Assembly (NCBI GenBank): GCA_000299095.1
Contig: CP003809.1
Location: forward strand, 372,001 to 436,000
DNA from: an alpha proteobacterium HIMB5
GTDB lineage: Bacteria > Pseudomonadota > Alphaproteobacteria > Pelagibacterales > Pelagibacteraceae
DNA: 64,000 bases
Direction of reading: 5' to 3'
The notes under the pieces were generated by a model. The model saw only the letters and a program-made list of their open reading frames with translations. It did no database searches and had not been told where the DNA came from. Positions 1 through 64,000 of the stretch are shown here, one piece after another; within the stretch, counting starts at the first letter, position 1, and each line of letters opens with the position of its first letter. Made by a program: the position numbers and the translations under genes.

Positions 1-990
1 CTTTATGATCTAACACCTTTTTCAAAATTTGAATTAAAATCAGACAAAGCACATCAAGAATTACAAAAGATTTGCACCTCTAATATTAAACATGAAGTTG
101 GTAAATGTACTTATACTCATATGCTTAATGTGGATGGTGGTATTGAAACTGATTTAACAGTTGTTTGTGTTGGAGAAAATCATTTTAGAATTATAAGTTC
201 AGCAGCAACAAGAGAAAGAGATAAATTTCATATTAACAAACATCTATCTGAAGGTGTTGAGTTGGTAGATGTTACTGATGATTATTGTGTGTTTGGAATA
301 TTTGGTCCAAAAAGTAGATCTTTATTAAAAGGACTTACTAAAGATGATATCAGCCATGACAACTTTAAATTTGCTACTTCTAAATATATTGGAATTGAAG
401 GAATTAAAATTTGGACACAAAGATTATCTTATGTTGGTGAATTAGGTTTCGAATTATACGTTAAAACTGCTGATGCCAAAAAAATATACGAACTTCTAGT
501 AGATAAAGGTAAAGACTTTAACTTATCTAATTGTGGTATGCATGCAATGGATACTATGAGAATGGAAAGTGGATTTTTACACTGGGGGCATGATATTTCT
601 CCAGAAGAAAACCAATATCAAGCAGGTTTAAATTTTACAATTAGCTATAAAAAAGATGTAAACTTTATTGGTAAAGAGGCACTCCTAAAGATTAAAGATC
701 AAAAGATAGACAGAAAATTTGCAATGTTTACTCTAAAAGATAACAAGCCAGGAGCACCATTATTGCTTCATGATGAACCAATATATTTAGAAGATAAAAT
801 TATTGGTAGAACAACCTCAGGAAATTATTCATTTAATTTTAAAAAGAACTTAACTTTTGGATATATAAAAAATGACCACACTAATGAAGATCTACAATCT
901 AAAAATTTATTTGTAGAAGTAGAAAAGAAAAAATATCCAATTGATTTAATTACCAAGCCTTTAAAACAAACTGATTTTAAAAATAATTAA
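1..990 (+). CDS. Dimethylglycine/sarcosine dehydrogenase-type protein, C-terminal folate-binding part (partial)
   Basis: The reading frame is open from base 1, so the gene starts before the window; 329 residues are visible. They match the GcvT-like tetrahydrofolate-binding half of the dimethylglycine/sarcosine dehydrogenase family: an N-M-L-N-V-D-G-G-I type motif near visible residue 43, then a GCV_T domain and a C-terminal GCV_T_C barrel over roughly the last 100 residues (R-T-T-S-G-N segment). In this family an N-terminal FAD domain oxidises the N-methyl group and this half passes the one-carbon unit to THF. The FAD domain is outside the window, so the assignment is by family only. The stop overlaps that of the convergent BASS gene. 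The same window carries BHMT, which would produce dimethylglycine. Confidence 0.82.
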   Translation, partial: LYDLTPFSKFELKSDKAHQELQKICTSNIKHEVGKCTYTHMLNVDGGIETDLTVVCVGENHFRIISSAATRERDKFHINKHLSEGVELVDVTDDYCVFGIFGPKSRSLLKGLTKDDISHDNFKFATSKYIGIEGIKIWTQRLSYVGELGFELYVKTADAKKIYELLVDKGKDFNLSNCGMHAMDTMRMESGFLHWGHDISPEENQYQAGLNFTISYKKDVNFIGKEALLKIKDQKIDRKFAMFTLKDNKPGAPLLLHDEPIYLEDKIIGRTTSGNYSFNFKKNLTFGYIKNDHTNEDLQSKNLFVEVEKKKYPIDLITKPLKQTDFKNN

Positions 991-1838
991 GATTTATTTT
1001 TTAGAAAATAAACAAATATAAATCCAGTCACATACATTATAAATGCATATGCTCCTGTTGGGATTGCATACAAAATATCAGTGCCAAATATTTGAGTTGA
1101 TACAAAAATTGCTAAAGTACCATTTTGAAGACCACACTCTAAAGCAATACATTTTTGTTGCTTAACTCCAGATGCAAAAGTTTTAGCAAGGTAATAGGCT
1201 ATAGCCATCATTGTTAAGTTTAAAATTAAAGCAATTAAACCTGCTTGTACTATAAAGTTTATTAAGTTTTCTCTTTCTTCGTAAAATGCAGCTACAAAGA
1301 AAATTGCAAAAAATACCATGTTTAATTTGTTAAACATTTCAACTTTTGAAGCCACAAAGTTTTCTGCAAATTTTCTAATAATCATTCCAAGGAAAACAGG
1401 AACTGTTACAACCAAAAACATTTTCATAGCTATTCCAGTCATTGAAATATTTTGAGATATATTTGTAATTCCAAAAACTTCAGCAGATGTCAAAACAATT
1501 AATGGGACAGTAACTATACTAATCAAACTAATAATTGCTGTTAATGAAATTGATAAAGCAACATCACCATTAGCAAATCTTGTTAAAATATTCGATGTAA
1601 CTCCTCCTGGAGCAGCAGCTATTATCATAACTCCGATTGCAATTTCTGGTGGAGTTCTTAAAACTAAAACTAAAATGTATGCAACTATTGGAAGTATTAT
1701 TAATTGCGAAATAAGACCGACAAAAAAATCTTTAGGAGTTTTAAATACTCTTGTAAAATCTTCTAACTTTAATCCTAATCCTAATCCAAGCATTATAAGC
1801 GCAAGGATGAATGGTACTATTTTTGTAACGACTTCCAT
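987..1838 (-). CDS. Bile acid:sodium symporter family (BASS) transporter
   Basis: A 283-aa, very hydrophobic protein with about nine to ten membrane segments along its whole length, as in the SBF/BASS family. The family signature A-A-P-G-G-V-T-S-N followed by N-G-D-V-A-L-S-I-S-L-T lies near residues 75-102. Members move organic anions (bile acids, pyruvate, pantoate, sulfonated or carboxylated compounds) with sodium; the substrate here cannot be told from sequence. It is convergent with the dehydrogenase gene (4-bp overlap of the ends) and follows the two-winged-helix regulator on the same strand with a 19-bp gap, so that regulator may control it. Confidence 0.85.
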   Translation of the reverse strand: MEVVTKIVPFILALIMLGLGLGLKLEDFTRVFKTPKDFFVGLISQLIILPIVAYILVLVLRTPPEIAIGVMIIAAAPGGVTSNILTRFANGDVALSISLTAIISLISIVTVPLIVLTSAEVFGITNISQNISMTGIAMKMFLVVTVPVFLGMIIRKFAENFVASKVEMFNKLNMVFFAIFFVAAFYEERENLINFIVQAGLIALILNLTMMAIAYYLAKTFASGVKQQKCIALECGLQNGTLAIFVSTQIFGTDILYAIPTGAYAFIMYVTGFIFVYFLKNKS

Positions 1839-1857
1839 TTTTAAGTTATACTTTAGT

Positions 1858-2832
1858 TTAACTTATTTCTTCAACTAAAATTAAATTCATTATTTTTGCA
1901 ATAAAATCACTTTTTAATTTAAAATGCTTTTTTATAAGGGGAGATACTTTAAAAGGTGTAAAATCTGACAGGTAATATTGTTTTTTTTTATTCATCTTTA
2001 CCAATTTTTCGTTTTCAAGATATTTCATTTTTCTTATTACAGTTGCTCTTGGTATTTTTGTCATTTCAGAAATTGACATAATATTTAATCCAGCACCAGA
2101 GTCGGCCAATAAAGTTTCCAAATAATCATCAAATACAATCGACTCAATTTCATCTAAATTGGATTTATTTTTTTGATTGTAAACTTGATTTAAACCTAAT
2201 GTGCCCCAAATATATAATATATGTATATCCTCAAAAAATTTTTTCCAACTTATCATTAATGGCAATTGAAATTCATAAAACCATAACCAAGCTTTTGAAA
2301 ACTCATTTTGTATTTTTGTTGTGACTTCTTCTTCAGTTATTGCTTTGTGAATTAATTTTTGTTTAAATAATAATTTAGATAATTTTGCTATATATTTTGA
2401 GGTAATTCGAATTTGATTAATTGGTTTTATTAAATTGTAATTAGATCTATTCAAAATAATTTTCTTTCCTTCTTTTCTAATTACTTTTGTTTTTTCTAGC
2501 TCTAAAACTTTTCTTCGCATTGTTTCTTTTGGAAGCTCAAATTCTTTTGCTAATTCGGAAATATTAAATTCACCTATTTGAATTTCATTACGAGCGTAAT
2601 ATTGTTCATAGTTATACTTAAAACCATTTTGATCATAAAATCTTAAAGTGTTTCTCACTAAAGAGATTGCTACAAAATATTTAACTAAATCATTAAATGC
2701 CGAGTAATTTTGATGAAGCCAATTCCATTGATGGTAAACCCAGTCAGATGAAAGATAACTATAGTTGTCTATTAAACAATCATAGACGTCTTTGCTTTGA
2801 ATTCTTTTTGATATGTTGATGTCTTTTTTCAT
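1858..2832 (-). CDS. Transcriptional regulator with two winged-helix domains
   Basis: I do not recognise a named family. I chose ATG 2832 (324 aa) because the longer frame needs TTG and would run through the repeat motif at 2846-2862. Two separate winged-helix segments are visible: residues ~86-124 (S-E-L-A-K-E-F-E-L-P-K-E-T-M-R-R-K) and ~249-287 (S-I-S-E-M-T-K-I-P-R-A-T-V-I-R-K-M), both with MarR/IclR-like spacing and a following basic wing. The middle ~120 residues are aromatic-rich and have no obvious motif. The duplicated DNA-binding unit is unusual for a single chain. The paired direct repeat just upstream suggests autoregulation (inference); the downstream BASS transporter is the other likely target. 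Confidence 0.65.
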   Translation of the reverse strand: MKKDINISKRIQSKDVYDCLIDNYSYLSSDWVYHQWNWLHQNYSAFNDLVKYFVAISLVRNTLRFYDQNGFKYNYEQYYARNEIQIGEFNISELAKEFELPKETMRRKVLELEKTKVIRKEGKKIILNRSNYNLIKPINQIRITSKYIAKLSKLLFKQKLIHKAITEEEVTTKIQNEFSKAWLWFYEFQLPLMISWKKFFEDIHILYIWGTLGLNQVYNQKNKSNLDEIESIVFDDYLETLLADSGAGLNIMSISEMTKIPRATVIRKMKYLENEKLVKMNKKKQYYLSDFTPFKVSPLIKKHFKLKSDFIAKIMNLILVEEIS

Positions 2833-2845
2833 TAATATTGATGAG

Positions 2846-2894
2846 TATGACCCAAAATGAACAGCCGTCAATTTAAATATGACCCATTTTGAAC
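2846..2894. promoter_or_regulatory. Paired 17-bp direct repeat, candidate operator
   Basis: TATGACCCAAAATGAAC at 2846-2862 recurs as TATGACCCATTTTGAAC at 2878-2894. Only the central AAA/TTT differs, and the start-to-start distance is 32 bp, close to three helical turns. The first copy lies 14-30 bp upstream of the regulator start on the minus strand; the second is 45 bp before the divergent small-protein gene. Same-face direct repeats between a regulator and a divergent gene are typical operators. Binding is inferred. Confidence 0.55.
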
Positions 2895-2938
2895 TTTAGC
2901 TTTATAGATAAAATTTTCGATAAATGTTCTCATTGGTT

Positions 2939-3151
2939 ATGGCAAAAACATTTTTGAAAAAAAAAGTTGAGCAAGGTGTATCTGAAGAAGAGTTAAATAA
3001 TGAAGAGATAACACCAGATAGAGTAGACATAAACGTTCTTAAGTCTAGAATTAGAGCAGAAGAGAACAAGCACTTTAGAAGAAATCTTTACATATTTATC
3101 AGCTGCATGATTGTGATCGTTATTGCTGGTGTGTATGTGACGTATTTGTAG
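2939..3151 (+). CDS. Small membrane protein, paralog of the next gene
   Basis: A 70-aa protein of unknown function. An in-frame ATG lies 15 bases upstream; I prefer 2939 (M-A-K-T). The N-terminal ~45 residues are charged, with a D-x-N-V-L-K-S-R-I-R-A-E motif, and the C-terminal ~20 residues form one hydrophobic membrane segment, suggesting a tail-anchored protein with its charged part in the cytoplasm. The same motif and layout recur in the gene 50 bp downstream, so these are tandem duplicates. It is divergent from the two-winged-helix regulator. Confidence 0.6.
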   Translation: MAKTFLKKKVEQGVSEEELNNEEITPDRVDINVLKSRIRAEENKHFRRNLYIFISCMIVIVIAGVYVTYL

Positions 3152-3200
3152 ATTCAAAAAAATTGTTGTTTGAGTATTAAGTTCATGATTAACTTTCACT

Positions 3201-3404
3201 ATGAGAAATACAGAACTACAAACTGAAATGACTTCTCAAGATAATCTAATAGAAAAAGATTTTAATACTCCAAAAAAAGTTGATGTTAATGTTTTACTTA
3301 ACAGAGTAAGAGCTGAAAAAAACAGCGAAGTTAAAAAAAACTTAATTATAACAGCTGGAGCATTAGGAACACTTGCAGTAACTGGTATAATCGCGATTTT
3401 ATAA
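3201..3404 (+). CDS. Small membrane protein, paralog of the previous gene
   Basis: A 67-aa protein with a charged N-terminal half containing D-V-N-V-L-L-N-R-V-R-A-E and one C-terminal transmembrane segment (A-G-A-L-G-T-L-A-V-T-G-I-I-A-I-L). It shares motif and architecture with the 70-aa gene just upstream, from which it has diverged strongly elsewhere. No function can be assigned. Confidence 0.6.
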   Translation: MRNTELQTEMTSQDNLIEKDFNTPKKVDVNVLLNRVRAEKNSEVKKNLIITAGALGTLAVTGIIAIL

Positions 3405-3460
3405 GATTATAAAAGAGAATTAATATTTGATTTTAATTACAAATTGATTGTAATTAACAA

Positions 3461-4258
3461 ATGTCTCTAAAAATTTTTCCAAAAAAAAAGTACACAGCAG
3501 CAGAGATAGTTTGCAATTTATCTTCAATTAACAAAATAGACTTAGCAAACATTAAAAGAGCGCTTAATGAATTTGGTATGGTTTATTTTAGAAACCAAAA
3601 CTTAAATTCAAAACAATATTTGTCTTTTGCAAAAAAACTTGGCAAACCTGCTTTGTATCCAAGACTTAAAGGTTTAAATCAAAAGTTTCCTGAAATTACA
3701 GTTGTGCAAAGAAAGAGAAAAGACAAAGGGCCAAGTTTCGGTGAACAATTTCACACAGATTCAAGTTATACAAAAGAACCTCCAAAGTTTACTATGTTAT
3801 TTTCCAAACTTGTTCCAAGAAAAGGTTTGGCTAATACAGAATTTTCTTCGCAGTATTTAGCTTATGAAAATTTACCTAAGAAATACAAAACACAAATAAA
3901 TAAATTAAGTGGAACTTTTTCTTCTAAAGGACCTATTGCAATTACAACCATTGAACGAGTAAAAGAAAAAGGAAAACTAAATAAAGAACTTAAAGCGAAT
4001 CATAAGCTTGTAAAAACTATTGGTAAAAAGAAATCGATTTATTTTAGTGCTGGTCATTTTGTCGGTTTTAATTCACGTCAAAATAGAAAATTAAATAAGT
4101 TAGAAAAGTATTTAAAAAAACATCAGATTAAAAAAAAATTTCAATTCTCACTTGAATGGGAAAAAAACCAATTAGCTATTTGGGATAATAGATCAATGTT
4201 GCATCAAGCAACCCCATTTAATGGAAATAGAATAATGCACAGAATTACTATAAAGTAG
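3461..4258 (+). CDS. TauD/TfdA-family Fe(II)/2-oxoglutarate dioxygenase
   Basis: A 265-aa protein with the jelly-roll dioxygenase signature: H98-x-D100 in the F-H-T-D-S-S-Y motif, distal H248 in W-D-N-R-S-M-L-H-Q, and R261 near the C-terminus for 2-oxoglutarate binding. TauD relatives cleave sulfonates, aryloxy acids or small methylated compounds by hydroxylation. The substrate is not evident here; no sulfonate transporter or sulfite gene adjoins it. The TPR gene follows after 4 bp, so the two may be co-transcribed. Confidence 0.85.
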   Translation: MSLKIFPKKKYTAAEIVCNLSSINKIDLANIKRALNEFGMVYFRNQNLNSKQYLSFAKKLGKPALYPRLKGLNQKFPEITVVQRKRKDKGPSFGEQFHTDSSYTKEPPKFTMLFSKLVPRKGLANTEFSSQYLAYENLPKKYKTQINKLSGTFSSKGPIAITTIERVKEKGKLNKELKANHKLVKTIGKKKSIYFSAGHFVGFNSRQNRKLNKLEKYLKKHQIKKKFQFSLEWEKNQLAIWDNRSMLHQATPFNGNRIMHRITIK

Positions 4259-4262
4259 TAAT

Positions 4263-4808
4263 GTGCAAAGAATCTTAAAAGTAATTATAATTTTTTTTAG
4301 CTTACAAACTTTTGTTAACGCTGATCAAAAAAATTTAGATCAATTATTTCAAAAACTTAAAAGTGAAAATAATCAAAACATTGCTCGAAGTATTGAAGAT
4401 CAAATTTGGGAGTTGTGGACTACTCACAATTCAGACAACAGCCTTACTCAAATGATGAGTTATGGAACCATTTTAATGAACAACAGAAATTATGATGAGG
4501 CAAATAGAATTTTTACAAAGATAATAAATGCAGATCCTAACTGGGCTGAAGGTTGGAATAAAAGAGCAACAGTATATTACTATCAAAAAAAATATAGATT
4601 ATCTCAAGCAGACATTGATAAAGTTATTGAATTAGAGAATAGACATTTTGGAGCTTTATCTGGACAAGGAATGGTTCAAATTAAATTAGATAATTTAGAA
4701 AAAGCACTAGATAGTTATAAAAAAGTATTAGAAATTTATCCTTCAAATAAAGCAGCTCAAACTTTAGTAGATGAAATAGAAAAAACAATAAAAGAAGAAA
4801 CTATTTAA
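4263..4808 (+). CDS. Exported tetratricopeptide-repeat protein
   Basis: A 181-aa protein with a short hydrophobic N-terminal signal-like segment (residues ~5-20) and about three TPR units in residues ~60-175 (A-N-R-I-F-T-K-I-I-N-A-D-P-N-W-A-E-G-W-N is the clearest). The start is GTG at 4263. It is probably periplasmic or membrane-anchored and mediates protein contacts; no partner is indicated. Its 3' end overlaps the convergent EamA gene by 8 bp. Confidence 0.75.
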   Translation: MQRILKVIIIFFSLQTFVNADQKNLDQLFQKLKSENNQNIARSIEDQIWELWTTHNSDNSLTQMMSYGTILMNNRNYDEANRIFTKIINADPNWAEGWNKRATVYYYQKKYRLSQADIDKVIELENRHFGALSGQGMVQIKLDNLEKALDSYKKVLEIYPSNKAAQTLVDEIEKTIKEETI

Positions 4809-5682
4809 TTTTTCCTAATTGTTTTTGTCTTAAGATAATAATTAGTCCACTGATCACAATCATTACAGCTCCCAAGTATGTATTGTATTCTGGAGTTTCA
4901 TTAAAGAAAAAGTATCCATACAAAATACCCCAAAGTATTGCTGTATATCTAAATGTTGAAGTAACAGAAACTAATGCAGCTTTAATTGTTGCAACTGAAA
5001 AAATATAACCAAAGGATAAAAAGAAGGCAGATATTATTAAGATTATACTTTGCTCTAAATTAAATGAATAGATTTTATAAATTGATAAAAATCCGAAAAA
5101 AATTGTGACAACTAAGCAAGTTATAAATGCTATTTGAAGACTATTATGTTCAGTTTTCATATTTTTTGTAACTAGATCTCTTATTGATAAAAAAAGTGCT
5201 GATAGAATTGGGAATATAAAATAATAACCAAATTTTAATTCTCCTGGGTTAATTACAACAACTACACCAGCAAAACCTACTATTACCGCTGTCCATCTTT
5301 TCCATCTTACTTTTTCATTTAGAAATAAAGCTCCAAAAGTAGTCATTATTATTGGTGCCAAACTTAATAAAATATACACCATGGCAAATGGTAATTTTGC
5401 AACTCCTATAAAAAAACCAACAGCAGCTAAAGCTTCAAGAAATCCTCTTAAAGTTAATTTGTTAGATGAAAAGATTAATTTTGCATTAAATTGATTTTTA
5501 ATACTTAAGAAAATTCCAATAAATATTAAACAACATATTCCTCTTAAAAAAATTATTTGATTTAAAACTGCAAGTTCATCAAAATTTTGATAGATATGTT
5601 TGACTAAAGCATCATTGGTTGCAAATGAAAATTGAGCAATAATCATATACAAAATGCCCAGCAATTCATTGTTCAATTTCAT
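4801..5682 (-). CDS. EamA/DMT-family membrane transporter
   Basis: A 293-aa protein with about ten hydrophobic segments arranged as two five-helix halves, as in the drug/metabolite transporter superfamily. The first half ends with the typical F-L-N-E-K-V-R-W-K-R-W segment and the second has F-F-N-E-T-P-E, the usual loop of each EamA repeat. Family members export amino acids, nucleotides or other metabolites; the substrate is unknown. It may share a transcript with the small membrane protein 9 bp upstream. Confidence 0.85.
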   Translation of the reverse strand: MKLNNELLGILYMIIAQFSFATNDALVKHIYQNFDELAVLNQIIFLRGICCLIFIGIFLSIKNQFNAKLIFSSNKLTLRGFLEALAAVGFFIGVAKLPFAMVYILLSLAPIIMTTFGALFLNEKVRWKRWTAVIVGFAGVVVVINPGELKFGYYFIFPILSALFLSIRDLVTKNMKTEHNSLQIAFITCLVVTIFFGFLSIYKIYSFNLEQSIILIISAFFLSFGYIFSVATIKAALVSVTSTFRYTAILWGILYGYFFFNETPEYNTYLGAVMIVISGLIIILRQKQLGKIK

Positions 5683-5691
5683 GATTTTTAA

Positions 5692-6084
5692 TTAAATAAT
5701 ATTGTAACTTACTAGAACACCGTAAAGATAATAAAGAAGAGATCCAGCTATCATTATTTTAACAATAGCTGACCAAAACCATCCATCTCTATTTGAAGCG
5801 CTTCTCCAAAGACCTATCGTTACTATAATTGTATAGATAACAAGTATTAATATCTCTAATAAAATTGCTATAAGATATCCAAGCCCCATTCTTGAAAAAA
5901 CTTCTTCAATGACTTTTGATTTTTCTTGAGAATAATCCAGTCCAGCTGTGTCTATAGAAGCCACACCAAAATAGATCGTAGCAATCATAATTGCACCGAT
6001 TAATATTTGGTACAAAGTTCCATAGACCCAAAAGGTCATTGGTAAACTATATTCGCCTTTAGCTAATTTTGATAAAAAATTCAT
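5692..6084 (-). CDS. Small three-helix membrane protein, unknown function
   Basis: A 130-aa protein with hydrophobic segments around residues 20-42, 70-92 and 105-125. A G-L-W-R-S-A-S-N-R-D-G-W-F-W motif lies between helices two and three. I recognise no family. It lies immediately upstream of the EamA gene on the same strand. Confidence 0.6.
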   Translation of the reverse strand: MNFLSKLAKGEYSLPMTFWVYGTLYQILIGAIMIATIYFGVASIDTAGLDYSQEKSKVIEEVFSRMGLGYLIAILLEILILVIYTIIVTIGLWRSASNRDGWFWSAIVKIMIAGSLLYYLYGVLVSYNII

Positions 6085-6143
6085 ATTTTACGGCTTATAG
6101 GTATTTTGTTTTAAAAATCTACAAAATAAATTAAATATAAATT

Positions 6144-6251
6144 ATGGAATTATTTATATTTTTAGGAGCTGGTTTGTTCATTGTGTATTATTTGTTTAGA
6201 CCTATTTCAAAAATTGAAGAAAAGAATTTTAAGTCTAAGAATAATTGGTGA
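6144..6251 (+). CDS. Possible 35-aa single-pass membrane protein
   Basis: A short open frame starting M-E-L-F-I-F-L-G and ending K-S-K-N-N-W. Residues 2-18 are hydrophobic and the remainder is charged (R-P-I-S-K-I-E-E-K), the layout of a real small membrane protein. It fills the gap between two minus-strand genes. Support is only composition and position. Confidence 0.4.
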   Translation: MELFIFLGAGLFIVYYLFRPISKIEEKNFKSKNNW

Positions 6252-6265
6252 GGTGGATTTTAATA

Positions 6266-6736
6266 TTATTGGTATTTAGCTGCAGTAATAAATTCATTAA
6301 AACTTTCACACCAAATTACTACAGTATTAAATTTGCTTACATCAATATTTGAAGGAACATTTACAACAAAGTTTTCGAAACTTTTTACTTCAGCTACATA
6401 TTGAGCCATTTCTTTAATTGGTAAAAATTCATCTTCATGCTGAGTAAATTCATTTGTTAAATAAAGTTTGTAATCTGGGCCTGGAGCTATTGAACCATTC
6501 ACTGTTATTTTTTCATCAGATATAGTTACTTTTGCTTCTCCCCAATGAAAAGGATCACTTCCTCTTAAATTTTTCACAAATTCGGTTTGGTATAATGATT
6601 TATTCTCGTATTCATTAATTTTACTTATCTCAATAGATTTTGGTGCTGTTAGTATTGGTAAAAAATACACACCTAATCCAAAGCCAATAGTCAACACAAA
6701 AGAATGGGTAAATAACAATATTAAAATTTTTCTCAT
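6266..6736 (-). CDS. DM13-domain membrane-anchored protein
   Basis: A 156-aa protein with an N-terminal transmembrane segment (residues ~5-27) and a DM13 domain from ~55 to 155. Diagnostic elements are the G-P-D-Y-K-L-Y-L-T strand and the terminal V-V-I-W-C-E-S-F motif with its single conserved Cys (near residue 143). DM13 domains are thought to have redox or electron-transfer roles at the cell surface; the function is not established. Expected location is periplasmic, anchored in the inner membrane. Confidence 0.8.
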   Translation of the reverse strand: MRKILILLFTHSFVLTIGFGLGVYFLPILTAPKSIEISKINEYENKSLYQTEFVKNLRGSDPFHWGEAKVTISDEKITVNGSIAPGPDYKLYLTNEFTQHEDEFLPIKEMAQYVAEVKSFENFVVNVPSNIDVSKFNTVVIWCESFNEFITAAKYQ

Positions 6737-6789
6737 TTGAAGTTCTTGTATTCATTTTTCTCAAAAAATCACTTAAAACTTTATGTAAT

Positions 6790-7044
6790 ATGAATAAATA
6801 TTTTTTATTGATTATATTCTTAATTTTATCATCAAATTCTTTTGCAGATTCATTGGGCGCAAATAAAACAATTAACGATTATCTTTCTGACGGATATCAA
6901 TTACAGTCAATCAGTGTAATAGATCAAAGCAAATTTTTGTATAATCTTATAAACGACGGTTCAGAGGAAAAAATTTTTGAGCCAAAATTTATTAGCTGCG
7001 TTTACAATATAAACACACAATTAGCTGATTGTTTTAAACCTTAG
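6790..7044 (+). CDS. Small secreted protein, unknown function
   Basis: An 84-aa protein with a clear signal peptide (residues 1-19, ending S-N-S-F-A-D). The mature ~65 residues carry two cysteines near the C-terminus (I-S-C-V and A-D-C-F) that could form a disulfide. It is divergent from the DM13 gene, with 53 bp between the starts. No family recognised. Confidence 0.6.
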   Translation: MNKYFLLIIFLILSSNSFADSLGANKTINDYLSDGYQLQSISVIDQSKFLYNLINDGSEEKIFEPKFISCVYNINTQLADCFKP

Positions 7045-7095
7045 CAAAAAGTATATTGAAATTTAATTCAAAGCCATTATAAGTGCATTCTCTAT

Positions 7096-7172
7096 GGCGG
7101 GGTAGCTCAGTTGGTTAGAGCGCGGGACTCATAAGCCCGAGGTCAGTGGTTCGATCCCACTTCCCGCTACCA
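7096..7172 (+). tRNA. tRNA with CAU anticodon (elongator Met or Ile2)
   Basis: A 77-nt cloverleaf. The acceptor strands pair 7 bp (two G-U), T8 and A9 precede the D stem GCTC/GAGC, the anticodon CAT is at 7130-7132 in the loop CTCATAA, the T arm is AGTGG-TTCGATC-CCACT, and the encoded CCA ends at 7172. It lacks the uninterrupted GGG/CCC anticodon-stem pairs of an initiator, so it is an elongator tRNA-Met or a tRNA-Ile whose C34 is modified to lysidine. It marks the left edge of the polysaccharide island. Confidence 0.93.
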
Positions 7173-7173
7173 T

Positions 7174-7206
7174 CTCAGAAGTATTAGTTTGTTTTGTGTT
7201 TCTGAG
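7174..7206 (+). terminator. Hairpin after the tRNA, possible terminator
   Basis: CTCAGAA at 7174-7180 is repeated inverted as TTCTGAG at 7200-7206 with a 19-nt loop, starting one base after the tRNA. No T-tract follows, so it could be a 3'-end processing structure instead. Confidence 0.3.
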
Positions 7207-7296
7207 GCCTCAATCATTAAATTAGGATGTTTATAAACTTAAGTTAAAATTAATTTCTGATAGCATAATACATATAATGTTATAATTAATACACTT

Positions 7297-8082
7297 ATGG
7301 AGCCGTTAGAAAAAATAGCATTGAAATTAGGTCATCGAAAACAAGAGTTTTTTCATTTTTTTAAACATTATGATGCAACACTAAGTCATCTAAGATCTGA
7401 AAAAATTAGTTTTTTAGAAATTGGAATAGGTGGAAGTAAAGATCCAAAAGATGGAGGTCATTCTTTAAAAATATGGAGTGAATATTTTTCAAAAGCAAGT
7501 TTATATGCACTTGATCTTTATTATAAAGATTTAAAATTAAATAGTAGGATTAAAATTTTTCAAGGATCACAAATTGATAAAAAAGTTTTGGATAATATTC
7601 ACAATGTTAGTGGTGATTTTGACATAATTATAGATGATGGAAGTCATAAAAATTCTCACCAAATAGAAACATTTAAAATTCTATTTCCAAAACTGAAAAG
7701 TGGTGGCTATTACTTTATTGAAGATGTGCAAACTTCATATTATTTGAGTGATGGAGGAGATGGTTTTTATTTAAATAACAAAAAAACAGCAATCAATTTT
7801 TTTAAAACTATGATTGATAGAATACATCAAGTTGAGCATGAAAATCCTTATTCTAAACCTGACTATTATTCTAAAAATATTACAGAAATCATTTTTGTAC
7901 CTAATTTGATAATTATTAAGAAAAATGAAAATAAATCTAAAAGTCATATTTTAATTAATAATCAGAAACCCATAAAAGGACAAAGTTTATTGACCTTAAG
8001 AAAGATTTTAAAAATATTGAAGTATAATTTTCACTATATTAGGTCAAAAATTTATTATCTCATTGATTATTTTAAAATTTAA
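7297..8082 (+). CDS. SAM-dependent methyltransferase, MycE/sugar O-methyltransferase type
   Basis: A 261-aa class I methyltransferase. Motif I is F-L-E-I-G-I-G-G (near residue 43), followed by the D-P-K-x-G-G-H-S segment typical of metal-dependent macrolide-sugar O-methyltransferases (MycE/ElmMI-like). The metal/active-site acidic strand I-I-I-D-D-G-S-H and the downstream F-I-E-D-V-Q-T-S-Y motif are both present. Such enzymes methylate hydroxyls of deoxysugars, which fits the polysaccharide context. It lies alone between the tRNA and the tRNA-like relic. Confidence 0.8.
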   Translation: MEPLEKIALKLGHRKQEFFHFFKHYDATLSHLRSEKISFLEIGIGGSKDPKDGGHSLKIWSEYFSKASLYALDLYYKDLKLNSRIKIFQGSQIDKKVLDNIHNVSGDFDIIIDDGSHKNSHQIETFKILFPKLKSGGYYFIEDVQTSYYLSDGGDGFYLNNKKTAINFFKTMIDRIHQVEHENPYSKPDYYSKNITEIIFVPNLIIIKKNENKSKSHILINNQKPIKGQSLLTLRKILKILKYNFHYIRSKIYYLIDYFKI

Positions 8083-8200
8083 TTTCTATTCCAATAGTGA
8101 TCCATTAGTACTTCAATGACATTATTTCTTGACTAAGTTTCTCTAATTTGACTCAACATGATTAGAAAGGAAAGAGAACATTTACAGGACCAATTGTTCT

Positions 8201-8276
8201 AGGTGAGCAGAGTAGGGTTCATGGCGATAGCTTCATAAAGTTGATGTTAGAGGTTCGTTCACACTCCATACTATCA
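8201..8276 (+). pseudogene. Decayed tRNA-Met-like sequence (candidate attachment-site relic)
   Basis: This 76-nt stretch, in the 237-bp gap between the methyltransferase and the glycosyltransferase, has the length and spacing of a tRNA. CAT falls at positions 34-36 (8234-8236) with T33 and A37, A14 and A21 are in place, GGTTC falls at 52-56, and it ends CTATCA where the intact tRNA ends CTACCA. By hand, 36 of the last 59 positions match the tRNA at 7096-7172 without gaps. The stems no longer pair well and T58 replaces A58, so it is not a working tRNA. An inverted AGAACA/TGTTCT (8175-8200) precedes it. Chance similarity is not excluded. Confidence 0.4.
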
Positions 8277-8319
8277 TTAAAATATAGATTTATTTTTTTT
8301 ATTGATTAAAATAATTTAG

Positions 8320-9527
8320 GTGAGAATTCTTCATATTTGTTACAGCGACAGTAGAGGTGGAGCAGCTATTGCTGCTTACAATATTTTTAAGTCCCAAAAA
8401 GATTTGGGATTAGATGTTTATTTTCTTTGTTATGAAAAATTTCATGATGATAAAAAAATTATAGAAATAGAAAAAAACTTTTTAAAAAAAAAAATTCATC
8501 AATATCAAAAAGGTTTAGATAGAAGATTAATTAAATTTTTTATTAAAGATAGAGATAATTCACATTCAACAGGACTATTTGGTTTAGGAATAATTGATAA
8601 AATTAAAAAAATAAACCCTGATATAATTAATTTACACTGGATCAATAATTCTATGTTATCAATAAAAGAGATTTCAAATTTAAAAAAATTTAAAATTTTT
8701 TGGACTTTGCATGACATGTGGCCATTTTGTGCAACAGGGCATTATACAATTAGAGATGATTATATTATTGGGTATGAAAAAATAAAAAAACTAGATTTTG
8801 AAAAGTTTATTTTTAAGAAAAAAAAAAAATATTTTGGAAATTTTATTAATATCATTTGCCCATCTAGATGGATATTTGAACAAGTAAAAAAAAGTGATCT
8901 TTTTAAAGAAAACGAAATAAAAATAATCCACCATCCAATGGATGAAAAATTATGGAATTTAGATTATAAGTTAAATACTAACTTTTTATCTTTCTCAGAA
9001 AAATACAATAATATAATTTTATTTGGATCAGAAAGAGGCAGTAATTTAAAAAGAAAAAACTTTAATTTTTTATTGGAAACTGTTTCTAAAATAAAAAAAA
9101 AAATAAAAAAAACTGTTTACTCGTATTTGGTGGAAAAAAAAGAGAAGATATACATTTTGAAAATTTCGATGTAAAATTTGTAGGTCATATTTATGATAAA
9201 GAATCTTTGAATAAACTATATTCTGCATGTGATATGTTAGCAGTTCCAAGCATTCAAGAAACCTTTGGTTTAGTTGCCGCAGAAGCATTACTTTCAGGTA
9301 CACCTGTGATTGCATTTCATAATACTGGTTTATCAGATATTATTGAACATAAAAAAAATGGATATCTTGCTAAAATAAATGATAAGGATGATTTTGTTAA
9401 TGGTATTAACTATATCTTAAACTTAAAAAAAAATTTTAAGAGTAATGATCTAAGAAATACAACTATTAATAAATTAAATTACAGAAAAATAAGTAAAGAG
9501 TATTTTGAATTTTACAAATCAATATAA
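8320..9527 (+). pseudogene. Family 4-type glycosyltransferase split by a -1 frameshift
   Basis: Two frames form one glycosyltransferase. From GTG 8320 the first reads R-I-L-H-I-C-Y-S-D-S-R-G-G-A-A, an H-D-M-W-P-F motif and C-P-S-R-W, then loses sense near 9112 and stops at 9174. Reading in the -1 frame from 9111 continues N-C-L-L-V-F-G-G-K-K-R-E-D, V-G-H-I-Y-D, then the C-terminal nucleotide-sugar motif E-T-F-G-L-V-A-A-E-A-L-L-S-G-T-P-V-I-A, ending at 9527. The joint lies in A11 (9093-9103) and A8 (9105-9112) runs. One missing A explains it: sequencing error, true mutation, phase variation or transcriptional slippage. Intact, it would be ~402 aa. Confidence 0.85.
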
Positions 9528-9534
9528 AATTAAT

Positions 9535-10329
9535 TCAATTTAAATTGTCAGTATATACACCATGAATATACCTGTTAATATATTCTTGGTTAAAAATTTT
9601 ATCATTTGATGTATAAGCATATATCAGTGAAATATTTTTATCATATATTTTTTGAAGAAATTTTTTATGTTTTTTAACGTCCTCAACGTTAACTGATATG
9701 AATTTTGGTCGAAATAAATATATAAAAAGTTTATGAACTTTGGATCCTCTAAAATTAAACATAGGGTTTTTTATATTATAAAATTTTGATAATAAGAATT
9801 TTCTAATACTAAAAATTTCAACAACGATCCTATCATTAAATTTTAGTTTTTGTTTCAATATTGAAAAATTTTGAGTCTTATCTGTAAAAAGTATTAAATC
9901 CTTATTACTTAAAAAAATTTGATTTATGTCAGTGTCTGATAACATTTCATATCTTTCATAATATTTTTTTTTACAAAATAATAAATCTTTAGAATAGAAT
10001 TCTTCTTTTACTTTCCTTTTGAGATTGCAAGCTTTATTTAATCTTTTAAAATCATGAAATGCAAATATTTTTGAATCTTCAGAAATATACAAGTCTAATT
10101 CTATCATTTTAAAATTTTTTTTAATACTTTTATCTAAAGCTTGTTTGCTATTAGTAAAAATCAAGCCATTAATTGATCCGCCAGCGTGTGCTATAAAATT
10201 ATAACTTTTATCACTCTCTCTTTTTTCAATTATATGATTAAAAAGTTTTGTGTTATTGTGAAATAAAAATATAAAAATTATTGTTAAAATACTAGAAATT
10301 ATATAAGTCAAAAATCTAGTTTTTTTCAT
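9535..10329 (-). CDS. Membrane-anchored GDPD-like phosphodiesterase, HAGG variant
   Basis: I chose ATG 10329 (264 aa; M-K-K-T-R-F-L-T), which overlaps the end of the OpgB-like gene by 14 bp. After one N-terminal transmembrane helix comes a GDPD/PI-PLC-like barrel start: I-A-H-A-G-G, I-E-L-D-L and F-A-F-H-D-F. The usual H-R-G is H-A-G and the usual E-N-T is T-N-S, so two residues of the classic glycerophosphodiesterase site differ. This variant (H-A-G-G with T-N-S-x-x-A-L) is, from memory, a polysaccharide-cluster subfamily. Pairing with a phosphoglycerol transferase suggests it hydrolyses or remodels glycerophosphate-substituted glycan (inference). Confidence 0.65.
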   Translation of the reverse strand: MKKTRFLTYIISSILTIIFIFLFHNNTKLFNHIIEKRESDKSYNFIAHAGGSINGLIFTNSKQALDKSIKKNFKMIELDLYISEDSKIFAFHDFKRLNKACNLKRKVKEEFYSKDLLFCKKKYYERYEMLSDTDINQIFLSNKDLILFTDKTQNFSILKQKLKFNDRIVVEIFSIRKFLLSKFYNIKNPMFNFRGSKVHKLFIYLFRPKFISVNVEDVKKHKKFLQKIYDKNISLIYAYTSNDKIFNQEYINRYIHGVYTDNLN

Positions 10330-11830
10330 ACCAAAAATTATCAAACAACTTCGAATTTGAATTAAATATAAAATCAATTTTTTTGTATTCTTTAGAAATT
10401 CCAAAAATACTAAAACCTAAGCCTGCTTTTGAATTTTCATTGAGAATATTAAATCCCGCAAGATTTAAAAAAGTTGGAAAAAAATCAAAAACGTTTATTT
10501 CTTCTCTTTTAAAATCTAAATTTTGATCTAAAAAAAAACCGTTATAAATATTTCTTTCACTTTTTTTTGCAAAATCTCCCATGAAAAGATGATCACCAAT
10601 AATTACTAAATTCGTATTTTTTAAATTTAATCTTTTATATTTTTGCAGAAATTTACTAATGTAAATCGATGAACACTTTATTGAATGGTTGATATTATAA
10701 ATTTCGTCTTTTTTTAAATTGTGGTAATTTTTTAAGCATTTAGGATTTGGGTAACCTTTAGGAGAGTGAAGATCTAATGTGTGTGCTGATATGAAAAAAT
10801 TTTGATTAGATTTATAATTTTGAGTTATTTGATCTATTAAAAAATCTAATAAAATATTGTCATGAATTCCTCCATGCCAATTTTTTTTTGAAAAATGCCA
10901 TGCTCTTCTTGAAGTTTGATACCCAAGTTTAGCAATTTCTCCTAAACCATATATTTCATCATAATTATGACTATTTGCAAAAGCGTCAAATCCTCCACTC
11001 TCAACATTATCAGAGGTAATTAGAATATTTTTAAAATTTTCTTTTTTAAGAATATCAGTAAGACAATCTAAGTTTGGTAAAAATCGTTTAACATTTTCAA
11101 ATAATCCTCCACTGATTAATCCAATTTTCAATAAAGGTATCCCACATTGAGACGCAATAAATGCATGAACAGTATATCCAGTTCCAGGAATTTGATAATA
11201 TTTATCAACTGATTTTAAGTCTTTGTTTGAAGTAATTTCTTTAATTAAATTTTCTCCAAAAATATTTTCGTTAGCGTATGTTTGTTCTAATGATTCTACA
11301 TATAATACGATCAAATTTTTTCTTTTATTGATTGATACAGAGGGTTTTAAATAATTTTCATCTAAATATGAATTGTTCGATGTATTATTTTTTTTGTAAT
11401 TAAAAAAATTTGTAAACTGAAGAAAAAAGAATATTGATAGGATTAATAATAAAATTAAATAAATTCTTGATAATAAAATTTTTTTAAAAATTAAATTTAA
11501 AAATAAAAAATTTTTTTTTTTTATAATTTTTATTAATTTTTTAAAAAACTTTATTATTATACTGTAATCAAGTCTAAGTTCTAAATAAATATATCTAAAT
11601 ATTGTAACTATTATTGACAATACTAATGGAAATATGATCAACCATCTTATTCCACTTTTATAAATTTTAGTATCTCCATCAATTAAACCCAAAACTTCCA
11701 TTTGAAAATGAATAATAAATTGATCCAAGTAAACAAATCCAAATTTTTTATTTAACCATAAAGGTAAGATAACAATTAAAAAAAAAAGATAATTAATTAG
11801 TATTTCTAAAAAAAATTTGAATTTATTCAT
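10316..11830 (-). CDS. OpgB/MdoB-like phosphoglycerol transferase (LtaS/sulfatase fold)
   Basis: A 504-aa protein with about four membrane segments (residues ~8-25, 62-82, 105-118, 123-140) and a periplasmic sulfatase-fold domain. The catalytic region strongly resembles E. coli OpgB: Y-V-E-S-L-E-Q-T-Y (E179), then G-T-G-Y-T at ~216-220 with the likely Thr nucleophile, followed by I-A-S-Q-C-G-I-P-L; the metal-site I-G-D-H-L-F-M-G-D is near residue 420. OpgB moves phosphoglycerol from phosphatidylglycerol to periplasmic glucans. Here it sits with rfbA/rfbB, so a surface glycan is the likely acceptor. No opgG/opgH is visible. Confidence 0.78.
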   Translation of the reverse strand: MNKFKFFLEILINYLFFLIVILPLWLNKKFGFVYLDQFIIHFQMEVLGLIDGDTKIYKSGIRWLIIFPLVLSIIVTIFRYIYLELRLDYSIIIKFFKKLIKIIKKKNFLFLNLIFKKILLSRIYLILLLILSIFFFLQFTNFFNYKKNNTSNNSYLDENYLKPSVSINKRKNLIVLYVESLEQTYANENIFGENLIKEITSNKDLKSVDKYYQIPGTGYTVHAFIASQCGIPLLKIGLISGGLFENVKRFLPNLDCLTDILKKENFKNILITSDNVESGGFDAFANSHNYDEIYGLGEIAKLGYQTSRRAWHFSKKNWHGGIHDNILLDFLIDQITQNYKSNQNFFISAHTLDLHSPKGYPNPKCLKNYHNLKKDEIYNINHSIKCSSIYISKFLQKYKRLNLKNTNLVIIGDHLFMGDFAKKSERNIYNGFFLDQNLDFKREEINVFDFFPTFLNLAGFNILNENSKAGLGFSIFGISKEYKKIDFIFNSNSKLFDNFWYEKN

Positions 11831-11837
11831 TTCTTTT

Positions 11838-12707
11838 TTAATAAATTAATCTTTTTAAATATGATGTATATTCACAATTTCCGTAAAAATTGATTGCATT
11901 TATTATTTGTTTTTTTGAAATCCATTTATTATTCAAAGCAATTTCTTCTATACATGCAATTTTGAAACCTTGTCTATTTTCAATAGCCGAAACAAAAGAG
12001 GAGGTTTTGTAGAAATCATCTATAGATCCAGTATCTAACCAAGCTCCACCTCTGCCTATAATATCAGCACTTAATTGTTTTTTTGATTTATAAAAGTTTA
12101 ATAAATCAACAATCTCTAATTCACCTCTTTTAGATGGCTTAAGTTTTTTTGCTAATTTAACTACTTTATTATCAAAAAAATATAATCCAGTTATTGCTAA
12201 ATCAGAAAAAAATTTTTTAGGTTTTTCTTTAATTGATAGAATTTTATTTTTTTTGTCTATTTTTGCTACCCCAAATGATCGAGGATTATGAACTCTATGC
12301 AACATTATTTTTGCACCTTTATTTATTCTGGTATTTTCTTTAAGTTTTGAGGTTAGATTTTGACCATAAAAAAAATTATCTCCTAAGATCATTGCTACAT
12401 TATCTTTACCAATGAATTTCTCTCCAATTACAAAAGCATCTGGTAAACCCTTTGGTTTATCTTGCTCCAAATAAGTTATTTTAATCCCTAAATTAACCCC
12501 ATTAGGAATAATTTTTTTGTACTGATCTAATTGTCCTTTGTTAACAATTATTAAAATATCTTTAATGCCTGCAAGCATTAAAATTGATAGAGGATAAAAA
12601 ATTAAAGGCTTATCATAAATGGGAAGAAGCTGTTTATTTACAGCTTTTGTTAAAGGGCTCATTCTTGTTCCTTTTCCTCCAGCTAAAATAATTCCTTTTT
12701 TTATCAT
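11838..12707 (-). CDS. rfbA: Glucose-1-phosphate thymidylyltransferase
   Basis: A 289-aa protein, the normal RmlA length. The nucleotidyltransferase motif G-G-K-G-T-R-M-x-P-L-T lies at residues ~10-20, followed by N-K-Q-L-L-P-I-Y-D-K-P. Further family markers are M-I-L-G-D-N, G-L-Y-F-F-D-N and R-G-G-A-W-L-D-T-G. It makes dTDP-glucose from glucose-1-phosphate and dTTP in the cytoplasm. The start overlaps the end of rfbB by 4 bp (translational coupling). Confidence 0.95.
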   Translation of the reverse strand: MIKKGIILAGGKGTRMSPLTKAVNKQLLPIYDKPLIFYPLSILMLAGIKDILIIVNKGQLDQYKKIIPNGVNLGIKITYLEQDKPKGLPDAFVIGEKFIGKDNVAMILGDNFFYGQNLTSKLKENTRINKGAKIMLHRVHNPRSFGVAKIDKKNKILSIKEKPKKFFSDLAITGLYFFDNKVVKLAKKLKPSKRGELEIVDLLNFYKSKKQLSADIIGRGGAWLDTGSIDDFYKTSSFVSAIENRQGFKIACIEEIALNNKWISKKQIINAINFYGNCEYTSYLKRLIY

Positions 12708-13717
12708 GTTCTTCCTAATCTTTTAATAATATCTTTTTTTGATAAACTTTTATAGTAAGTTTTGTTTTTTTTGTACCATTCAAATGTTAATTTAATTCCT
12801 CGTGCAAAATTTACTTTAGGTTTCCATCCTAATTTTTTAATAATCTTATTACTGTTTAACGCGTATCTGATATCATGACCTGGACGATCTTTAACAAAAT
12901 TTATTTTTACATCACTACCAAGCTTTACTAGTTTTTTTGAAACATTTAAAAGTTGAGAACAAACTTGTAAATTATTTAAATTTTTATTTGAACCAATATT
13001 ATAAAACTCTCCAATTTTACCTTTTAAAAAAACTTTTATTAATGCTTCACAATGATCTTTAACATAAATCCATTCTCTTGAATTTGTTCCTTTTCCATAA
13101 ATAGGTAAAGGTTTATTATTTAAAATATTATAAATTAATTTTGGTATTAATTTTTCAGGATGTTGCTTTGGTCCATAATTATTTGAACAATTTGTTACAA
13201 TAGCTGGAATTTTATATGTTCTTATATAAGAACTTACTAAATGATCTGAAGCTGCTTTGCTTGCTGCATAAGGTGAGCTTGGTTGGTAAGGATATGTCTC
13301 AGATGTTCTTCCAGATAAAATATCACCATAAACTTCATCAGTTGAAATATGAACAAGTTTTGACTTGTGTTTTTTTGTAAATTCTTTGAAACACTCTAAT
13401 AAATTATAAACCCCAACTATATTACTTTGAATAAAGCATTCTGGGTTATCTATTGATCTATCAACATGAGTTTCTGCTGCTAAATTAAAAATACAAGAAG
13501 GTTTATATTTAAAAAGAATTTTTTTTAGTTTTTTATCTTTAATGTCGCATTTTATAAATTTATAGTTTTTATTTTTAATGTGACTCTTTGTGTTATAAAA
13601 ATTTGATGAATAAGTAACTTTATCGATATTTATCACTGAGTATTTTTTTTCTAATAATAAATCTATTAGATTACTTCCAATAAAACCTAATCCACCAGTT
13701 ACTATTATTTTTTTCAT
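12704..13717 (-). CDS. rfbB: dTDP-glucose 4,6-dehydratase
   Basis: A 337-aa extended SDR enzyme with the G-G-L-G-F-I-G-S-N NAD motif at the N-terminus, S-T-D-E-V-Y-G-D (catalytic T-D-E), the Y-A-A-S-K active-site Tyr/Lys pair, and a substrate-binding R-E-W-I-Y-V-K-D-H. It converts dTDP-glucose to dTDP-4-keto-6-deoxyglucose. No rfbC or rfbD lies in the window, so the product may feed another deoxysugar, or the genes are elsewhere. It follows apt with no gap. Confidence 0.95.
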   Translation of the reverse strand: MKKIIVTGGLGFIGSNLIDLLLEKKYSVINIDKVTYSSNFYNTKSHIKNKNYKFIKCDIKDKKLKKILFKYKPSCIFNLAAETHVDRSIDNPECFIQSNIVGVYNLLECFKEFTKKHKSKLVHISTDEVYGDILSGRTSETYPYQPSSPYAASKAASDHLVSSYIRTYKIPAIVTNCSNNYGPKQHPEKLIPKLIYNILNNKPLPIYGKGTNSREWIYVKDHCEALIKVFLKGKIGEFYNIGSNKNLNNLQVCSQLLNVSKKLVKLGSDVKINFVKDRPGHDIRYALNSNKIIKKLGWKPKVNFARGIKLTFEWYKKNKTYYKSLSKKDIIKRLGRT

Positions 13718-14245
13718 TTAATGTCCTGGAAATTCAATTAAATTCTCAACTTTATATCCTTTTTTGATTAGATTATCACATCCACCTAAATCAAAAAGAT
13801 TTATTACAAACATAAAACCAGCTACTTTTGATTTAGAAATTTCAACAAGTTTTGCTGCAGCTTCTGCGGTGCCTCCTGTTGCAATTAAATCATCGATAAT
13901 CAAAATTTTTTCATTTTCATTAAATGAATCTTTGTGTACCTCAATTGTTGCAGTTCCATATTCAAGTTCAAAATCAATAGAATGTACATCAGCAGGAAGT
14001 TTATTTTTTTTTCTTAACATAATAAATGGTTTTTTTAATATGTAAGACATTGCAGATGCAAAAACGAAACCTCTTGACTCAATTGCAGCAATCTTATCAA
14101 ACTCGTATTTTTTAGATCTATCTAATAGTTGATCAATAGCTTCAGCAAAAGCTTTTTCATTTTTAATAAGTGTTGTAATATCCCTAAACAATATACCTTT
14201 TTTTGGATAATCTGGTATTGATCTAATAGTTTTTTTAAGGTCCAT
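13718..14245 (-). CDS. apt: Adenine phosphoribosyltransferase
   Basis: A 175-aa protein with the D-Y-P-K-K-G-I-L-F-R-D-I N-terminal motif, E-S-R-G-F-V-F-A in the hood and the PRPP loop I-I-D-D-L-I-A-T-G-G-T-A. It converts adenine and PRPP to AMP. It is divergent from the MTA/SAH nucleosidase gene with only 6 bp between the start codons, and the SpeD-SpeE gene follows that gene. This makes a functional set: spermidine synthesis releases MTA, the nucleosidase releases adenine, Apt recovers it. It also heads the minus-strand run into rfbB. Confidence 0.95.
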   Translation of the reverse strand: MDLKKTIRSIPDYPKKGILFRDITTLIKNEKAFAEAIDQLLDRSKKYEFDKIAAIESRGFVFASAMSYILKKPFIMLRKKNKLPADVHSIDFELEYGTATIEVHKDSFNENEKILIIDDLIATGGTAEAAAKLVEISKSKVAGFMFVINLFDLGGCDNLIKKGYKVENLIEFPGH

Positions 14246-14251
14246 AGTATT

Positions 14252-14779
14252 ATGAATAGAATATTTGTTGCTGCTTTAAAAGAGGAAACTCCTAATCTTG
14301 ATTATTTTTTTCACACAGGAGTTGGCAAAATTAATGCCAGCTACAATTTGATGAAATTAATAAATAAACTTAAACCAAAAGAAGTAGTTAATTATGGTAC
14401 AGCAGGATCTTTAAAACCTCAAATAACTGGATTAGTTGAATGTACAAAGTTTTACCAACGAGATATGGATGTTAGGTCACTGATGGACTTAGAGCTTGGT
14501 CAAACACCTTTTGATGATATTGGTCATATTGTAAATAATCAACAAGGCTACTCATGTGGTAGTGGAGATAGCTTTGTTAACAAAAAAATTGAATTAGATG
14601 TAGATGTTGTAGATATGGAGGCATACGCTCTTGCAAAAGTATGCAGACTTGAAAAAATAAAATTTAGATGTTTTAAATTTATTTCTGATAATGCTGATGA
14701 AAATGCCAAAACTGATTGGATTGAAAATTGTAGCTTAGGTGCAAAAATGTTCAATAAGATGATACAATCAGGAATTTAA
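14252..14779 (+). CDS. 5'-methylthioadenosine/S-adenosylhomocysteine nucleosidase-like protein, short form
   Basis: At 175 aa it is well below the ~230 aa of E. coli MTAN, but the core is present: A-L-K-E-E at the N-terminus (E11/E12), H-T-G-V-G-K-I-N-A, N-Y-G-T-A-G, the substrate-binding V-D-M-E-A-Y-A (E123) and the catalytic F-I-S-D-N-A-D (D146). Residues are missing mainly between the first strand and the G-V-G-K motif and in the region before the D-M-E motif. Its setting, between apt and the spermidine gene, supports MTA as substrate. The reaction would release adenine and methylthioribose. Confidence 0.78.
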   Translation: MNRIFVAALKEETPNLDYFFHTGVGKINASYNLMKLINKLKPKEVVNYGTAGSLKPQITGLVECTKFYQRDMDVRSLMDLELGQTPFDDIGHIVNNQQGYSCGSGDSFVNKKIELDVDVVDMEAYALAKVCRLEKIKFRCFKFISDNADENAKTDWIENCSLGAKMFNKMIQSGI

Positions 14780-14832
14780 TAAATATCTAATAAATTGTTG
14801 AAATAGTATTTTTAGAGTATAGAAACTCTTCT

Positions 14833-15873
14833 ATGGTAAAAGTTGGTGAACATATTACTGTTGATATAATTGGAACGAACAAAGAATATGATCCATCTAT
14901 CTATGAAAAAGTTATTAAAGATATTGCTAGTGCGGCCAGAGTAACGATTTTAAATATATCAAAGTATAAATTTGAACCACAAGGTTTTACTATCTTAGCT
15001 TTATTAGCCGAAAGCCATATTAGTTTTCATACTTTTCCAGAGAAGGGAATAGTTAGTTTTGATTTTTTTACTTGTGGAAAGGTAAGCCCTTCGATTGCTT
15101 TAGATATAATTAAAAAAGAATTTAAATATAAAAGACTTTCAATTAAAGAATTTGATAGAGACACAAATTCTCTTTATCATGATATTTATAGCTCAGCTGG
15201 TTTAAAAAAATCATATATTGTTAAAGATGTTTTAGAAGATTTTAAATCTAAAGTAGGCCAACATATTGAGATTTTAGAATTAGAACAATTTGGAAAAGCA
15301 TTATTTATTGATAATGAAATACAAGTAGCTGAGACTGATGAGCACCTATATAGCTCTACTTTTGTTGGAGCTGGCTTAGAATTAAATCAAGCTAATGAAA
15401 GAGCAGCAATAATTGGCGGCGGCGATGGTGGTGTAGCAAGAGAATGCATATCTAAGAAATTTAATTTTATTGATTGGTTTGAATTAGACCCTGAAGTAGT
15501 AGATGTTTGTAATAAGCATCTTGGGGATATTGGTAAAAAATCTACCGAAAAAAATTCTGTTAAATGTGTTTGGGGCGATGCATTTGAAAGCATTAAGTCT
15601 ATAGAGGATGATACATACGATCATATATTTGTAGATTTAAATGATGATCAATTTTGTATAGATCTTGCCGCAAAAAATATGGATTCTTTGGTTCGAATTT
15701 TAAAACCTAAGGGAGTTATAACAGCACAGGTTGGTAGCCAAGATAAAAAGCCAAAGCAAGTTCAAAATTGGATGAATGTATTCAATGAAAACTTTGGAAA
15801 TACTAAATTATCAAGGGTATATATTCCAAGTTTTGATTGTTCTTGGAATTTTTCTTCATCAATAAATCATTAA
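14833..15873 (+). CDS. SpeD-SpeE fusion: AdoMet decarboxylase and spermidine synthase-like aminopropyltransferase
   Basis: A 346-aa fusion. Residues 1-~120 are a bacterial AdoMet decarboxylase with the self-cleavage site E60/S61 in A-E-S-H-I-S-F-H-T-F-P-E and catalytic H66 and C81. Residues ~125-346 are an aminopropyltransferase with the decarboxylated-AdoMet loop G-G-G-D-G-G (195-200), W-F-E-L-D-P-E (E217), W-G-D-A (D249) and V-D-L-N-D-D for the catalytic Asp. Self-cleavage would release a free 60-residue beta chain and leave the pyruvoyl alpha chain fused to the transferase. The start is ATG 14833, 53 bp after the nucleosidase, likely one operon. The amine acceptor (putrescine or longer) is not evident. 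Confidence 0.88.
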   Translation: MVKVGEHITVDIIGTNKEYDPSIYEKVIKDIASAARVTILNISKYKFEPQGFTILALLAESHISFHTFPEKGIVSFDFFTCGKVSPSIALDIIKKEFKYKRLSIKEFDRDTNSLYHDIYSSAGLKKSYIVKDVLEDFKSKVGQHIEILELEQFGKALFIDNEIQVAETDEHLYSSTFVGAGLELNQANERAAIIGGGDGGVARECISKKFNFIDWFELDPEVVDVCNKHLGDIGKKSTEKNSVKCVWGDAFESIKSIEDDTYDHIFVDLNDDQFCIDLAAKNMDSLVRILKPKGVITAQVGSQDKKPKQVQNWMNVFNENFGNTKLSRVYIPSFDCSWNFSSSINH

Positions 15874-15936
15874 TTTTACTTTTTTCTTTTATAAAATTGT
15901 GAAATAATTCCAATATTAATATTAAAGGAGTAAATA

Positions 15937-16803
15937 ATGAATATATTCAAAAAAACTATTTTTTCAGTTTTAGCGGTTTTATTATTTGTTGGTAATGTAA
16001 ATGCTACTGACAAAATTAAAATAGCTACTGAAGGTGCTTATCCTCCATGGAATTCAAAAAATGAAGCAGGTAAATTAATTGGTTTCGAAGTTGAATTAGC
16101 GTGGTCTCTTTGCAGATATATAGGAAGACAGTGCGAGATTGTTGAGCAAGATTGGGATGGAATGATTCCAGCTCTACAACTTAGAAAGTATGACGCGATT
16201 ATGGCTGGTATGTCGATTACTGATGAAAGAAAAAAAGTAATCACATTCTCTCAAGGTTATGCTGACGAAGTTGCATCTCTTGCTGTGATGAAAGGTTCCG
16301 ACCTAGAAGGCATGGAAACTCCAGCAGGTATCAACTTAACTAAACCTAACTCAGCTGCAAAAAAAGCTTTAAAAACAATTACTAAAGCTTTAGAGGGCAA
16401 AACAGTTTGTACACAAACTGGAACAATTCACCAAAACTTTTTAGAATCTGGTGATGTAGGTAGCGTTAATATAAGAACTTACAAAACACAAGATGAAGTA
16501 AACTTGGATTTAACTTCAGGTAGATGCGATGTTGCACTTGCTGCAGCAGTTGCATTTTCTGACTATGCAGAAAAATCTGGAAAAAATGTTGTATTAGTTG
16601 GACCAACTTTTTCAGGTGGTGCATTTGGTAATGGTGTGGGAGTAGGTTTAAGACAAGCAGCTCAAATGGGTGAAGACTCAGCAATGGGGAAAAGAGATGC
16701 TGAGCTTTTAAGAGCTTTCAACAAAGCTATTGATCAAGCAAGAAAAGATGGAGTAATTAGCAGACTTGCAATCAAACATTTTGGTTTTGACGCTTCTATG
16801 TAA
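15937..16803 (+). CDS. ABC importer solute-binding protein, polar amino acid/opine type
   Basis: A 288-aa SBP_bac_3 protein with a signal peptide (residues 1-23, cleaving after V-N-A) and the start of the mature domain I-K-I-A-T-E-G-A-Y-P-P-W. M-A-G-M-S-I-T-D-E-R is the usual ligand-site strand, and an arginine at the D-W-D-G-M-I-P-A-L-Q-L segment is typical. It looks closest to octopine/nopaline or arginine/ornithine/lysine binders; the ligand is unproven. A strong SD (AAAGGAG, 15924-15930) precedes ATG 15937. A hairpin separates it from the permeases, allowing excess binding protein. Confidence 0.88.
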   Translation: MNIFKKTIFSVLAVLLFVGNVNATDKIKIATEGAYPPWNSKNEAGKLIGFEVELAWSLCRYIGRQCEIVEQDWDGMIPALQLRKYDAIMAGMSITDERKKVITFSQGYADEVASLAVMKGSDLEGMETPAGINLTKPNSAAKKALKTITKALEGKTVCTQTGTIHQNFLESGDVGSVNIRTYKTQDEVNLDLTSGRCDVALAAAVAFSDYAEKSGKNVVLVGPTFSGGAFGNGVGVGLRQAAQMGEDSAMGKRDAELLRAFNKAIDQARKDGVISRLAIKHFGFDASM

Positions 16804-16818
16804 CAATCTTTTTGAAAA

Positions 16819-16840
16819 GGCGGTTATTTAATTAACCGCC
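16819..16840 (+). promoter_or_regulatory. Intercistronic hairpin between binding-protein and permease genes
   Basis: GGCGGTTA (16819-16826) and TAACCGCC (16833-16840) form a perfect 8-bp stem with a 6-nt loop. It starts 15 bases after the binding-protein stop and ends 8 bases before the permease ATG. No T-tract follows, so it is likelier an mRNA-stabilising or attenuating element that favours binding protein over permease than a full terminator. Confidence 0.7.
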
Positions 16841-16848
16841 CTTTCGAT

Positions 16849-17541
16849 ATGGAAATTCTTGCTTTTGGAAAAACAGGATGGGGTGACGAGTTATTTTATG
16901 CAACCTTGATGACTATTGCTGTTTCAATAACAGCAATGGTAATTGGTTTTTTTTTTGCAGCAATTTTTACACCCTTAAAATTATCAAAACATAAATCATT
17001 AAATTTAATTGGAAATTTTTATACAACAGTAATCAGGGGTGTTCCTGAATTATTAGTAATTTACCTTTTCTTTTTTGGTGGAAGTAGTGCAATTATGTAT
17101 GTTGCATCTATTTTTGGTTATTTTGAATATATTGAGATCAATGCGTTTATCACTGGTTCTTTAGCAATAGGAATTATTTCAGGTGCATATTCTACCGAAG
17201 TTTTTAGGGGCGCTATTCAATCAATCGATAAAGGTCAGTTTGAAGCTGCAAAAGTTTTAGGAATAAGTAGATTTGGTCAATTTTATAAAATTATCATGCC
17301 TCAAATGTTAAGGCTAGCAATTCCAAATTTAAGTAATGTTTGGCAAATAACATTAAAAGACACATCATTAATTTCAGTAACAGGTTTGGTTGAAATTATG
17401 AGACAGTCTTATGTTGCAGCAGGATCAACAAGAGATCCATTATTCTTTTATTCAGTAGCAGCTCTTTTATATTTGTTTTTAACATTCATCAGCATGAAAC
17501 TAATAAATAGATTAGAACTAAAATACAGTAGGGGTTATTAA
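16849..17541 (+). CDS. Amino-acid ABC transporter permease (HisQ type)
   Basis: A 230-aa permease with about five membrane segments and the ABC-permease EAA motif near residue 125-150 (Q-F-E-A-A-K-V-L-G-I-S). The segment R-G-V-P-E-L-L-V-I-Y-L is the family's conserved helix-two start. It pairs with the next permease (1-bp overlap of stop and start) to form a heterodimer. No ATPase gene is nearby; a shared ATPase must be encoded elsewhere. Confidence 0.9.
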   Translation: MEILAFGKTGWGDELFYATLMTIAVSITAMVIGFFFAAIFTPLKLSKHKSLNLIGNFYTTVIRGVPELLVIYLFFFGGSSAIMYVASIFGYFEYIEINAFITGSLAIGIISGAYSTEVFRGAIQSIDKGQFEAAKVLGISRFGQFYKIIMPQMLRLAIPNLSNVWQITLKDTSLISVTGLVEIMRQSYVAAGSTRDPLFFYSVAALLYLFLTFISMKLINRLELKYSRGY

Positions 17542-18218
17542 TGAATTTTGAATTAATTATCTCTAGTTTTCCAAAAATGTTAGGTGCAGCTGTAATAACA
17601 GTTAAGCTTTTGGCATTTTCATTGGCTATCGGATTATTGATAGGATTATTTTTTGCAGTCTTGAGATTAAATAAAAATATTTTTATTAATAAATTTGCAT
17701 ATGGATATTCATATTTATTTAGAGGAACTCCATTACTAGTTCAAATTTACATAATTTATTTTGGACTTGGTCAAATTGAGTTTATTAGATCAACTTTTTT
17801 ATGGGTTATTCTAAAAGAACCTTTTTGGTGTGCAATAATTGCTTTTGCATTAAACACAGGTGCCTATACATCTGAAATACTAAGATCAGCTTTTCAAACA
17901 ATTAAACCCGGAGTAATTGAAGCCGGAAAAAGTTTAGGAATATCAAATAAAATAATTTTTTATAAAATTCAAATTCCAATTGCTATACGACAATCACTCC
18001 CTGCTTACGGAAATGAAATAATTTTAATGCTTAAAGGAACATCTCTTGCAAGTACTGTCACTATTATGGATTTAACAGGTGTAGCAAAACACATTATATC
18101 AACAACCTTTAAGCCTGTTGAAGTATTTATATTAGCTGGAAGTATTTATCTCTTCATGACTTTTATAATTCACAATTTAATTAAATTTTTAGAAAAAAAA
18201 TACAGTTTCCAAAAATAA
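17541..18218 (+). CDS. Amino-acid ABC transporter permease (HisM type)
   Basis: A 225-aa permease with R-G-T-P-L-L-V-Q-I-Y in the second helix and the EAA-loop motif V-I-E-A-G-K-S-L-G-I-S. About five membrane segments. It is translationally coupled to the preceding permease and is followed after 1 bp by the PhyH-type dioxygenase gene, so all are probably one transcript. Confidence 0.9.
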   Translation: MNFELIISSFPKMLGAAVITVKLLAFSLAIGLLIGLFFAVLRLNKNIFINKFAYGYSYLFRGTPLLVQIYIIYFGLGQIEFIRSTFLWVILKEPFWCAIIAFALNTGAYTSEILRSAFQTIKPGVIEAGKSLGISNKIIFYKIQIPIAIRQSLPAYGNEIILMLKGTSLASTVTIMDLTGVAKHIISTTFKPVEVFILAGSIYLFMTFIIHNLIKFLEKKYSFQK

Positions 18219-18219
18219 T

Positions 18220-19008
18220 ATGCACTTATCTCAACAGCAGATTGATGATTACCAAAAAAATGGTGCAATAGTTATAAAAAATATATTTAAAGATTGGATT
18301 GAGCCATTAAGAAATGGATTTCAAACAGTATTAGATAATCCAAGTAAACACGGAAGAGAAAACGTAAGTAAAAATAATGGAAGATTTTTTGAAGATTATT
18401 GTAATTGGGAAAGAGTAGAAGAGTTTAAAGATTGCATGTACAATTCTATAGCTGCTCAAATAGTTGCTGAGGCAACTTATTCAAAATCAATACAAATCTT
18501 TCATGATCATCTTTTTATAAAAGAACCTGGAACGAGTAAAGAAACACCTTGGCATCAAGATATGCCATATTATTGTGTTAATGGAAATGACACAGGAAGT
18601 TTTTGGATTCCATTAGATGAAGTAAGCAAAGAGAATAATCTTAAATTAATTTTAGGATCTCATAAATGGGAAAAACTTTTAAAACCAACTAAGTGGTCTA
18701 ATAATCAATCTTGGTATCAAGATGATAGTTCATTCACAAACCTCCCACCAAAAGAAGAATTTGAAAAAAATATATTTATTCCTGACTTAAAATTAGGTGA
18801 TGCAGTATTGTTTAATTTTAAAACTGTGCATGGCTCAACCGGAAATAATAGCTCACAAAAGCGTAGAGCTTTCTCCATGCGGTTTATCGGAGATGATGTG
18901 ACTTATGTTAATAGAGGAGGACCGACATCCCCACCTTTTGATAATATAAATTTAAAAAATGGAGATAAAATGAGAGTGGATTGGTTTCCAAAGGTTTTTA
19001 GTAATTAG
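18220..19008 (+). CDS. Phytanoyl-CoA dioxygenase (PhyH)-family Fe/2OG oxygenase
   Basis: A 262-aa protein with the PhyH signature: T-P-W-H-Q-D-M-P-Y (iron-binding His and Asp, near residues 106-108), S-F-W-I-P-L-D-E, G-S-H-K-W, and the distal V-H-G-S-T-G-N His with the following R-R-A-F-S-M-R that binds 2-oxoglutarate. Relatives hydroxylate small molecules such as ectoine, amino acids or acyl chains. Its place at the end of an importer operon hints that it hydroxylates the imported compound (inference). Its 3' end overlaps the convergent gene by 11 bp. Confidence 0.85.
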   Translation: MHLSQQQIDDYQKNGAIVIKNIFKDWIEPLRNGFQTVLDNPSKHGRENVSKNNGRFFEDYCNWERVEEFKDCMYNSIAAQIVAEATYSKSIQIFHDHLFIKEPGTSKETPWHQDMPYYCVNGNDTGSFWIPLDEVSKENNLKLILGSHKWEKLLKPTKWSNNQSWYQDDSSFTNLPPKEEFEKNIFIPDLKLGDAVLFNFKTVHGSTGNNSSQKRRAFSMRFIGDDVTYVNRGGPTSPPFDNINLKNGDKMRVDWFPKVFSN

Positions 19009-19387
19009 TGTATTCCTTAATTTCTTTTATTTTTGAACCAGTATAATTGTTCATTTCTAATTTAATTTTAGCTCTATCATCATTTAAAAAGTGAACATCT
19101 CTCGAAAGTTTAATAAATTTTTCACCAAAATCCTTATCCTTTTCACACTGTCTCTTATCATCCTCTATTACCCATAATTTTGAGTTTATATCTTTCAAAG
19201 ATTGAAATAAATTTTCAAGCTTTTCATCAACCTTTACGTTTTGGTTTAATTGTTCTTTTAAAATTCTATGCTCCAAATTTATAAATTCTAGTTTCTCTTG
19301 GTCTTTTATTTTTTCCTGTTTTATTTCCAAAATAGAAATTTTGTCTAAAAGTTCACCAACTGAAACTTCAACTATAATTTTATTCAT
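18998..19387 (-). CDS. Coiled-coil protein resembling DUF6165
   Basis: A 129-aa mostly alpha-helical protein with charged heptad-like repeats and an N-terminal V-S-V-G-E-L-L-D-K-I-S-I-L-E-I-K motif, which I recall as DUF6165. Function unknown. In many genomes such genes lie beside glycosyltransferase genes, as here (the family 9 gene starts 30 bp away on the other strand). Confidence 0.65.
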   Translation of the reverse strand: MNKIIVEVSVGELLDKISILEIKQEKIKDQEKLEFINLEHRILKEQLNQNVKVDEKLENLFQSLKDINSKLWVIEDDKRQCEKDKDFGEKFIKLSRDVHFLNDDRAKIKLEMNNYTGSKIKEIKEYTNY

Positions 19388-19417
19388 AATATCTAATTGT
19401 GTGTTAGATTGTTTATA

Positions 19418-20359
19418 ATGTCTAATATCTTAATTATCAAACACGGATCACTTGGAGATATAGCTCAAGCAAGCGGTGCTATTCAAGATATTTTTGAAAA
19501 TCATCAAAATGATAAGATTTTTTTGTTAACTACAAAGCCATATTTTGAATTATTTAGAAAAAACCCTCATATACATGAAGTAATTTTGGACAAGAGATTA
19601 TCAAGAATGAATATTTTTTATTTATATTCATTAATGAAAGAATTAAAAAAACACAATTTTATAAAAGTTTTTGATCTTCAAAATTCATCAAGAACAAGTT
19701 TTTATAAAAATATTTTGTTTCCAAAAGCCACAAGTGAAATTTGGTCTAGTTCAATTACAACTTTACCAGATGATAAAAATAAGGAGGAGTTCGACAAAAT
19801 TTCAGTTTTAGAGAGGTTTGATCATCAATTAAAAACTTCAAATTTAAAAACTAATAATACATTAAAACCAGATTTTAAATGGGCTTGTTCAAATATTGAT
19901 GAAATATTAAAAAAATATAATTTAAAAAAATATATTCTTTTATTTCCTTTTTGCTCACCTCATTTAACATTGAAGAAATGGCCTTATTATGATGAGCTTA
20001 CTGATTTAATTTTAAAAAAATTTAATGAAGAATACAAAATTATTACAGTTCCAGGACCAAACGAAATAGATGATGCAAAAAACTTAAAAGCAATTTCAAT
20101 ATTAGACAATGATAAAGCTTTAAATATTTCTCAGCTTACAACACTTATTCAAAAAAGTTCTTTTGTTATTGCAAACGACACAGGACCAGCTCATATTGCA
20201 GCACACGTTGGCGCTAAAGGCTTAACTTTATTTGGTAAACATACAACCGCATATAAAGTAAGTATTGAAAGAGAAAACTTTAAACCAATTCAAGTTGAAG
20301 ATTTGAACAAACTAAGTGCAGAAAGAGTTTTTGAAAGATTAGAAAAATTCTTAGTTTAA
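19418..20359 (+). CDS. Glycosyltransferase family 9 (heptosyltransferase-like)
   Basis: I chose ATG 19418 (M-S-N-I-L-I-I-K-H, 313 aa). The N-terminal I-K-H-G-S-L-G-D-I-A-Q-A substrate loop and the C-terminal A-N-D-T-G-P-A-H-I-A-A-H-V-G (ADP-sugar site) define family 9. Such enzymes build lipopolysaccharide core, often with heptose, but no heptose synthesis gene is in the window, so the sugar is uncertain. The end overlaps the convergent glycosyltransferase by 9 bp. Confidence 0.85.
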   Translation: MSNILIIKHGSLGDIAQASGAIQDIFENHQNDKIFLLTTKPYFELFRKNPHIHEVILDKRLSRMNIFYLYSLMKELKKHNFIKVFDLQNSSRTSFYKNILFPKATSEIWSSSITTLPDDKNKEEFDKISVLERFDHQLKTSNLKTNNTLKPDFKWACSNIDEILKKYNLKKYILLFPFCSPHLTLKKWPYYDELTDLILKKFNEEYKIITVPGPNEIDDAKNLKAISILDNDKALNISQLTTLIQKSSFVIANDTGPAHIAAHVGAKGLTLFGKHTTAYKVSIERENFKPIQVEDLNKLSAERVFERLEKFLV

Positions 20360-21433
20360 TATTTTTTTATATTCTTCAATTATATTTGACCAAAGAAATT
20401 TTTCTGAATTTGATTTAGCATTTTGTCCATACTCCGTATATCTATTACTATTAAGCATTGAAGATAAAGATGAATATATTTCGTCTAAATTATTGCCATC
20501 ACAAATTAATCCTGTTTTCTCATTTTCTATTGCATCTGCAGCACCTCCATCTTTACCTCCAATTGATGGAATTCCATATTGAGCAGCTTCTACGTAGGCA
20601 ATACCAAAGCCTTCAACAGATTTTTTATGAATTACAGATGGCATTACAAAAATATTTGAACTTGCTATTAAAGCATTTTTTAAATCATCACTAATATCTT
20701 TGAAAAACATAACTTGAGATTCGAGATCAAGTTCTTTTACTAAACTTTTAATATTTTCTTCTTCATCCCCATATCCAATACATATGTAAACAATATCAGG
20801 ATAGATTTGTTTTAAATTTCTAAGTGACATTATTACTTTGTCATGATTTTTTCTTTTATCGAATCTAGAGACTGTAATTAATCTTGGTTTTTTTATTTTT
20901 AATAAACTTTCAACTTTAGATAATGACTTTTTATCCAAACTTTTTGCTGGATCTACACCTGGATTAATTACTATTATTTTTTCTTCCAATACCCCAAGTT
21001 CAACTGCTAGATTTTTAGTATATTGAGAGTTTGCAATGACTTTTTCAATATTATTTAAAACATTTAAAACTCTTTTATTTAAACTACTTCCTTTAGGATG
21101 ATTAATTTCTTTTCCATGAATTAAACAATATTTTTTATTCTTAGATTTTAGTGGCTCTAAACTTTTCCAGTGATCAGCAATTATACCTTTTACTTTGTTT
21201 TCTTTAGTAAATTCATCGATTAACTGAGATTTTCTGATTTTTCTTAATAACTTTATTCCCCCAACTCTTTCAATTGAAAAATTAGCTTGTTCATCAAAAT
21301 CTTTATGTCCTTCATTATAATCAGCAAATACCTTAATCATGAAATTTTTTGACATTTCACGTGCAAGACCCCACATCAAACTTTGCATACCACCTAATTC
21401 AGGAGGGAATGATCTTGTGACAATCAAATACAT
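20351..21433 (-). CDS. Family 4-type glycosyltransferase
   Basis: A 360-aa GT-B enzyme: F-P-P-E-L-G-G-M-Q near the N-terminus, T-V-S-R-F-D-K-R-K-N-H-D-K-V in the second Rossmann domain, and K-S-V-E-G-F-G-I-A-Y-V-E-A-A-Q-Y-G-I-P as the E-x7-E-type donor site. It probably transfers a hexose from a nucleotide sugar in the cytoplasm to a surface glycan. It overlaps the thioredoxin-like gene upstream by 1 bp. Confidence 0.88.
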   Translation of the reverse strand: MYLIVTRSFPPELGGMQSLMWGLAREMSKNFMIKVFADYNEGHKDFDEQANFSIERVGGIKLLRKIRKSQLIDEFTKENKVKGIIADHWKSLEPLKSKNKKYCLIHGKEINHPKGSSLNKRVLNVLNNIEKVIANSQYTKNLAVELGVLEEKIIVINPGVDPAKSLDKKSLSKVESLLKIKKPRLITVSRFDKRKNHDKVIMSLRNLKQIYPDIVYICIGYGDEEENIKSLVKELDLESQVMFFKDISDDLKNALIASSNIFVMPSVIHKKSVEGFGIAYVEAAQYGIPSIGGKDGGAADAIENEKTGLICDGNNLDEIYSSLSSMLNSNRYTEYGQNAKSNSEKFLWSNIIEEYKKILN

Positions 21434-21987
21434 TAATTATTTTTCCACTTAATACTACAACCAGCGCTTGGAACTTGATCCTCTGGTCCTTTACCAGTTT
21501 CAGCTATTTGTTTCATTGCCCTTAAAAGATCACTTTCACCACTTCTAACTGGAATTAAGTTTTTAAGTTCTCTCATTCTACCTCTGTATTGCAGTTCTAA
21601 ATTTTTATTGTAGCCAAAAAAATCTGGAGTGCACACAGCATCGTAAGTTTTTGCAATTTCTTGAGTTTCATCAACTAAATAAGGAAAGGAAAAATTGTTT
21701 TTTTCAGCAAATTTAATCATATTTTCAAATGAATCTTCAGGATAATTAATTGGATCATTTGCACAAATTGCAACTGAGTTAATTCCAATTTTTTTTAATT
21801 CAATACAATCTTCTACTATATCTTTTGTAATTGCTTTAACATACGGACAGTGGTTACAAATAAACATTATCAAAGTTCCATTTTCACCTTTGACATCATT
21901 CAGTGATAAAATTTTATTCTCAGTAGATTTTAGTTCAAAGTGGTGAGCCTTTTGACCAAAATCACATATTGGAGTTTGTATGGGCAT
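21433..21987 (-). CDS. Thioredoxin-fold (AhpC/TSA-like) protein with a single N-H-C-P-Y-V cysteine motif
   Basis: A 184-aa redoxin-fold protein of the family with C-N-H-C-P-Y-V-K-A (near residues 45-53), followed by V-A-I-C-A-N-D and a T-P-D-F-F-G-Y loop containing cis-Pro. The first Cys of the usual C-x-x-C is present (C-N-H-C), so disulfide exchange or peroxide reduction is possible. No signal peptide, so cytoplasmic. Its substrate is unknown. The gamma-carbonic anhydrase gene is divergent, 20 bp away. Confidence 0.82.
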   Translation of the reverse strand: MPIQTPICDFGQKAHHFELKSTENKILSLNDVKGENGTLIMFICNHCPYVKAITKDIVEDCIELKKIGINSVAICANDPINYPEDSFENMIKFAEKNNFSFPYLVDETQEIAKTYDAVCTPDFFGYNKNLELQYRGRMRELKNLIPVRSGESDLLRAMKQIAETGKGPEDQVPSAGCSIKWKNN

Positions 21988-22007
21988 GATGTACTAATAT
22001 ATAAATT

Positions 22008-22511
22008 ATGTTTTACGATTTAAAAGATAAAAAACCAAAAAGTTCAGGTGAAAATTGGGTTGCACCTAATGCAACTATTATTGGTGACGTTACATTAGAA
22101 AAAAATTCAAGTATTTGGTTTAATGCAGTTTTAAGAGGAGATATTGAAAATATATTCATAGGCGAGGGTTCAAATGTACAAGATGGAAGCGTTCTTCATA
22201 CGGATCCTGGTTGTCCTTTAAAAGTTGGAAAAGATGTAACTATTGGACATATGGTTATGCTTCACGGATGCACAATTGGAGATAATAGTTTAATTGGTAT
22301 TGGAGCTGTAATTCTTAACAAAGCTAAAATTGGAAAAAATTGTATTATAGGAGCAAAAACTTTAATTACCGAAAGTAAAGAGATACCAGATAACTCTTTA
22401 GTAATTGGTTCGCCCGGTAAAGTTGTAAGAGTTGTTACTGAGGAAGAAAAGAAAGCAGTATTTGATAATACAAAACATTATCAAGATAATTGGAAGAAAT
22501 ATTTGAAATAA
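22008..22511 (+). CDS. Gamma-carbonic anhydrase-like hexapeptide protein (YrdA family)
   Basis: A 167-aa left-handed beta-helix protein with repeated hexapeptides (I-G-D-V-T-L, I-G-E-G-S-N, I-G-D-N-S-L). Metal-site histidines are visible as D-G-S-V-L-H-T-D, I-G-H-M-V-M-L-H-G, as in Cam/YrdA proteins. These trimers bind zinc or iron; carbonic anhydrase activity is not certain for the YrdA branch. It stands alone, followed 18 bp later by the GMC gene. Confidence 0.9.
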   Translation: MFYDLKDKKPKSSGENWVAPNATIIGDVTLEKNSSIWFNAVLRGDIENIFIGEGSNVQDGSVLHTDPGCPLKVGKDVTIGHMVMLHGCTIGDNSLIGIGAVILNKAKIGKNCIIGAKTLITESKEIPDNSLVIGSPGKVVRVVTEEEKKAVFDNTKHYQDNWKKYLK

Positions 22512-22529
22512 AATTTAAAATTAGAAATT

Positions 22530-23936
22530 ATGGCATTGGATTGTGATTATTTAATTATTGGTACTGGACCAGCTGGATCAGTGCTATCATGTAATTTAGC
22601 TGATAATGGATCAAAAGTTATTTTATTAGATAGAGCTAATAACCTAAAAAAAACAGATAAAAATTCATTTATATTTTCACCATATATTGAAAATTGCCCA
22701 GATTATTACACACCATTATTTAGTAATCAACTTGGAGGAAATAGCGCTTTATGGAATAATAAAGTTTATTTGATTTCCGAAGATGAGTTTAAAAGTGGGG
22801 ATTGGGGATTTGGCTATAATGAATTAATTGAAAACTCCAAAGAGTTGGCAAAAAAATTTAAAATTAACCATGATGAAATAAGTAAAATAATCAAAAAAAA
22901 TAAGCTAAACTACTCTCAATCAAAAAGAGTAAAGAAGTTTGGCAATATTTTCGATTTTTTGAAAATTAAAGATAAATCAAATATTCAAGTTTTTTCTAAT
23001 AGTAGTCCAATAGGACTTAATATTAAAAATAATAAAATTATTTCAGCAAAAGTTTTCTTTAAAGACTATAATGAAAAAAAAGATATTAATATTAATAAAG
23101 ATATTATTTTTTGTGCTGGTGGATTAGGTAATCCAGCGATTATAAAAAATTTAATTTATAATGATGATAATTTAATTGGCAAAAATTTATGCGATCATGC
23201 CCATATCAATCTAGCTGAGATAAAAAAAGAAAATTTAAAATCTTATTCGTATTTTGGAAAATATTTTATTAATGATAACGATAATAATCTTGAGCAAAAT
23301 TTATATATAAAAGACGATGAATATTTTGCTGGAGTTAACTTTGACTTTTTACCAGATCCTGCAAGAATATTAAAGAGAATATTTATAAAATCTAGATCAT
23401 CAATCTCTAAATACGTTTTAAAAATTTTAATAAAATATTATTCATTTTCTTACAAAGTATTTTCAAAAATATTATCAATATTAAATATAAAGGGTAAATA
23501 TTCATTTGAATTTTTTTTTTCACAAAAAAAAAATACCCATAACAATTTAGAAATTAATCATAATAAAATTGATAGTTTTGGATTAAAAAAACTTAATATA
23601 AATTGGAATATTAATAAAGAAGAACAATTAAATTATGAAAAATTGATAAATGAGCTTGTAGGTGAAAATGGAAAACTTGTGAAAACAAATAAAGAATATC
23701 TTTTTGATAAAAAAAAGATATTTGTTGGGTTACATCCTAGCTGCACAACACATATTGGCAAAGATAATATAAACGGTTGTGTAGACAATAACTTAAAATT
23801 ATTCAATTATGACAATATTTATGTTTCAGGTTCTAGTGTTTTTAGTATAAACGGATTTACTAATCCAACTTGGACAATAATGGTTTTAAGTCATAGATTG
23901 TCTAAATTCTTATTAAATAAAAATAAATCTAATTAA
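22530..23936 (+). CDS. GMC-family FAD-dependent oxidoreductase
   Basis: A 468-aa protein with the FAD Rossmann motif I-I-G-T-G-P-A-G-S at residues ~9-17 and a G-G-N-S-A-L-W-N substrate/FAD loop, ending in the GMC_oxred_C pattern H-P-S-C-T-T-H-I-G and G-S-S-V-F-S-I-N-G-F-T-N-P-T-W-T. The middle is divergent and lysine/asparagine-rich. GMC enzymes oxidise alcohols or sugars; the neighbouring glycosyltransferases suggest a sugar substrate, but that is inference. Confidence 0.78.
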   Translation: MALDCDYLIIGTGPAGSVLSCNLADNGSKVILLDRANNLKKTDKNSFIFSPYIENCPDYYTPLFSNQLGGNSALWNNKVYLISEDEFKSGDWGFGYNELIENSKELAKKFKINHDEISKIIKKNKLNYSQSKRVKKFGNIFDFLKIKDKSNIQVFSNSSPIGLNIKNNKIISAKVFFKDYNEKKDININKDIIFCAGGLGNPAIIKNLIYNDDNLIGKNLCDHAHINLAEIKKENLKSYSYFGKYFINDNDNNLEQNLYIKDDEYFAGVNFDFLPDPARILKRIFIKSRSSISKYVLKILIKYYSFSYKVFSKILSILNIKGKYSFEFFFSQKKNTHNNLEINHNKIDSFGLKKLNINWNINKEEQLNYEKLINELVGENGKLVKTNKEYLFDKKKIFVGLHPSCTTHIGKDNINGCVDNNLKLFNYDNIYVSGSSVFSINGFTNPTWTIMVLSHRLSKFLLNKNKSN

Positions 23937-23937
23937 T

Positions 23938-24537
23938 TTACGGCACTAACCAAAAATTTTTATTATTTTGTAAATTAAATTTTGCTCTTCGATGACCTTT
24001 AGCTGCAAGATATAACCATTCAACAGATTTAATTTTACATTTTATCACAGTAAAATTTTTATAACCTTCTTCACTTTGTTCCATTGTATAATCGAAATCT
24101 TCTAATTTTGATATCATTCCTGAAGTTGGATTTTCTGAGGAAGTTCCTGGTGGATTATCAGTTAAATAACATCTTCTACTTATGTGTTGAGTTTTTTTCC
24201 AAGATTCTTCTGTTGTTGAATTTTGATTATTTATTTCACAATCTACTTTTACTCTAAGTTGAATTTTTTCTTCTTTGTCATAAAAAAGAAGTGAAGCTTT
24301 ATTATTTTTTTTTAAGATCTCTACTTTAGAGGACCTTAAATCAGTATGGAATTGTAATAAATTATTAGATCTATCAGATTTTCTTAAAACAACTATTCTA
24401 CCATCAACTTCATCATGATGTGCACATATGAAAACAGGAATTCTAAATGGAGATGATCTATTTGTTACAGCATCATCTAGCATTGACCAGTACTTTTTTT
24501 GAATTTCTTCAAAATTTTCATAGTATGCTGGTTGCAT
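23938..24537 (-). CDS. Pyridoxamine 5'-phosphate oxidase-family flavoprotein
   Basis: A 199-aa FMN split-barrel protein: R-I-V-V-L-R-K-S, L-L-Q-F-H-T-D-L-R-S-S-K, and K-A-S-L-L-F-Y-D in the barrel, with a C-terminal W-L-Y-L and R-R-A-K-F. It is similar to PdxH but lacks a clear C-terminal substrate motif, so PLP synthesis is not assured. The gene ends 1 bp from the convergent GMC gene and is 6 bp downstream of the dehydrogenase gene, a likely operon. Confidence 0.8.
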   Translation of the reverse strand: MQPAYYENFEEIQKKYWSMLDDAVTNRSSPFRIPVFICAHHDEVDGRIVVLRKSDRSNNLLQFHTDLRSSKVEILKKNNKASLLFYDKEEKIQLRVKVDCEINNQNSTTEESWKKTQHISRRCYLTDNPPGTSSENPTSGMISKLEDFDYTMEQSEEGYKNFTVIKCKIKSVEWLYLAAKGHRRAKFNLQNNKNFWLVP

Positions 24538-24543
24538 ACGATT

Positions 24544-25413
24544 TTACTTTCTAAATCTTTTAATCAAACTTGATGTATCCCATCTATTTCCACCAAGTTC
24601 TTGAACTTCTGCATAGTATTTATCAACAAGTTCAGTGACAGGTAATGATGATCCATTGTTATTTGCTTCTTCCATAGCAATTTTTAGATCTTTTCTCATC
24701 CAATCAACTGCAAAACCAAAATCAAATTTATCGTCAATCATAGTTTTGTATCTATTTTCCATTTGCCAAGATTGAGCAGCACCTTTTGAAATAACTTCAA
24801 TTACATCTTCCATATTAAGACCTGCTTTCATCCCAAAATTAATTCCTTCAGACAACCCTTGAACTAGTCCTGCTATACAAATTTGATTTACCATCTTTGC
24901 AAGTTGTCCGCTTCCAGCACTTCCAAGTAATTTCATTTTTTTACTGTAGCAATCAATTTTATCTTTCGCTTTATCAAAGTCAGCTTGATCTCCACCAATC
25001 ATAACTGTCAAAGAACCATTTTCAGCTCCAGCTTGACCACCAGAAACGGGTGCATCTAATGAACCAAAACTATTTTTTTTTGCATAATCATGAATTTCTT
25101 TTGCAATTGTTGCTGATGCAGTTGTGTTATCAATATAGATTGCCCCTTTTTGAATAGTTCTAAATGCTCCTTTATCTCCAAATGTAACTTCTCTTAAATC
25201 GTTATCATTTCCAACACATGTAAAAATATATTCAGCATCCTTAGCAGCCTCAGCAGGTGTTTCTGCCATTTTACCTTTATATTCGTTAACCCATTTTTCA
25301 GCTTTTGCTGTTGTTCTGTTAAAAACAGTTACATTGTGTCCGGCTTTTGATATATAACCAGCCATTGGGTAGCCCATTACCCCAAGACCTATGAAAGCAA
25401 CATTACAAGTCAT
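24544..25413 (-). CDS. 3-hydroxyisobutyrate dehydrogenase/tartronate semialdehyde reductase-family enzyme
   Basis: A 289-aa beta-hydroxyacid dehydrogenase. N-terminal NAD(P) motif G-L-G-V-M-G-Y-P-M, then D-A-P-V-S-G-G-Q-A-G-A (substrate loop) and the catalytic K-M-V-N-Q lysine near residue 170. N-R-T at the end of the second strand suggests NADP. Substrates in the family include 3-hydroxyisobutyrate, tartronate semialdehyde and succinic semialdehyde; which applies here is not clear. The divergent MFS gene starts only 12 bp away. Confidence 0.9.
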   Translation of the reverse strand: MTCNVAFIGLGVMGYPMAGYISKAGHNVTVFNRTTAKAEKWVNEYKGKMAETPAEAAKDAEYIFTCVGNDNDLREVTFGDKGAFRTIQKGAIYIDNTTASATIAKEIHDYAKKNSFGSLDAPVSGGQAGAENGSLTVMIGGDQADFDKAKDKIDCYSKKMKLLGSAGSGQLAKMVNQICIAGLVQGLSEGINFGMKAGLNMEDVIEVISKGAAQSWQMENRYKTMIDDKFDFGFAVDWMRKDLKIAMEEANNNGSSLPVTELVDKYYAEVQELGGNRWDTSSLIKRFRK

Positions 25414-25425
25414 AATTTTTTTTCT

Positions 25426-26634
25426 ATGTTTAAAAGTTTAAGTTTAAAAGTAATTATATTTGGATTTATTTTTACATTTTTTTCTAGTTTTGGACAGAGT
25501 TTTTTTTTAGGTTTATTTAATTCAAGTATTAGAGAAACTCTTTCAATTTCACATGGACAATTCGGATCAATTTATGCAACTGCCACTTTATTAAGCAGTT
25601 TTATTTTAATTTGGGTTGGAAAAAAAATTGATGATATAAATATTTTTAAATTTGCTCTTTTTGTAATTTTATTACTTTCTTTTTCTTCTTTTTTATTTTC
25701 AAAAATTTCTTCAATAACATTTTTATTTTTTGCAATTTTTTTAATGAGATTTTCAGGTCAAGGAATGATGTCACATACTGCTACTACAACAATTTCAAGA
25801 TACTTTACAAAGTCTAGAGGCAAAGCATTAAGTATAGGTTGGTTTGGTTTATCAACAGCAGAATTTATTATGCCTGTATTAATTGTTTACCTTTTATCCA
25901 TTTATGCTTGGCAAAATATTTGGATTATAATTTCAATTTCTATTTTAATTTTTTTACCTGTAATTTCCTATTTTTTAGTAAAGAACCTTAATTTTGAATC
26001 AAGAGAACCATTAAATGAAAACAAAGAAGAAGTAAAAAATATTAAAGAATGGAAAAGAATTGAAGTAATCAAAGATTATAGATTTTATATAATCTGCATG
26101 AACATGTTAGCAATGCCATGGATTGCAACAGGAGTTTTTGTTTATCAATCATTTATAATTGAATCTAAAGGGTGGGGTGAATTTGTAATTGCTCAATCAT
26201 TTATGGTTTATTCAATTTTATCAGTTGCAACTCTTTTAATTACAGGCTTTTTGATTGATAAATTTACTGCTCGAAAATTACTCATTTATATGAATATACC
26301 GTTATTAATTGCAACAATAATTATAATGTTTTTTGATCAATCTTACTCAGCTTTTATTTTTTTGGGTTTAATTGGGATATCGAATGGACTTGCAAATGTT
26401 TTAGGTTCAGCAACCTGGGCTGAAGTTTATGGTGTAAAACATATTGGTTCTATAAAAGCTTTGACAACAGCATTGATGGTATTTTCAACAGCATTTGGAA
26501 CTGCTTTATTTGGTTTTTTAATTGATATAGATTTTTCAATAGAACAAATAGCTTTAGTAAGTGCTACATTTATAAGTTTATCAATTTTCTTACTTTTGAT
26601 GACAAAACATAAGATAAATCCTCAATATTTGTAG
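25426..26634 (+). CDS. Major facilitator superfamily transporter
   Basis: A 402-aa protein with about twelve membrane segments and a central charged loop near residues 190-215. A G-K-K-I-D-D-I-N loop after helix two stands in for the MFS motif A. It resembles monocarboxylate-type MFS carriers (R-x-x-G-Q-G in helix four), but the substrate is unknown. Divergent from the dehydrogenase gene. Confidence 0.85.
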   Translation: MFKSLSLKVIIFGFIFTFFSSFGQSFFLGLFNSSIRETLSISHGQFGSIYATATLLSSFILIWVGKKIDDINIFKFALFVILLLSFSSFLFSKISSITFLFFAIFLMRFSGQGMMSHTATTTISRYFTKSRGKALSIGWFGLSTAEFIMPVLIVYLLSIYAWQNIWIIISISILIFLPVISYFLVKNLNFESREPLNENKEEVKNIKEWKRIEVIKDYRFYIICMNMLAMPWIATGVFVYQSFIIESKGWGEFVIAQSFMVYSILSVATLLITGFLIDKFTARKLLIYMNIPLLIATIIIMFFDQSYSAFIFLGLIGISNGLANVLGSATWAEVYGVKHIGSIKALTTALMVFSTAFGTALFGFLIDIDFSIEQIALVSATFISLSIFLLLMTKHKINPQYL

Positions 26635-26678
26635 AATTTATCCTTGCTTTTTTAGCTTTCCATGTGTAGATACTGCGC

Positions 26679-27230
26679 ATGGCAAGAGTAACAGTAGAAG
26701 ATTGTATCGATAAAGTTGAAAGTCCCTATGAATTGGTTTTGGTAGCAAAAGAAAGAGCTGCTCAATTAAGTTCAGGAATTGAACCAACATTAGATAGAGA
26801 TAACGATAAAAATACAGTTATTGCACTTAGAGAAATTGCAGAAGAAACAGTAAAAGTTCCTGACTTATCAGAAGCAGCAATTTATAAATTAAGAAAACAC
26901 GTAGAACAAGTTGACGATGGTTCCGAGGATGATGAAGAAATTGGTGATGATTTTGAAAGCTTATATAAAGGTGAAATTTCAAAAAGTGGTGCACCTATTT
27001 TGCCATCTAAAAGAGCTAGGAAAACTCCTGAAAAAATTCAAGTATCAAAAGAAGATCTAGCTGAACTATCACAAACAGCTACTCCAGAAGTTGAAACTCC
27101 AGTTGCAGAAGAAGCTGCAGATCAAGAGATATCATCTGAACAATCCGAAGTTTCTTTAGAAGATGTGACAGCTAGTGAAGAACAAGTTGCTGATGAAAAC
27201 ACTGAAGATACTGACGCTTCAAACTCTTAA
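26679..27230 (+). CDS. rpoZ: RNA polymerase omega subunit with long acidic tail
   Basis: A 183-aa protein. Residues 1-~75 match omega ([10 protein letters not shown][12 protein letters not shown], N[10 protein letters not shown]). The usual alphaproteobacterial length is ~90-135 aa; here about 100 further residues follow, rich in E, D, S and T. Omega binds the beta' subunit and helps assembly; the tail is probably disordered and not required for that. Upstream of dusA by 23 bp. Confidence 0.93.
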
Positions 27231-27253
27231 TAAAATAATATAAAATCATTGTT

Positions 27254-28246
27254 ATGAATAGGAAAGTTTCAGTTGCTCCTATGATGGATTGTACAGATCG
27301 TCATGAACGATATTTTTTAAGATTAATTTCAAAAAATACACTTTTATATACTGAGATGGTTGTCGATGAGGCAATCAATAGAGGAGATAAAAAAAAACTT
27401 TTAGAATTTAATATTGAAGAAAAACCTGTTGCATTACAATTGGGCGGCTCATCTCCTAAATTATTAGCATCAGCTACTAAAATTGGTGAAGATTTTGGTT
27501 ATGATGAAATTAATTTAAATTTAGGATGTCCAAGCAGAAAAGTAGAAAAAAATAAATTTGGAGCTTGTTTAATGAAGGAGCCAAATTTAGTTGCAGATTG
27601 TCTAGCTGAAATGAAAGCTGTTACCAAACTACCAGTCACGATCAAAACAAGAATTGGCTATGATAATGTTGAAGATTATGAAAACTTTCATAATTTCATC
27701 TCAATATTAAAAAAAGTTGGTATTAAGACTTTTATAATTCATGCAAGAAAAGCAATGTTAGGAAAGTTTACTCCAAAACAAAACTTAAATATTCCACCTT
27801 TAAAATATGATTATGTTTATAAATTAAAACAAGATTTTCCTGATGATGATATTATAATTAACGGGGGTATTACTTCTGTTGAAGAAATTAAACCTCATTT
27901 AGATAAAACAGATGGGGTTATGATTGGAAGAGCAGCTTATCATACGCCTTACTTGTTAGCTGATATTGAAAGAGAAATATTTGATAATGAAAATGTACCA
28001 AGTAGACAAGATGTTATTGAACAACTTATTCCTTATGTAAAATCTGAATTAAAAAAGGGGACAAGACTAAATCAAATAATGAGACATACTTTAGGATTAT
28101 TTCATGGTCAGTCAGGTGCAAGTTTCTGGAAAAGGTATTTAAGTGAAAATATGTGTGTACGTGATGCAGATGTAAAAAAAATTGATCATATAATGGATAA
28201 AGTAAAATTTAATAATTTTGATCGTAGCGTAGGTACTTCTGCTTAG
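27254..28246 (+). CDS. dusA: tRNA-dihydrouridine synthase A
   Basis: A 330-aa FMN enzyme. N-terminal A-P-M-M-D-C-T-D-R-H-E-R is the DusA hallmark, followed by L-N-L-G-C-P-S-R-K-V with the catalytic C about residue 94-98 region and M-I-G-R-A-A-Y-H-T-P-Y-L-L-A-D, as in E. coli DusA. It reduces U20/U20a in the D-loop of tRNAs. Standard length; likely transcribed with rpoZ. Confidence 0.95.
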   Translation: MNRKVSVAPMMDCTDRHERYFLRLISKNTLLYTEMVVDEAINRGDKKKLLEFNIEEKPVALQLGGSSPKLLASATKIGEDFGYDEINLNLGCPSRKVEKNKFGACLMKEPNLVADCLAEMKAVTKLPVTIKTRIGYDNVEDYENFHNFISILKKVGIKTFIIHARKAMLGKFTPKQNLNIPPLKYDYVYKLKQDFPDDDIIINGGITSVEEIKPHLDKTDGVMIGRAAYHTPYLLADIEREIFDNENVPSRQDVIEQLIPYVKSELKKGTRLNQIMRHTLGLFHGQSGASFWKRYLSENMCVRDADVKKIDHIMDKVKFNNFDRSVGTSA

Positions 28247-28286
28247 TTCAATTATATCATACGAATATTCTTATGTAATTTTACTA

Positions 28287-29072
28287 ATGGCTTTAACTGC
28301 CATACCAGTAGGTTTTGTTGCAGGTTTGTTTGGAATTGGTGGTGGTTTAATTACAGTTCCTTTTCTTTACTATATTTTTAATCAATTAGGAGTTGATCCA
28401 CGATATGTTATGCATCTTGCGGTAGGCACATCTTTTGCAATAATAATACCAACATCTACTGTATCCGTTATGACTCATCATAAATTTAAGGCTGTAGATT
28501 TTGAAATAGTTAGAAGCTATGGTTTATTTGTTGTATCAGGAGTAGTTGCTGGAACTATATTTGCTGCATCTTTAAAAACTAAGGCTTTAGTTTTATTTTT
28601 TTCAGTAATTATATTTTTACTAAGCTTTTATTTACTTCTTCTTAAAGAGAAAGAGCAAAGTGTAATTAAAGAAATTAAATTAAGTTTAAAAATAATATTT
28701 GGCTTTATAGTTGGTTTTTTATCCGCTCCAATGGGTATAGGAGGAGCAATTATGAATGTTCCAATTTTGAAATTTTTTGGTTATTCGATCAATAAAGCAA
28801 TAGGCAGTGCGGCAGCAATTGGATTTTTGATAGCTTTATTTGGTGCGGGAGGATTTCTTATATCTGGAAGTTATTTAAAGACAAATTTACCATTAAGTAT
28901 TGGATTTTTGAATGTACCTGCTTTTTTAATCTTTATTCCAATTACAACTTTTATGGCACGAATAGGAGCTAAAACTGTTCATGAAATTGATAAAAATAAA
29001 ATTAGTAAATTTTTTGGTATTTTTTTATTGGTAATAGCATCAAAGTTTTTATACGAATATTTTAAATTATAG
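28287..29072 (+). CDS. TauE/SafE-family membrane transporter
   Basis: A 261-aa protein with about eight membrane segments in two repeats, each starting with a glycine-rich F-G-I-G-G-G-L-I-T-V-P or S-A-P-M-G-I-G-G-A-I-M-N-V-P loop, the family signature. TauE/SafE proteins export or import sulfite, sulfoacetate and other anions; the substrate here is open. Start ATG 28287. A HIT-protein gene follows immediately (1 bp). Confidence 0.9.
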   Translation: MALTAIPVGFVAGLFGIGGGLITVPFLYYIFNQLGVDPRYVMHLAVGTSFAIIIPTSTVSVMTHHKFKAVDFEIVRSYGLFVVSGVVAGTIFAASLKTKALVLFFSVIIFLLSFYLLLLKEKEQSVIKEIKLSLKIIFGFIVGFLSAPMGIGGAIMNVPILKFFGYSINKAIGSAAAIGFLIALFGAGGFLISGSYLKTNLPLSIGFLNVPAFLIFIPITTFMARIGAKTVHEIDKNKISKFFGIFLLVIASKFLYEYFKL

Positions 29073-29073
29073 A

Positions 29074-29487
29074 ATGGTTAACAAAGTTAATAAAAACTTC
29101 CTTAAATCGTCACATTATATTTATGATTTAAAACTTTGCTCAATTAGAATGATTGATAATTCAAACTTTCCCTGGATTATCATAATTCCAAAAAGAAAAA
29201 GTATTACTGATATCACAGATCTTAAAAAAAATGATCGTAATCAATTAATGGAAGAGATTGTTTTTTGTAGTAATATTATGAAGAAAGTTTTTAAAACATC
29301 TCGATTAAATGTTGAAAAAATAGGTAATATTGTACCCCAATTACATATCCATATAATTGCTAGAAAAAAAACAGATACAACTTGGCCATTACCTGTTTGG
29401 GTCGCTAAATCAAAAAATTACAAAAAAAAAGAATTAGATTTCAATATAAAGAAAATAAGAGAAGCCTTCTTAAAAAAAAAGAGGTGA
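29074..29487 (+). CDS. HIT-domain nucleotide hydrolase-like protein
   Basis: A 137-aa HIT protein with I-V-P-Q-L-H-I-H-I-I-A-R near residues 87-97 and the alphaproteobacterial T-W-P-L-P-V-W-V C-terminal motif. The first His of the H-x-H-x-H triad is Gln, as in the branch of this family seen in other alphaproteobacteria. Activity on nucleoside phosphates is likely but not shown. The stop lies inside a hairpin. Confidence 0.88.
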   Translation: MVNKVNKNFLKSSHYIYDLKLCSIRMIDNSNFPWIIIIPKRKSITDITDLKKNDRNQLMEEIVFCSNIMKKVFKTSRLNVEKIGNIVPQLHIHIIARKKTDTTWPLPVWVAKSKNYKKKELDFNIKKIREAFLKKKR

Positions 29488-29510
29488 CTTCAGTCTCCCT
29501 CCATCACCTC
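29481..29510 (+). terminator. Hairpin overlapping the HIT gene stop
   Basis: GAGGTGA (29481-29487, containing the stop TGA) pairs with TCACCTC (29504-29510) over a 16-nt C/T-rich loop. There is no T-tract, so terminator function is uncertain. The rest of the 150-bp gap to the next gene shows no feature I can name. Confidence 0.4.
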
Positions 29511-29637
29511 ACAATTTAAACAATAAATGATTCTTTACAGTTTTGTGAACACTTGTTAGTTGTATTTTAAAGTTATTAAGCCCAAAACAGACACACTCAT
29601 TCTTCTATAAATTTCTCAGTTTTGTTAATTTTTTTAG

Positions 29638-30681
29638 ATGTCAAAAAAGAAAAATATAATTTTTCAGGATCCTATATCAAAAACAAAGGATTCAATTTTT
29701 AATTTCTTAAGTGATTACAAAAAAAAAAAAGCAAAACAAAAAGCTAAATATGAAAAAGATTTAGCAAAACAAAAGAAAAAAGATTTAGCTCTTGAAAAGA
29801 AATTAGAAAAAAAGGCAAAACAAGATGAAATTAAAGAGGAAAAAAGAAAATTATTACTCCAAAAGAAACTCATAATTGAAAATGAGAGACAAGAAAGAAA
29901 AAACGAAGAAAAGAGGAGAAAAAATGAAGCTCAGAGAATTAAAATTGAACAAAAGAAAATCAAAGATGAAGAAGCTAAAAAATTAAGAGAAGAAGCAAGA
30001 ATTCTTAGAGAAGAAGATCAAAGAATAAAAATGCTTGAAAGACAGAGAGTAAGAGAAGAAAAAATAAAAATTAAAGAGGAACAAATAAAACAGAAAGAAT
30101 TAGAGGCACAAAGAATAAGAAATGAAAGAGAAAAAGAAAGACAAGAAAAACTAAGACTTAAAGATATTGAAAGACAAAAAAGATTAGAAGAAGAACAAAG
30201 ATTAAGAGAGGCTGCAAGAAAATTAAAATATGAACAAGAAAAACTTAAAGAAACTGAGGAACGATTAAGAAATTTAGAGATTGAACGTCAACAAGAGATA
30301 GAAAGACAAATTTTAAAAGAACAAGCTGAACAAAGAGCTAAAGAAGAGGAACTAAGATTAAAAGAAGAAAAACTTAAAGAAGAAGAAAGAGAAAAGATTG
30401 CTAGAGAAAATGAAAGAAGAGAAAAAGAAAAAGAAATTAGATTAGAGGAAGAAAGACAAAAGAGAATTGAAGAAGAAAGAGAAAGAGCTTATCAAGAAAA
30501 AATTGCTGAAGAGAAAAGAATAGAAGAAGAAAATAGAAGAATTAAAGAATGGGAAAGAAAATTCGATGAAGAACAACGAAAAAAAGAGGAGGAATTAATT
30601 AGGAAATTTTATAGTGATGAAAGTTACGATAAAGTAAAAAATTCAACTTCTGAAGATGCAAAAGATATTAAGTCTGATTAG
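29638..30681 (+). CDS. Lysine/glutamate-rich coiled-coil protein
   Basis: A 347-aa protein made almost entirely of K, E, R, Q, I and L, with continuous helical repeats from residue ~25 to ~320 and no hydrophobic core or membrane segment. Short N- and C-terminal ends are non-repetitive. It would form a very long coiled coil or single alpha-helix (about 45 nm if one helix). No family or function recognised. Possible roles are cytoskeletal or scaffold; the low-complexity composition makes homology searches unreliable. It is convergent with the phosphohexomutase. Confidence 0.7.
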   Translation: MSKKKNIIFQDPISKTKDSIFNFLSDYKKKKAKQKAKYEKDLAKQKKKDLALEKKLEKKAKQDEIKEEKRKLLLQKKLIIENERQERKNEEKRRKNEAQRIKIEQKKIKDEEAKKLREEARILREEDQRIKMLERQRVREEKIKIKEEQIKQKELEAQRIRNEREKERQEKLRLKDIERQKRLEEEQRLREAARKLKYEQEKLKETEERLRNLEIERQQEIERQILKEQAEQRAKEEELRLKEEKLKEEEREKIARENERREKEKEIRLEEERQKRIEEERERAYQEKIAEEKRIEEENRRIKEWERKFDEEQRKKEEELIRKFYSDESYDKVKNSTSEDAKDIKSD

Positions 30682-30690
30682 TTTAAAAAA

Positions 30691-32145
30691 TTAAATTTTT
30701 TGATCGTATTCACCTATTTTGCCAGTTTTCTGAAGTAGATCATCAATAAAATCAAATATTTTTTTCTTTCTATCGTCAGAGGTTGGACTTTCAGTTACCA
30801 CAACTAATGAGGGTTTATTTGATGAAGCTCTGATTAAACCCCAAGATCCATCAGTAAAAGAAAATCTTACACCATTAACTGTTAATACTTCACTTATATT
30901 CTGTCCATCAATAAGTTTTTTGTCGTCTTTTATCTTTTGAACTTCTTTAACCAATTCTTCAACTACATTATATTTTTCCTCATCTTTACAATAAGGCGCC
31001 ATAGTGGGAGTTTGATAAGTGTTTGGTAATTCACTTATAATTTCACTCATCTTTTTATTTTGATTATTTAATAAATGACAAACTTGGATTGCAGAATTTA
31101 TTCCATCATCATATCCATATCCTAATGGTTGATTAAAAAAGAAATGACCACTTTTTTCAAATCCTGCAAGTGCTTTTTCGTGGTTTACTTTTCTTTTAAT
31201 ATGCGAATGTCCTGTTTTCCAATATATTGTTTCGCAGTTATTTTCTCTTAAAACATTATCTGTTGAATAAAGACCAGTTGATTTTACATCAACTACAAAT
31301 TTAGAATTTTCATAATTAGAAGCTAAATTTCTTGCAATTAGTAATCCAATTTTATCTGAAAAAATCTCATTACCTTTATCATCTATTACACCAACTCTAT
31401 CTCCATCTCCATCAAAACCAAAACCAATATCTGCATTATTATCTTTAACTGCTTTTGCTATTGCATGTAACATTTCTAAATCCTCTGGATTAGGATTGTA
31501 TTTTGGAAAAGTCCAGTCTAATTCACAGTCAAGTTCTATTACTTCACAACCAATTCCTCTTAATATATCAGGAGCAAAAACTCCAGCTGTGCCATTTCCA
31601 CATGCAACAACAGCTTTAATCTTTTTTTCTATTTTATTTTTTTCAATTAAATCCTGTTTATAAATTTTATCAAAATCTTTAATTTGTTTCTCATTTCCAT
31701 TTCCAGTCAGAAATTTTTCATTAAGAGTAATTTCTTTCAATTCTTTCATTTCATCTGGTGCATGTGTTAATCCTTTTTGAATTCCCATTTTTACACCTGT
31801 CCAACCATTTTCATTATGGCTCGCAGTCACCATTGCAACAGCATCAGAGTTTAAATTAAATTGAGCAAAATAAACCATTGGTGATAAAGACAAACCAACA
31901 TCTTCAATATTGCATCCAGTAGAAATCAAACCTTCCTTTAAAGCTGATTTAATTTCTTCACTATAAGACCTGTAATCATGCCCAACTATAATTCTTGGAT
32001 TTTCTTTTTTTGTATGTTGCCTTATTTGAGTACCTAAACCTTTTCCTAAATTTATGATTCCATCTTTATTGATGTCTTTTTCATAGAGCCATCGTGCGTC
32101 ATATTCTCTAAAGCCATAGGGGTCGATTTTTATATTGTGATTCAT
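30691..32145 (-). CDS. Phosphomannomutase/phosphoglucomutase family protein
   Basis: A 484-aa alpha-D-phosphohexomutase. The active-site serine is in V-T-A-S-H-N-E-N-G-W (near residue 107-110), the metal loop is G-F-D-G-D-G-D-R, and the substrate motif G-F-E-K-S-G-H is present. It interconverts 1- and 6-phosphates of glucose or mannose. In this organism it would feed the nucleotide-sugar genes (rfbA uses glucose-1-phosphate). Whether mannose or glucose is preferred cannot be told. Confidence 0.92.
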   Translation of the reverse strand: MNHNIKIDPYGFREYDARWLYEKDINKDGIINLGKGLGTQIRQHTKKENPRIIVGHDYRSYSEEIKSALKEGLISTGCNIEDVGLSLSPMVYFAQFNLNSDAVAMVTASHNENGWTGVKMGIQKGLTHAPDEMKELKEITLNEKFLTGNGNEKQIKDFDKIYKQDLIEKNKIEKKIKAVVACGNGTAGVFAPDILRGIGCEVIELDCELDWTFPKYNPNPEDLEMLHAIAKAVKDNNADIGFGFDGDGDRVGVIDDKGNEIFSDKIGLLIARNLASNYENSKFVVDVKSTGLYSTDNVLRENNCETIYWKTGHSHIKRKVNHEKALAGFEKSGHFFFNQPLGYGYDDGINSAIQVCHLLNNQNKKMSEIISELPNTYQTPTMAPYCKDEEKYNVVEELVKEVQKIKDDKKLIDGQNISEVLTVNGVRFSFTDGSWGLIRASSNKPSLVVVTESPTSDDRKKKIFDFIDDLLQKTGKIGEYDQKI

Positions 32146-32221
32146 CTGTTAATTACTTACATTTTTTTCAATAATTTTATTGATCTTTTTTTTCATTGTT
32201 CTATATATGTTCTGTTGTATT

Positions 32222-32268
32222 AATAGGCATATAGTGTATTACTGATTTGTGCATACAACATATAGTTG
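32222..32268 (+). promoter_or_regulatory. Tandem NrdR-like boxes upstream of nrdA
   Basis: CATATAGTGT (32228-32237) and CATATAGTTG (32259-32268) are spaced 31 bp start to start. Each matches the right half of the NrdR consensus (ATATwGwgt), and the second extends left as ATACAACATATAGTTG, about 12 of 16 consensus positions. Tandem boxes 31-32 bp apart upstream of ribonucleotide reductase genes are the known NrdR arrangement. The first box is poor on its left side. No nrdR gene is in the window. Confidence 0.6.
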
Positions 32269-32301
32269 TTTTAACCAAAATACTAAAAAAAGTTAGATTT
32301 T

Positions 32302-34236
32302 ATGAACAAAATATTGTCATTAGCAATCAAGAAAGCTGTCGCTGAATATACCCCAGAGGTTAAAGATTCAACAGAGGCTAAAAGACCAGATCTTTTTTCA
32401 TTAAACAATCAAACTGAGTTATTTCAAAATGATAAAGGAATTATCATTAAGATTGATAGATCTAGAGATAGCAATTTAACTGATTTTGGTAAGGCTACAT
32501 TGCTAGATAGATATTTAGGTCAGAATGAGTCTTTTCAAGATTTGTTTGCAAGAGTAGCAAGCACATATGCAGATGATAATTTACATGCTCAAAGAATTTA
32601 TAACTACATTAGCAATCTTTGGTTTATGCCAGCAACTCCTGTTTTATCAAACGGTGGTACGAAAAGAGGTTTACCAATTTCATGTTTCTTAAATGAAGCT
32701 TCAGATAGTTTAGGTGGAATTTTAGATTTATGGAGTGAGAACGTTTGGTTAGCTGCTAAGGGTGGTGGTATTGGAAGTTATTGGGGTAACCTTAGATCAA
32801 TTGGAGAAAAAATTGGAAGAGTAGGAAAGACTTCAGGAATTATTCCTTTTATCAAAGTAATGGACTCATTAACAATGGCAATCAGCCAAGGTTCTCTTAG
32901 AAGAGGGTCAGCTGCATGTTATCTGCCAATAGATCATCCTGAAATAGAAGAGTTTATAGAAATGAGAAGACCAACTGGTGGTGATCCAAATAGAAAAGCT
33001 TTAAACTTACATCATGGTGTTCTTATATCAGACGCTTTTATGAGAGCTGTTGAAACAGATGATCAGTGGGCACTAAAAAGTCCAGCTGATGGTTCAATAC
33101 AACAAACTATATCAGCAAGAAATCTTTGGATTAGATTGTTAACAGCAAGAATAGAAACAGGTGAACCTTATATTATTTATATCGATACAGTTAACAGACA
33201 AATTCCACAACATCATAAGTTAGCTAACTTAACAGTTAAAACTTCAAACTTATGTAGTGAGATTACTTTACCTACTGGAATTGATAAAGATGGAAATGAT
33301 AGAACAGCTGTATGTTGTTTATCATCTTTAAACTTAGAAAAATACGATGAGTGGAAGGATGATAAAGATATGATTCCTGATGTCATGAGATTTTTAGACA
33401 ATGTTTTAAGTGATTTTATAAATAAAGCCCCAGATCAATTTAAAGATGCAAAATATTCAGCTGAAAGAGAAAGAAGTGTTGGTTTAGGTGTAATGGGCTT
33501 TCACTCATTTTTACAACAAAAAAGAATTCCATTAGAGTCGGTAATGGCAAAGTCATGGAATAAAAAAATATTTAAACATATTAGCGATCAAGTTGATCAA
33601 GCTTCTAAAGATTTAGCTGAAGAAAGAGGTGCTTGTCCTGATGCAGCTGAGTATGGTTATCAAGAAAGATTTTCAAATAAAACTGCAATAGCTCCAACAG
33701 CATCAATTTCTATTATATGTGGTGGCGCATCTCCAGGAGTAGAACCTATCGCTGCTAATAGTTATACACACAAAACATTGTCTGGTTCATTTAATGTTAG
33801 AAATAGATACTTAGAAGAAATTTTAGAAAGTCATGGAAAAAATGATGAAGAAACTTGGTCAAGTATTACAACAAACCAAGGCTCAGTTTCACATTTAGAT
33901 TTTTTAACTGAATTAGAAAAAGATGTTTTTAAAACAGCTTTTGAATTGAACCAAAAATGGATTATAGAATTAAGTGGAGATAGAACTCCTTATATATCTC
34001 AAGCACAATCGGTAAATTTATTTTTACCTGCAGATGTTCATAAGAGAGAGCTTCACAAAATACATTTTGATGCTTGGAAAAAAGGTTTAAAAAGCCTTTA
34101 TTATTGCAGATCAAAATCAATTCAAAGAGCAGAGAACGTTAATGATGCAAAATCTACGGACGTTCTTGCTAATGTTTATAAAAATAAATCAACAAGTAGC
34201 GAACCAGAATACGAGGAGTGTTTATCATGTCAGTAG
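32302..34236 (+). CDS. nrdA: Ribonucleoside-diphosphate reductase, alpha subunit
   Basis: A 644-aa class I large subunit. Key elements are visible: N-G-G-T-K-R-G-L-P-I-S-C-F (substrate-site Cys), N-L-C-S-E-I-T-L-P (N-x-C-x-E active-site triad), and the C-terminal E-C-L-S-C-Q redox pair that re-reduces the active site. P-T-A-S-I-S is also present. It lacks an obvious N-terminal ATP-cone, so allosteric activity control may be absent. The nrdB start overlaps its end by 10 bp. Confidence 0.95.
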   Translation: MNKILSLAIKKAVAEYTPEVKDSTEAKRPDLFSLNNQTELFQNDKGIIIKIDRSRDSNLTDFGKATLLDRYLGQNESFQDLFARVASTYADDNLHAQRIYNYISNLWFMPATPVLSNGGTKRGLPISCFLNEASDSLGGILDLWSENVWLAAKGGGIGSYWGNLRSIGEKIGRVGKTSGIIPFIKVMDSLTMAISQGSLRRGSAACYLPIDHPEIEEFIEMRRPTGGDPNRKALNLHHGVLISDAFMRAVETDDQWALKSPADGSIQQTISARNLWIRLLTARIETGEPYIIYIDTVNRQIPQHHKLANLTVKTSNLCSEITLPTGIDKDGNDRTAVCCLSSLNLEKYDEWKDDKDMIPDVMRFLDNVLSDFINKAPDQFKDAKYSAERERSVGLGVMGFHSFLQQKRIPLESVMAKSWNKKIFKHISDQVDQASKDLAEERGACPDAAEYGYQERFSNKTAIAPTASISIICGGASPGVEPIAANSYTHKTLSGSFNVRNRYLEEILESHGKNDEETWSSITTNQGSVSHLDFLTELEKDVFKTAFELNQKWIIELSGDRTPYISQAQSVNLFLPADVHKRELHKIHFDAWKKGLKSLYYCRSKSIQRAENVNDAKSTDVLANVYKNKSTSSEPEYEECLSCQ

Positions 34237-35234
34237 CAGAAAATATCAAGAATACAGAAACAACAAAAAATAATAACGGATTACTAGTAGGAAATCCTGT
34301 TTACAAACCATTTAGATATCCATGGTGCTATGATGCTTGGTTAACACAACAAAGAATTCATTGGTTACCAGAAGAAGTACCTCTTGGAGATGACGTAAGA
34401 GACTGGCAAAAAAATTTAAGCCCATCTGAAAAAAATTTACTTACTCAGATTTTTAGATTTTTTACCCAAGCTGATGTTGAAGTAAGTAACTGTTATATCA
34501 GACATTATATGAATGTATTTAAACCAACTGAGGTTTTAATGATGATGTCTGCTTTTGCTTCAATGGAAACAGTTCACATTGCAGCTTATTCTCATTTATT
34601 AGATACCATTGGCATGCCAGAGTCTGAATATTCAGCTTTCATGAAATATAAAGAGATGAAAGATAAATATGATTATATGCAGGGCTTTGATGTTAAATCA
34701 AATCACGATATTGCAAAAACAATAGCTGTGTTTAGTGCTTTTACTGAAGGTCTACAGTTGTTTGCAAGCTTTGCAATCCTTTTAAATTTTCCAAGACACA
34801 ACAAAATGAAAGGTATGGGTCAGATTGTTACTTGGTCTGTTAGAGATGAAACTCTCCACTGTAATTCGATGATCAGATTATTCAAAGATTTCATTAAAGA
34901 AAATCCTGAAACATGGACACCACAATTAAAGAAAGAAATCTATGAGGCATGCAGAACAATAGTTCATCATGAAGATGCTTTTATTGATTTAGCTTTCCAA
35001 ATGGGTCCAATGGAAGGATTAACTGCTCAAGATGTTAAGAATTATATTAGATTTATTGCTAATAGAAGATTACACCAACTAGGTTTAGAGGCGATTTATA
35101 AAGTTGAAAAAAATCCTCTTGGTTGGTTGGATACAATGTTAAATGCAGTAGAGCACATGAATTTCTTTGAAGGACGTGCAACAGAATATTCTAAAGCATC
35201 TACACAAGGTACTTGGGCAGAAGCATTTAGTTAA
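34227..35234 (+). CDS. nrdB: Ribonucleoside-diphosphate reductase, beta subunit
   Basis: I chose ATG 34227 (M-S-V-A-E-N, 335 aa). Diiron ligands lie in Q-A-D-V-E-V-S-N, A-S-M-E-T-V-H and A-F-T-E-G-L-Q with W-S-V-R-D-E-T-L-H-C, in the class I order. The conserved tyrosine region is near I-A-A-Y-S-H. It forms the tyrosyl or metal-radical cofactor for NrdA. The overlapping start implies translational coupling. Confidence 0.95.
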   Translation: MSVAENIKNTETTKNNNGLLVGNPVYKPFRYPWCYDAWLTQQRIHWLPEEVPLGDDVRDWQKNLSPSEKNLLTQIFRFFTQADVEVSNCYIRHYMNVFKPTEVLMMMSAFASMETVHIAAYSHLLDTIGMPESEYSAFMKYKEMKDKYDYMQGFDVKSNHDIAKTIAVFSAFTEGLQLFASFAILLNFPRHNKMKGMGQIVTWSVRDETLHCNSMIRLFKDFIKENPETWTPQLKKEIYEACRTIVHHEDAFIDLAFQMGPMEGLTAQDVKNYIRFIANRRLHQLGLEAIYKVEKNPLGWLDTMLNAVEHMNFFEGRATEYSKASTQGTWAEAFS

Positions 35235-35238
35235 TTTT

Positions 35239-35850
35239 TTGAAACATTACGACTTAGTAATAATTGGTGCTCACTTTGGCATTCATTTAAAAGATGAAAT
35301 TAGACAAATAATAGACAAAAACATATTACTTGTTGAACCAGTCCCCTATAACTTTGAAATATTAAAGGAAGAATATTCTAATTACACAAATATTGAAATT
35401 TGCACTAATGCAATAAATAATAAAAATGAATTAAGAAATTTTTATTTCGTTAAAAAAGACTCTATCCATAAATTAGGTAAACATTGGGCTAGTGGAATTG
35501 GATCCTTTAACAAACAACATATTTTAGATCATAAAAACAAAAGATTTAAAGTCACTGAGGATGACATACAAACAATCAATATTGAATTCATAACTTTTGA
35601 AAGTTTAGCTGAAAAATATACTATTAGTTCAATTGATAAATTACAATTAGATGTCGAAGGTGCGGAATATAATATTCTAAGCGATATTGATTTTAAAAAG
35701 TTAAATATTAATAAGGTTTTCTTTGAATCAAAACACTTTGATGGCACTTTTAAGGAAGGAGAAAAACTCAAAGAAATTGAAACCAAATTAAAATCTAATG
35801 GTTATAAATTAACCAGACTAGATGATGAAAATATTTTAGCTGAAAAATAA
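35239..35850 (+). CDS. FkbM-family methyltransferase
   Basis: A 203-aa SAM-dependent methyltransferase with V-I-I-G-A-H-F-G near the N-terminus, L-L-V-E-P-V-P-Y-N and the characteristic I-D-K-L-Q-L-D-V-E-G-A-E-Y motif. The likely start is TTG 35239, just 4 bp after the nrdB stop; the only in-frame ATG lies at 35167 inside nrdB. FkbM enzymes O-methylate sugars or other hydroxyls. Its tie to nrdB is probably only positional. A strong terminator follows. Confidence 0.78.
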   Translation: MKHYDLVIIGAHFGIHLKDEIRQIIDKNILLVEPVPYNFEILKEEYSNYTNIEICTNAINNKNELRNFYFVKKDSIHKLGKHWASGIGSFNKQHILDHKNKRFKVTEDDIQTINIEFITFESLAEKYTISSIDKLQLDVEGAEYNILSDIDFKKLNINKVFFESKHFDGTFKEGEKLKEIETKLKSNGYKLTRLDDENILAEK

Positions 35851-35853
35851 AAA

Positions 35854-35878
35854 AAAGGCCCAAATTATTTGGGCCTTT
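35854..35878. terminator. Strong bidirectional terminator hairpin
   Basis: AAAGGCCCAAA (35854-35864) and TTTGGGCCTTT (35868-35878) form a perfect 11-bp stem with a 3-nt loop. The flanking A-run and T-run allow it to end transcripts from both the FkbM gene and the convergent aceA. Confidence 0.88.
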
Positions 35879-35907
35879 AAAAACTTCGAAAGGGGAAAGT
35901 TAAGTTT

Positions 35908-37182
35908 TTAAAACTGTTCTTCTTCAGTAGATCCTGACATCGCTGTTGTTGAACTTTGTCCGCTACTGATCGTATTTGAAACTGCATCGAAATATGATGT
36001 ACCAACTTCTCTTTGATGTTTAACACTTGTATAACCATCTTTTTCTCTAGCAAATTCCTGTTGTTGAATTCTAGAGTAAGCAGTCATACCTTCAGTTTTA
36101 TATTTTTCTGCTAGTTCAAATATTGCAATGTTTTGAGTATGAAATCCTGCAAGAGTAATAAACTGGAATTTGTATCCCATTTTACCAATTTCTTGTTGGA
36201 ATGTAGCAATCTCTGCATCAGATAAATGTTTTTTCCAATTAAATGATGGAGAGCAGTTATATGCTAGTAATTTTCCAGGATATTTTGCATGAATTGCATC
36301 TGCAAATTTTTTAGCTTCTTCAAGATTAGGAGTTGCTGTTTCACACCATATTAAATCTGCAAAAGGTGCATAAGCAAGACCTCTTGATATAGCTTGATCA
36401 ATACCATGTTTTACATAATAAAAACCTTCTGGAGATCTTTCACCAGTTAAGAATGGTTTATCATTTGCATCATGATCATTTGTAATTAATTTTGCAGCAT
36501 TTGCATCTGTTCTTGCTAATATGATCAATGGTACATCAGCAATATCAGCAGCTAATCTTGCAGCTTTTAAATTTTTAACCATTGTTCCTGTTGGCACTAA
36601 TACTTTACCACCCATGTGACCACATTTCTTTTCACTAGCTAACTGATCTTCAAAGTGAACGCCTGCAGCACCTGCTTTAATAAATTTTTTAGCAAGCTCG
36701 AATACGTTTAAAGGTCCACCAAATCCGGCTTCACCATCTGCAATAATTGGTAACATGTAATCAACTTTATTTTCTTTTTTCATGTCACCGTCTTGAATTT
36801 CCATATGTTGGATTTGGTCTGCTCTAATTAGAGCATTGTTCATAGACTCTACTAATTTTGGAGCACTGTCATAAGGATATAAAGATTGATCAGGGTACAT
36901 TTCACCAGCACTATTTGCATCTGCAGCTACCTGCCATCCACTTAAATAAATTGCTTTTAGCCCTGCTTTTGCATGCTGAACTGCATGATTTCCAGATAAT
37001 GATCCTAAAGTATTAACATAAGGCTCAGAGTTTAATAAATTCCATAACTTTTGAGACTGATGTTTACACATTGAGTATTCAATTTTAATTGAACCTCTTA
37101 GTCTTTCAACTTCTTCAGGTGTATAATCTCTTTGTATACCGGCAAATCTTTTTAGATCGTATGATATATTTTCTGCACTCAT
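35908..37182 (-). CDS. aceA: Isocitrate lyase
   Basis: A 424-aa enzyme with the signature [13 protein letters not shown] (catalytic Cys), the metal/substrate motif [11 protein letters not shown] and W-C-E-T-A-T-P. It splits isocitrate to glyoxylate and succinate, the first step of the glyoxylate shunt. Next upstream on its strand is a 53-aa gene, and beyond that the ScfR/RamB-type regulator with its operator array, the organisation expected for acetate/acyl-CoA control. The malate synthase gene is not in the window. Confidence 0.97.
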
Positions 37183-37251
37183 TAGGGCTATCCTATCTGT
37201 TAGTTGTTTAAAAAAATTGTTTTTGAAAATTACTTAAAGGGGAGATTACGA

Positions 37252-37413
37252 TTACTTAGCTTCTTGATCTTTGCTAGTGAGGTCGTTAATTCCACTTGAA
37301 CCCCAATCGCAATGATCATCTCTCATGTAGATACCTTTGCTTTGGTGATGAGTATGCTCTTCTGCTTTAACGATTTGGTTCGAATTTTCGTTGTTATTTA
37401 ATTTTGTGCTCAT
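37252..37413 (-). CDS. 53-aa His/Asp-rich protein upstream of aceA
   Basis: I chose ATG 37413 (M-S-T-K-L-N-N-N). The protein is hydrophilic, with a histidine cluster E-E-H-T-H-H and a later D-D-H-C-D-W, so metal binding is possible. No family recognised. It lies in the same orientation as aceA (69-bp gap) and directly under the operator pair at 37427-37443, so it is probably the first gene of the aceA transcript. Confidence 0.6.
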   Translation of the reverse strand: MSTKLNNNENSNQIVKAEEHTHHQSKGIYMRDDHCDWGSSGINDLTSKDQEAK

Positions 37414-37426
37414 ATGGAACTTATAA

Positions 37427-37517
37427 TTTACAAAATTTACAAATTGAAGATAAATCAACAAAAACCCTTGTAAATCAGCAAAAAATTTTGTAAAAATAAA
37501 TTTACAAAATTTACAAA
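37427..37517. promoter_or_regulatory. Operator array of TTTACAAA boxes between aceA and the ScfR/RamB-type regulator
   Basis: The 17-mer TTTACAAAATTTACAAA occurs twice exactly, at 37427-37443 and 37501-37517; each holds two TTTACAAA boxes 9 bp apart. Inverted copies TTTGTAAA (37487-37494) and CTTGTAAA (37467-37474) lie between. One pair sits 14-30 bp before the 53-aa gene/aceA transcription unit, the other 9-25 bp before the regulator start. RamB, a relative that represses aceA in Corynebacterium, is known to bind a similar A/T-rich motif with TTTGCAAA. Binding by the adjacent regulator is inferred. Confidence 0.72.
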
Positions 37518-37525
37518 TAGTAAAA

Positions 37526-38956
37526 ATGAGTCAATTTGATTTAAAAATAGGGCCAAAAATCAAGTCTTTTAGAAGACAAATGGGATTACAAGCTAACAAA
37601 TTAGCTGAAGATTTAGATATTTCACCAAGTTATTTAAATTTAATTGAAAGTGGAAAAAGAAAAATTGATGGGGATTTGCTATTAAAAGTTTGTGAGATTC
37701 TAAATATTCAATTATCTGATCTAACATCTAAAGCAGACGTTAATTTACAAAACACAGTTTCAGAAATTTTAGATGATAGTTTGTTTGAAGATTTAGATAT
37801 TTTAGGACCTGAAGTAAAAGATTTAGTAAGCACAAATCCAAAAATCGGAAAAGCAATTGTAAGACTTGGTGATATTTTAAAAAAGAAAGATCATGAATTA
37901 ATTAATAAAATAGAAAAGATATCTGGAAAAATTGTAGATAATAGAAAAAACTCTTTTCCAGGAGAAGTTATTTCAGATTTTATTCAGGATAATAAAAATT
38001 ATTTTCCAAAATTAGAAGAATTTGCAAATAAAGTTTTTGCTAAAGTTCAAAAGAATAATAGAACTAGATATATTTCTTTATGTGATTATTTAAAAAAAGA
38101 ATATTCAATAACTGTTAAAGATGTAATACCAACAGAGGACAAACCTTTTTCAAAAATTTATTTAAAAAATAAAAAAGAATTATTACTTAGTGACTATAGT
38201 TCATTAGAAACTAAAAAATTACATGCTGCAGCTCAAATAGCACAAGAAGGTGCAAGTAAAGAAATTGATGAATATTTATCTAAATTTAAATTTCCAAGTG
38301 AAGAGTCTAAAAGATTATCAAAAGTAGCTTTATTAAATTATTGTGGTGCTGCAATTTTAATGCCTTACAAATTATTCCATTCAGAATGTAAAAAATTAAA
38401 ATATGATTTAGAGTTGTTGCAAAATACCTTTGCAACATCATTTGAACAAGTAGCACATAGAGTTACTTGCCTACAAGATCCAAAATTACCAGGAATTCCA
38501 TTCCACATGTTAAGAGTTGATATGGCAGGAAATATTTCAAAGAGATTTTCATTATCAGGAATTGAAATTCCAAGATATGGAGGAGCCTGTCCAAGATGGA
38601 ATGTGTATTCAGCTTTTACAAGGCCAGGTGTTATTCAAGCTGCAGTTAGTAAAATGACGAATGGAGAAAAATATGTTTGTATTGCCAGAACAGTAGAAAA
38701 GGGTGTTGGAAGATTTGGTCAAGCAAGAAGTATTTTATCAATAGGCCTAGGTTGTGATGCAAAGTATGCAAAAGATTTTGTATATACAGAAAATGCAAAT
38801 GTTAATGATAAGTCAACAGAAATTCCAATAGGAGTTTCTTGTAGAACTTGTGATAGATTAGATTGTTCTCAAAGAGCGTTTCCACCTTTACATAAAAAAT
38901 TTGATGTCGATATAAATACAAGAGGTGTATCAATTTACGTGAACGATAATGATTAA
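37526..38956 (+). CDS. ScfR/RamB/PrpR-type XRE regulator with IrrE-like and DUF2083 domains
   Basis: A 476-aa short-chain fatty acid regulator. Residues ~6-65 are an XRE helix-turn-helix (L-A-E-D-L-D-I-S-P-S-Y-L-N-L-I-E-S-G-K-R). An ImmA/IrrE-like middle (A-A-Q-I-A-Q-E-G near residue 235) follows, and the C-terminal DUF2083 region has I-P-R-Y-G-G-A-C-P-R-W and S-C-R-T-C-D-R-L-D-C-S-Q-R with a cysteine cluster, probably binding iron-sulfur or metal as in ScfRs. These proteins sense acyl-CoA and control acetate/propionate genes. It is divergent from the aceA unit. Confidence 0.9.
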   Translation: MSQFDLKIGPKIKSFRRQMGLQANKLAEDLDISPSYLNLIESGKRKIDGDLLLKVCEILNIQLSDLTSKADVNLQNTVSEILDDSLFEDLDILGPEVKDLVSTNPKIGKAIVRLGDILKKKDHELINKIEKISGKIVDNRKNSFPGEVISDFIQDNKNYFPKLEEFANKVFAKVQKNNRTRYISLCDYLKKEYSITVKDVIPTEDKPFSKIYLKNKKELLLSDYSSLETKKLHAAAQIAQEGASKEIDEYLSKFKFPSEESKRLSKVALLNYCGAAILMPYKLFHSECKKLKYDLELLQNTFATSFEQVAHRVTCLQDPKLPGIPFHMLRVDMAGNISKRFSLSGIEIPRYGGACPRWNVYSAFTRPGVIQAAVSKMTNGEKYVCIARTVEKGVGRFGQARSILSIGLGCDAKYAKDFVYTENANVNDKSTEIPIGVSCRTCDRLDCSQRAFPPLHKKFDVDINTRGVSIYVNDND

Positions 38957-39113
38957 ATTTATAATTCCAGCTGTAATAGTCTTTTTAATTGTTTTATTTT
39001 GGGAGAAGATAAATGAGTTTATCTATAGGAAATTTAATATTAAAATTAATTATATAGCTATTACTATTTTCCTTATAATTATTGGCATTATTTTAGCTCT
39101 ACTTTACTTTTAA
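38949..39113 (+). CDS. 54-aa two-helix membrane protein overlapping the regulator gene
   Basis: An open frame from ATG 38949 (M-I-K-F-I-I-P-A-V-I) to TAA 39113. It has two hydrophobic segments (residues ~4-17 and ~36-53) around a charged turn (E-K-I-N-E-F-I-Y-R-K). The start overlaps the regulator's last codons by 8 bp, as in coupled genes. No family recognised. Confidence 0.55.
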   Translation: MIKFIIPAVIVFLIVLFWEKINEFIYRKFNIKINYIAITIFLIIIGIILALLYF

Positions 39114-39166
39114 AATTAAGCTTTTTTGTCTCTTTTAATCTCATAAATTAACACTATTTATGGTCT

Positions 39167-39421
39167 ATGAACTTAGACCAATTAAATTATCAAACAGTTG
39201 AAACTGATGGAGTTATTACATTTAAAAATGAAAACACCACTTTAGGCTTCATAAGATTTGATGACAAAGGAGAAGTTGAATATATCTTTGTTAATCCAAT
39301 ATTTAGAAAAAAAGGTTTAGCAAAGAAACTACTTAAAATTACTGAAGAAAAGCTAGGAAAGAAACTGATTCCTCAAGAACCAATTAGTCCTCTTGGAAGA
39401 AAGCTTTTTCACCTAAATTAA
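39167..39421 (+). CDS. Short GNAT-family acetyltransferase-like protein
   Basis: An 84-aa protein with the acetyl-CoA loop pattern V-N-P-I-F-R-K-K-G-L-A-K-K-L-L near residues 45-60. It is roughly half a normal GNAT, containing strand 4 and motif A only; such short forms (Gcn5-related, GNAT-like YjdJ type) exist. N-terminal residues contain I-T-F-K-N-E and L-G-F-I-R-F. Substrate unknown. Confidence 0.65.
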   Translation: MNLDQLNYQTVETDGVITFKNENTTLGFIRFDDKGEVEYIFVNPIFRKKGLAKKLLKITEEKLGKKLIPQEPISPLGRKLFHLN

Positions 39422-39495
39422 CTGAAAAATAAGGCTTTTTTTGATTTCAATTATTAGAAAAAAGTATCTATAAAGCCACTAAAAAAAGGAGATTT

Positions 39496-39843
39496 ATGAA
39501 CAAGATTTTAAAACTATTTTTAACAGTATTAACATTTTTTATGATCCAAACATCTTTAAAGGCTGAGCAGGCTTTAATTGGAGTTGTTAATGGTATGGTT
39601 TGCATGGAATGTCAGAAAAAAGTTGAAGCTGCTTTAACTGAAAAAGCTGGAACTAAAGCAACTGTTGATGTTTCATGGCCAGAGAATGTTGCTGTAGTAA
39701 GTTTTGAGGGCACAACTAATTTAACAGAAGCTGATTTTAAAAATGTTGTTGAAGGTGTTGGTTTTACAACTGGTAAAATTGTAAAAGTTGATGAACAAGT
39801 AAGAACAGCTGCAGATGGTGTTGTTACACTTAAGAAGTTTTAA
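39496..39843 (+). CDS. Secreted heavy-metal-associated (HMA) domain protein
   Basis: A 115-aa protein with a signal peptide (residues 1-23) and an HMA domain carrying the metal motif G-M-V-C-M-E-C-Q (near residues 33-40). Its location should be periplasmic, so it may hold copper or another soft metal outside the cytoplasm. A clear SD (AAAGGAG) precedes ATG 39496. The next gene starts directly at its stop. Confidence 0.85.
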   Translation: MNKILKLFLTVLTFFMIQTSLKAEQALIGVVNGMVCMECQKKVEAALTEKAGTKATVDVSWPENVAVVSFEGTTNLTEADFKNVVEGVGFTTGKIVKVDEQVRTAADGVVTLKKF

Positions 39844-40074
39844 TTGTTAAAAAAAATTAAAACTGTAGATATCGTAAAATGGATTGCTACAGTTATCCAA
39901 CTAATTGGATATGGTCTTACAGGTTTAGGTTTATATCCAATTAACGTTGGCTTCTTTGTAGTAGGAATTTTTCTTTGGTTTGCTGTAGGTTTTATGTGGA
40001 AAGATAAAGCAATTATGGTTGTTCACATAGGGGCACTAGCATCAATTGTAAGCGGGTATTTATTTAGCAATTAA
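39844..40074 (+). CDS. Small membrane protein with TTG start
   Basis: A 76-aa protein with three hydrophobic segments (residues ~12-33, 35-50 and 56-73) and a short M-W-K-D-K loop. The start is TTG at 39844, directly adjacent to the TAA of the HMA gene, so the two are translationally coupled. I recognise no family with certainty; function unknown. Confidence 0.6.
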   Translation: MLKKIKTVDIVKWIATVIQLIGYGLTGLGLYPINVGFFVVGIFLWFAVGFMWKDKAIMVVHIGALASIVSGYLFSN

Positions 40075-40112
40075 TTTGTATCTTTTAATATTTAAAATAG
40101 CTAGACATTCTA

Positions 40113-41252
40113 ATGAATAAAAAAGAATTTGGTTTTGGTACTCAAATAAGAAAATCTCCATACTTTGATGCAACAGTTAGATGGGGAGCAAAAGATTTTT
40201 CAGTTTATAACCATATGTACATACCAAGAGATTTTGGTAGCCCTGAAGAAAATTTTTGGAACTTAATTAATGATGCAATTTTATGTGATGTTGCAGTTGA
40301 AAGACAAGTGGAGATAACTGGTCCAGATGCATTCAAATTTATTCAATTACTTACACCAAGAGATCTCACCAAATTATCTGTTGGACAATGTAAATATGTT
40401 TTAATTACTAATCATGAGGGTGGAATTTTAAACGATCCCGTACTTTTGAGATTAGCAGAAAATCATTTTTGGTTATCTTTAGGAGATAGCGATATTTTAT
40501 TATGGGCACAAGGTGTTGCTATTAATTCAGGATTAGATGTTAAAATTTCTGAACCTGATGTTTCACCTTTACAGCTTCAAGGACCAAACTCAGGTAAAAT
40601 AATGCAAACGTTATTTGGTGATAATATTAATGATTTAAAATATTATTGGTTAAGAGAATATGATTTAGATGGAATACCTTTGATTGTATCAAGAACTGGT
40701 TGGTCAAGTGAACTTGGATATGAAATTTATTTAAGAGATGGTTCAAAAGGTGATAATTTATGGGAAAAAATTATGGAAGCTGGAAAAAATTATAATCTTA
40801 AACCAGGCCACACATCATCAATTAGAAGAATAGAGGGCGCTATGCTTTCTTATCATGCTGATGCAGATATTTATACTAACCCATTTGAGGTTGGATTAGA
40901 TCGATTAGTAAGTTTTGATACGGACGTAAATTATATTGGTAAGGATGCTTTAAAAAAAATAAAACAAGACGGAATAAAAAGAAAACAAATTGGGATTATA
41001 ATTGAATGTGAACCTTTAAAAGGACCTAACACTACTTTTTGGAAAATATTTAAAGATAATAAACAGATTGGTAAAGTTACCTCAGCTGTTTATTCACCAA
41101 GATTAAAAAAGAACATTGCATTAGCTATGGTTAATATAGAATATTCAGAAATTGGTACAGAACTAGATGTAAAAATTGGAGATAAGAATTTTAAAACTAC
41201 TGTTGTTGAAAAACCATTTTACGACCCAAAAAAGAAAATAGCTTCAAGCTAA
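40113..41252 (+). CDS. GcvT/DmdA-family folate-dependent methyltransferase-like protein
   Basis: A 379-aa protein related to the glycine-cleavage T-protein and to DMSP demethylase DmdA: Y-N-H-M-Y-I-P (folate-domain start), V-E-I-T-G-P-D-A-F-K, T-P-R-D-L-T-K-L and G-K-D-A-L-K in the C-terminal domain. The region R-T-G-W-S-S-E-L-G-Y-E differs from the R-S-G-W-S-K-Q-G-G-Y-E I recall for SAR11 DmdA, so it is probably a paralog with another methyl or methylene donor, not DmdA itself. Alternatives are an aminomethyltransferase acting on sarcosine or dimethylglycine. Preceded by the 76-aa membrane gene. Confidence 0.75.
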   Translation: MNKKEFGFGTQIRKSPYFDATVRWGAKDFSVYNHMYIPRDFGSPEENFWNLINDAILCDVAVERQVEITGPDAFKFIQLLTPRDLTKLSVGQCKYVLITNHEGGILNDPVLLRLAENHFWLSLGDSDILLWAQGVAINSGLDVKISEPDVSPLQLQGPNSGKIMQTLFGDNINDLKYYWLREYDLDGIPLIVSRTGWSSELGYEIYLRDGSKGDNLWEKIMEAGKNYNLKPGHTSSIRRIEGAMLSYHADADIYTNPFEVGLDRLVSFDTDVNYIGKDALKKIKQDGIKRKQIGIIIECEPLKGPNTTFWKIFKDNKQIGKVTSAVYSPRLKKNIALAMVNIEYSEIGTELDVKIGDKNFKTTVVEKPFYDPKKKIASS

Positions 41253-41256
41253 TTAG

Positions 41257-41631
41257 TTATTTTTTTTTACTTAATCCTAGTTTTGAACTATGTCTAAATC
41301 TCATTACTACAATTGCAATTGCTATTAATAAAATAGCTCCTGCTTCATACATTAATGATGAAGGGTCCATTTCTTTTCCCTGAAGTATAATAAATCTAGA
41401 TAAGGCTGTTATTGCAATTAATAAAGGTAAAGTAATACTAATTGATTGCTGTTCCCAAAAAACTCTTACCATTGCCAAAACTTCTAGATATAGAAACATC
41501 AATAATAGATCTGCAAGAGTAATATCTTTCAATTGATACATATTTGAAATTTCAAGAAATACTGCAATTACAGTACTTATTAAAATAACGACTAATAATC
41601 CAAGCTGTAAATTCTTAATTAAATCTTTCAT
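41257..41631 (-). CDS. PsiE-family phosphate-starvation-inducible membrane protein
   Basis: A 124-aa protein with four hydrophobic segments. The second half L-Y-L-E-V-L-A-M-V-R-V-F-W and T-A-L-S-R-F-I-I-L-Q-G-K match PsiE. In E. coli psiE is induced by phosphate and carbon limitation; its activity is unknown. It overlaps the next gene by 4 bp (ATG/TGA type), so the two are co-translated. Confidence 0.85.
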   Translation of the reverse strand: MKDLIKNLQLGLLVVILISTVIAVFLEISNMYQLKDITLADLLLMFLYLEVLAMVRVFWEQQSISITLPLLIAITALSRFIILQGKEMDPSSLMYEAGAILLIAIAIVVMRFRHSSKLGLSKKK

Positions 41632-42089
41632 TTATCCTTTTTCTTTTGGGTAAATGGCAACCATTTTTCTTCTGCTGTTTTATCAGGACCATCATATTTA
41701 ATTGTATATGAATTAGTGTTGTTTAAAACCTCGATACCCTTTGAAAATACAAATATGAAGACAATTACAAAAACAATTATCATTATTTTAAATGGATCGT
41801 AATTTTTTGCTTTGAATACACTAGCTGATTGAGCTTCAGCACGATGGAACTGTTTGAAAGTCATATAAACTGCAAATATTAAACCAATGTGAGCAATAAA
41901 AAGACCTGCCCATCCAAAAGCAAAAGTTGTGTAAGAGAAAATATAAAGACTAAAAACTGTTGTCCAAATAAAACTTAAAACTAATAATATTTGTAATCTA
42001 ACCGATCTTGGTAAAGATCTTAAATCATTTTTGCTATCATCAAATAAGATGTTAGCACTATCAATCATCCAGTTTTTTAATTTTTCCAT
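41628..42089 (-). CDS. Three-helix membrane protein, unknown function
   Basis: A 153-aa protein with hydrophobic segments at ~33-55, 58-78 and 100-118. The N-terminal ~30 residues are charged and lack a signal; the C-terminal ~35 residues (after N-N-T-N-S-Y) are polar. No family recognised. It forms a coupled pair with the PsiE gene and is divergent from the carbonic-anhydrase-like gene. Confidence 0.6.
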   Translation of the reverse strand: MEKLKNWMIDSANILFDDSKNDLRSLPRSVRLQILLVLSFIWTTVFSLYIFSYTTFAFGWAGLFIAHIGLIFAVYMTFKQFHRAEAQSASVFKAKNYDPFKIMIIVFVIVFIFVFSKGIEVLNNTNSYTIKYDGPDKTAEEKWLPFTQKKKDK

Positions 42090-42161
42090 AATTAGATTCT
42101 AATCATTAATTATTAAATTAATATTAAATAAATTGATTAAATATGTATAAATTACTTACAT

Positions 42162-42578
42162 ATGAGTAAAAAATTTAAAGCAATGGTGCTATCTTGTATG
42201 GATCCTAGGTTTCAGCCATTAGTTTTTAATTATTTAAATAAAAAGGGTTTAAAAGGAAAATATAGCGCCTTCACTATTGCTGGTGCTGCAGTAGGGGTTA
42301 CTCACAAAAAATTTAAAAAATGGCATGTAGCTTTTATTGAAAATTTAGCTACATCTATAGAGCTTCATAAAATTGAAAAATTAATTGTGATAAACCATAG
42401 AGATTGTGGGGCAGCAAAAATTGCTAATGGTAAAAAAGAATTTTCTTTAGCAAATGAAAGTCATATTCATAAAACTTCCTTTCAATCATTAAAAAAAATT
42501 TTAAAGAAAAAATTTCCAAAATTAAAAGTTGATTTCAATTTAATGGGTTTAGATAAAAAAGTTCAAAAGTTTAAATAA
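42162..42578 (+). CDS. Small beta-carbonic anhydrase-like protein
   Basis: A 138-aa protein with the beta-carbonic-anhydrase zinc site: C12-x-D14-x-R16 in L-S-C-M-D-P-R and H79-x-x-C82 in N-H-R-D-C-G-A. The usual fold has ~200 residues, so about one third is missing, mainly after the zinc Cys. The N-terminal I-A-G-A-A strand is also present. Whether it has hydratase activity is open; it could be a metal-binding relative. It is convergent with the FtsX-type permease gene (zero gap). Confidence 0.75.
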   Translation: MSKKFKAMVLSCMDPRFQPLVFNYLNKKGLKGKYSAFTIAGAAVGVTHKKFKKWHVAFIENLATSIELHKIEKLIVINHRDCGAAKIANGKKEFSLANESHIHKTSFQSLKKILKKKFPKLKVDFNLMGLDKKVQKFK

Positions 42579-45116
42579 CTATTGATTTCTTATCATTGGG
42601 TAAACTTTAGGACTTAAATATTTTAAGTTTGTAAGTAGGATTAGCAATAATGTTACTGATCCAATTGAAAAACCAAGATAAATTAAAACCTTAAAATCAA
42701 ACTGCCAAACAAGTTCAAATATTTTTTCCATTATAAATTTTGAACCTATGACTGCAAAAAATATAGCTATTAATATTACTGATTTAAATATGATTAAAAA
42801 TTCAATTAATGATGAAAGCACCACTTCTTTTTTTGAAAAACCTAAAATTTTAAATACTAAATTTTGATATTCTTTTACTTTTCCTTGCACCATGATTGCA
42901 CTCGAGATCACTATTAGCCCAATTACAATTGTTACAGCAGATATCAATGTTACAGCAATGAATACTTTATTTAATACAGCAGTTACTTTATTTAGGTAAT
43001 CTGCAATTTTTATCATTGATAAGCTAGGTAAAACCTCAAGCATGTTTGTTTCATCAAATTTATTTACATCATTAAATTTGGCTGTAGCTAAATACTCATG
43101 AGGAATGTTGTTTGCAAATTGAGGATTGAATAACATTGCAAAATTAATACTTAGATCCCTGTAATCAACCGCTCTAAAATTAACTACTGTTCCATCAATT
43201 TCTCTTCCATAGATATTTAAAGTAAAAACATCTCCAAGCTTAATATTGAAATCTTTAGCAACTTTTGCATCTAAAGATATCTGAAGTTCATCTGGTTTTG
43301 ATAAATCCCACCATTCACCAGCAGTTAAAGGATTATCTTCTGGAATATTATCTTTCCATGATGATCTTCTCTCACTTTCAATTACCCAATGACTATCATT
43401 ATCTGGAGTAATATAAGTACTTGGATTTATTCCATTTATCTTTGAAATTCCTGAAGAAACCATTGGTACAATTTCAATATTGGCAGTTGGATCCATATTT
43501 AAAATACCATTTTCAAATTTCTCTTTTTCACCTTTTTGAATACCTACAAAGAAATAATCAGGAGCAATATCAGGTATAGACTTAGCTATTTCTCTTTTAA
43601 AGTTTGTTCCAACTAAAGCTAGTGTTAATAACAAAGTCACCCCTAATCCAAGAGACATGATTGTAATAGGTGTAATACTTTTTGAATGAGTAATGTTTTT
43701 AATTGATACTTTTAATGAAATATTTGATTTCCCTTTTAGTTTTTTCAAAAAGAAAATGATTAATTTAGATAATAGAAAGAAAACTAGTAAGCACACGAAA
43801 AATGCTCCAAAATATCCTAGGCTATAAGACGGCCTCTCTGAACCAACAGTAAAAATTAATACCAAAATAGATAGCAACATAAAACTTAAAGCAACTGACT
43901 TTTTCGAATAATAAAATTGTAAATTTTGAAAAACATTTCTAAACAGATTTGATGCTTTTACTTGATCAATTGAACTTATGGTTGGGATAGAAAATATAAT
44001 CAATACTAATAACCCAACTAAAAATATTTTTATAAAATTTATGATAGAGAAAATTGGTTTTACATTTAAACCTAAACCTTCTGATAAATAATGATCAACT
44101 ATAGGGACTATAAAAAAACTAAATCCATAAGCAAAAACGGTAATTACAAATAATAAAATAAGTAATTGAAGATAATATAAAGTTTTAATATTTGATGAAT
44201 AAAAACCAACTGCTTTTCTAACAGCTATAGACATGTTGTTTTGATTTATAAATGAAAGAAGAGTATTTGCTATTCCAATACCAGCAATTAACATTGCGCT
44301 AATTGAAACTAAAGATAAGAACTGAGAAAAATTATTAATAATTCTTTTTAATCCACTTGCAGAATTTTCTGGATAACGAAGTTTTACTTTTTCATCATCT
44401 TTAAAGATTGTCTCAATTCTTTTCTCAAGTTGATCTATATTATCTCCTTCATTAAATTTAACTTTATATTCATAGTTGAGAAAGCTTCCAATTCCATTCA
44501 GTTTTAAAATCTCTAAAGTTTGCTTTCCTGCTAATGCCCAATCACCAAATGCAACAAAGCCACTTACATCAGGAACCGATTTTACTATTCCAATAATTGT
44601 GAATAATTGATCTTGTACTTTTATCTTTTCATTTATCTTTAGATCTAAATTTTTTGATAAACTTTCATTAATTAAAATTGTATTTGGTTCAGTCTGCATT
44701 CTCTCATATGCACCTGCTGGCTCATATAAAACTTCACCATATAAAGGATATTTTTCATCAACTGTTTTTATTCTAGTAAATAAAGATTTATTTTTTTCTC
44801 TATCAATTGTTGAGATCATTGTAGAAAACTCAATCATTTGAGAGACAGTTGCAAAATCTTTTACTTTTCTAACTAATTCAAGATTTCCTTGATTACGATT
44901 ATAATCAATTTCAATATCTCCACCTAATAACGCTTTAGCATTATCATTCAATTCTTTTTTTAAACTGTCTTCAATTGTAAAGATTGCACTTAGAATAAAT
45001 AAACTAATGAAAAGTGTAATGATAATACTAGATATTTTTTTATAATTTCTGCTTAAATCTTTTAAAGCATACTTAAAAATTAGATTAAATTCAGATGAAT
45101 TATTTGATCTTTCCAT
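42579..45116 (-). CDS. FtsX-like ABC transporter permease (YbbP type)
   Basis: I chose ATG 45116 (M-E-R-S-N-N, 845 aa), overlapping the ATPase by 17 bp. It has an N-terminal membrane anchor, a large periplasmic part, then three and further membrane segments around two FtsX-like domains (residues ~260-370 and ~730-840), plus a middle membrane region near 400-480. YbbA/YbbP are thought to export or process lipids or lipoproteins in the envelope. The gene order ybbP-ybbA divergent from tesA is widely conserved. Confidence 0.88.
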   Translation of the reverse strand: MERSNNSSEFNLIFKYALKDLSRNYKKISSIIITLFISLFILSAIFTIEDSLKKELNDNAKALLGGDIEIDYNRNQGNLELVRKVKDFATVSQMIEFSTMISTIDREKNKSLFTRIKTVDEKYPLYGEVLYEPAGAYERMQTEPNTILINESLSKNLDLKINEKIKVQDQLFTIIGIVKSVPDVSGFVAFGDWALAGKQTLEILKLNGIGSFLNYEYKVKFNEGDNIDQLEKRIETIFKDDEKVKLRYPENSASGLKRIINNFSQFLSLVSISAMLIAGIGIANTLLSFINQNNMSIAVRKAVGFYSSNIKTLYYLQLLILLFVITVFAYGFSFFIVPIVDHYLSEGLGLNVKPIFSIINFIKIFLVGLLVLIIFSIPTISSIDQVKASNLFRNVFQNLQFYYSKKSVALSFMLLSILVLIFTVGSERPSYSLGYFGAFFVCLLVFFLLSKLIIFFLKKLKGKSNISLKVSIKNITHSKSITPITIMSLGLGVTLLLTLALVGTNFKREIAKSIPDIAPDYFFVGIQKGEKEKFENGILNMDPTANIEIVPMVSSGISKINGINPSTYITPDNDSHWVIESERRSSWKDNIPEDNPLTAGEWWDLSKPDELQISLDAKVAKDFNIKLGDVFTLNIYGREIDGTVVNFRAVDYRDLSINFAMLFNPQFANNIPHEYLATAKFNDVNKFDETNMLEVLPSLSMIKIADYLNKVTAVLNKVFIAVTLISAVTIVIGLIVISSAIMVQGKVKEYQNLVFKILGFSKKEVVLSSLIEFLIIFKSVILIAIFFAVIGSKFIMEKIFELVWQFDFKVLIYLGFSIGSVTLLLILLTNLKYLSPKVYPMIRNQ

Positions 45117-45765
45117 CTTGAATTTTGATTTTTCTTTTTGCTTTATTAGCAAGTTTAGGGTCATGTGTTACCATGATTAAAGAAGAGCCTTCTTCTTTAA
45201 CATATTTGAATAAAATATCTGAAATCATTAATGAGTTTTCAGTATCTAAGTTACCCGTTGGTTCATCTGCTAAAATTAACTCAGGTTTCATTGCAATTGC
45301 TCTTGCAATAGCCACTCTTTGTTGTTCTCCACCAGATAATTGGCTAGGTAGATTGCTAAATCTATGACTTAAACCAAATCTATCTAATAATTTTTTTGCC
45401 TCTTTTTCAGGATTATTAAATTTATTTAACTCTAAGGTTAAAGCTACATTTTCTACAGCTGTATAATTAGGGATTAAATAAAATGACTGAAAAATTATTC
45501 CAATATGCTTCTTTCTTATTTCGGATACCTCATCTTCATTTAATTTAGTAATTTCTTGATCTTGAAAGAATATTTTGCCTGATGTTGCTTTTTCAAGACC
45601 ACCAATAAGCATAATTAAACTTGTTTTCCCTGATCCACTTTCACCAACTATTGAAATAGTTTCCTTTTTCTTAGTTGTAAGATCAATATTTTTAAGCACA
45701 TTAATGCTATCTTTACCTGTTTGGTATTTGAGATTTACTTTTTTTAATTTAAGAAGTGTGCTCAT
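45100..45765 (-). CDS. ABC transporter ATPase (YbbA/LolD type)
   Basis: A 221-aa ATPase: Walker A G-E-S-G-S-G-K-T, the Q-loop F-Q-S-F-Y, the signature L-S-G-G-E-Q-Q-R-V-A, and Walker B E-L-I-L-A-D-E-P-T-G-N-L-D. It energises the YbbP permease. Its start codon (45763-45765) overlaps the tesA start codon on the other strand by 2 bp. Confidence 0.93.
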   Translation of the reverse strand: MSTLLKLKKVNLKYQTGKDSINVLKNIDLTTKKKETISIVGESGSGKTSLIMLIGGLEKATSGKIFFQDQEITKLNEDEVSEIRKKHIGIIFQSFYLIPNYTAVENVALTLELNKFNNPEKEAKKLLDRFGLSHRFSNLPSQLSGGEQQRVAIARAIAMKPELILADEPTGNLDTENSLMISDILFKYVKEEGSSLIMVTHDPKLANKAKRKIKIQDGKIK

Positions 45766-46375
45766 GAAAAAATTTTTTATTTATAATTTACTGATACTTT
45801 CTTTACTGACCTTTAAGGTATCTGCAATAGAAAAAATTATTTTATTTGGTGATAGTTTAATGGCAGGATACGGTTTACCTAAAGAACACCATTTATCATT
45901 AGTTTTAGAAAATAATTTGAAACAACAAGGCTTTGAAATTGAAATTATTAATGGAAGTGTATCTGGCAGCACATCTTCTGGAGGTTTAAATAGAGCAGAA
46001 TGGAGTTTATCAGAACCAGGAATTGATCTTATGATTTTAGGACTTGGTGCAAACGATATGCTTAGAGGTATTCAACCTAACGAAACACAACAAAATCTTG
46101 ATCAAATTATTCAAATTGCAAAAAACAAAAAAATAAAAGTAATTATAGCAGGAATGATTGCCCCAACAACTCACGGTGAAACTTATAAGAATAGTTTTGA
46201 TCAAATTTATCCAAATTTAGCAAAAAAACATAATTTACCTTTAATTCCATTTTTACTTGAGGGAATTGCTTTAAATCCAAAATTAAACCAACAAGATGGC
46301 ATTCATCCTAATAAAGATGGTACAGTGATGATGAGTAAAACTTTGCAAAAAAGTATTATCAATAATATTAAATAA
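45764..46375 (+). CDS. tesA: Arylesterase/lysophospholipase TesA-like GDSL hydrolase
   Basis: I chose ATG 45764 (M-K-K-F-F-I-Y-N, 203 aa), since the frame continues upstream only as an antisense reading of the ATPase gene. A signal peptide (residues 1-21) precedes the SGNH domain: F-G-D-S-L-M-A-G-Y-G (Ser), G-L-G-A-N-D (Asn), and D-G-I-H-P-N (Asp/His). It cleaves acyl esters in the periplasm. Its partner genes ybbAP are divergent with overlapping start codons. Confidence 0.9.
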   Translation: MKKFFIYNLLILSLLTFKVSAIEKIILFGDSLMAGYGLPKEHHLSLVLENNLKQQGFEIEIINGSVSGSTSSGGLNRAEWSLSEPGIDLMILGLGANDMLRGIQPNETQQNLDQIIQIAKNKKIKVIIAGMIAPTTHGETYKNSFDQIYPNLAKKHNLPLIPFLLEGIALNPKLNQQDGIHPNKDGTVMMSKTLQKSIINNIK

Positions 46376-46377
46376 TT

Positions 46378-47067
46378 ATGAATGGAGCTTTATATAAAAT
46401 CAAAGAAAGTAGAATTTTTCAATTTGTTGTAATTTCAATTATTATTTTAAATGCAATTACAATAGGAGTTAACACTTATGATTTAAGTGATTTAACTAAA
46501 AAATTAATAAACTACCTTGATTATTCAATTACAGTTTTCTTTGTCATAGAAATTATTATTAGATTTATTGGTGAACCTAATAAAAAAGATTTTTTTAAAA
46601 GTGGATGGAATATATTCGACTCTACAATTGTATTAATTTCACTTATTCCAATCCCTAATAATTCTAGCTTTTTACTTTTAAGATTACTTAGAGTGTTTAG
46701 AGTTTTGAGAATTATTTCAGTTATACCAGAACTCAAAAAGATAATTGAGGCGTTACTTAATTCAGTAAAACGAGTGTTTTATGTGTCTCTTCTTCTATTT
46801 ATAATTCTCTATATATACGCAACTATTGGATCAATTTTATTTAGTGAAGATATTCCAGAACGTTGGAGTGATCTTGGTGTTTCAATGATTACTTTGTTTC
46901 AAGTTTTAACGCTTTCTAGCTGGGAACAAGTAATGTTACCTCTACAAGATATATACTGGTGGGCTTGGATATATTTCTTTAGTTTTATTATTATATGTGG
47001 AATTACAATGTTGAACTTATTGATAGCTGTCTTAGTTGATGTTGTGATTAATCAAAAGAAATTATAA
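46378..47067 (+). CDS. One-domain voltage-gated cation channel with variant filter
   Basis: A 229-aa BacNav-like protein with S1-S6. S4 has R102, R105, R108 and R111 at every third residue (R-L-L-R-V-F-R-V-L-R). The pore sequence is F-Q-V-L-T-L-S-S-W-E-Q (T178 to E183), where NaChBac has T-L-E-S-W, so the selectivity glutamate is serine and a Glu falls three residues later. The chain ends right after S6 (V-V-I-N-Q-K-K-L) with no C-terminal coiled coil. It would form a tetramer; ion preference is unknown. It follows tesA after 2 bp. Confidence 0.85.
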   Translation: MNGALYKIKESRIFQFVVISIIILNAITIGVNTYDLSDLTKKLINYLDYSITVFFVIEIIIRFIGEPNKKDFFKSGWNIFDSTIVLISLIPIPNNSSFLLLRLLRVFRVLRIISVIPELKKIIEALLNSVKRVFYVSLLLFIILYIYATIGSILFSEDIPERWSDLGVSMITLFQVLTLSSWEQVMLPLQDIYWWAWIYFFSFIIICGITMLNLLIAVLVDVVINQKKL

Positions 47068-47071
47068 TTGC

Positions 47072-47099
47072 TAAGCGTAACCAATTTTAGCTACGCTTA
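47072..47099. terminator. Hairpin between convergent genes
   Basis: TAAGCGTA (47072-47079) pairs with TACGCTTA (47092-47099) over a 12-nt loop, 4 bp after the channel stop and before the end of the convergent BHMT gene. It can serve either strand; no T-tract follows directly. Confidence 0.5.
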
Positions 47100-47112
47100 A
47101 CATAAAATATTT

Positions 47113-48177
47113 TTAAGCTTTATTTCCGTAATCAGTCATGTGTTTTGGAATTCTTTTATTTTTTCCATACATGAAATGATTTTTCATATTCTCTCTGTAT
47201 TTACTTGCAGGAACTTTTAATCCAACTGCTTCAGCTGTTTCTCTGATTAACATAGGATTGGCACCACAACAAACACCAAGATAATTTATCTTCATATCAT
47301 AAGCATCTTTTGCAAACTGACCTATTTCGTATCTATTACAGAACATTGGATCTAGTGCAGTTGGAAATGTTCTTCCATGTGGAGAAGGACATTTGCAGTT
47401 ATCATAATCCGGAAGATTGAAAAAAGTAGGGTGAGCATCGCTTGTTCTATAAGGAATAGGTAGTGCTCCTACATGGCATTTAACTGCTGCTCTTACTTCT
47501 TTTAAGTAAGGCATCATCGTTTCTGGTCCTCTAAAACAATTTAGACCAACTACATCAGCACCACGTTGCTCCAATTCTTTACAAGTATCAACAACTGACA
47601 TTCCATCTCTCATTTTATTTTCGCCCATTGGAGAAATAGTAAGAACTGTTGGAAGACCTGACTTTTTCATTATCTCTAAAGCTTTAAAGGCTTCTTCTGC
47701 ATAATAAAAAGTTTCACCAATTAACATATCAGCACCTTCATCAACTGCCCAACCAATCATTTCAGAAAACATTTTCTCAACTTCTAACTGAGCTTGTTTA
47801 TCGTCTTCTTTCCAAATATTTGAGTTTGAAATGTTTCCGGCCATTAAGTTAGGAGCCATTCCTTCAGGTGTGTCCATTGCAACTTTTTTTGCAATTTTTA
47901 AAGCTGATCTGTTTAATGGTTCAAGTAACTCTTCTTTACCGATCACTCTCATTTTTTCTCTGTGACCATTGTAAGTAAAAGCCTCCACTACATCAGAACC
48001 AGCGTGTTGAAATTCTCTATGAAGATTTTCAAGAACATGTGGATGATCTAAAGATACCATCGGCACAAATTCTCCAGAGGCCATATAACCTCTTCTTTCA
48101 ATCTCAAATAAAAAACCTTCAGCACAAATAACAGGTCCTTTGTTTAAACGATCTACTAATTTATTAGACATATACAT
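47113..48177 (-). CDS. bhmT: Betaine-homocysteine S-methyltransferase-type enzyme
   Basis: A 354-aa protein (starting at 48177, or 2 residues later at 48171, which is better spaced from the SD AAAGGA at 48181-48186). Zinc-ligand cysteines are C214 in G-L-N-C-F-R-G and C303-C304 in G-V-C-C-G-A-N-P. It transfers a methyl group from glycine betaine (or another donor such as DMSP) to homocysteine, giving methionine and dimethylglycine. The upstream riboswitch supports this role, since it would respond to SAM. The tail D-Y-G-N-K-A is short and polar. Confidence 0.92.
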   Translation of the reverse strand: MYMSNKLVDRLNKGPVICAEGFLFEIERRGYMASGEFVPMVSLDHPHVLENLHREFQHAGSDVVEAFTYNGHREKMRVIGKEELLEPLNRSALKIAKKVAMDTPEGMAPNLMAGNISNSNIWKEDDKQAQLEVEKMFSEMIGWAVDEGADMLIGETFYYAEEAFKALEIMKKSGLPTVLTISPMGENKMRDGMSVVDTCKELEQRGADVVGLNCFRGPETMMPYLKEVRAAVKCHVGALPIPYRTSDAHPTFFNLPDYDNCKCPSPHGRTFPTALDPMFCNRYEIGQFAKDAYDMKINYLGVCCGANPMLIRETAEAVGLKVPASKYRENMKNHFMYGKNKRIPKHMTDYGNKA

Positions 48178-48180
48178 TTA

Positions 48181-48223
48181 TCCTTTCTTATAACTTCAGC
48201 GGCAATTTTTTGAGAATGTCGCT
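48181..48223 (-). ncRNA. Candidate SAM-V riboswitch aptamer
   Basis: In the bhmT leader, AGCG (48223-48220) pairs with CGCT (48201-48198) around a loop that contains AAAAAATTGC, followed by GAAGTTATAAG and the SD GAAAGGA (48187-48181). SAM-V motifs are known upstream of bhmT in Pelagibacter and hide the SD when SAM binds. I recognised it by position and partial motif only; the exact pseudoknot was not verified. Confidence 0.55.
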
Positions 48224-48269
48224 TTAGCGTATTTTTTTAAGCGCCAGCAATTTGTTTTAAATCAGCGCT
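48221..48269 (-). ncRNA. Candidate SAM-II riboswitch aptamer
   Basis: Reading the minus strand: AGCGC (48269-48265), TGATTTAA, ATTGC, GGCGCT (48245-48240), an A-rich segment and GCTAAAG. P1 (AGCGC with GGCGCT) and the conserved TGATTTAA and GCTAAA blocks match the SAM-II aptamer as I know it from metX leaders. It lies immediately 5' of the SAM-V-like part, the tandem order reported for SAR11 bhmT. Confidence 0.7.
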
Positions 48270-48339
48270 ACCAGATTCTTATCAAATTCATTAAAATTTT
48301 AAAAGTTTTTTTTAATTACTCTTTAGTTTAAGATTAATC

Positions 48340-49251
48340 ATGAGTTCAATTTCGGTCCTTGGTATCTTCGTTGCAGACCTTGTTTTTTTTGGAAAAGAAA
48401 TACCTTCAAAAGGTCAATCAGTACTAGGAAACGATTATAAAGTTGGACCAGGTGGAAAGGGCTCTAATCAAGCAATCACTATTGCAAAGTTAGGGGGCAA
48501 CGTTGATTTTATTACTAAAATTGGAAAAGACAGTTATGGAGAGATGGCTTTAAATATTTATAAAGAGGCCAATGTTAAGACCGACTCAGTATCAATTGAT
48601 AACAATTATCCAACTGGTGTTGCAGGCATTATGGTTGATAAGCAAGGAAATAATGCAATCAATGTTATAGCAGGCGCTTCAGGTAAAATCACAGATCAAG
48701 ATATCAACAAAAATTTAGAAACAATTAAAAATTCAAAAGTATTTTTAACTCAATTAGAAACTCCTCATGATGTAACTATAACTGCTTTAAAATTAGCAAA
48801 AGAAAATGATTGTATTACAATTTTAAATCCTGCTCCTGCAAGGGAAATTGTTGAAAGTGATTTTAAATTTATTGATTACTTTACTCCTAATGAAACAGAA
48901 GCTGAATTTTATCTAAATCAAAAACTAAGTAGCGATGATGATATCAAAAATGCTGCAAGTAAATTTTTGGATAAAGGCGTTAAAAATATAATTATAACAT
49001 TAGGAGAAAAGGGTGCTTATTTTGCAAATAATGAACAAAACTTTTTTGTTCAATCACATAATCTAAAAGAAAAAGTAATTGATACAACGGGTGCTGGTGA
49101 TGTTTTTAATGGTGCGTTAGCTTTTTCATTAGCAAATGATACCAATATTAAAGATGCAATAATTTTTGCAAATAAAGTTGCGGGTATATCAACTACAAGA
49201 TTAGGTGCGGCTAATTCAGTTCCAACTTTAAATGAAGTTGTAAGTTATTAA
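48340..49251 (+). CDS. rbsK: Ribokinase
   Basis: A 303-aa PfkB-family kinase with the substrate motif G-P-G-G-K-G-S-N-Q-A near residue 37 and the catalytic D-T-T-G-A-G-D-V-F-N-G (Asp base) near residue 247. It phosphorylates ribose. No ribose importer is nearby. The start is ATG 48340, divergent from bhmT with the riboswitch region between. Confidence 0.88.
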   Translation: MSSISVLGIFVADLVFFGKEIPSKGQSVLGNDYKVGPGGKGSNQAITIAKLGGNVDFITKIGKDSYGEMALNIYKEANVKTDSVSIDNNYPTGVAGIMVDKQGNNAINVIAGASGKITDQDINKNLETIKNSKVFLTQLETPHDVTITALKLAKENDCITILNPAPAREIVESDFKFIDYFTPNETEAEFYLNQKLSSDDDIKNAASKFLDKGVKNIIITLGEKGAYFANNEQNFFVQSHNLKEKVIDTTGAGDVFNGALAFSLANDTNIKDAIIFANKVAGISTTRLGAANSVPTLNEVVSY

Positions 49252-49273
49252 TTATTTTAGTTAACATTATTGA

Positions 49274-49732
49274 ATGAAAAAAATTCTTTTTATTTTCTTT
49301 TTATTTAGTTCATCAATTTCATATGCAAGCAATACAAACATAGCATTTGATGTTGATATTCAAATGAATTGCAAATTTGAAAAGATAATTATTAATAATT
49401 CAGAATATAATTATGAAACATTGTTACCTGATCAAATTAAAAGAAAAGATCTTAAAAAATTAAGATTTACTTCAAAAAAACCAGATACTTTAAAAGTTAA
49501 AAACCTTTCAAAATTTATAACTAAGACTGATCTTGAATTAAAAATTGTAAATAAAGATATTATTTTAATAAGAGCATTTGATGACGAGACTAAATATTCT
49601 GAGAGTGCAGTATTTACTAAAAAAACAGGTGAGTTTATTCACGAGATCACAAGAAATATAGATGCAGAGGAAAAAGAAAAGGAAAAAGAAATTTCTTTTT
49701 ATAAATGTGAAGTTACTAATAATAATATTTAG
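49274..49732 (+). CDS. Secreted protein, unknown function
   Basis: A 152-aa protein with a signal peptide (residues 1-18, S-I-S-Y-A-S). The mature part is lysine-rich and has two cysteines (I-Q-M-N-C-K near residue 33 and F-Y-K-C near the C-terminus). Its end is directly joined to cutA. No family recognised. Confidence 0.6.
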   Translation: MKKILFIFFLFSSSISYASNTNIAFDVDIQMNCKFEKIIINNSEYNYETLLPDQIKRKDLKKLRFTSKKPDTLKVKNLSKFITKTDLELKIVNKDIILIRAFDDETKYSESAVFTKKTGEFIHEITRNIDAEEKEKEKEISFYKCEVTNNNI

Positions 49733-50047
49733 ATGAAAATCTATTTTATTTATTCAACATTTAAAAATATAAAAAGTGCAAAGTTATTAGCATCTAAACT
49801 AGTTAAGAATAAACTTGCAGCTTGTGCAAATATTATTCCAACAATTTATTCTACATATATTTGGAAAAATAAAACCTATACAGATAAAGAATGCTCAATG
49901 ATTATAAAAACCACAAAATCAAGAGTAAAAAAAGCTATAAACTTTATAAAAGCTAATCATTCCTATGAATGTCCAGCTATTACAGCCTTTCCTATATCAG
50001 ATACTCACAAAGCATTTCAAAAATGGGTTAAAGATCAAACAAAATAA
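49733..50047 (+). CDS. cutA: Divalent-cation tolerance protein CutA
   Basis: A 104-aa protein, the standard CutA length. Family elements are A-K-L-L-A-S-K-L-V-K-N-K-L-A-A-C-A-N-I-I near residue 17 and the Y-I-W-K-N-K-T-Y-T segment, then Y-E-C-P-A-I-T-A-F-P-I. It forms very stable trimers that bind copper and other divalent ions; its physiological role is not settled. Starts directly after the preceding stop. Confidence 0.92.
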   Translation: MKIYFIYSTFKNIKSAKLLASKLVKNKLAACANIIPTIYSTYIWKNKTYTDKECSMIIKTTKSRVKKAINFIKANHSYECPAITAFPISDTHKAFQKWVKDQTK

Positions 50048-50086
50048 ACAGTTTAAATTTATCTTAGAAATACTTACATTTAATAT

Positions 50087-50707
50087 ATGTGTGGAAGATA
50101 CGTTATTACCAATCCTGTTGTTAAAACTGAAAAGTTAGTAAAATCTGCAATTCAGGTTGAAAATAGTGAGAATTACAATGCTCATCCTTATCAAAAACTT
50201 CCAGTAATAAAAAAATATAAAAATGGTAATACTTTAGAAAACTTAAAATGGGGGATAGTTCCAAGCTGGGCTAAGCAAAAAGATTTTAAAGCTTTAACAA
50301 ATGCAAGGCTTGAGACCATTGATGAAAAGGTTTCATTTAAAAAATTAATTCAACTTCATAGATGTGTTGCAGTTGCAGATGGTTTTTATGAATGGAAAAG
50401 GGAAGAGAAAGAAAAAACTCCTTTTTATTTTATGAGAAATGATAAAAAAACAATCTTTATTGCAGGAATATATGAAAATGATGAGTTTTGTTTAATTACA
50501 GAGGAAGCAAAACCAAATGTTCAAGAAATTCATCATAGACAACCAGTTATTTTAAATGAAACAGATGTAAACAGATATTTAAATTTAGAATTAACTGGCT
50601 CTTCTTTTTTAAAAGAATGCAATAAACCTGATTTAGAATTTTATCAAATATCTAAAGATGTAAATAAACCTACCAATAATAGTATCTCTCTGATTCAAAA
50701 AGTTTAA
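50087..50707 (+). CDS. SRAP-domain protein (YedK/HMCES type)
   Basis: A 206-aa protein with the nucleophile C2 in M-C-G-R-Y-V, N-A-R-L-E-T, G-F-Y-E-W-K (Glu) and I-H-H-R-Q-P-V (His). SRAP proteins crosslink to abasic sites in single-stranded DNA via C2 and protect them during repair. Normal length. Confidence 0.93.
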   Translation: MCGRYVITNPVVKTEKLVKSAIQVENSENYNAHPYQKLPVIKKYKNGNTLENLKWGIVPSWAKQKDFKALTNARLETIDEKVSFKKLIQLHRCVAVADGFYEWKREEKEKTPFYFMRNDKKTIFIAGIYENDEFCLITEEAKPNVQEIHHRQPVILNETDVNRYLNLELTGSSFLKECNKPDLEFYQISKDVNKPTNNSISLIQKV

Positions 50708-50709
50708 TC

Positions 50710-52320
50710 ATGAATAAAATATTTTCATTCTTTGATAGAACTTTTCTTGATTTAGGTCGTCAGTTTAAGTGGACTTACTTACCACCATTAATGGTTTATA
50801 TGGCTGCTGGTATTTCAGGATTAACGGGTATTGTTGGAACATTTTTTGTAAAAGATTATTTAAATTTATCAGCAGCCTTTCTTGCAGGACTTGGTTTTTG
50901 GGCCGGAATACCTTGGGCTCTTAAAATGCCATTAGGTCATTTAGTTGATCTTATCTGGAAGAAAAAAAATTATATGGTTTACTTTGGAGCTTCATTGATC
51001 GCTCTTAGTTTATTGATCATGTATGGATTAATTGTTCATACAGAACATATGTCAGCTTATCTTAAAGTTGAAAACTGGTTTGTAATCAGTGTGATCCTTG
51101 CTCCAGTTGGTTACGTTGTTCAAGATGTTGTAGCAGATGCAATGACAGTTGAAGCAGTTCCATTATCTGATGAACAAGGAAATGATTACTCAAAAGATCA
51201 AATAAAAGTAATGCATACAACAATGCAAACACTTGGAAGATTTGCAATAATTGGTGGAACAGTATTGGTTGCTTTTATTAATGTAATTTTATTTAGAAAT
51301 GTTGAAAACTTAGAGCTTGATCAAAAAATAGATTTGTATGGATCTGTTTATATTTACGCTTTAATCATTCCAATTGTCTCTATCTTTGGAGTTATTTTAG
51401 CTAATTATCTAAGAGCTCAAAAAATTAAAGAGCTAAGTTCAAAAGGATTAGAATTTAAAGAAGAGAGAGGAGAAGAAAAAACAAAAGTTAATTGGTGGAT
51501 TTTAGGTGGAAGTTTAATTTTTGTGATTTTTACTTTATCTGTTGGATCTTTTAAAGTTCCTTTTGCACAAGAAATTGTTTTCATTGGCTCTGTAGTGATC
51601 ATCTTGTTTTTGATGTTTAAACTTATCAAAGAGTTACCAGAAGAATTAAGATTAACAATTGTTGGAACAGCAGTTATCATTTTTGTATTTAGAGCAATGC
51701 CAGGACCTGGACCTGGTCTTACTTGGTTTGAAATTGATGTTTTAAAATTTAATGAGCAATTTTTCTCAGTTTTATCATTACTTGCATCAATATTAACATT
51801 AGCTGGGATTGTTTTATTAAGACCGTTTATGGCTAATAATTCAATTGCAAGAATTATAGTTATTTTAAGTATTGCAGGTGCAATTTTATTTTTACCAAGT
51901 GTTGGAATGTATTATGGATTTCATAATTGGACAGCATCATTAACGGGAGGTGTTGTTGATGCTAAATTTATTGCAATAATTAATACTGCTTTAGAATCTC
52001 CACTTGGTCAAATATCAATGATCCCATTACTTGCTTGGATTGCTAAAAATGCACCAGCTCATTTAAAAGCAACTTTCTTTGCAGTATTTGCTTCTTTTAC
52101 TAACCTTGCTTTATCAGCAAGTGCATTAGGGACTAAATATTTAAATGAAATCTTTACAGTCACTCGAGAAGTAAAAGATAAAGTAACAGGTGAAATTCAA
52201 ACAACAGCTGATTATTCTGAACTTGGAATTTTGTTAATTGTTGTAACTTTACTAACTTTAATCTTACCTATTCTATTCGTATTTATAATTAATAATAGTA
52301 AATATAAAACTACAGAATAA
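50710..52320 (+). CDS. MFS carrier resembling the BT1/folate-biopterin transporter family
   Basis: A 536-aa protein with about twelve to fourteen membrane segments. The early helix-loop K-M-P-L-G-H-L-V-D and Q-D-V-V-A-D-A-M-T-V-E are reminiscent of the BT1 family, in which Q-D-V-V-x-D and a similar first loop are conserved. A charged loop around residues 235-260 splits the halves. Substrate uncertain: pterins or another metabolite. It follows the SRAP gene after 2 bp. Confidence 0.65.
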   Translation: MNKIFSFFDRTFLDLGRQFKWTYLPPLMVYMAAGISGLTGIVGTFFVKDYLNLSAAFLAGLGFWAGIPWALKMPLGHLVDLIWKKKNYMVYFGASLIALSLLIMYGLIVHTEHMSAYLKVENWFVISVILAPVGYVVQDVVADAMTVEAVPLSDEQGNDYSKDQIKVMHTTMQTLGRFAIIGGTVLVAFINVILFRNVENLELDQKIDLYGSVYIYALIIPIVSIFGVILANYLRAQKIKELSSKGLEFKEERGEEKTKVNWWILGGSLIFVIFTLSVGSFKVPFAQEIVFIGSVVIILFLMFKLIKELPEELRLTIVGTAVIIFVFRAMPGPGPGLTWFEIDVLKFNEQFFSVLSLLASILTLAGIVLLRPFMANNSIARIIVILSIAGAILFLPSVGMYYGFHNWTASLTGGVVDAKFIAIINTALESPLGQISMIPLLAWIAKNAPAHLKATFFAVFASFTNLALSASALGTKYLNEIFTVTREVKDKVTGEIQTTADYSELGILLIVVTLLTLILPILFVFIINNSKYKTTE

Positions 52321-52321
52321 T

Positions 52322-53617
52322 TTATCTCTTTTTTTTATTTCTCTTATTTTTGAAAGTAAAGTTTTTAGGTCTTTTTCTATTTTTAAATTTCTTTTTAAAT
52401 TTAAATTTTTTATCTTTTTGATCACGATTATCTTTTGACTTAAATTTCTTTTTATTTTTATTTTTTTTGAATTTGCCTTTGAATTTTTTATTCTTTTTAT
52501 ATGATGGGTTCTTTACTTGTTCTTTTAATTTAAAATCAGGATCAATTAATTTTTGAATGGATCTCCACATACTATAATCATGATTAGTTAGAAAAGTCAT
52601 GGCAGATCCTTCTTTCCCAGCTCTTCCAGTTCTTCCAATTCTGTGAATATAATCCTCAGGAACTTGTGGAAGATCATAATTTATTACATGCTGAATTAAT
52701 GGAATATCCAAACCACGTGCGGCAACATCTGTTGCAACTAAAATTCTACTTTTACCCGATCTAAACCCTCTTATAACTCGATCTCTTTTACTCTGTCTTA
52801 AATTTCCATGAATGGCATCAGCTGAATGACCATCATATTTTAATCTTTTAACAATTTTATCAGCACCATGTTTTGTTTTTACAAAAACTAATATTGAACC
52901 TGATCTTTCAACTAATTGATTAATAAGTTCGTGATATTTTTTATCTGGCGTGATTTGAAAAGTTTTTTGTTTAATTTTTTCAATTGGAGTTGAAACTGAT
53001 CCAACAGATACTCTTTCAGGGTTTTTTAAATATTTTTCTGAAATTTTTAAAATATCATCCGGTAATGTTGCAGAAAATAATAATGTTTGATGACTTTTTG
53101 GAATATGTCTTAAAATCAATTCTATTTGAGGAGTAAAACCCATATCCAACATTCGATCTGTTTCATCTAAAACTAGATATGTGACTTTATAAAGTTTTAA
53201 TGATTTTCTTTCTATGTGATCATTAATTCTTCCAGGTGTTCCAACAATTATTCTTGTTCTTTTAGTAAGTTGCCTTAGTTGTTTTTGCATACTCTCACCA
53301 CCTATTAGGAGAGCTGAATTGATATTAATCTCTTTAGTATTAAGTTTTGTAACTGTTTGCATAACTTGTGATGCAAGTTCTCTTGTTGGGCAAATAATTA
53401 ATGCCATCGCATTTTTATCTTTTATTAATTTATTAATCATAGGAATGGTAAACGCTAAAGTTTTTCCAGTTCCTGTTTGAGCAGTTCCTAAAATATCTTT
53501 ACCCGTTAAACTAATTGGAATGGATTGACTTTGAATAGGTGTGGGCGTTTTAAAATCTGCAAATTTAAGTGAGTTCTTTAACTGATTTTCTAAAGGGAGT
53601 TCATTGAAATTATTCAT
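52322..53617 (-). CDS. DEAD-box-type RNA helicase with D-E-T-D motif II and lysine-rich tail
   Basis: I chose ATG 53617 (431 aa). Motifs: Q-motif F-x-x-P-T-P-I-Q, Walker A A-Q-T-G-T-G-K-T (residues 46-53), S-A-T (183-185) and H-R-I-G-R-T-G-R. Motif II is D151-E-T-D154 where the family has D-E-A-D. The last ~70 residues are almost all K, F, N and R, a basic RNA-binding tail. It is RhlE-like and would act in ribosome assembly or mRNA turnover, which is general for the family. Confidence 0.92.
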   Translation of the reverse strand: MNNFNELPLENQLKNSLKFADFKTPTPIQSQSIPISLTGKDILGTAQTGTGKTLAFTIPMINKLIKDKNAMALIICPTRELASQVMQTVTKLNTKEININSALLIGGESMQKQLRQLTKRTRIIVGTPGRINDHIERKSLKLYKVTYLVLDETDRMLDMGFTPQIELILRHIPKSHQTLLFSATLPDDILKISEKYLKNPERVSVGSVSTPIEKIKQKTFQITPDKKYHELINQLVERSGSILVFVKTKHGADKIVKRLKYDGHSADAIHGNLRQSKRDRVIRGFRSGKSRILVATDVAARGLDIPLIQHVINYDLPQVPEDYIHRIGRTGRAGKEGSAMTFLTNHDYSMWRSIQKLIDPDFKLKEQVKNPSYKKNKKFKGKFKKNKNKKKFKSKDNRDQKDKKFKFKKKFKNRKRPKNFTFKNKRNKKKR

Positions 53618-53700
53618 ATAATAGTAATTGAGGGAGGTGCTTATACTGTTTATTAACAATATCAATATTATTAATAATAGTTATTAAATTCTAATAAGGA

Positions 53701-54663
53701 TTAAATGTTTGGGAAAAAACATTTAAATTTTCTACTGTATTTGATGGTTTCTTCTGGATTAAAATCTTTGCATTTTTCATTTTTATTCTCACATCTAGAA
53801 TAGAACGAGCATCCTTTAGGAGGATTGATTGGATCAGGTAGCTCTGTCTCAATTAAACTTTGAATTTCAATTTTTTGATTGGTTTTAGGTATACTTTTCA
53901 AAAGTAAGTTTGTGTATGGATGAAAAGGTTTTTGAAATAATTCCTCAGCATTAGATTTTTCAACTATATCTCCAAAATACATAACCATTACCCTGTCACA
54001 TATAGCTTCTATCACTGCAAGATCATGACTAATTACAATATAAGACAATTCAAATTTTTTCTGTAAGTCGTTTAATAAATTTAATATTTGCGATTGAACC
54101 GAAACGTCCAGAGCAGAAACTGGTTCGTCTAGAATTATAATTTTTGCTTTAGAGAGCAATACTCTTGCAATACCAATTCTTTGAGCTTGCCCCCCTGAAA
54201 ATTCGTGTGGGAAACGATTTAAAAATTCTTCTTTTAAATTAACTTCTTTAATTATGTTTTTAATCTCTTTTTCAATTTCTTTTTCATCGAGATTTCTAAG
54301 ATATTTTAAAGGTACTGCTAAAGATTGATAGATTGTTTTTCTTGGATTGAGACTACTGATTGGGTCTTGGAACATATATTGAATATGATTTGGTAGTTCA
54401 TACTTTTCATAATTATTTATATCTTTGTCTTGTATCTTAATTTCACCTGAAGAGGGTGTAATTAATCCTGCTAACATTTTCGCTAATGTTGATTTACCAC
54501 AACCAGATTCACCAACTATTCCAAGTGACTCTTTTGATTTTAAATTAATGTTAATATTGTTTACGGCTCTTAAATTTATTGATTGCTTATTAAATAAACC
54601 TTTATTTTTTGAATAAAACTTTGAGAGATTATTTGCAGATAAAATGTCCATCGTATTATTCAT
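53701..54663 (-). CDS. Oligopeptide-type ABC transporter ATPase (OppF/DppF)
   Basis: I chose ATG 54663 (M-N-N-T-M, 320 aa), overlapping the previous gene by 8 bp. Walker A G-E-S-G-C-G-K-S-T (near residue 52), F-S-G-G-Q-A-Q-R-I signature, Walker B I-I-I-L-D-E-P-V-S-A-L-D and the C-terminal C-x-F-Y-S-R-C-E-N extension with cysteines typical of OppF. It pairs with the ATPase half of the preceding fusion. Near-standard length. Confidence 0.93.
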   Translation of the reverse strand: MNNTMDILSANNLSKFYSKNKGLFNKQSINLRAVNNININLKSKESLGIVGESGCGKSTLAKMLAGLITPSSGEIKIQDKDINNYEKYELPNHIQYMFQDPISSLNPRKTIYQSLAVPLKYLRNLDEKEIEKEIKNIIKEVNLKEEFLNRFPHEFSGGQAQRIGIARVLLSKAKIIILDEPVSALDVSVQSQILNLLNDLQKKFELSYIVISHDLAVIEAICDRVMVMYFGDIVEKSNAEELFQKPFHPYTNLLLKSIPKTNQKIEIQSLIETELPDPINPPKGCSFYSRCENKNEKCKDFNPEETIKYSRKFKCFFPNI

Positions 54664-56518
54664 GAGGATATAAACACCTAACCTCACTGTCTCCTTTCTG
54701 AACTATTTTGATATCCTCATCCAGGCAGTTATCTTTTTTAATTAAGCACCGACTAGCAAATGAACATCCAATTTCTTTCTTATATGTAATTGATGGAGGG
54801 CTACCTAATATCGTTGGAAGTTTTCTTTTACCAAACCCAATATGAGGAACACACTCCATCAACTGATTTGTATAAGGATGTCTTGGCTTCTTCATTATAT
54901 TTTCAGTTTTACCTTCCTCAACAATTTGACCTCCATACATTACAATTACTCGATCACAAATTTGTGAAACAACCCCAAAATCATGAGAAATGAATAAAAC
55001 AGATAATCCTCTCTTTTTTCTTAAAGTATCTAATAATGATAAAATTTGAGCTTGAACCGTTACATCTAATGCAGTTGTTGGTTCATCTGCAATAATTAAT
55101 TCTGGATCATTCGTTAACGCCATTGCAATAGAAACTCTTTGTCTCATTCCACCTGATAATTCATGAGGATATGAATTCCATACATTTTCAATATTAGGAA
55201 TTTGAACTAACTTTAATAATTCTTTACCTTTTAATGTAGCTTCTTTATTTTTTTGATGATTGTGTTCAATAAATGCTTCTTCAAGCTGTTTTCCAATTTT
55301 AATTAAGGGATGTAGGGTAGAAAGAGGGTCTTGAAAAATATATGAAATTTTATTTCCTCTTAACTCTCTAATTTGCTCATAATTCATTTTTAAAATATCA
55401 TCACCCTGAAATTTTACTGATCCATCAACAATCACACCTGGAGGAGAGGCAACAAGACAAGTAATTGATAATGCAGTTACAGATTTTCCAGAACCACTTT
55501 CACCAATTAATCCTAAACATTCACCTTTTTTTATATCAAATGAAATATCCTTAGATGCTAGGTGTAATTTGTTATCAAATTCAAAAGCCGTAGTTAAATT
55601 CTGTACTGATAAAAAAGAATTGCTGTTATTTTCAACATTTTTATTTAATTTAACTTGTGTAACAGGCTGAGGTTTGACTAATTCTCCTTTGCTTAATCTT
55701 GGATCTAACGCATCTCTAATACCATCACCAAATAAATTAACACCAATAACAATTAAGAAAATCATAGCTCCTGGCACATATGAAGTATGAGGATTAACAA
55801 TTAACGAACTTCTTCCTTCTCCAAGCATCGAACCTAAATCAGCCTGTGGAGGTTGTGAACCTAAACCTAAAAATGATAATCCAGCTGTTTCTAGTATCAT
55901 CCAGCCAACTGTCGTTGAAATTGTAACAACTATTACCGGAAGAATATTTGGAAAAATTTCATAAATAATAATTTTAAAATTACTCATTCCAGATAATCTT
56001 GCAGCATCAATGAACTCTTTGTTAGCAATAGTAACAGTGACACCTCTGATGTTTCTTGCAAAAAAAGGAATGTTAACTAAAGCAACTGCTATCATTGCAT
56101 TAAAAAGACCAGGGCCTAAAACTGCAACTATTGCAAGAGCTAACAAAATATAAGGAAATGCCATTAAGACATCTATGACACGCATAATAACGTTGTCAGT
56201 TTTGTTTCCATAAAACCCAGCAATAGTTCCAAGTATCGATCCAATAGTTGCTGAAATTAAAGCTGCTGATATTCCAACCAATAAACTTAATCTAGTTCCC
56301 CATAATAATCTTGATAACATATCTCTACCTAAGTGATCTGTACCAAGTAAGTATCCTTCTGAAAAAGGTAAAAGAAATCTGTCACTAGTTTTAATGACAT
56401 CAGGATCTTTTAATGGCAATAAAGGACTTAAAAATGAAACTATAAAAATTATAATTAATAAAATTCCACCAAATAAAGCAAGTTTGTTTCTTGAAATTAA
56501 TTTTAAAAAATTAATCAT
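54656..56518 (-). CDS. Fused oligopeptide-type ABC permease (DppC) and ATPase (DppD)
   Basis: A 620-aa fusion. Residues 1-~275 are a DppC-type permease (N-terminal anchor, L-L-G-T-D-H-L-G-R-D-M-L-S-R near residue 58, EAA motif D-A-A-R-L-S-G-M-S). Residues ~300-620 are a DppD-type ATPase (Walker A G-E-S-G-S-G-K-S, E-L-S-G-G-M-R-Q-R-V signature, I-I-A-D-E-P-T-T-A-L-D). Usually these are separate genes; no stop or frameshift occurs in the joint. The ATPase part ends with the C-S-F-A-S-R-C cysteines. Confidence 0.93.
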   Translation of the reverse strand: MINFLKLISRNKLALFGGILLIIIFIVSFLSPLLPLKDPDVIKTSDRFLLPFSEGYLLGTDHLGRDMLSRLLWGTRLSLLVGISAALISATIGSILGTIAGFYGNKTDNVIMRVIDVLMAFPYILLALAIVAVLGPGLFNAMIAVALVNIPFFARNIRGVTVTIANKEFIDAARLSGMSNFKIIIYEIFPNILPVIVVTISTTVGWMILETAGLSFLGLGSQPPQADLGSMLGEGRSSLIVNPHTSYVPGAMIFLIVIGVNLFGDGIRDALDPRLSKGELVKPQPVTQVKLNKNVENNSNSFLSVQNLTTAFEFDNKLHLASKDISFDIKKGECLGLIGESGSGKSVTALSITCLVASPPGVIVDGSVKFQGDDILKMNYEQIRELRGNKISYIFQDPLSTLHPLIKIGKQLEEAFIEHNHQKNKEATLKGKELLKLVQIPNIENVWNSYPHELSGGMRQRVSIAMALTNDPELIIADEPTTALDVTVQAQILSLLDTLRKKRGLSVLFISHDFGVVSQICDRVIVMYGGQIVEEGKTENIMKKPRHPYTNQLMECVPHIGFGKRKLPTILGSPPSITYKKEIGCSFASRCLIKKDNCLDEDIKIVQKGDSEVRCLYPHE

Positions 56519-57456
56519 TTAATCCTTGGATCTAAATATCTTTGTAACAAATCAACTGCGATATTGAATAATACATAGCAAGCAGCAACAAACATGACAC
56601 CACCCTGAACAAGCAAAATATCTCTTTTTAAAATTGCATCTACCAACATTCTTCCAACACCAGGCCACTGAAAAACAATTTCAATAAAAACAGATCCAGA
56701 TAAAACAAATCCAGCTTGCAAACCTAAAATTGGAAGAATAGTGACTATTGCAATTCTTAAAACGTGTTTAAAAAGTACATTTCCTTCTCTAACTCCTTTA
56801 GCTCTTGCTGTTCTAATATAGTCTTGTCTAAGTATTTCTAAAACAGAGTTTCTTGTTATTCTTGCAACTACTCCAGTTGCAACCAATGCAAGTGCAATTG
56901 CAGGCATAATTAAATGATGTATTAAATCTAAAAAATCTCCACCACCATAAATTGCATACATTCCTGATACTGGGAGCCATTGTAAATTTACTGCAAATAA
57001 CAAAATCATCATCATTCCTAAAAAAAATGACGGTAACGAAATTCCAGTTAAAACAGTAAAAGTGATTATTTTATCCGTAATGGTGTATTGTTTAAATGCA
57101 GAGATTGTTCCAATTAAAACTCCAACAACAGAACATAAAATAAAAGCGGTTCCTGATAAAATTAATGTAGCATTAAATCTTTCTAAAATTTCATCTAATA
57201 CTGGACGATTTAAAGCAAATGATCTTCCAAGATCACCTTGAACCAAGTTACCAAGCCAAATAAAGTATCTTTGGACCAAACCCTTATCTAATCCAAGTTG
57301 CTCATTAAGTAATTTTACATTTTCTGGTGTTGCGTAAGAACCAAGTATTGCAGTTGCTGGATCTCCTGGAATGAGAGAAATAATAAAAAAAACTATAATC
57401 GTAATACCTAAAAGAACAGGAATTGCAGATAGTAATCTTTGAACGAGATAATTCAT
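56515..57456 (-). CDS. Oligopeptide-type ABC transporter permease (DppB)
   Basis: A 313-aa permease with six membrane segments, starting M-N-Y-L-V-Q-R-L-L-S-A-I-P-V-L as in DppB/OppB. The conserved I-P-G-D-P-A near residue 30 and the EAA motif R-A-K-G-V-R-E near residue 210-220 are present. It overlaps the next gene by 4 bp and lies after the hairpin that follows the binding-protein gene. Confidence 0.93.
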   Translation of the reverse strand: MNYLVQRLLSAIPVLLGITIIVFFIISLIPGDPATAILGSYATPENVKLLNEQLGLDKGLVQRYFIWLGNLVQGDLGRSFALNRPVLDEILERFNATLILSGTAFILCSVVGVLIGTISAFKQYTITDKIITFTVLTGISLPSFFLGMMMILLFAVNLQWLPVSGMYAIYGGGDFLDLIHHLIMPAIALALVATGVVARITRNSVLEILRQDYIRTARAKGVREGNVLFKHVLRIAIVTILPILGLQAGFVLSGSVFIEIVFQWPGVGRMLVDAILKRDILLVQGGVMFVAACYVLFNIAVDLLQRYLDPRIK

Positions 57457-57463
57457 AATAATA

Positions 57464-57487
57464 CCCTAGGCTTTTTTAAGCCTAGGG
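57464..57487. promoter_or_regulatory. Intercistronic hairpin between binding-protein and permease genes
   Basis: CCCTAGGCTT (57464-57473) and AAGCCTAGGG (57478-57487) form a perfect 10-bp stem with a 4-nt loop. On the coding (minus) strand it comes 25 bp after the binding-protein stop and ends 7 bp before the dppB start. As with the hairpin at 16819-16840, it probably raises the binding-protein to permease ratio. Confidence 0.75.
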
Positions 57488-57512
57488 CAACTATTATAAT
57501 TCTTAACTTTTT

Positions 57513-59078
57513 TTAGTTTTTCTTAACGTCTTTTAATAAAAGTAAGAATGAAGGTTGAAGTGAGAAGTTACTCACTTTGCTGCTAGTAACTGCGTTTTGT
57601 TTCCAGTTAGCAACAAATACCCACGGAGCATCTTCTTGAACAATTTCTTGCATCTCTTTATACAATTTTGCTCTTTCTGCTTGGTCAGTTGATGATCTTG
57701 CTTTATTTAAAAGCTCATCAACTTTAGGGTTTGAGTAATATCCAGAGTTAAATCCTCCTTTATCAGGCCAAGATTCCGTTCTTAGCGCTAAGAAAGGAAG
57801 TGTATCAGGATCGTTTGTCATCCATGCCATCTCTGCCATGTCTGCTTTTCCTTCTAAACCTGGGTTTACTTCACCTAGGAATGAGTTCCATTCAAAAGTT
57901 TTGATTTCAACATCAAAACCTACAGCTTTAAGATCTGCCTGTATTGCAGTTCCCATTGCAACAGGATCTAACATTCCAGAACCACCTTCAGTAACATAGA
58001 AAGTAAGTTTTGCACCTTCTACTCCTGCTTCTTTAATTAAAGCTTTTGCTTTAGCAGGATCATAAGGATACGGTTGTAAACTATTGTTATAAGCCCATGC
58101 AAATGCTGGAGGTGTTGGTCCAGCAGCTATCGCAGCTGTTCCTTCTAACACGTCATTTACAATTGCTTGTTTGTTAATAGCATAGTTCGCAGCTTGTCTT
58201 ACTTTTTTATCAGCAAAAGGTCCTTCTTTTGCATTTAAAATCAAGAACCAAACGTGAGGCCCTGCTTGTTCAACTACACTAAATTTACTACCACTAAATT
58301 TACTTAATGATGCAGGAGGAACTTCAACCATCATGTCAATTCCGCCTGAAAGCATCTCAGCAACTCTAGTGTTAGCATCAGTTATAGGTCTAAAAACAAC
58401 TGCATCTGTTCCAGCTTTTCCATCCCAGTAACCAGAGTTTTTATCTACAACAACTCTTTCATTTGATTTCCATTCTTTAAATTTGAATGCACCAGTACCA
58501 GAAGGATTTCTTCCAAAATCTTTTCCGTGTTTTTTAACACCTGCTGGTGAAACAATTAAACCTGTTGGATATGCTAAGTTAGATAAAAAAGGAGCATAAG
58601 GCTCATTCAATGTAAACTTAACAGTATTAGTATTTACTACATCAACTGATTTGATTGCTGAAAAAAAGAAAGATAGCGGGAAAGGTCCTGTATTATGATA
58701 AGGATGATCTTTGTTTAACATTCTATCAAAATTAAACTTCACTGCATCAGCATTGAAATCTGATCCATCATGAAACTTAATTCCTGATCTTAAATTAAAT
58801 GTATAAACTGTTCCGTCACTACTAATGTTCCAACTTTTTGCTAAAGCTGGTTCGACTTCTAATTTTCCGTCTGTATATCTTACAAGTCCATCATAGATAT
58901 TCATTACTATTCTAAAGTCATTTACAGCTGTAACTGTGCTTGGATCTAAAGATTTTGGTTCAGCTATTTGACCTACTACCAATACTTTGGCGTTAGATGA
59001 AACTGTAAAACCAGTAATGAAAACTAATGATAGAAGACTTATAAAAAATGTTCTTAACTTTTTTAAATTTTCAAACAT
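57513..59078 (-). CDS. Peptide/nickel-type ABC transporter solute-binding protein
   Basis: A 521-aa SBP_bac_5 protein. ATG 59078 is supported by the SD GGAGAG (59082-59087). A signal peptide occupies residues 1-~31 (V-S-S-N-A-K). Then V-G-Q-I-A-E-P-K-S-L-D-P-S and the family's hallmark F-H-D-G-S-D-F-N-A-D-A-V-K-F-N-F-D follow. Ligands of the family are peptides, nickel-chelates, glutathione or small amides. The divergent DUF1028/M20 genes suggest an amide or carbamoyl-amino-acid ligand (inference). Confidence 0.92.
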   Translation of the reverse strand: MFENLKKLRTFFISLLSLVFITGFTVSSNAKVLVVGQIAEPKSLDPSTVTAVNDFRIVMNIYDGLVRYTDGKLEVEPALAKSWNISSDGTVYTFNLRSGIKFHDGSDFNADAVKFNFDRMLNKDHPYHNTGPFPLSFFFSAIKSVDVVNTNTVKFTLNEPYAPFLSNLAYPTGLIVSPAGVKKHGKDFGRNPSGTGAFKFKEWKSNERVVVDKNSGYWDGKAGTDAVVFRPITDANTRVAEMLSGGIDMMVEVPPASLSKFSGSKFSVVEQAGPHVWFLILNAKEGPFADKKVRQAANYAINKQAIVNDVLEGTAAIAAGPTPPAFAWAYNNSLQPYPYDPAKAKALIKEAGVEGAKLTFYVTEGGSGMLDPVAMGTAIQADLKAVGFDVEIKTFEWNSFLGEVNPGLEGKADMAEMAWMTNDPDTLPFLALRTESWPDKGGFNSGYYSNPKVDELLNKARSSTDQAERAKLYKEMQEIVQEDAPWVFVANWKQNAVTSSKVSNFSLQPSFLLLLKDVKKN

Positions 59079-59220
59079 TTGCTCTCCATCGTTATATTTA
59101 TTTAAAATGAAGCCTAACAATTGATAATTTTGAATTCAACCCGATCATTTGTTCATTTCAGTTTTTTCTAAATAAAAAAAATAGTAAAAATATGCAATTT
59201 TGTAGTAGGCTATTTATTTT

Positions 59221-59856
59221 ATGACATTTTCAATTTTAGCTAGAAATTCAAAAACGGGTGAAATAGGAGGAGCTGCTGCTACAGGAAATCTTTGTGTAGG
59301 AGGTTGGGTTTTAAGAGGAGATATAAAAAAAGGTGTTACTGCATCACAAGGTTTTTACCCAAGCACTATTTGGGGAGAAAAAATTTTAAATAACTTAGAT
59401 AAATATTCACCCATAATAGCAACAAATAAAGTCATCAAAAATGATAAGCAAAAACATTACAGACAAGTTACTTGTTTAAACTTATCAGGCAAAGGTTTTT
59501 CATTTACAGGAAATAAAAATATAAATTATTGCAGCCATATAGTTTTACCAAATTTGGTTGTGAGTGGAAACATGTTGTCCAACGATAAAGTGATCAATAA
59601 AATTGTAGATAATTTTAAGTTTAAAAATGAACCTTTAGCAAAAACATTGCTTAAAGCTCTTAAAATAGGCAAAAAGTTTGGTAGCGACAAAAGAGGATTG
59701 ATGTCTGCTGCATTACTAGTCTTTAAAAAAAACAATCCACCATTAAATATAAGAGTGGATCATGATACAAATCCATTAGTAAAACTAGAAAAAATTCTAA
59801 AAATGACTAATAAAACTAAATATAAAGAGTGGATAAAAAAACTTCCAACTAAATAA
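59221..59856 (+). CDS. DUF1028-family (Ntn-hydrolase-like) protein
   Basis: A 211-aa protein starting M-T-F-S-I-L-A-R-N-S-K-T-G, the family's N-terminus, with T2 as the possible Ntn nucleophile once Met is removed. G-G-A-A-A-T-G-N-L and V-T-A-S-Q-G follow. DUF1028 genes are often linked to peptidases and peptide transporters; here they lie divergent from the Dpp operon and 1 bp ahead of the M20 gene. Activity unknown; amidohydrolase is plausible. Confidence 0.88.
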   Translation: MTFSILARNSKTGEIGGAAATGNLCVGGWVLRGDIKKGVTASQGFYPSTIWGEKILNNLDKYSPIIATNKVIKNDKQKHYRQVTCLNLSGKGFSFTGNKNINYCSHIVLPNLVVSGNMLSNDKVINKIVDNFKFKNEPLAKTLLKALKIGKKFGSDKRGLMSAALLVFKKNNPPLNIRVDHDTNPLVKLEKILKMTNKTKYKEWIKKLPTK

Positions 59857-61061
59857 TGATTATACAAAATTATATTGAAAAAATTTCAAAATGCTCAAAA
59901 CCTGCAGAAGGGGTAACGAGACTACCTTTTACTAAAGAACATAAATCTGCAAACAATCTTTTAAAGCAATGGATGAGTGAAGCTGGTTTAAAAATTAGCC
60001 TAGATGCAGCTGGAACTTTAATTGGTAAATACGTCAGTCCTAAAAAAAATGCTAAAACATTATTGATAGGTTCACACCAAGATAGTGGTTATAATTCTGG
60101 AAAATATGATGGTATCATGGGCGTGATACTTCCAATTTTAGCTTTAAAAGAATTAAAGAAAAAAAAAATTATTCTTCCTTATAATGTAGAAATTTTAGCT
60201 TTTGCAGATGAGGAAGGTGTAAGGTTTCCAACTGCTTTGATGGGTCCAAGATCATTAGCAGGAACATTTAATAAAAAAGATTTAAAACTTAAAGACAAAA
60301 ATAATATTTCTATTGAACAAGCTTTAAAAAGTTTTGGATGTAATCCATTAAAAATTAATTCGTTAAAACGAAATAAAAAAGATTTATTAGGTTTCTTTGA
60401 AGTTCATATAGAGCAAGGACCAGTTCTAGAAAGTAAAAACTTAGCAGTTGGAATAGTGAATGGTATTTCTGGAATATCTAGATTTAAACTTGAAATCGAA
60501 GGTTATGCCTCTCATGCAGGCACTACTCCAATGCATCTAAGAAAAGATTCATTAGCAGCAACTGCAGAAGTTATAAATGCAGTAGAAAATTTAGCTAAAA
60601 AAAATAAAAATTTTTTAGCAACGATGGCTTCAATTGAGAATAAACCAAATAGTGTAAATGCTATTCCAGCAAAATCTTTATCATTTGTAGAATGTAGAAG
60701 TGTCGATGATAAAAAAAGAAAAAAAGTAGAAAAAGATATTTCAAAAAAAATTGGGTTAATTTGTAAAAAAAGAGGTCTTAAATTTAATTTAAACAAAACT
60801 TACGATCAAAGTGCTGTTAGTTGTGACAAAAAAATGATGAGTAAACTTAAAAAATCTTTTCAGAATTTAAAACTAAATCCTTTTGTTTTGATGTCAGGTG
60901 CAACACACGATGCATCAGCAATGTCTGATTTATGTCCTATCTCAATGCTTTTTGTTAGAAGTCAAAAAGGTCTTAGTCATAATCCAAAAGAATTTACAAT
61001 TGAAAAAGATATGCAAATAGCAGTAAAAGTAATTGAAAAATTTCTAATCAATTTTAATTAA
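59856..61061 (+). CDS. Zn-dependent M20 amidohydrolase (allantoate/N-carbamoyl-amino-acid type)
   Basis: A 401-aa M20 hydrolase with metal-site motifs I-G-S-H-Q-D-S-G-Y and Y-D-G-I-M-G (near residues 70-90), A-D-E-E-G-V-R-F-P, H-I-E-Q-G-P and S-H-A-G-T-T-P-M. Related enzymes hydrolyse allantoate, ureidoglycolate or N-carbamoyl amino acids. Directly coupled to DUF1028 (stop and start share a base). A carbamoyl or ureido compound brought in by the divergent transporter would fit, but the substrate is unproven. Confidence 0.9.
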   Translation: MIIQNYIEKISKCSKPAEGVTRLPFTKEHKSANNLLKQWMSEAGLKISLDAAGTLIGKYVSPKKNAKTLLIGSHQDSGYNSGKYDGIMGVILPILALKELKKKKIILPYNVEILAFADEEGVRFPTALMGPRSLAGTFNKKDLKLKDKNNISIEQALKSFGCNPLKINSLKRNKKDLLGFFEVHIEQGPVLESKNLAVGIVNGISGISRFKLEIEGYASHAGTTPMHLRKDSLAATAEVINAVENLAKKNKNFLATMASIENKPNSVNAIPAKSLSFVECRSVDDKKRKKVEKDISKKIGLICKKRGLKFNLNKTYDQSAVSCDKKMMSKLKKSFQNLKLNPFVLMSGATHDASAMSDLCPISMLFVRSQKGLSHNPKEFTIEKDMQIAVKVIEKFLINFN

Positions 61062-61078
61062 TTTAATAAGGGGTATCA

Positions 61079-61528
61079 ATGTTAAAAGTTTATTTAGCTG
61101 GTGAAATTCACACTAACTGGAGAGAAGAGATTATTGGTAATTGTAATAAACAAAATTTACAGATTGAATTTACTTCACCTGTCACTGATCACCCTTCTTC
61201 AGATGATTGTGGTGTTGAAATATTAGGACCAGAAGAGAAAAACTTTTGGAAAGATAGAAAAGGGGCCAATATTAATTCTATAAGAACTAAGAAATCTATT
61301 AACGACTGTGATGTAATCATTGTTAAATTTGGTGAAAAATATAAGCAATGGAATGCTGCATTTGATGCAGGTTATGCTGCTGCTTTAAATAAATCAATTA
61401 TCGTAATTCAAAATGATGACCATCAACATGCTCTTAAAGAAGTTGATGCTGCTGCAGCTGCAGTTTGTTCAAATCAAGAACAAGCAGTAAGAATTCTTAA
61501 ATATGTTTTAGAAGGCTCATTAAAATAA
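61079..61528 (+). CDS. YtoQ-family protein
   Basis: A 149-aa protein starting M-L-K-V-Y-L-A-G-E-I-H-T-N-W-R, with F-T-S-P-V-T-D-H and a nucleoside 2-deoxyribosyltransferase-like fold (D-V-I-I-V-K-F-G-E, F-D-A-G-Y-A-A). Function unknown in this family. SD AAGGGG precedes ATG 61079. Likely in the same operon as the M20 gene. Confidence 0.9.
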   Translation: MLKVYLAGEIHTNWREEIIGNCNKQNLQIEFTSPVTDHPSSDDCGVEILGPEEKNFWKDRKGANINSIRTKKSINDCDVIIVKFGEKYKQWNAAFDAGYAAALNKSIIVIQNDDHQHALKEVDAAAAAVCSNQEQAVRILKYVLEGSLK

Positions 61529-62142
61529 TGAAATTACTAAAATCATTATTCATTATTTTATTTTTTAGCTCATCAAATTCATTTGCTGAAATTTATAAAT
61601 TAAATTGTAAGTATTCAGAGGAATTAGGAGGGGGTAACAAAAGTGTTAAATCTTCTGTTTGGTATGTAAACAACGAAAAAAAGATGATTGCTCTAGCTAA
61701 GATAAATAATACCAATGTTAAATACACTTCTAACAAATGGGATGACAAAAGTATTGGAGTTAAAAATAACGAATTGTATATCAATAGATCTCAAATGAAA
61801 ATTAAAGATAATATTTATGAAGTTGGTGCAAGTACTAACAAAGATACTAAAGAAATTATTTTAATGGCACTTAGTGAAGAAGGTTTAGATAAAGATCCAG
61901 TTTGGATTAAAGTGCAAAAAGATACTGATAAGTTAATAAAAAGAAGTAAAGAAAAAAAAGTGAGCGAAGCAGAATATAATAAGCAAATTGAAAAAATCTA
62001 TGAATTAAATGATCAAGTAGTTGCGAAATGGTCAATAGAACAAACATGCTCAAAACCTATTAATGTAAAAAAAACAAAAAAATCAAATTCTATTGATAAT
62101 ATTAAGGAAAAGTTAAAAGATACTTTAGATAAAATAAATTAA
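61528..62142 (+). CDS. Secreted protein, unknown function
   Basis: A 204-aa protein with a signal peptide (residues 1-20, N-S-F-A-E). The mature part has a lipocalin-like look near I-Y-K-L-N-C-K-Y and a C-terminal lysine-rich, poorly ordered tail. Two cysteines could form a disulfide (near residue 26 and near E-Q-T-C-S). Its start overlaps the ytoQ stop by 1 bp. No family recognised. Confidence 0.6.
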   Translation: MKLLKSLFIILFFSSSNSFAEIYKLNCKYSEELGGGNKSVKSSVWYVNNEKKMIALAKINNTNVKYTSNKWDDKSIGVKNNELYINRSQMKIKDNIYEVGASTNKDTKEIILMALSEEGLDKDPVWIKVQKDTDKLIKRSKEKKVSEAEYNKQIEKIYELNDQVVAKWSIEQTCSKPINVKKTKKSNSIDNIKEKLKDTLDKIN

Positions 62143-62148
62143 AATTTT

Positions 62149-62259
62149 ATGACAGAGTTATTTGATTTAATTTTAAATGGATATTTGAGAATATTTGTTG
62201 GATTAGTAATAATTGGTTTAATTGGATTTTCATTATATTTTTCTTTTAAAAATAAATAG
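62149..62259 (+). CDS. 36-aa single-pass membrane protein
   Basis: Open frame from ATG 62149 to TAG 62259. Residues 14-33 form a clear hydrophobic segment (R-I-F-V-G-L-V-I-I-G-L-I-G), flanked by T-E-L-F-D-L and a basic K-N-K end. It lies 6 bp after the previous gene and 6 bp before the next. Support is composition and tight spacing. Confidence 0.45.
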   Translation: MTELFDLILNGYLRIFVGLVIIGLIGFSLYFSFKNK

Positions 62260-62265
62260 TTAGTT

Positions 62266-62427
62266 ATGGATAAAGTTATTCCAGTTTTATACATGATTGG
62301 AGTATTAATCTTAGTACTTCCAGCTTTTCTTCAATCTAATTCTAAATTAAAAACTTTTTTAAAAAATTTATCAATTTGGTCAATTATAGTTTTGATTATT
62401 CTAACAATAGCTTATTTCATTAGGTGA
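62266..62427 (+). CDS. 53-aa two-helix membrane protein
   Basis: Open frame from ATG 62266 to TGA 62427 with hydrophobic segments at residues ~4-22 and ~38-52, separated by a basic loop (S-N-S-K-L-K-T). It follows the 36-aa gene by 6 bp, suggesting co-translation. No family recognised. Confidence 0.5.
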   Translation: MDKVIPVLYMIGVLILVLPAFLQSNSKLKTFLKNLSIWSIIVLIILTIAYFIR

Positions 62428-62429
62428 GA

Positions 62430-62537
62430 TTAAAATATAAATGAAATTAAGATAAATATTCCTATTAATTTAAGAGTCATACTAGTTACACCACCTTGAA
62501 CTAACCAAACAGAAAATTTAATCCAAAAATTCTTCAT
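62430..62537 (-). CDS. 35-aa membrane protein
   Basis: Open frame from ATG 62537 to the stop at 62430, with F-W-I-K-F-S-V-W-L-V-Q-G-G at the N-terminus and a hydrophobic C-terminal segment (L-I-G-I-F-I-L-I-S-F-I-F). It ends 2 bp from the convergent 53-aa gene and starts 1 bp after the stop of the gene upstream on its strand. Confidence 0.4.
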   Translation of the reverse strand: MKNFWIKFSVWLVQGGVTSMTLKLIGIFILISFIF

Positions 62538-62538
62538 A

Positions 62539-62856
62539 TTAAAACAACGTTTTTTCTACTACCTTGCAATTATAACTTCCATATGAACCTGAAATTCTAT
62601 CTAAAGTATCTGGCTTAAAGTTACGTGGTTCACTAATTTCTTTGATTGTTTCACTTTTCCAAAATGTAATGAATTCTTTTTTCCATTCAACAATTTCTCT
62701 CTTAACACCATCAAGAATAAGTAATTTTTTTTTATCATTAATTATGAAGCTAGTTCTTAATTTAGTTTTGCTTTCACAGGACAAATAAATATCATCTGCA
62801 TAAGTATTGATCATAGAAGCAAAAAATAATATCAGAGAGATTTTTATAATTTTCAT
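62539..62856 (-). CDS. Small secreted protein, unknown function
   Basis: A 105-aa protein with a signal peptide (residues 1-20, N-T-Y-A-D). The mature part has two cysteines (L-S-C-E near residue 27, Y-N-C-K near residue 98). It resembles in layout the secreted proteins at 49274 and 61528 (lone Cys near each end), but I see no direct sequence match. It is one of three genes tightly packed on the minus strand. Confidence 0.6.
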   Translation of the reverse strand: MKIIKISLILFFASMINTYADDIYLSCESKTKLRTSFIINDKKKLLILDGVKREIVEWKKEFITFWKSETIKEISEPRNFKPDTLDRISGSYGSYNCKVVEKTLF

Positions 62857-62860
62857 TATT

Positions 62861-63262
62861 TTATTTAATTAGTAAATTTCTAATATCTTTTATAATTTGC
62901 CTCATTCTTTGATCATAATCGACAGATGGGCCAGACATATGCTCACCTCTTTGAGTGTAAAATAATATTGCTCTTAGATATTTAAGAGAGTCTTTGAATT
63001 TGCCTTCATTAAAATATTGATCATAAAAATTACCTTCATTTGAATTGAATTCTTTTTCAATTTGATTGTCTTCATAGGCATTAAAAGTTAATGCAAAGTG
63101 ATTTATTTTTTCAATTAAGCAGTCTTTTGGGTCAGGGACATCATTAATTGTTACTTCTTCATGCTTTAGTTTAAATGTTGGAAAATCAATTAACTTAAAT
63201 TCAGTTATATGGGTATCTGTGCTTACATACTCGTGCCATTCTTTTCTTCTCTGTTTTTTCAT
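62861..63262 (-). CDS. Conserved-looking cytoplasmic protein, unknown function
   Basis: A 133-aa protein, hydrophilic and without signal peptide or membrane segment. It contains several aromatic-rich stretches (Y-D-Q-Y-F, L-R-A-I-L-F-Y-T-Q-R) and a G-P-S-V-D-Y-D-Q-R-M-R-Q motif. I do not recognise a family. It precedes the small secreted gene by 4 bp. Confidence 0.55.
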   Translation of the reverse strand: MKKQRRKEWHEYVSTDTHITEFKLIDFPTFKLKHEEVTINDVPDPKDCLIEKINHFALTFNAYEDNQIEKEFNSNEGNFYDQYFNEGKFKDSLKYLRAILFYTQRGEHMSGPSVDYDQRMRQIIKDIRNLLIK

Positions 63263-63326
63263 AAATTTGAAAGTCTTGAATAGTATTTATTGGTTTTGAA
63301 TAAAAATAAATATAATCTTTTGTCAT

Positions 63327-63707
63327 ATGATATTTATTAAAAACATGAATTCTGTCTCAGACCAAGATTGGACTACTAGCGAAAAGTATCCAGGGGTTAG
63401 ATGGAAATTTTTAATTGATGAAGATTATAATGGCAGCAAAGGTTTATCTTGCGGTTTTGCTGAAATAGAGCCAGGTGGAAATTTAACTTTACATCATCAT
63501 GCACCAGATGAAATTTATGTCGTAACTAATGGCAGTGGAACTTTAAATAAATCTGGAGAATTAGAGGAAATTAAAAAAGGTGATGTAGTTTATATTGCAG
63601 GAAATGCAAAACATGCATTACAAAACAATGGTAAGGAAGTTTTAGGTTTTTATTGGGTATTTCCGACAAATAAATTTAAAGATGTAGAATATATTTCTGA
63701 TGAGTGA
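63327..63707 (+). CDS. dddK: DMSP lyase of the DddK cupin type
   Basis: A 126-aa single-cupin protein. It matches the SAR11 DddK sequence I recall along most of its length, with ligands and catalytic residues at the same numbers: H56, H58, E62, H96 for the metal and Y64 and Y122 at the active site. The reaction is DMSP to dimethyl sulfide plus acrylate. Start ATG 63327 keeps this numbering; a TATAAT hexamer lies at 63311-63316. It ends directly against the convergent yajQ gene. Confidence 0.9.
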   Translation: MIFIKNMNSVSDQDWTTSEKYPGVRWKFLIDEDYNGSKGLSCGFAEIEPGGNLTLHHHAPDEIYVVTNGSGTLNKSGELEEIKKGDVVYIAGNAKHALQNNGKEVLGFYWVFPTNKFKDVEYISDE

Positions 63708-64000
63708 CTAATCTCTAAGGTTTATAAAATCGATCGGTAAACCAATATCAATTCCTTTAATTGCACCCATAGCTTCTTGAAGATCGTCTTTCTTTTTACC
63801 ATCTACTCTTAATTCATCACCCTGAATTTTTATTTGAATTTTAAGTTTTAGTTTTTTGATATCAGCAATAATTTTTTTTGCATTTTCTTGACTGATACCC
63901 TCTTTTAATTCACTTACTTGTCTAATAGAACCACCTGAAGCCCCTTCAGAATTTTTAATTTCTATAACTCTTGGATCAACTTTTCTTCTTACAAGATGTG
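63708..64000 (-). CDS. YajQ-family nucleotide-binding protein (C-terminal part)
   Basis: Only the last 96 complete codons plus the stop are in the window; the gene continues beyond base 64000. The visible part has R-Q-V-S-E-L-K-E-G-I, A-K-K-I-I-A-D-I-K-K-L-K-L-K-I-Q, I-Q-G-D-E-L-R-V-D-G-K-K-K-D-D-L-Q and the terminal F-I-N-L-R-D, characteristic of YajQ. Family members bind cyclic di-GMP or nucleotides/RNA. Its stop abuts that of dddK. Confidence 0.92.
   Translation of the reverse strand, partial: HLVRRKVDPRVIEIKNSEGASGGSIRQVSELKEGISQENAKKIIADIKKLKLKIQIKIQGDELRVDGKKKDDLQEAMGAIKGIDIGLPIDFINLRD

Follow-up and report, generated by a model that had tools for sequence, protein, structure and literature searches.

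The window, a 64,000-nucleotide stretch of the genome of the alpha proteobacterium HIMB5, a member of the SAR11 group that abounds in the ocean, contains three adjacent genes at the positions given in the original prediction. The first is apt (13718..14245, minus strand), which encodes an adenine phosphoribosyltransferase of 175 aa. On the plus strand are a gene for a compact protein of 175 aa with the MTA/SAH-nucleosidase fold (14252..14779) and a gene for a 346-aa SpeD-SpeE fusion (14833..15873). We confirmed that the nucleosidase and fusion genes are co-directional and that apt lies on the opposite strand; apt and the nucleosidase gene are divergent, and 6 bp (AGTATT) separate their start codons. 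The nucleosidase stop codon and the fusion start codon are 53 bp apart and the two genes are unfused. We refer to the interval from the apt start to the speD-speE start (14246..14832, no strand assigned) as the slot, with apt as its fixed left border and the fusion as its fixed right border. In the window genome the slot holds the nucleosidase as a swappable cassette, while in most relatives it holds an mtnP-mtnA-aldolase set of approximately 2.6 kb.

The fusion consists of an AdoMet decarboxylase (approximately residues 1–110) followed by an aminopropyltransferase (approximately residues 127–344), and a profile search found the domains AdoMet_dc, Spermine_synt_N and Spermine_synth. The SpeD half scored 98.8 bits against TIGR03330 (cut-off 75.65) and 98.4 bits against PF02675 (AdoMet_dc, cut-off 25), and the SpeE half scored 85.9 bits against PF01564 (Spermine_synth, cut-off 22.9). 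Against the spermidine synthase equivalog TIGR00417 the fusion scored 105 bits, under the cut-off of 249.55. The SpeE half is thus predicted from its sequence to be a divergent, broad-specificity aminopropyltransferase. We found that the SpeD catalytic positions E60, S61, H66 and C81 were invariant in 21 fusions, four of them from phage, as were the GGGDGG AdoMet motif (G195–G200) and the DxxD acidic pair (D268/D271) of the SpeE half. Self-processing had been predicted at E60/S61, with S61 becoming the pyruvoyl group, and this placement is right: the site spans 15010..15015 on the plus strand, with the E60 codon at 15010–15012 and the S61 codon at 15013–15015. In the predicted structure two confident domains are joined by a low-confidence linker (approximately residues 117–126; pLDDT 87, pTM 0.68) and have no fixed interdomain orientation.

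SpeD-SpeE fusions have been described before and are biochemically proven in two strains of Ca. Pelagibacter. Earlier work on the fusion was reportedly carried out by Green et al. in 2011. A 2024 JBC study of the HTCC1062 and HTCC7211 fusions from Ca. Pelagibacter found that they restored spermidine to E. coli mutated in speD and made spermine/thermospermine in E. coli mutated in speE, and demonstrated that these homologues decarboxylate AdoMet and not arginine or ornithine (PMC11107197). The claim that both halves of the fusion are active is therefore borne out for the HTCC1062 and HTCC7211 homologues in E. coli. It has also been argued that SpeE runs in reverse as well in SAR11 (PMC8437039). 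The window fusion appears to be another member of the HTCC1062/HTCC7211 type.

The compact nucleosidase scored 57.3 bits against PF01048 (PNP_UDP_1, cut-off 25.1), and no other PNP_UDP_1 protein is encoded in the window genome. An AlphaFold2 model built with 42 homologues as input reached a pLDDT of 90.7, and the best 50 matches to this model in a Foldseek search of the PDB were all MTAN-type (MTA/SAH nucleosidase or futalosine hydrolase), the top match being Brucella melitensis MTAN (PDB 4pr3, E 1.2e-12). E12, M122–E123 and D146 are invariant across the 42 homologues. The reference catalytic residues of MtnN/Pfs are Glu12, Glu174 and Asp197 in E. coli numbering; in local alignments E123 and D146 align with the ribose-binding Glu and the catalytic Asp of MTAN, and we infer from its position that E12 is the counterpart of E. 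coli Glu12. Since the protein scored under the NCBIfam MtnN equivalog cut-offs (95.8 against 129 for PRK05634 and 47.8 against 73.8 for TIGR01704), we call it MtnN-like rather than a proven MtnN. This suggests a compact, divergent subfamily with a putative MtnN function. We rejected SAH removal as the main need for the nucleosidase because SahH was found in 9/9 genomes tested, so that the nucleosidase is not required for SAH. Apt is ordinary: it scored 198 bits against TIGR01090 (cut-off 185.85) and 210 against PRK02304.1-3 (cut-off 170), and its gene borders the cassette in mtn-type and nucleosidase-type loci alike.

The original prediction held that the three genes cover consecutive steps, and the sequences support this logic. 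The fusion would use decarboxylated AdoMet to aminopropylate polyamines and, as shown for close homologues, would thereby release MTA. This by-product is toxic. Judging from fold, catalytic residues and context, the compact nucleosidase would hydrolyse MTA to adenine and methylthioribose, and probably hydrolyses 5′-deoxyadenosine too; Apt would convert the adenine to AMP. The further claim that the module is self-contained fails at the methylthioribose half, for which the window genome has no known route. We found no match to mtnA at E ≤ 1e-10 in the window genome, no mtnP, and no mtnK over its cut-off (best score 35 against 275). Because no kinase, phosphorylase or isomerase was found, it is likely that the window strain salvages adenine and releases methylthioribose together with its sulfur, by analogy with E. 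coli K-12. SAR11 bacteria are considered to depend on others for reduced sulfur. That a sulfur-auxotrophic lineage should discard methylthioribose is counter-intuitive, and this counts against release.

It would follow that nothing is lost if methylthioribose, once cleaved from MTA, were salvaged through an unrecognised kinase or an exporter-importer route. The window genome does encode PF01636-type kinases (L336, 2336–3283), among them the source of the weak MtnK match. However, this kinase scored best against AmgK (118 bits, under the AmgK cut-off) as opposed to 36 bits against MTR kinase, its gene adjoins a MurU-like gene, and mtn-type relatives carry the same AmgK-like kinase; we therefore rejected it as an MTR kinase. 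Moreover, with mtnA absent, there is no known reaction that would take MTR-1-P further. We consider such hidden salvage unlikely, and favor loss of methylthioribose from the window strain.

We surveyed 147 genomes of the order and found the fusion in 84, apt in 126 and the nucleosidase in 11. All 84 fusion-bearing genomes could be resolved: 74 have mtnP, six have the nucleosidase and in four the locus lies at a contig end, where the fusion is flanked by mtnA (three) or the aldolase (one). Thus mtnP, mtnA or, in one case, the aldolase lies beside the fusion in 78 of the 84. The slot mtnP encodes an MTA phosphorylase (MTAP, 307 bits, cut-off 275) and the slot mtnA an MTR-1-P isomerase (410 bits, cut-off 279); the class II aldolase is closest to fuculose-phosphate aldolase and far under the MtnB cut-off. 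All 28 mtn-type loci that could be read from apt through to the fusion have apt pointing away from mtnP, mtnA, the aldolase (where present) and speD-speE, which follow in that order on the other strand, sometimes with inserted genes. In four of these 28 (L045, L051, L052 and L059) the small aldolase is absent, and the region from mtnA to the fusion contains an oppositely oriented gene for a 677-aa protein; that of L045 (6147–8177) scored 902 bits (cut-off 639) as a bifunctional aldolase/short-chain dehydrogenase.

Where the nucleosidase is present the gene order is equally regular. Divergent apt followed by the nucleosidase and speD-speE was found in 21 of the 23 nucleosidase-bearing genomes of the family, the exceptions being G009, which lacks the fusion, and G417, which is rearranged at a contig end. 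A separate scan of GTDB gave the same order in 32 of its 33 SAR11 loci, a set that overlaps with the 23 genomes. Given this synteny, we rejected chance adjacency of the three genes. The block had nevertheless been expected to be conserved across SAR11, and this reading has to be corrected: only 6 of the 84 fusion-bearing genomes have the nucleosidase, and the rest have an mtn-type locus instead. Many of the genomes are SAGs or MAGs with incomplete sequence, so that some apparent absences reflect missing data. It is the slot that is conserved, and not the three-gene nucleosidase block. A literature search that covered few subscription journals found no published account of an MTA slot in SAR11.

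The surroundings of the slot were also inspected. In the window apt adjoins a glycan-biosynthesis region (rmlA, rmlB and glycosyltransferases, 8320–13717), and some relatives carry an insertion of glycan genes between apt and mtnP (L047, L048 and L049 were among those considered). After the fusion, genes for a basic-amino-acid-type ABC transporter (a binding protein and two permeases, window 15937–18218) are conserved across most members of the genus, with no ATPase gene directly 3′ of the permeases. A gene for a PhyH-type Fe/2OG dioxygenase follows (window 18220–19008), and PhyH homologues lie inside the mtn cassette, as mtnP-PhyH-mtnA, in three relatives (loci listed: L046, L052, L071, L047, L048 and L054). 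It is possible that this dioxygenase carries out an unknown step tied to MTA or polyamine metabolism. The gaps between nucleosidase and fusion (window 14780–14832; L093–L124) often contain TTGAAA...TATATC-like stretches, and the fusion in nucleosidase-type loci may have its own promoter there. In the mtn-type locus L033 the gap between aldolase and fusion is just a few bases. An Rfam scan of 11–20 kb of the window gave no match.

The two cassettes exclude each other. Among the 147 genomes of the order, mtnP was found in 77 and mtnA in 80, and neither occurred together with the nucleosidase in any of its 11 genomes. Among 399 genomes of the genus the nucleosidase was found in 20 and mtnP in 285, again with no overlap; under independence, with relatedness ignored, the probability of this in the genus set is 3.6e-12. 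Parsimony on the speD-speE tree requires at least eight changes of state, four of them forced by well-supported branches. An independent tree of NrdA, whose gene lies approximately 16 kb from the locus in the window genome, also requires at least eight, with five forced. Different alleles were found in sister genomes (nucleosidase in G011 and mtn in G024; nucleosidase in G030 and mtn in G096). The nucleosidases of the SAR11 family form one clade together with a few sequences from other marine alphaproteobacteria. This switching is most simply explained by repeated allelic replacement via the conserved flanks, and homologous recombination in apt and speD-speE is the most likely means by which cassettes would be swapped between members of the genus.

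Because the nucleosidase and mtnP occupy the same position and never co-occur, MTA removal is probably the function common to both. The nucleosidase might still act mainly on another nucleoside, such as deoxyadenosine or the 5′-deoxyadenosine produced by radical-SAM enzymes, with its adjacency to speD-speE being secondary. MTAN-type enzymes are promiscuous (PMC6302742; PMC10986504), and in some relatives and other marine alphaproteobacteria the gene is found without an adjoining speD-speE (G009, G014, L125–L171). In the latter bacteria neither apt nor speD-speE adjoins it, which also counts against the slot. However, in fusion-bearing SAR11 the nucleosidase lies exactly at the mtnP position and never together with mtnP, and we regard a different main substrate as improbable. 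Least of all do we expect the three genes to form a conserved self-contained unit whose enzymes are physically linked and channel MTA or decarboxylated AdoMet from one to the next: gene order does match pathway order and AdoMetDC and aminopropyltransferase do share one chain, but few fusion-bearing genomes have the nucleosidase, no known route recycles methylthioribose, the flexible linker in the fusion model fixes no orientation, and the nucleosidase and Apt are separate proteins that nothing physically links to the fusion.

Taken together, we think it probable that a fixed, exchangeable MTA-disposal slot lies between apt and speD-speE, and that the window strain carries its minority, hydrolytic allele. 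Judging by gene content, most SAR11 bacteria would convert MTA and Pi to adenine and MTR-1-P, then MTR-1-P to MTRu-1-P, and this to DHAP and methylthioacetaldehyde.

Homologues of both genes were found in viruses. A tblastn search confirmed the compact nucleosidase in 340 IMG/VR stretches, but INPHARED has it in just 7 of its 50,697 records and PHROGs has no family for it. Among 80 viral loci kept (L173–L252), apt neighbours the nucleosidase in 30, usually directly upstream (for example L175, L182, L184, L211, L237 and L244, with a start-stop overlap in L175 and L182). The viral apt of the three loci tested (L182, L211 and L237) each scored over at least one Apt equivalog cut-off. By sequence, marine viral apt and nucleosidase apparently form an uncatalogued adenine-salvage pair. 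A viral origin of the SAR11 nucleosidase was not supported, as most viral sequences fall in clades apart from the SAR11 clade. On inspection by eye, one nucleosidase-bearing phage contig (L173) seems to encode a protein resembling ribosomal protein L11 (8208–8510), close to a cold-shock-like gene.

The full SpeD-SpeE fusion was found in eight short phage contigs of IMG/VR, 58–60% identical to the window fusion, and in no INPHARED record. Phage fusions (loci L324–L331 and L333–L335) are approximately 347 aa long and keep the catalytic residues. Three of the contigs read extend past the fusion on either side (L324, L325 and L327), and in these T4-like phage contigs it lies between nrdA and nrdB. 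Fusions are absent from the main text of a paper on polyamines in the virosphere (PMC9992855), and a global ocean survey reported phage speE as new (PMC11360552).

A wider reading, which we put forward tentatively, is that this is an either/or recombining locus at which sulfur- and carbon-saving phosphorolysis and one-gene hydrolysis are exchanged between lineages, so that methylthioribose becomes a strain-dependent public good and MTA handling is perhaps contested during phage infection. If true, a cassette swap would set whether the methylthio sulfur is kept or released for each polyamine made, and a single locus would be tied to sulfur economy, carbon economy and cross-feeding. This reading predicts methylthioribose in the spent medium of nucleosidase-type strains only.

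The components of the slot resemble known systems to different degrees. The window fusion shares its architecture, N-terminal class 1b SpeD and processing site with the HTCC1062/HTCC7211 fusion, a fused enzyme active as AdoMetDC and Spd/Spm/Tspm synthase. The SAR11 nucleosidase has sequence motifs similar to those of Brucella melitensis MTAN (4pr3), but the two are only 23% identical and the SAR11 protein is shorter (175 aa compared with a 205-residue chain). DHAP shunts are known as MtnP-MtnA-Ald2 or Pfs-MtnK-MtnA-Ald2 variants (PMC10986504). With mtnP, mtnA and a class II aldolase, the slot of most SAR11 matches the MtnP variant, whereas the stand-alone nucleosidase of the window genome, lacking these partners and an mtnK over cut-off, resembles the dead end of E. 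coli K-12, which excretes methylthioribose in a like situation (PMC10986504; PMC6302742). Both have a nucleosidase and Apt without MTR kinase or isomerase, and in both adenine is salvaged. In contrast to E. coli, where the nucleosidase is approximately 232 aa, the window genome has the compact 175-aa form, deals with SAH through SahH, and carries the nucleosidase gene between apt and speD-speE.
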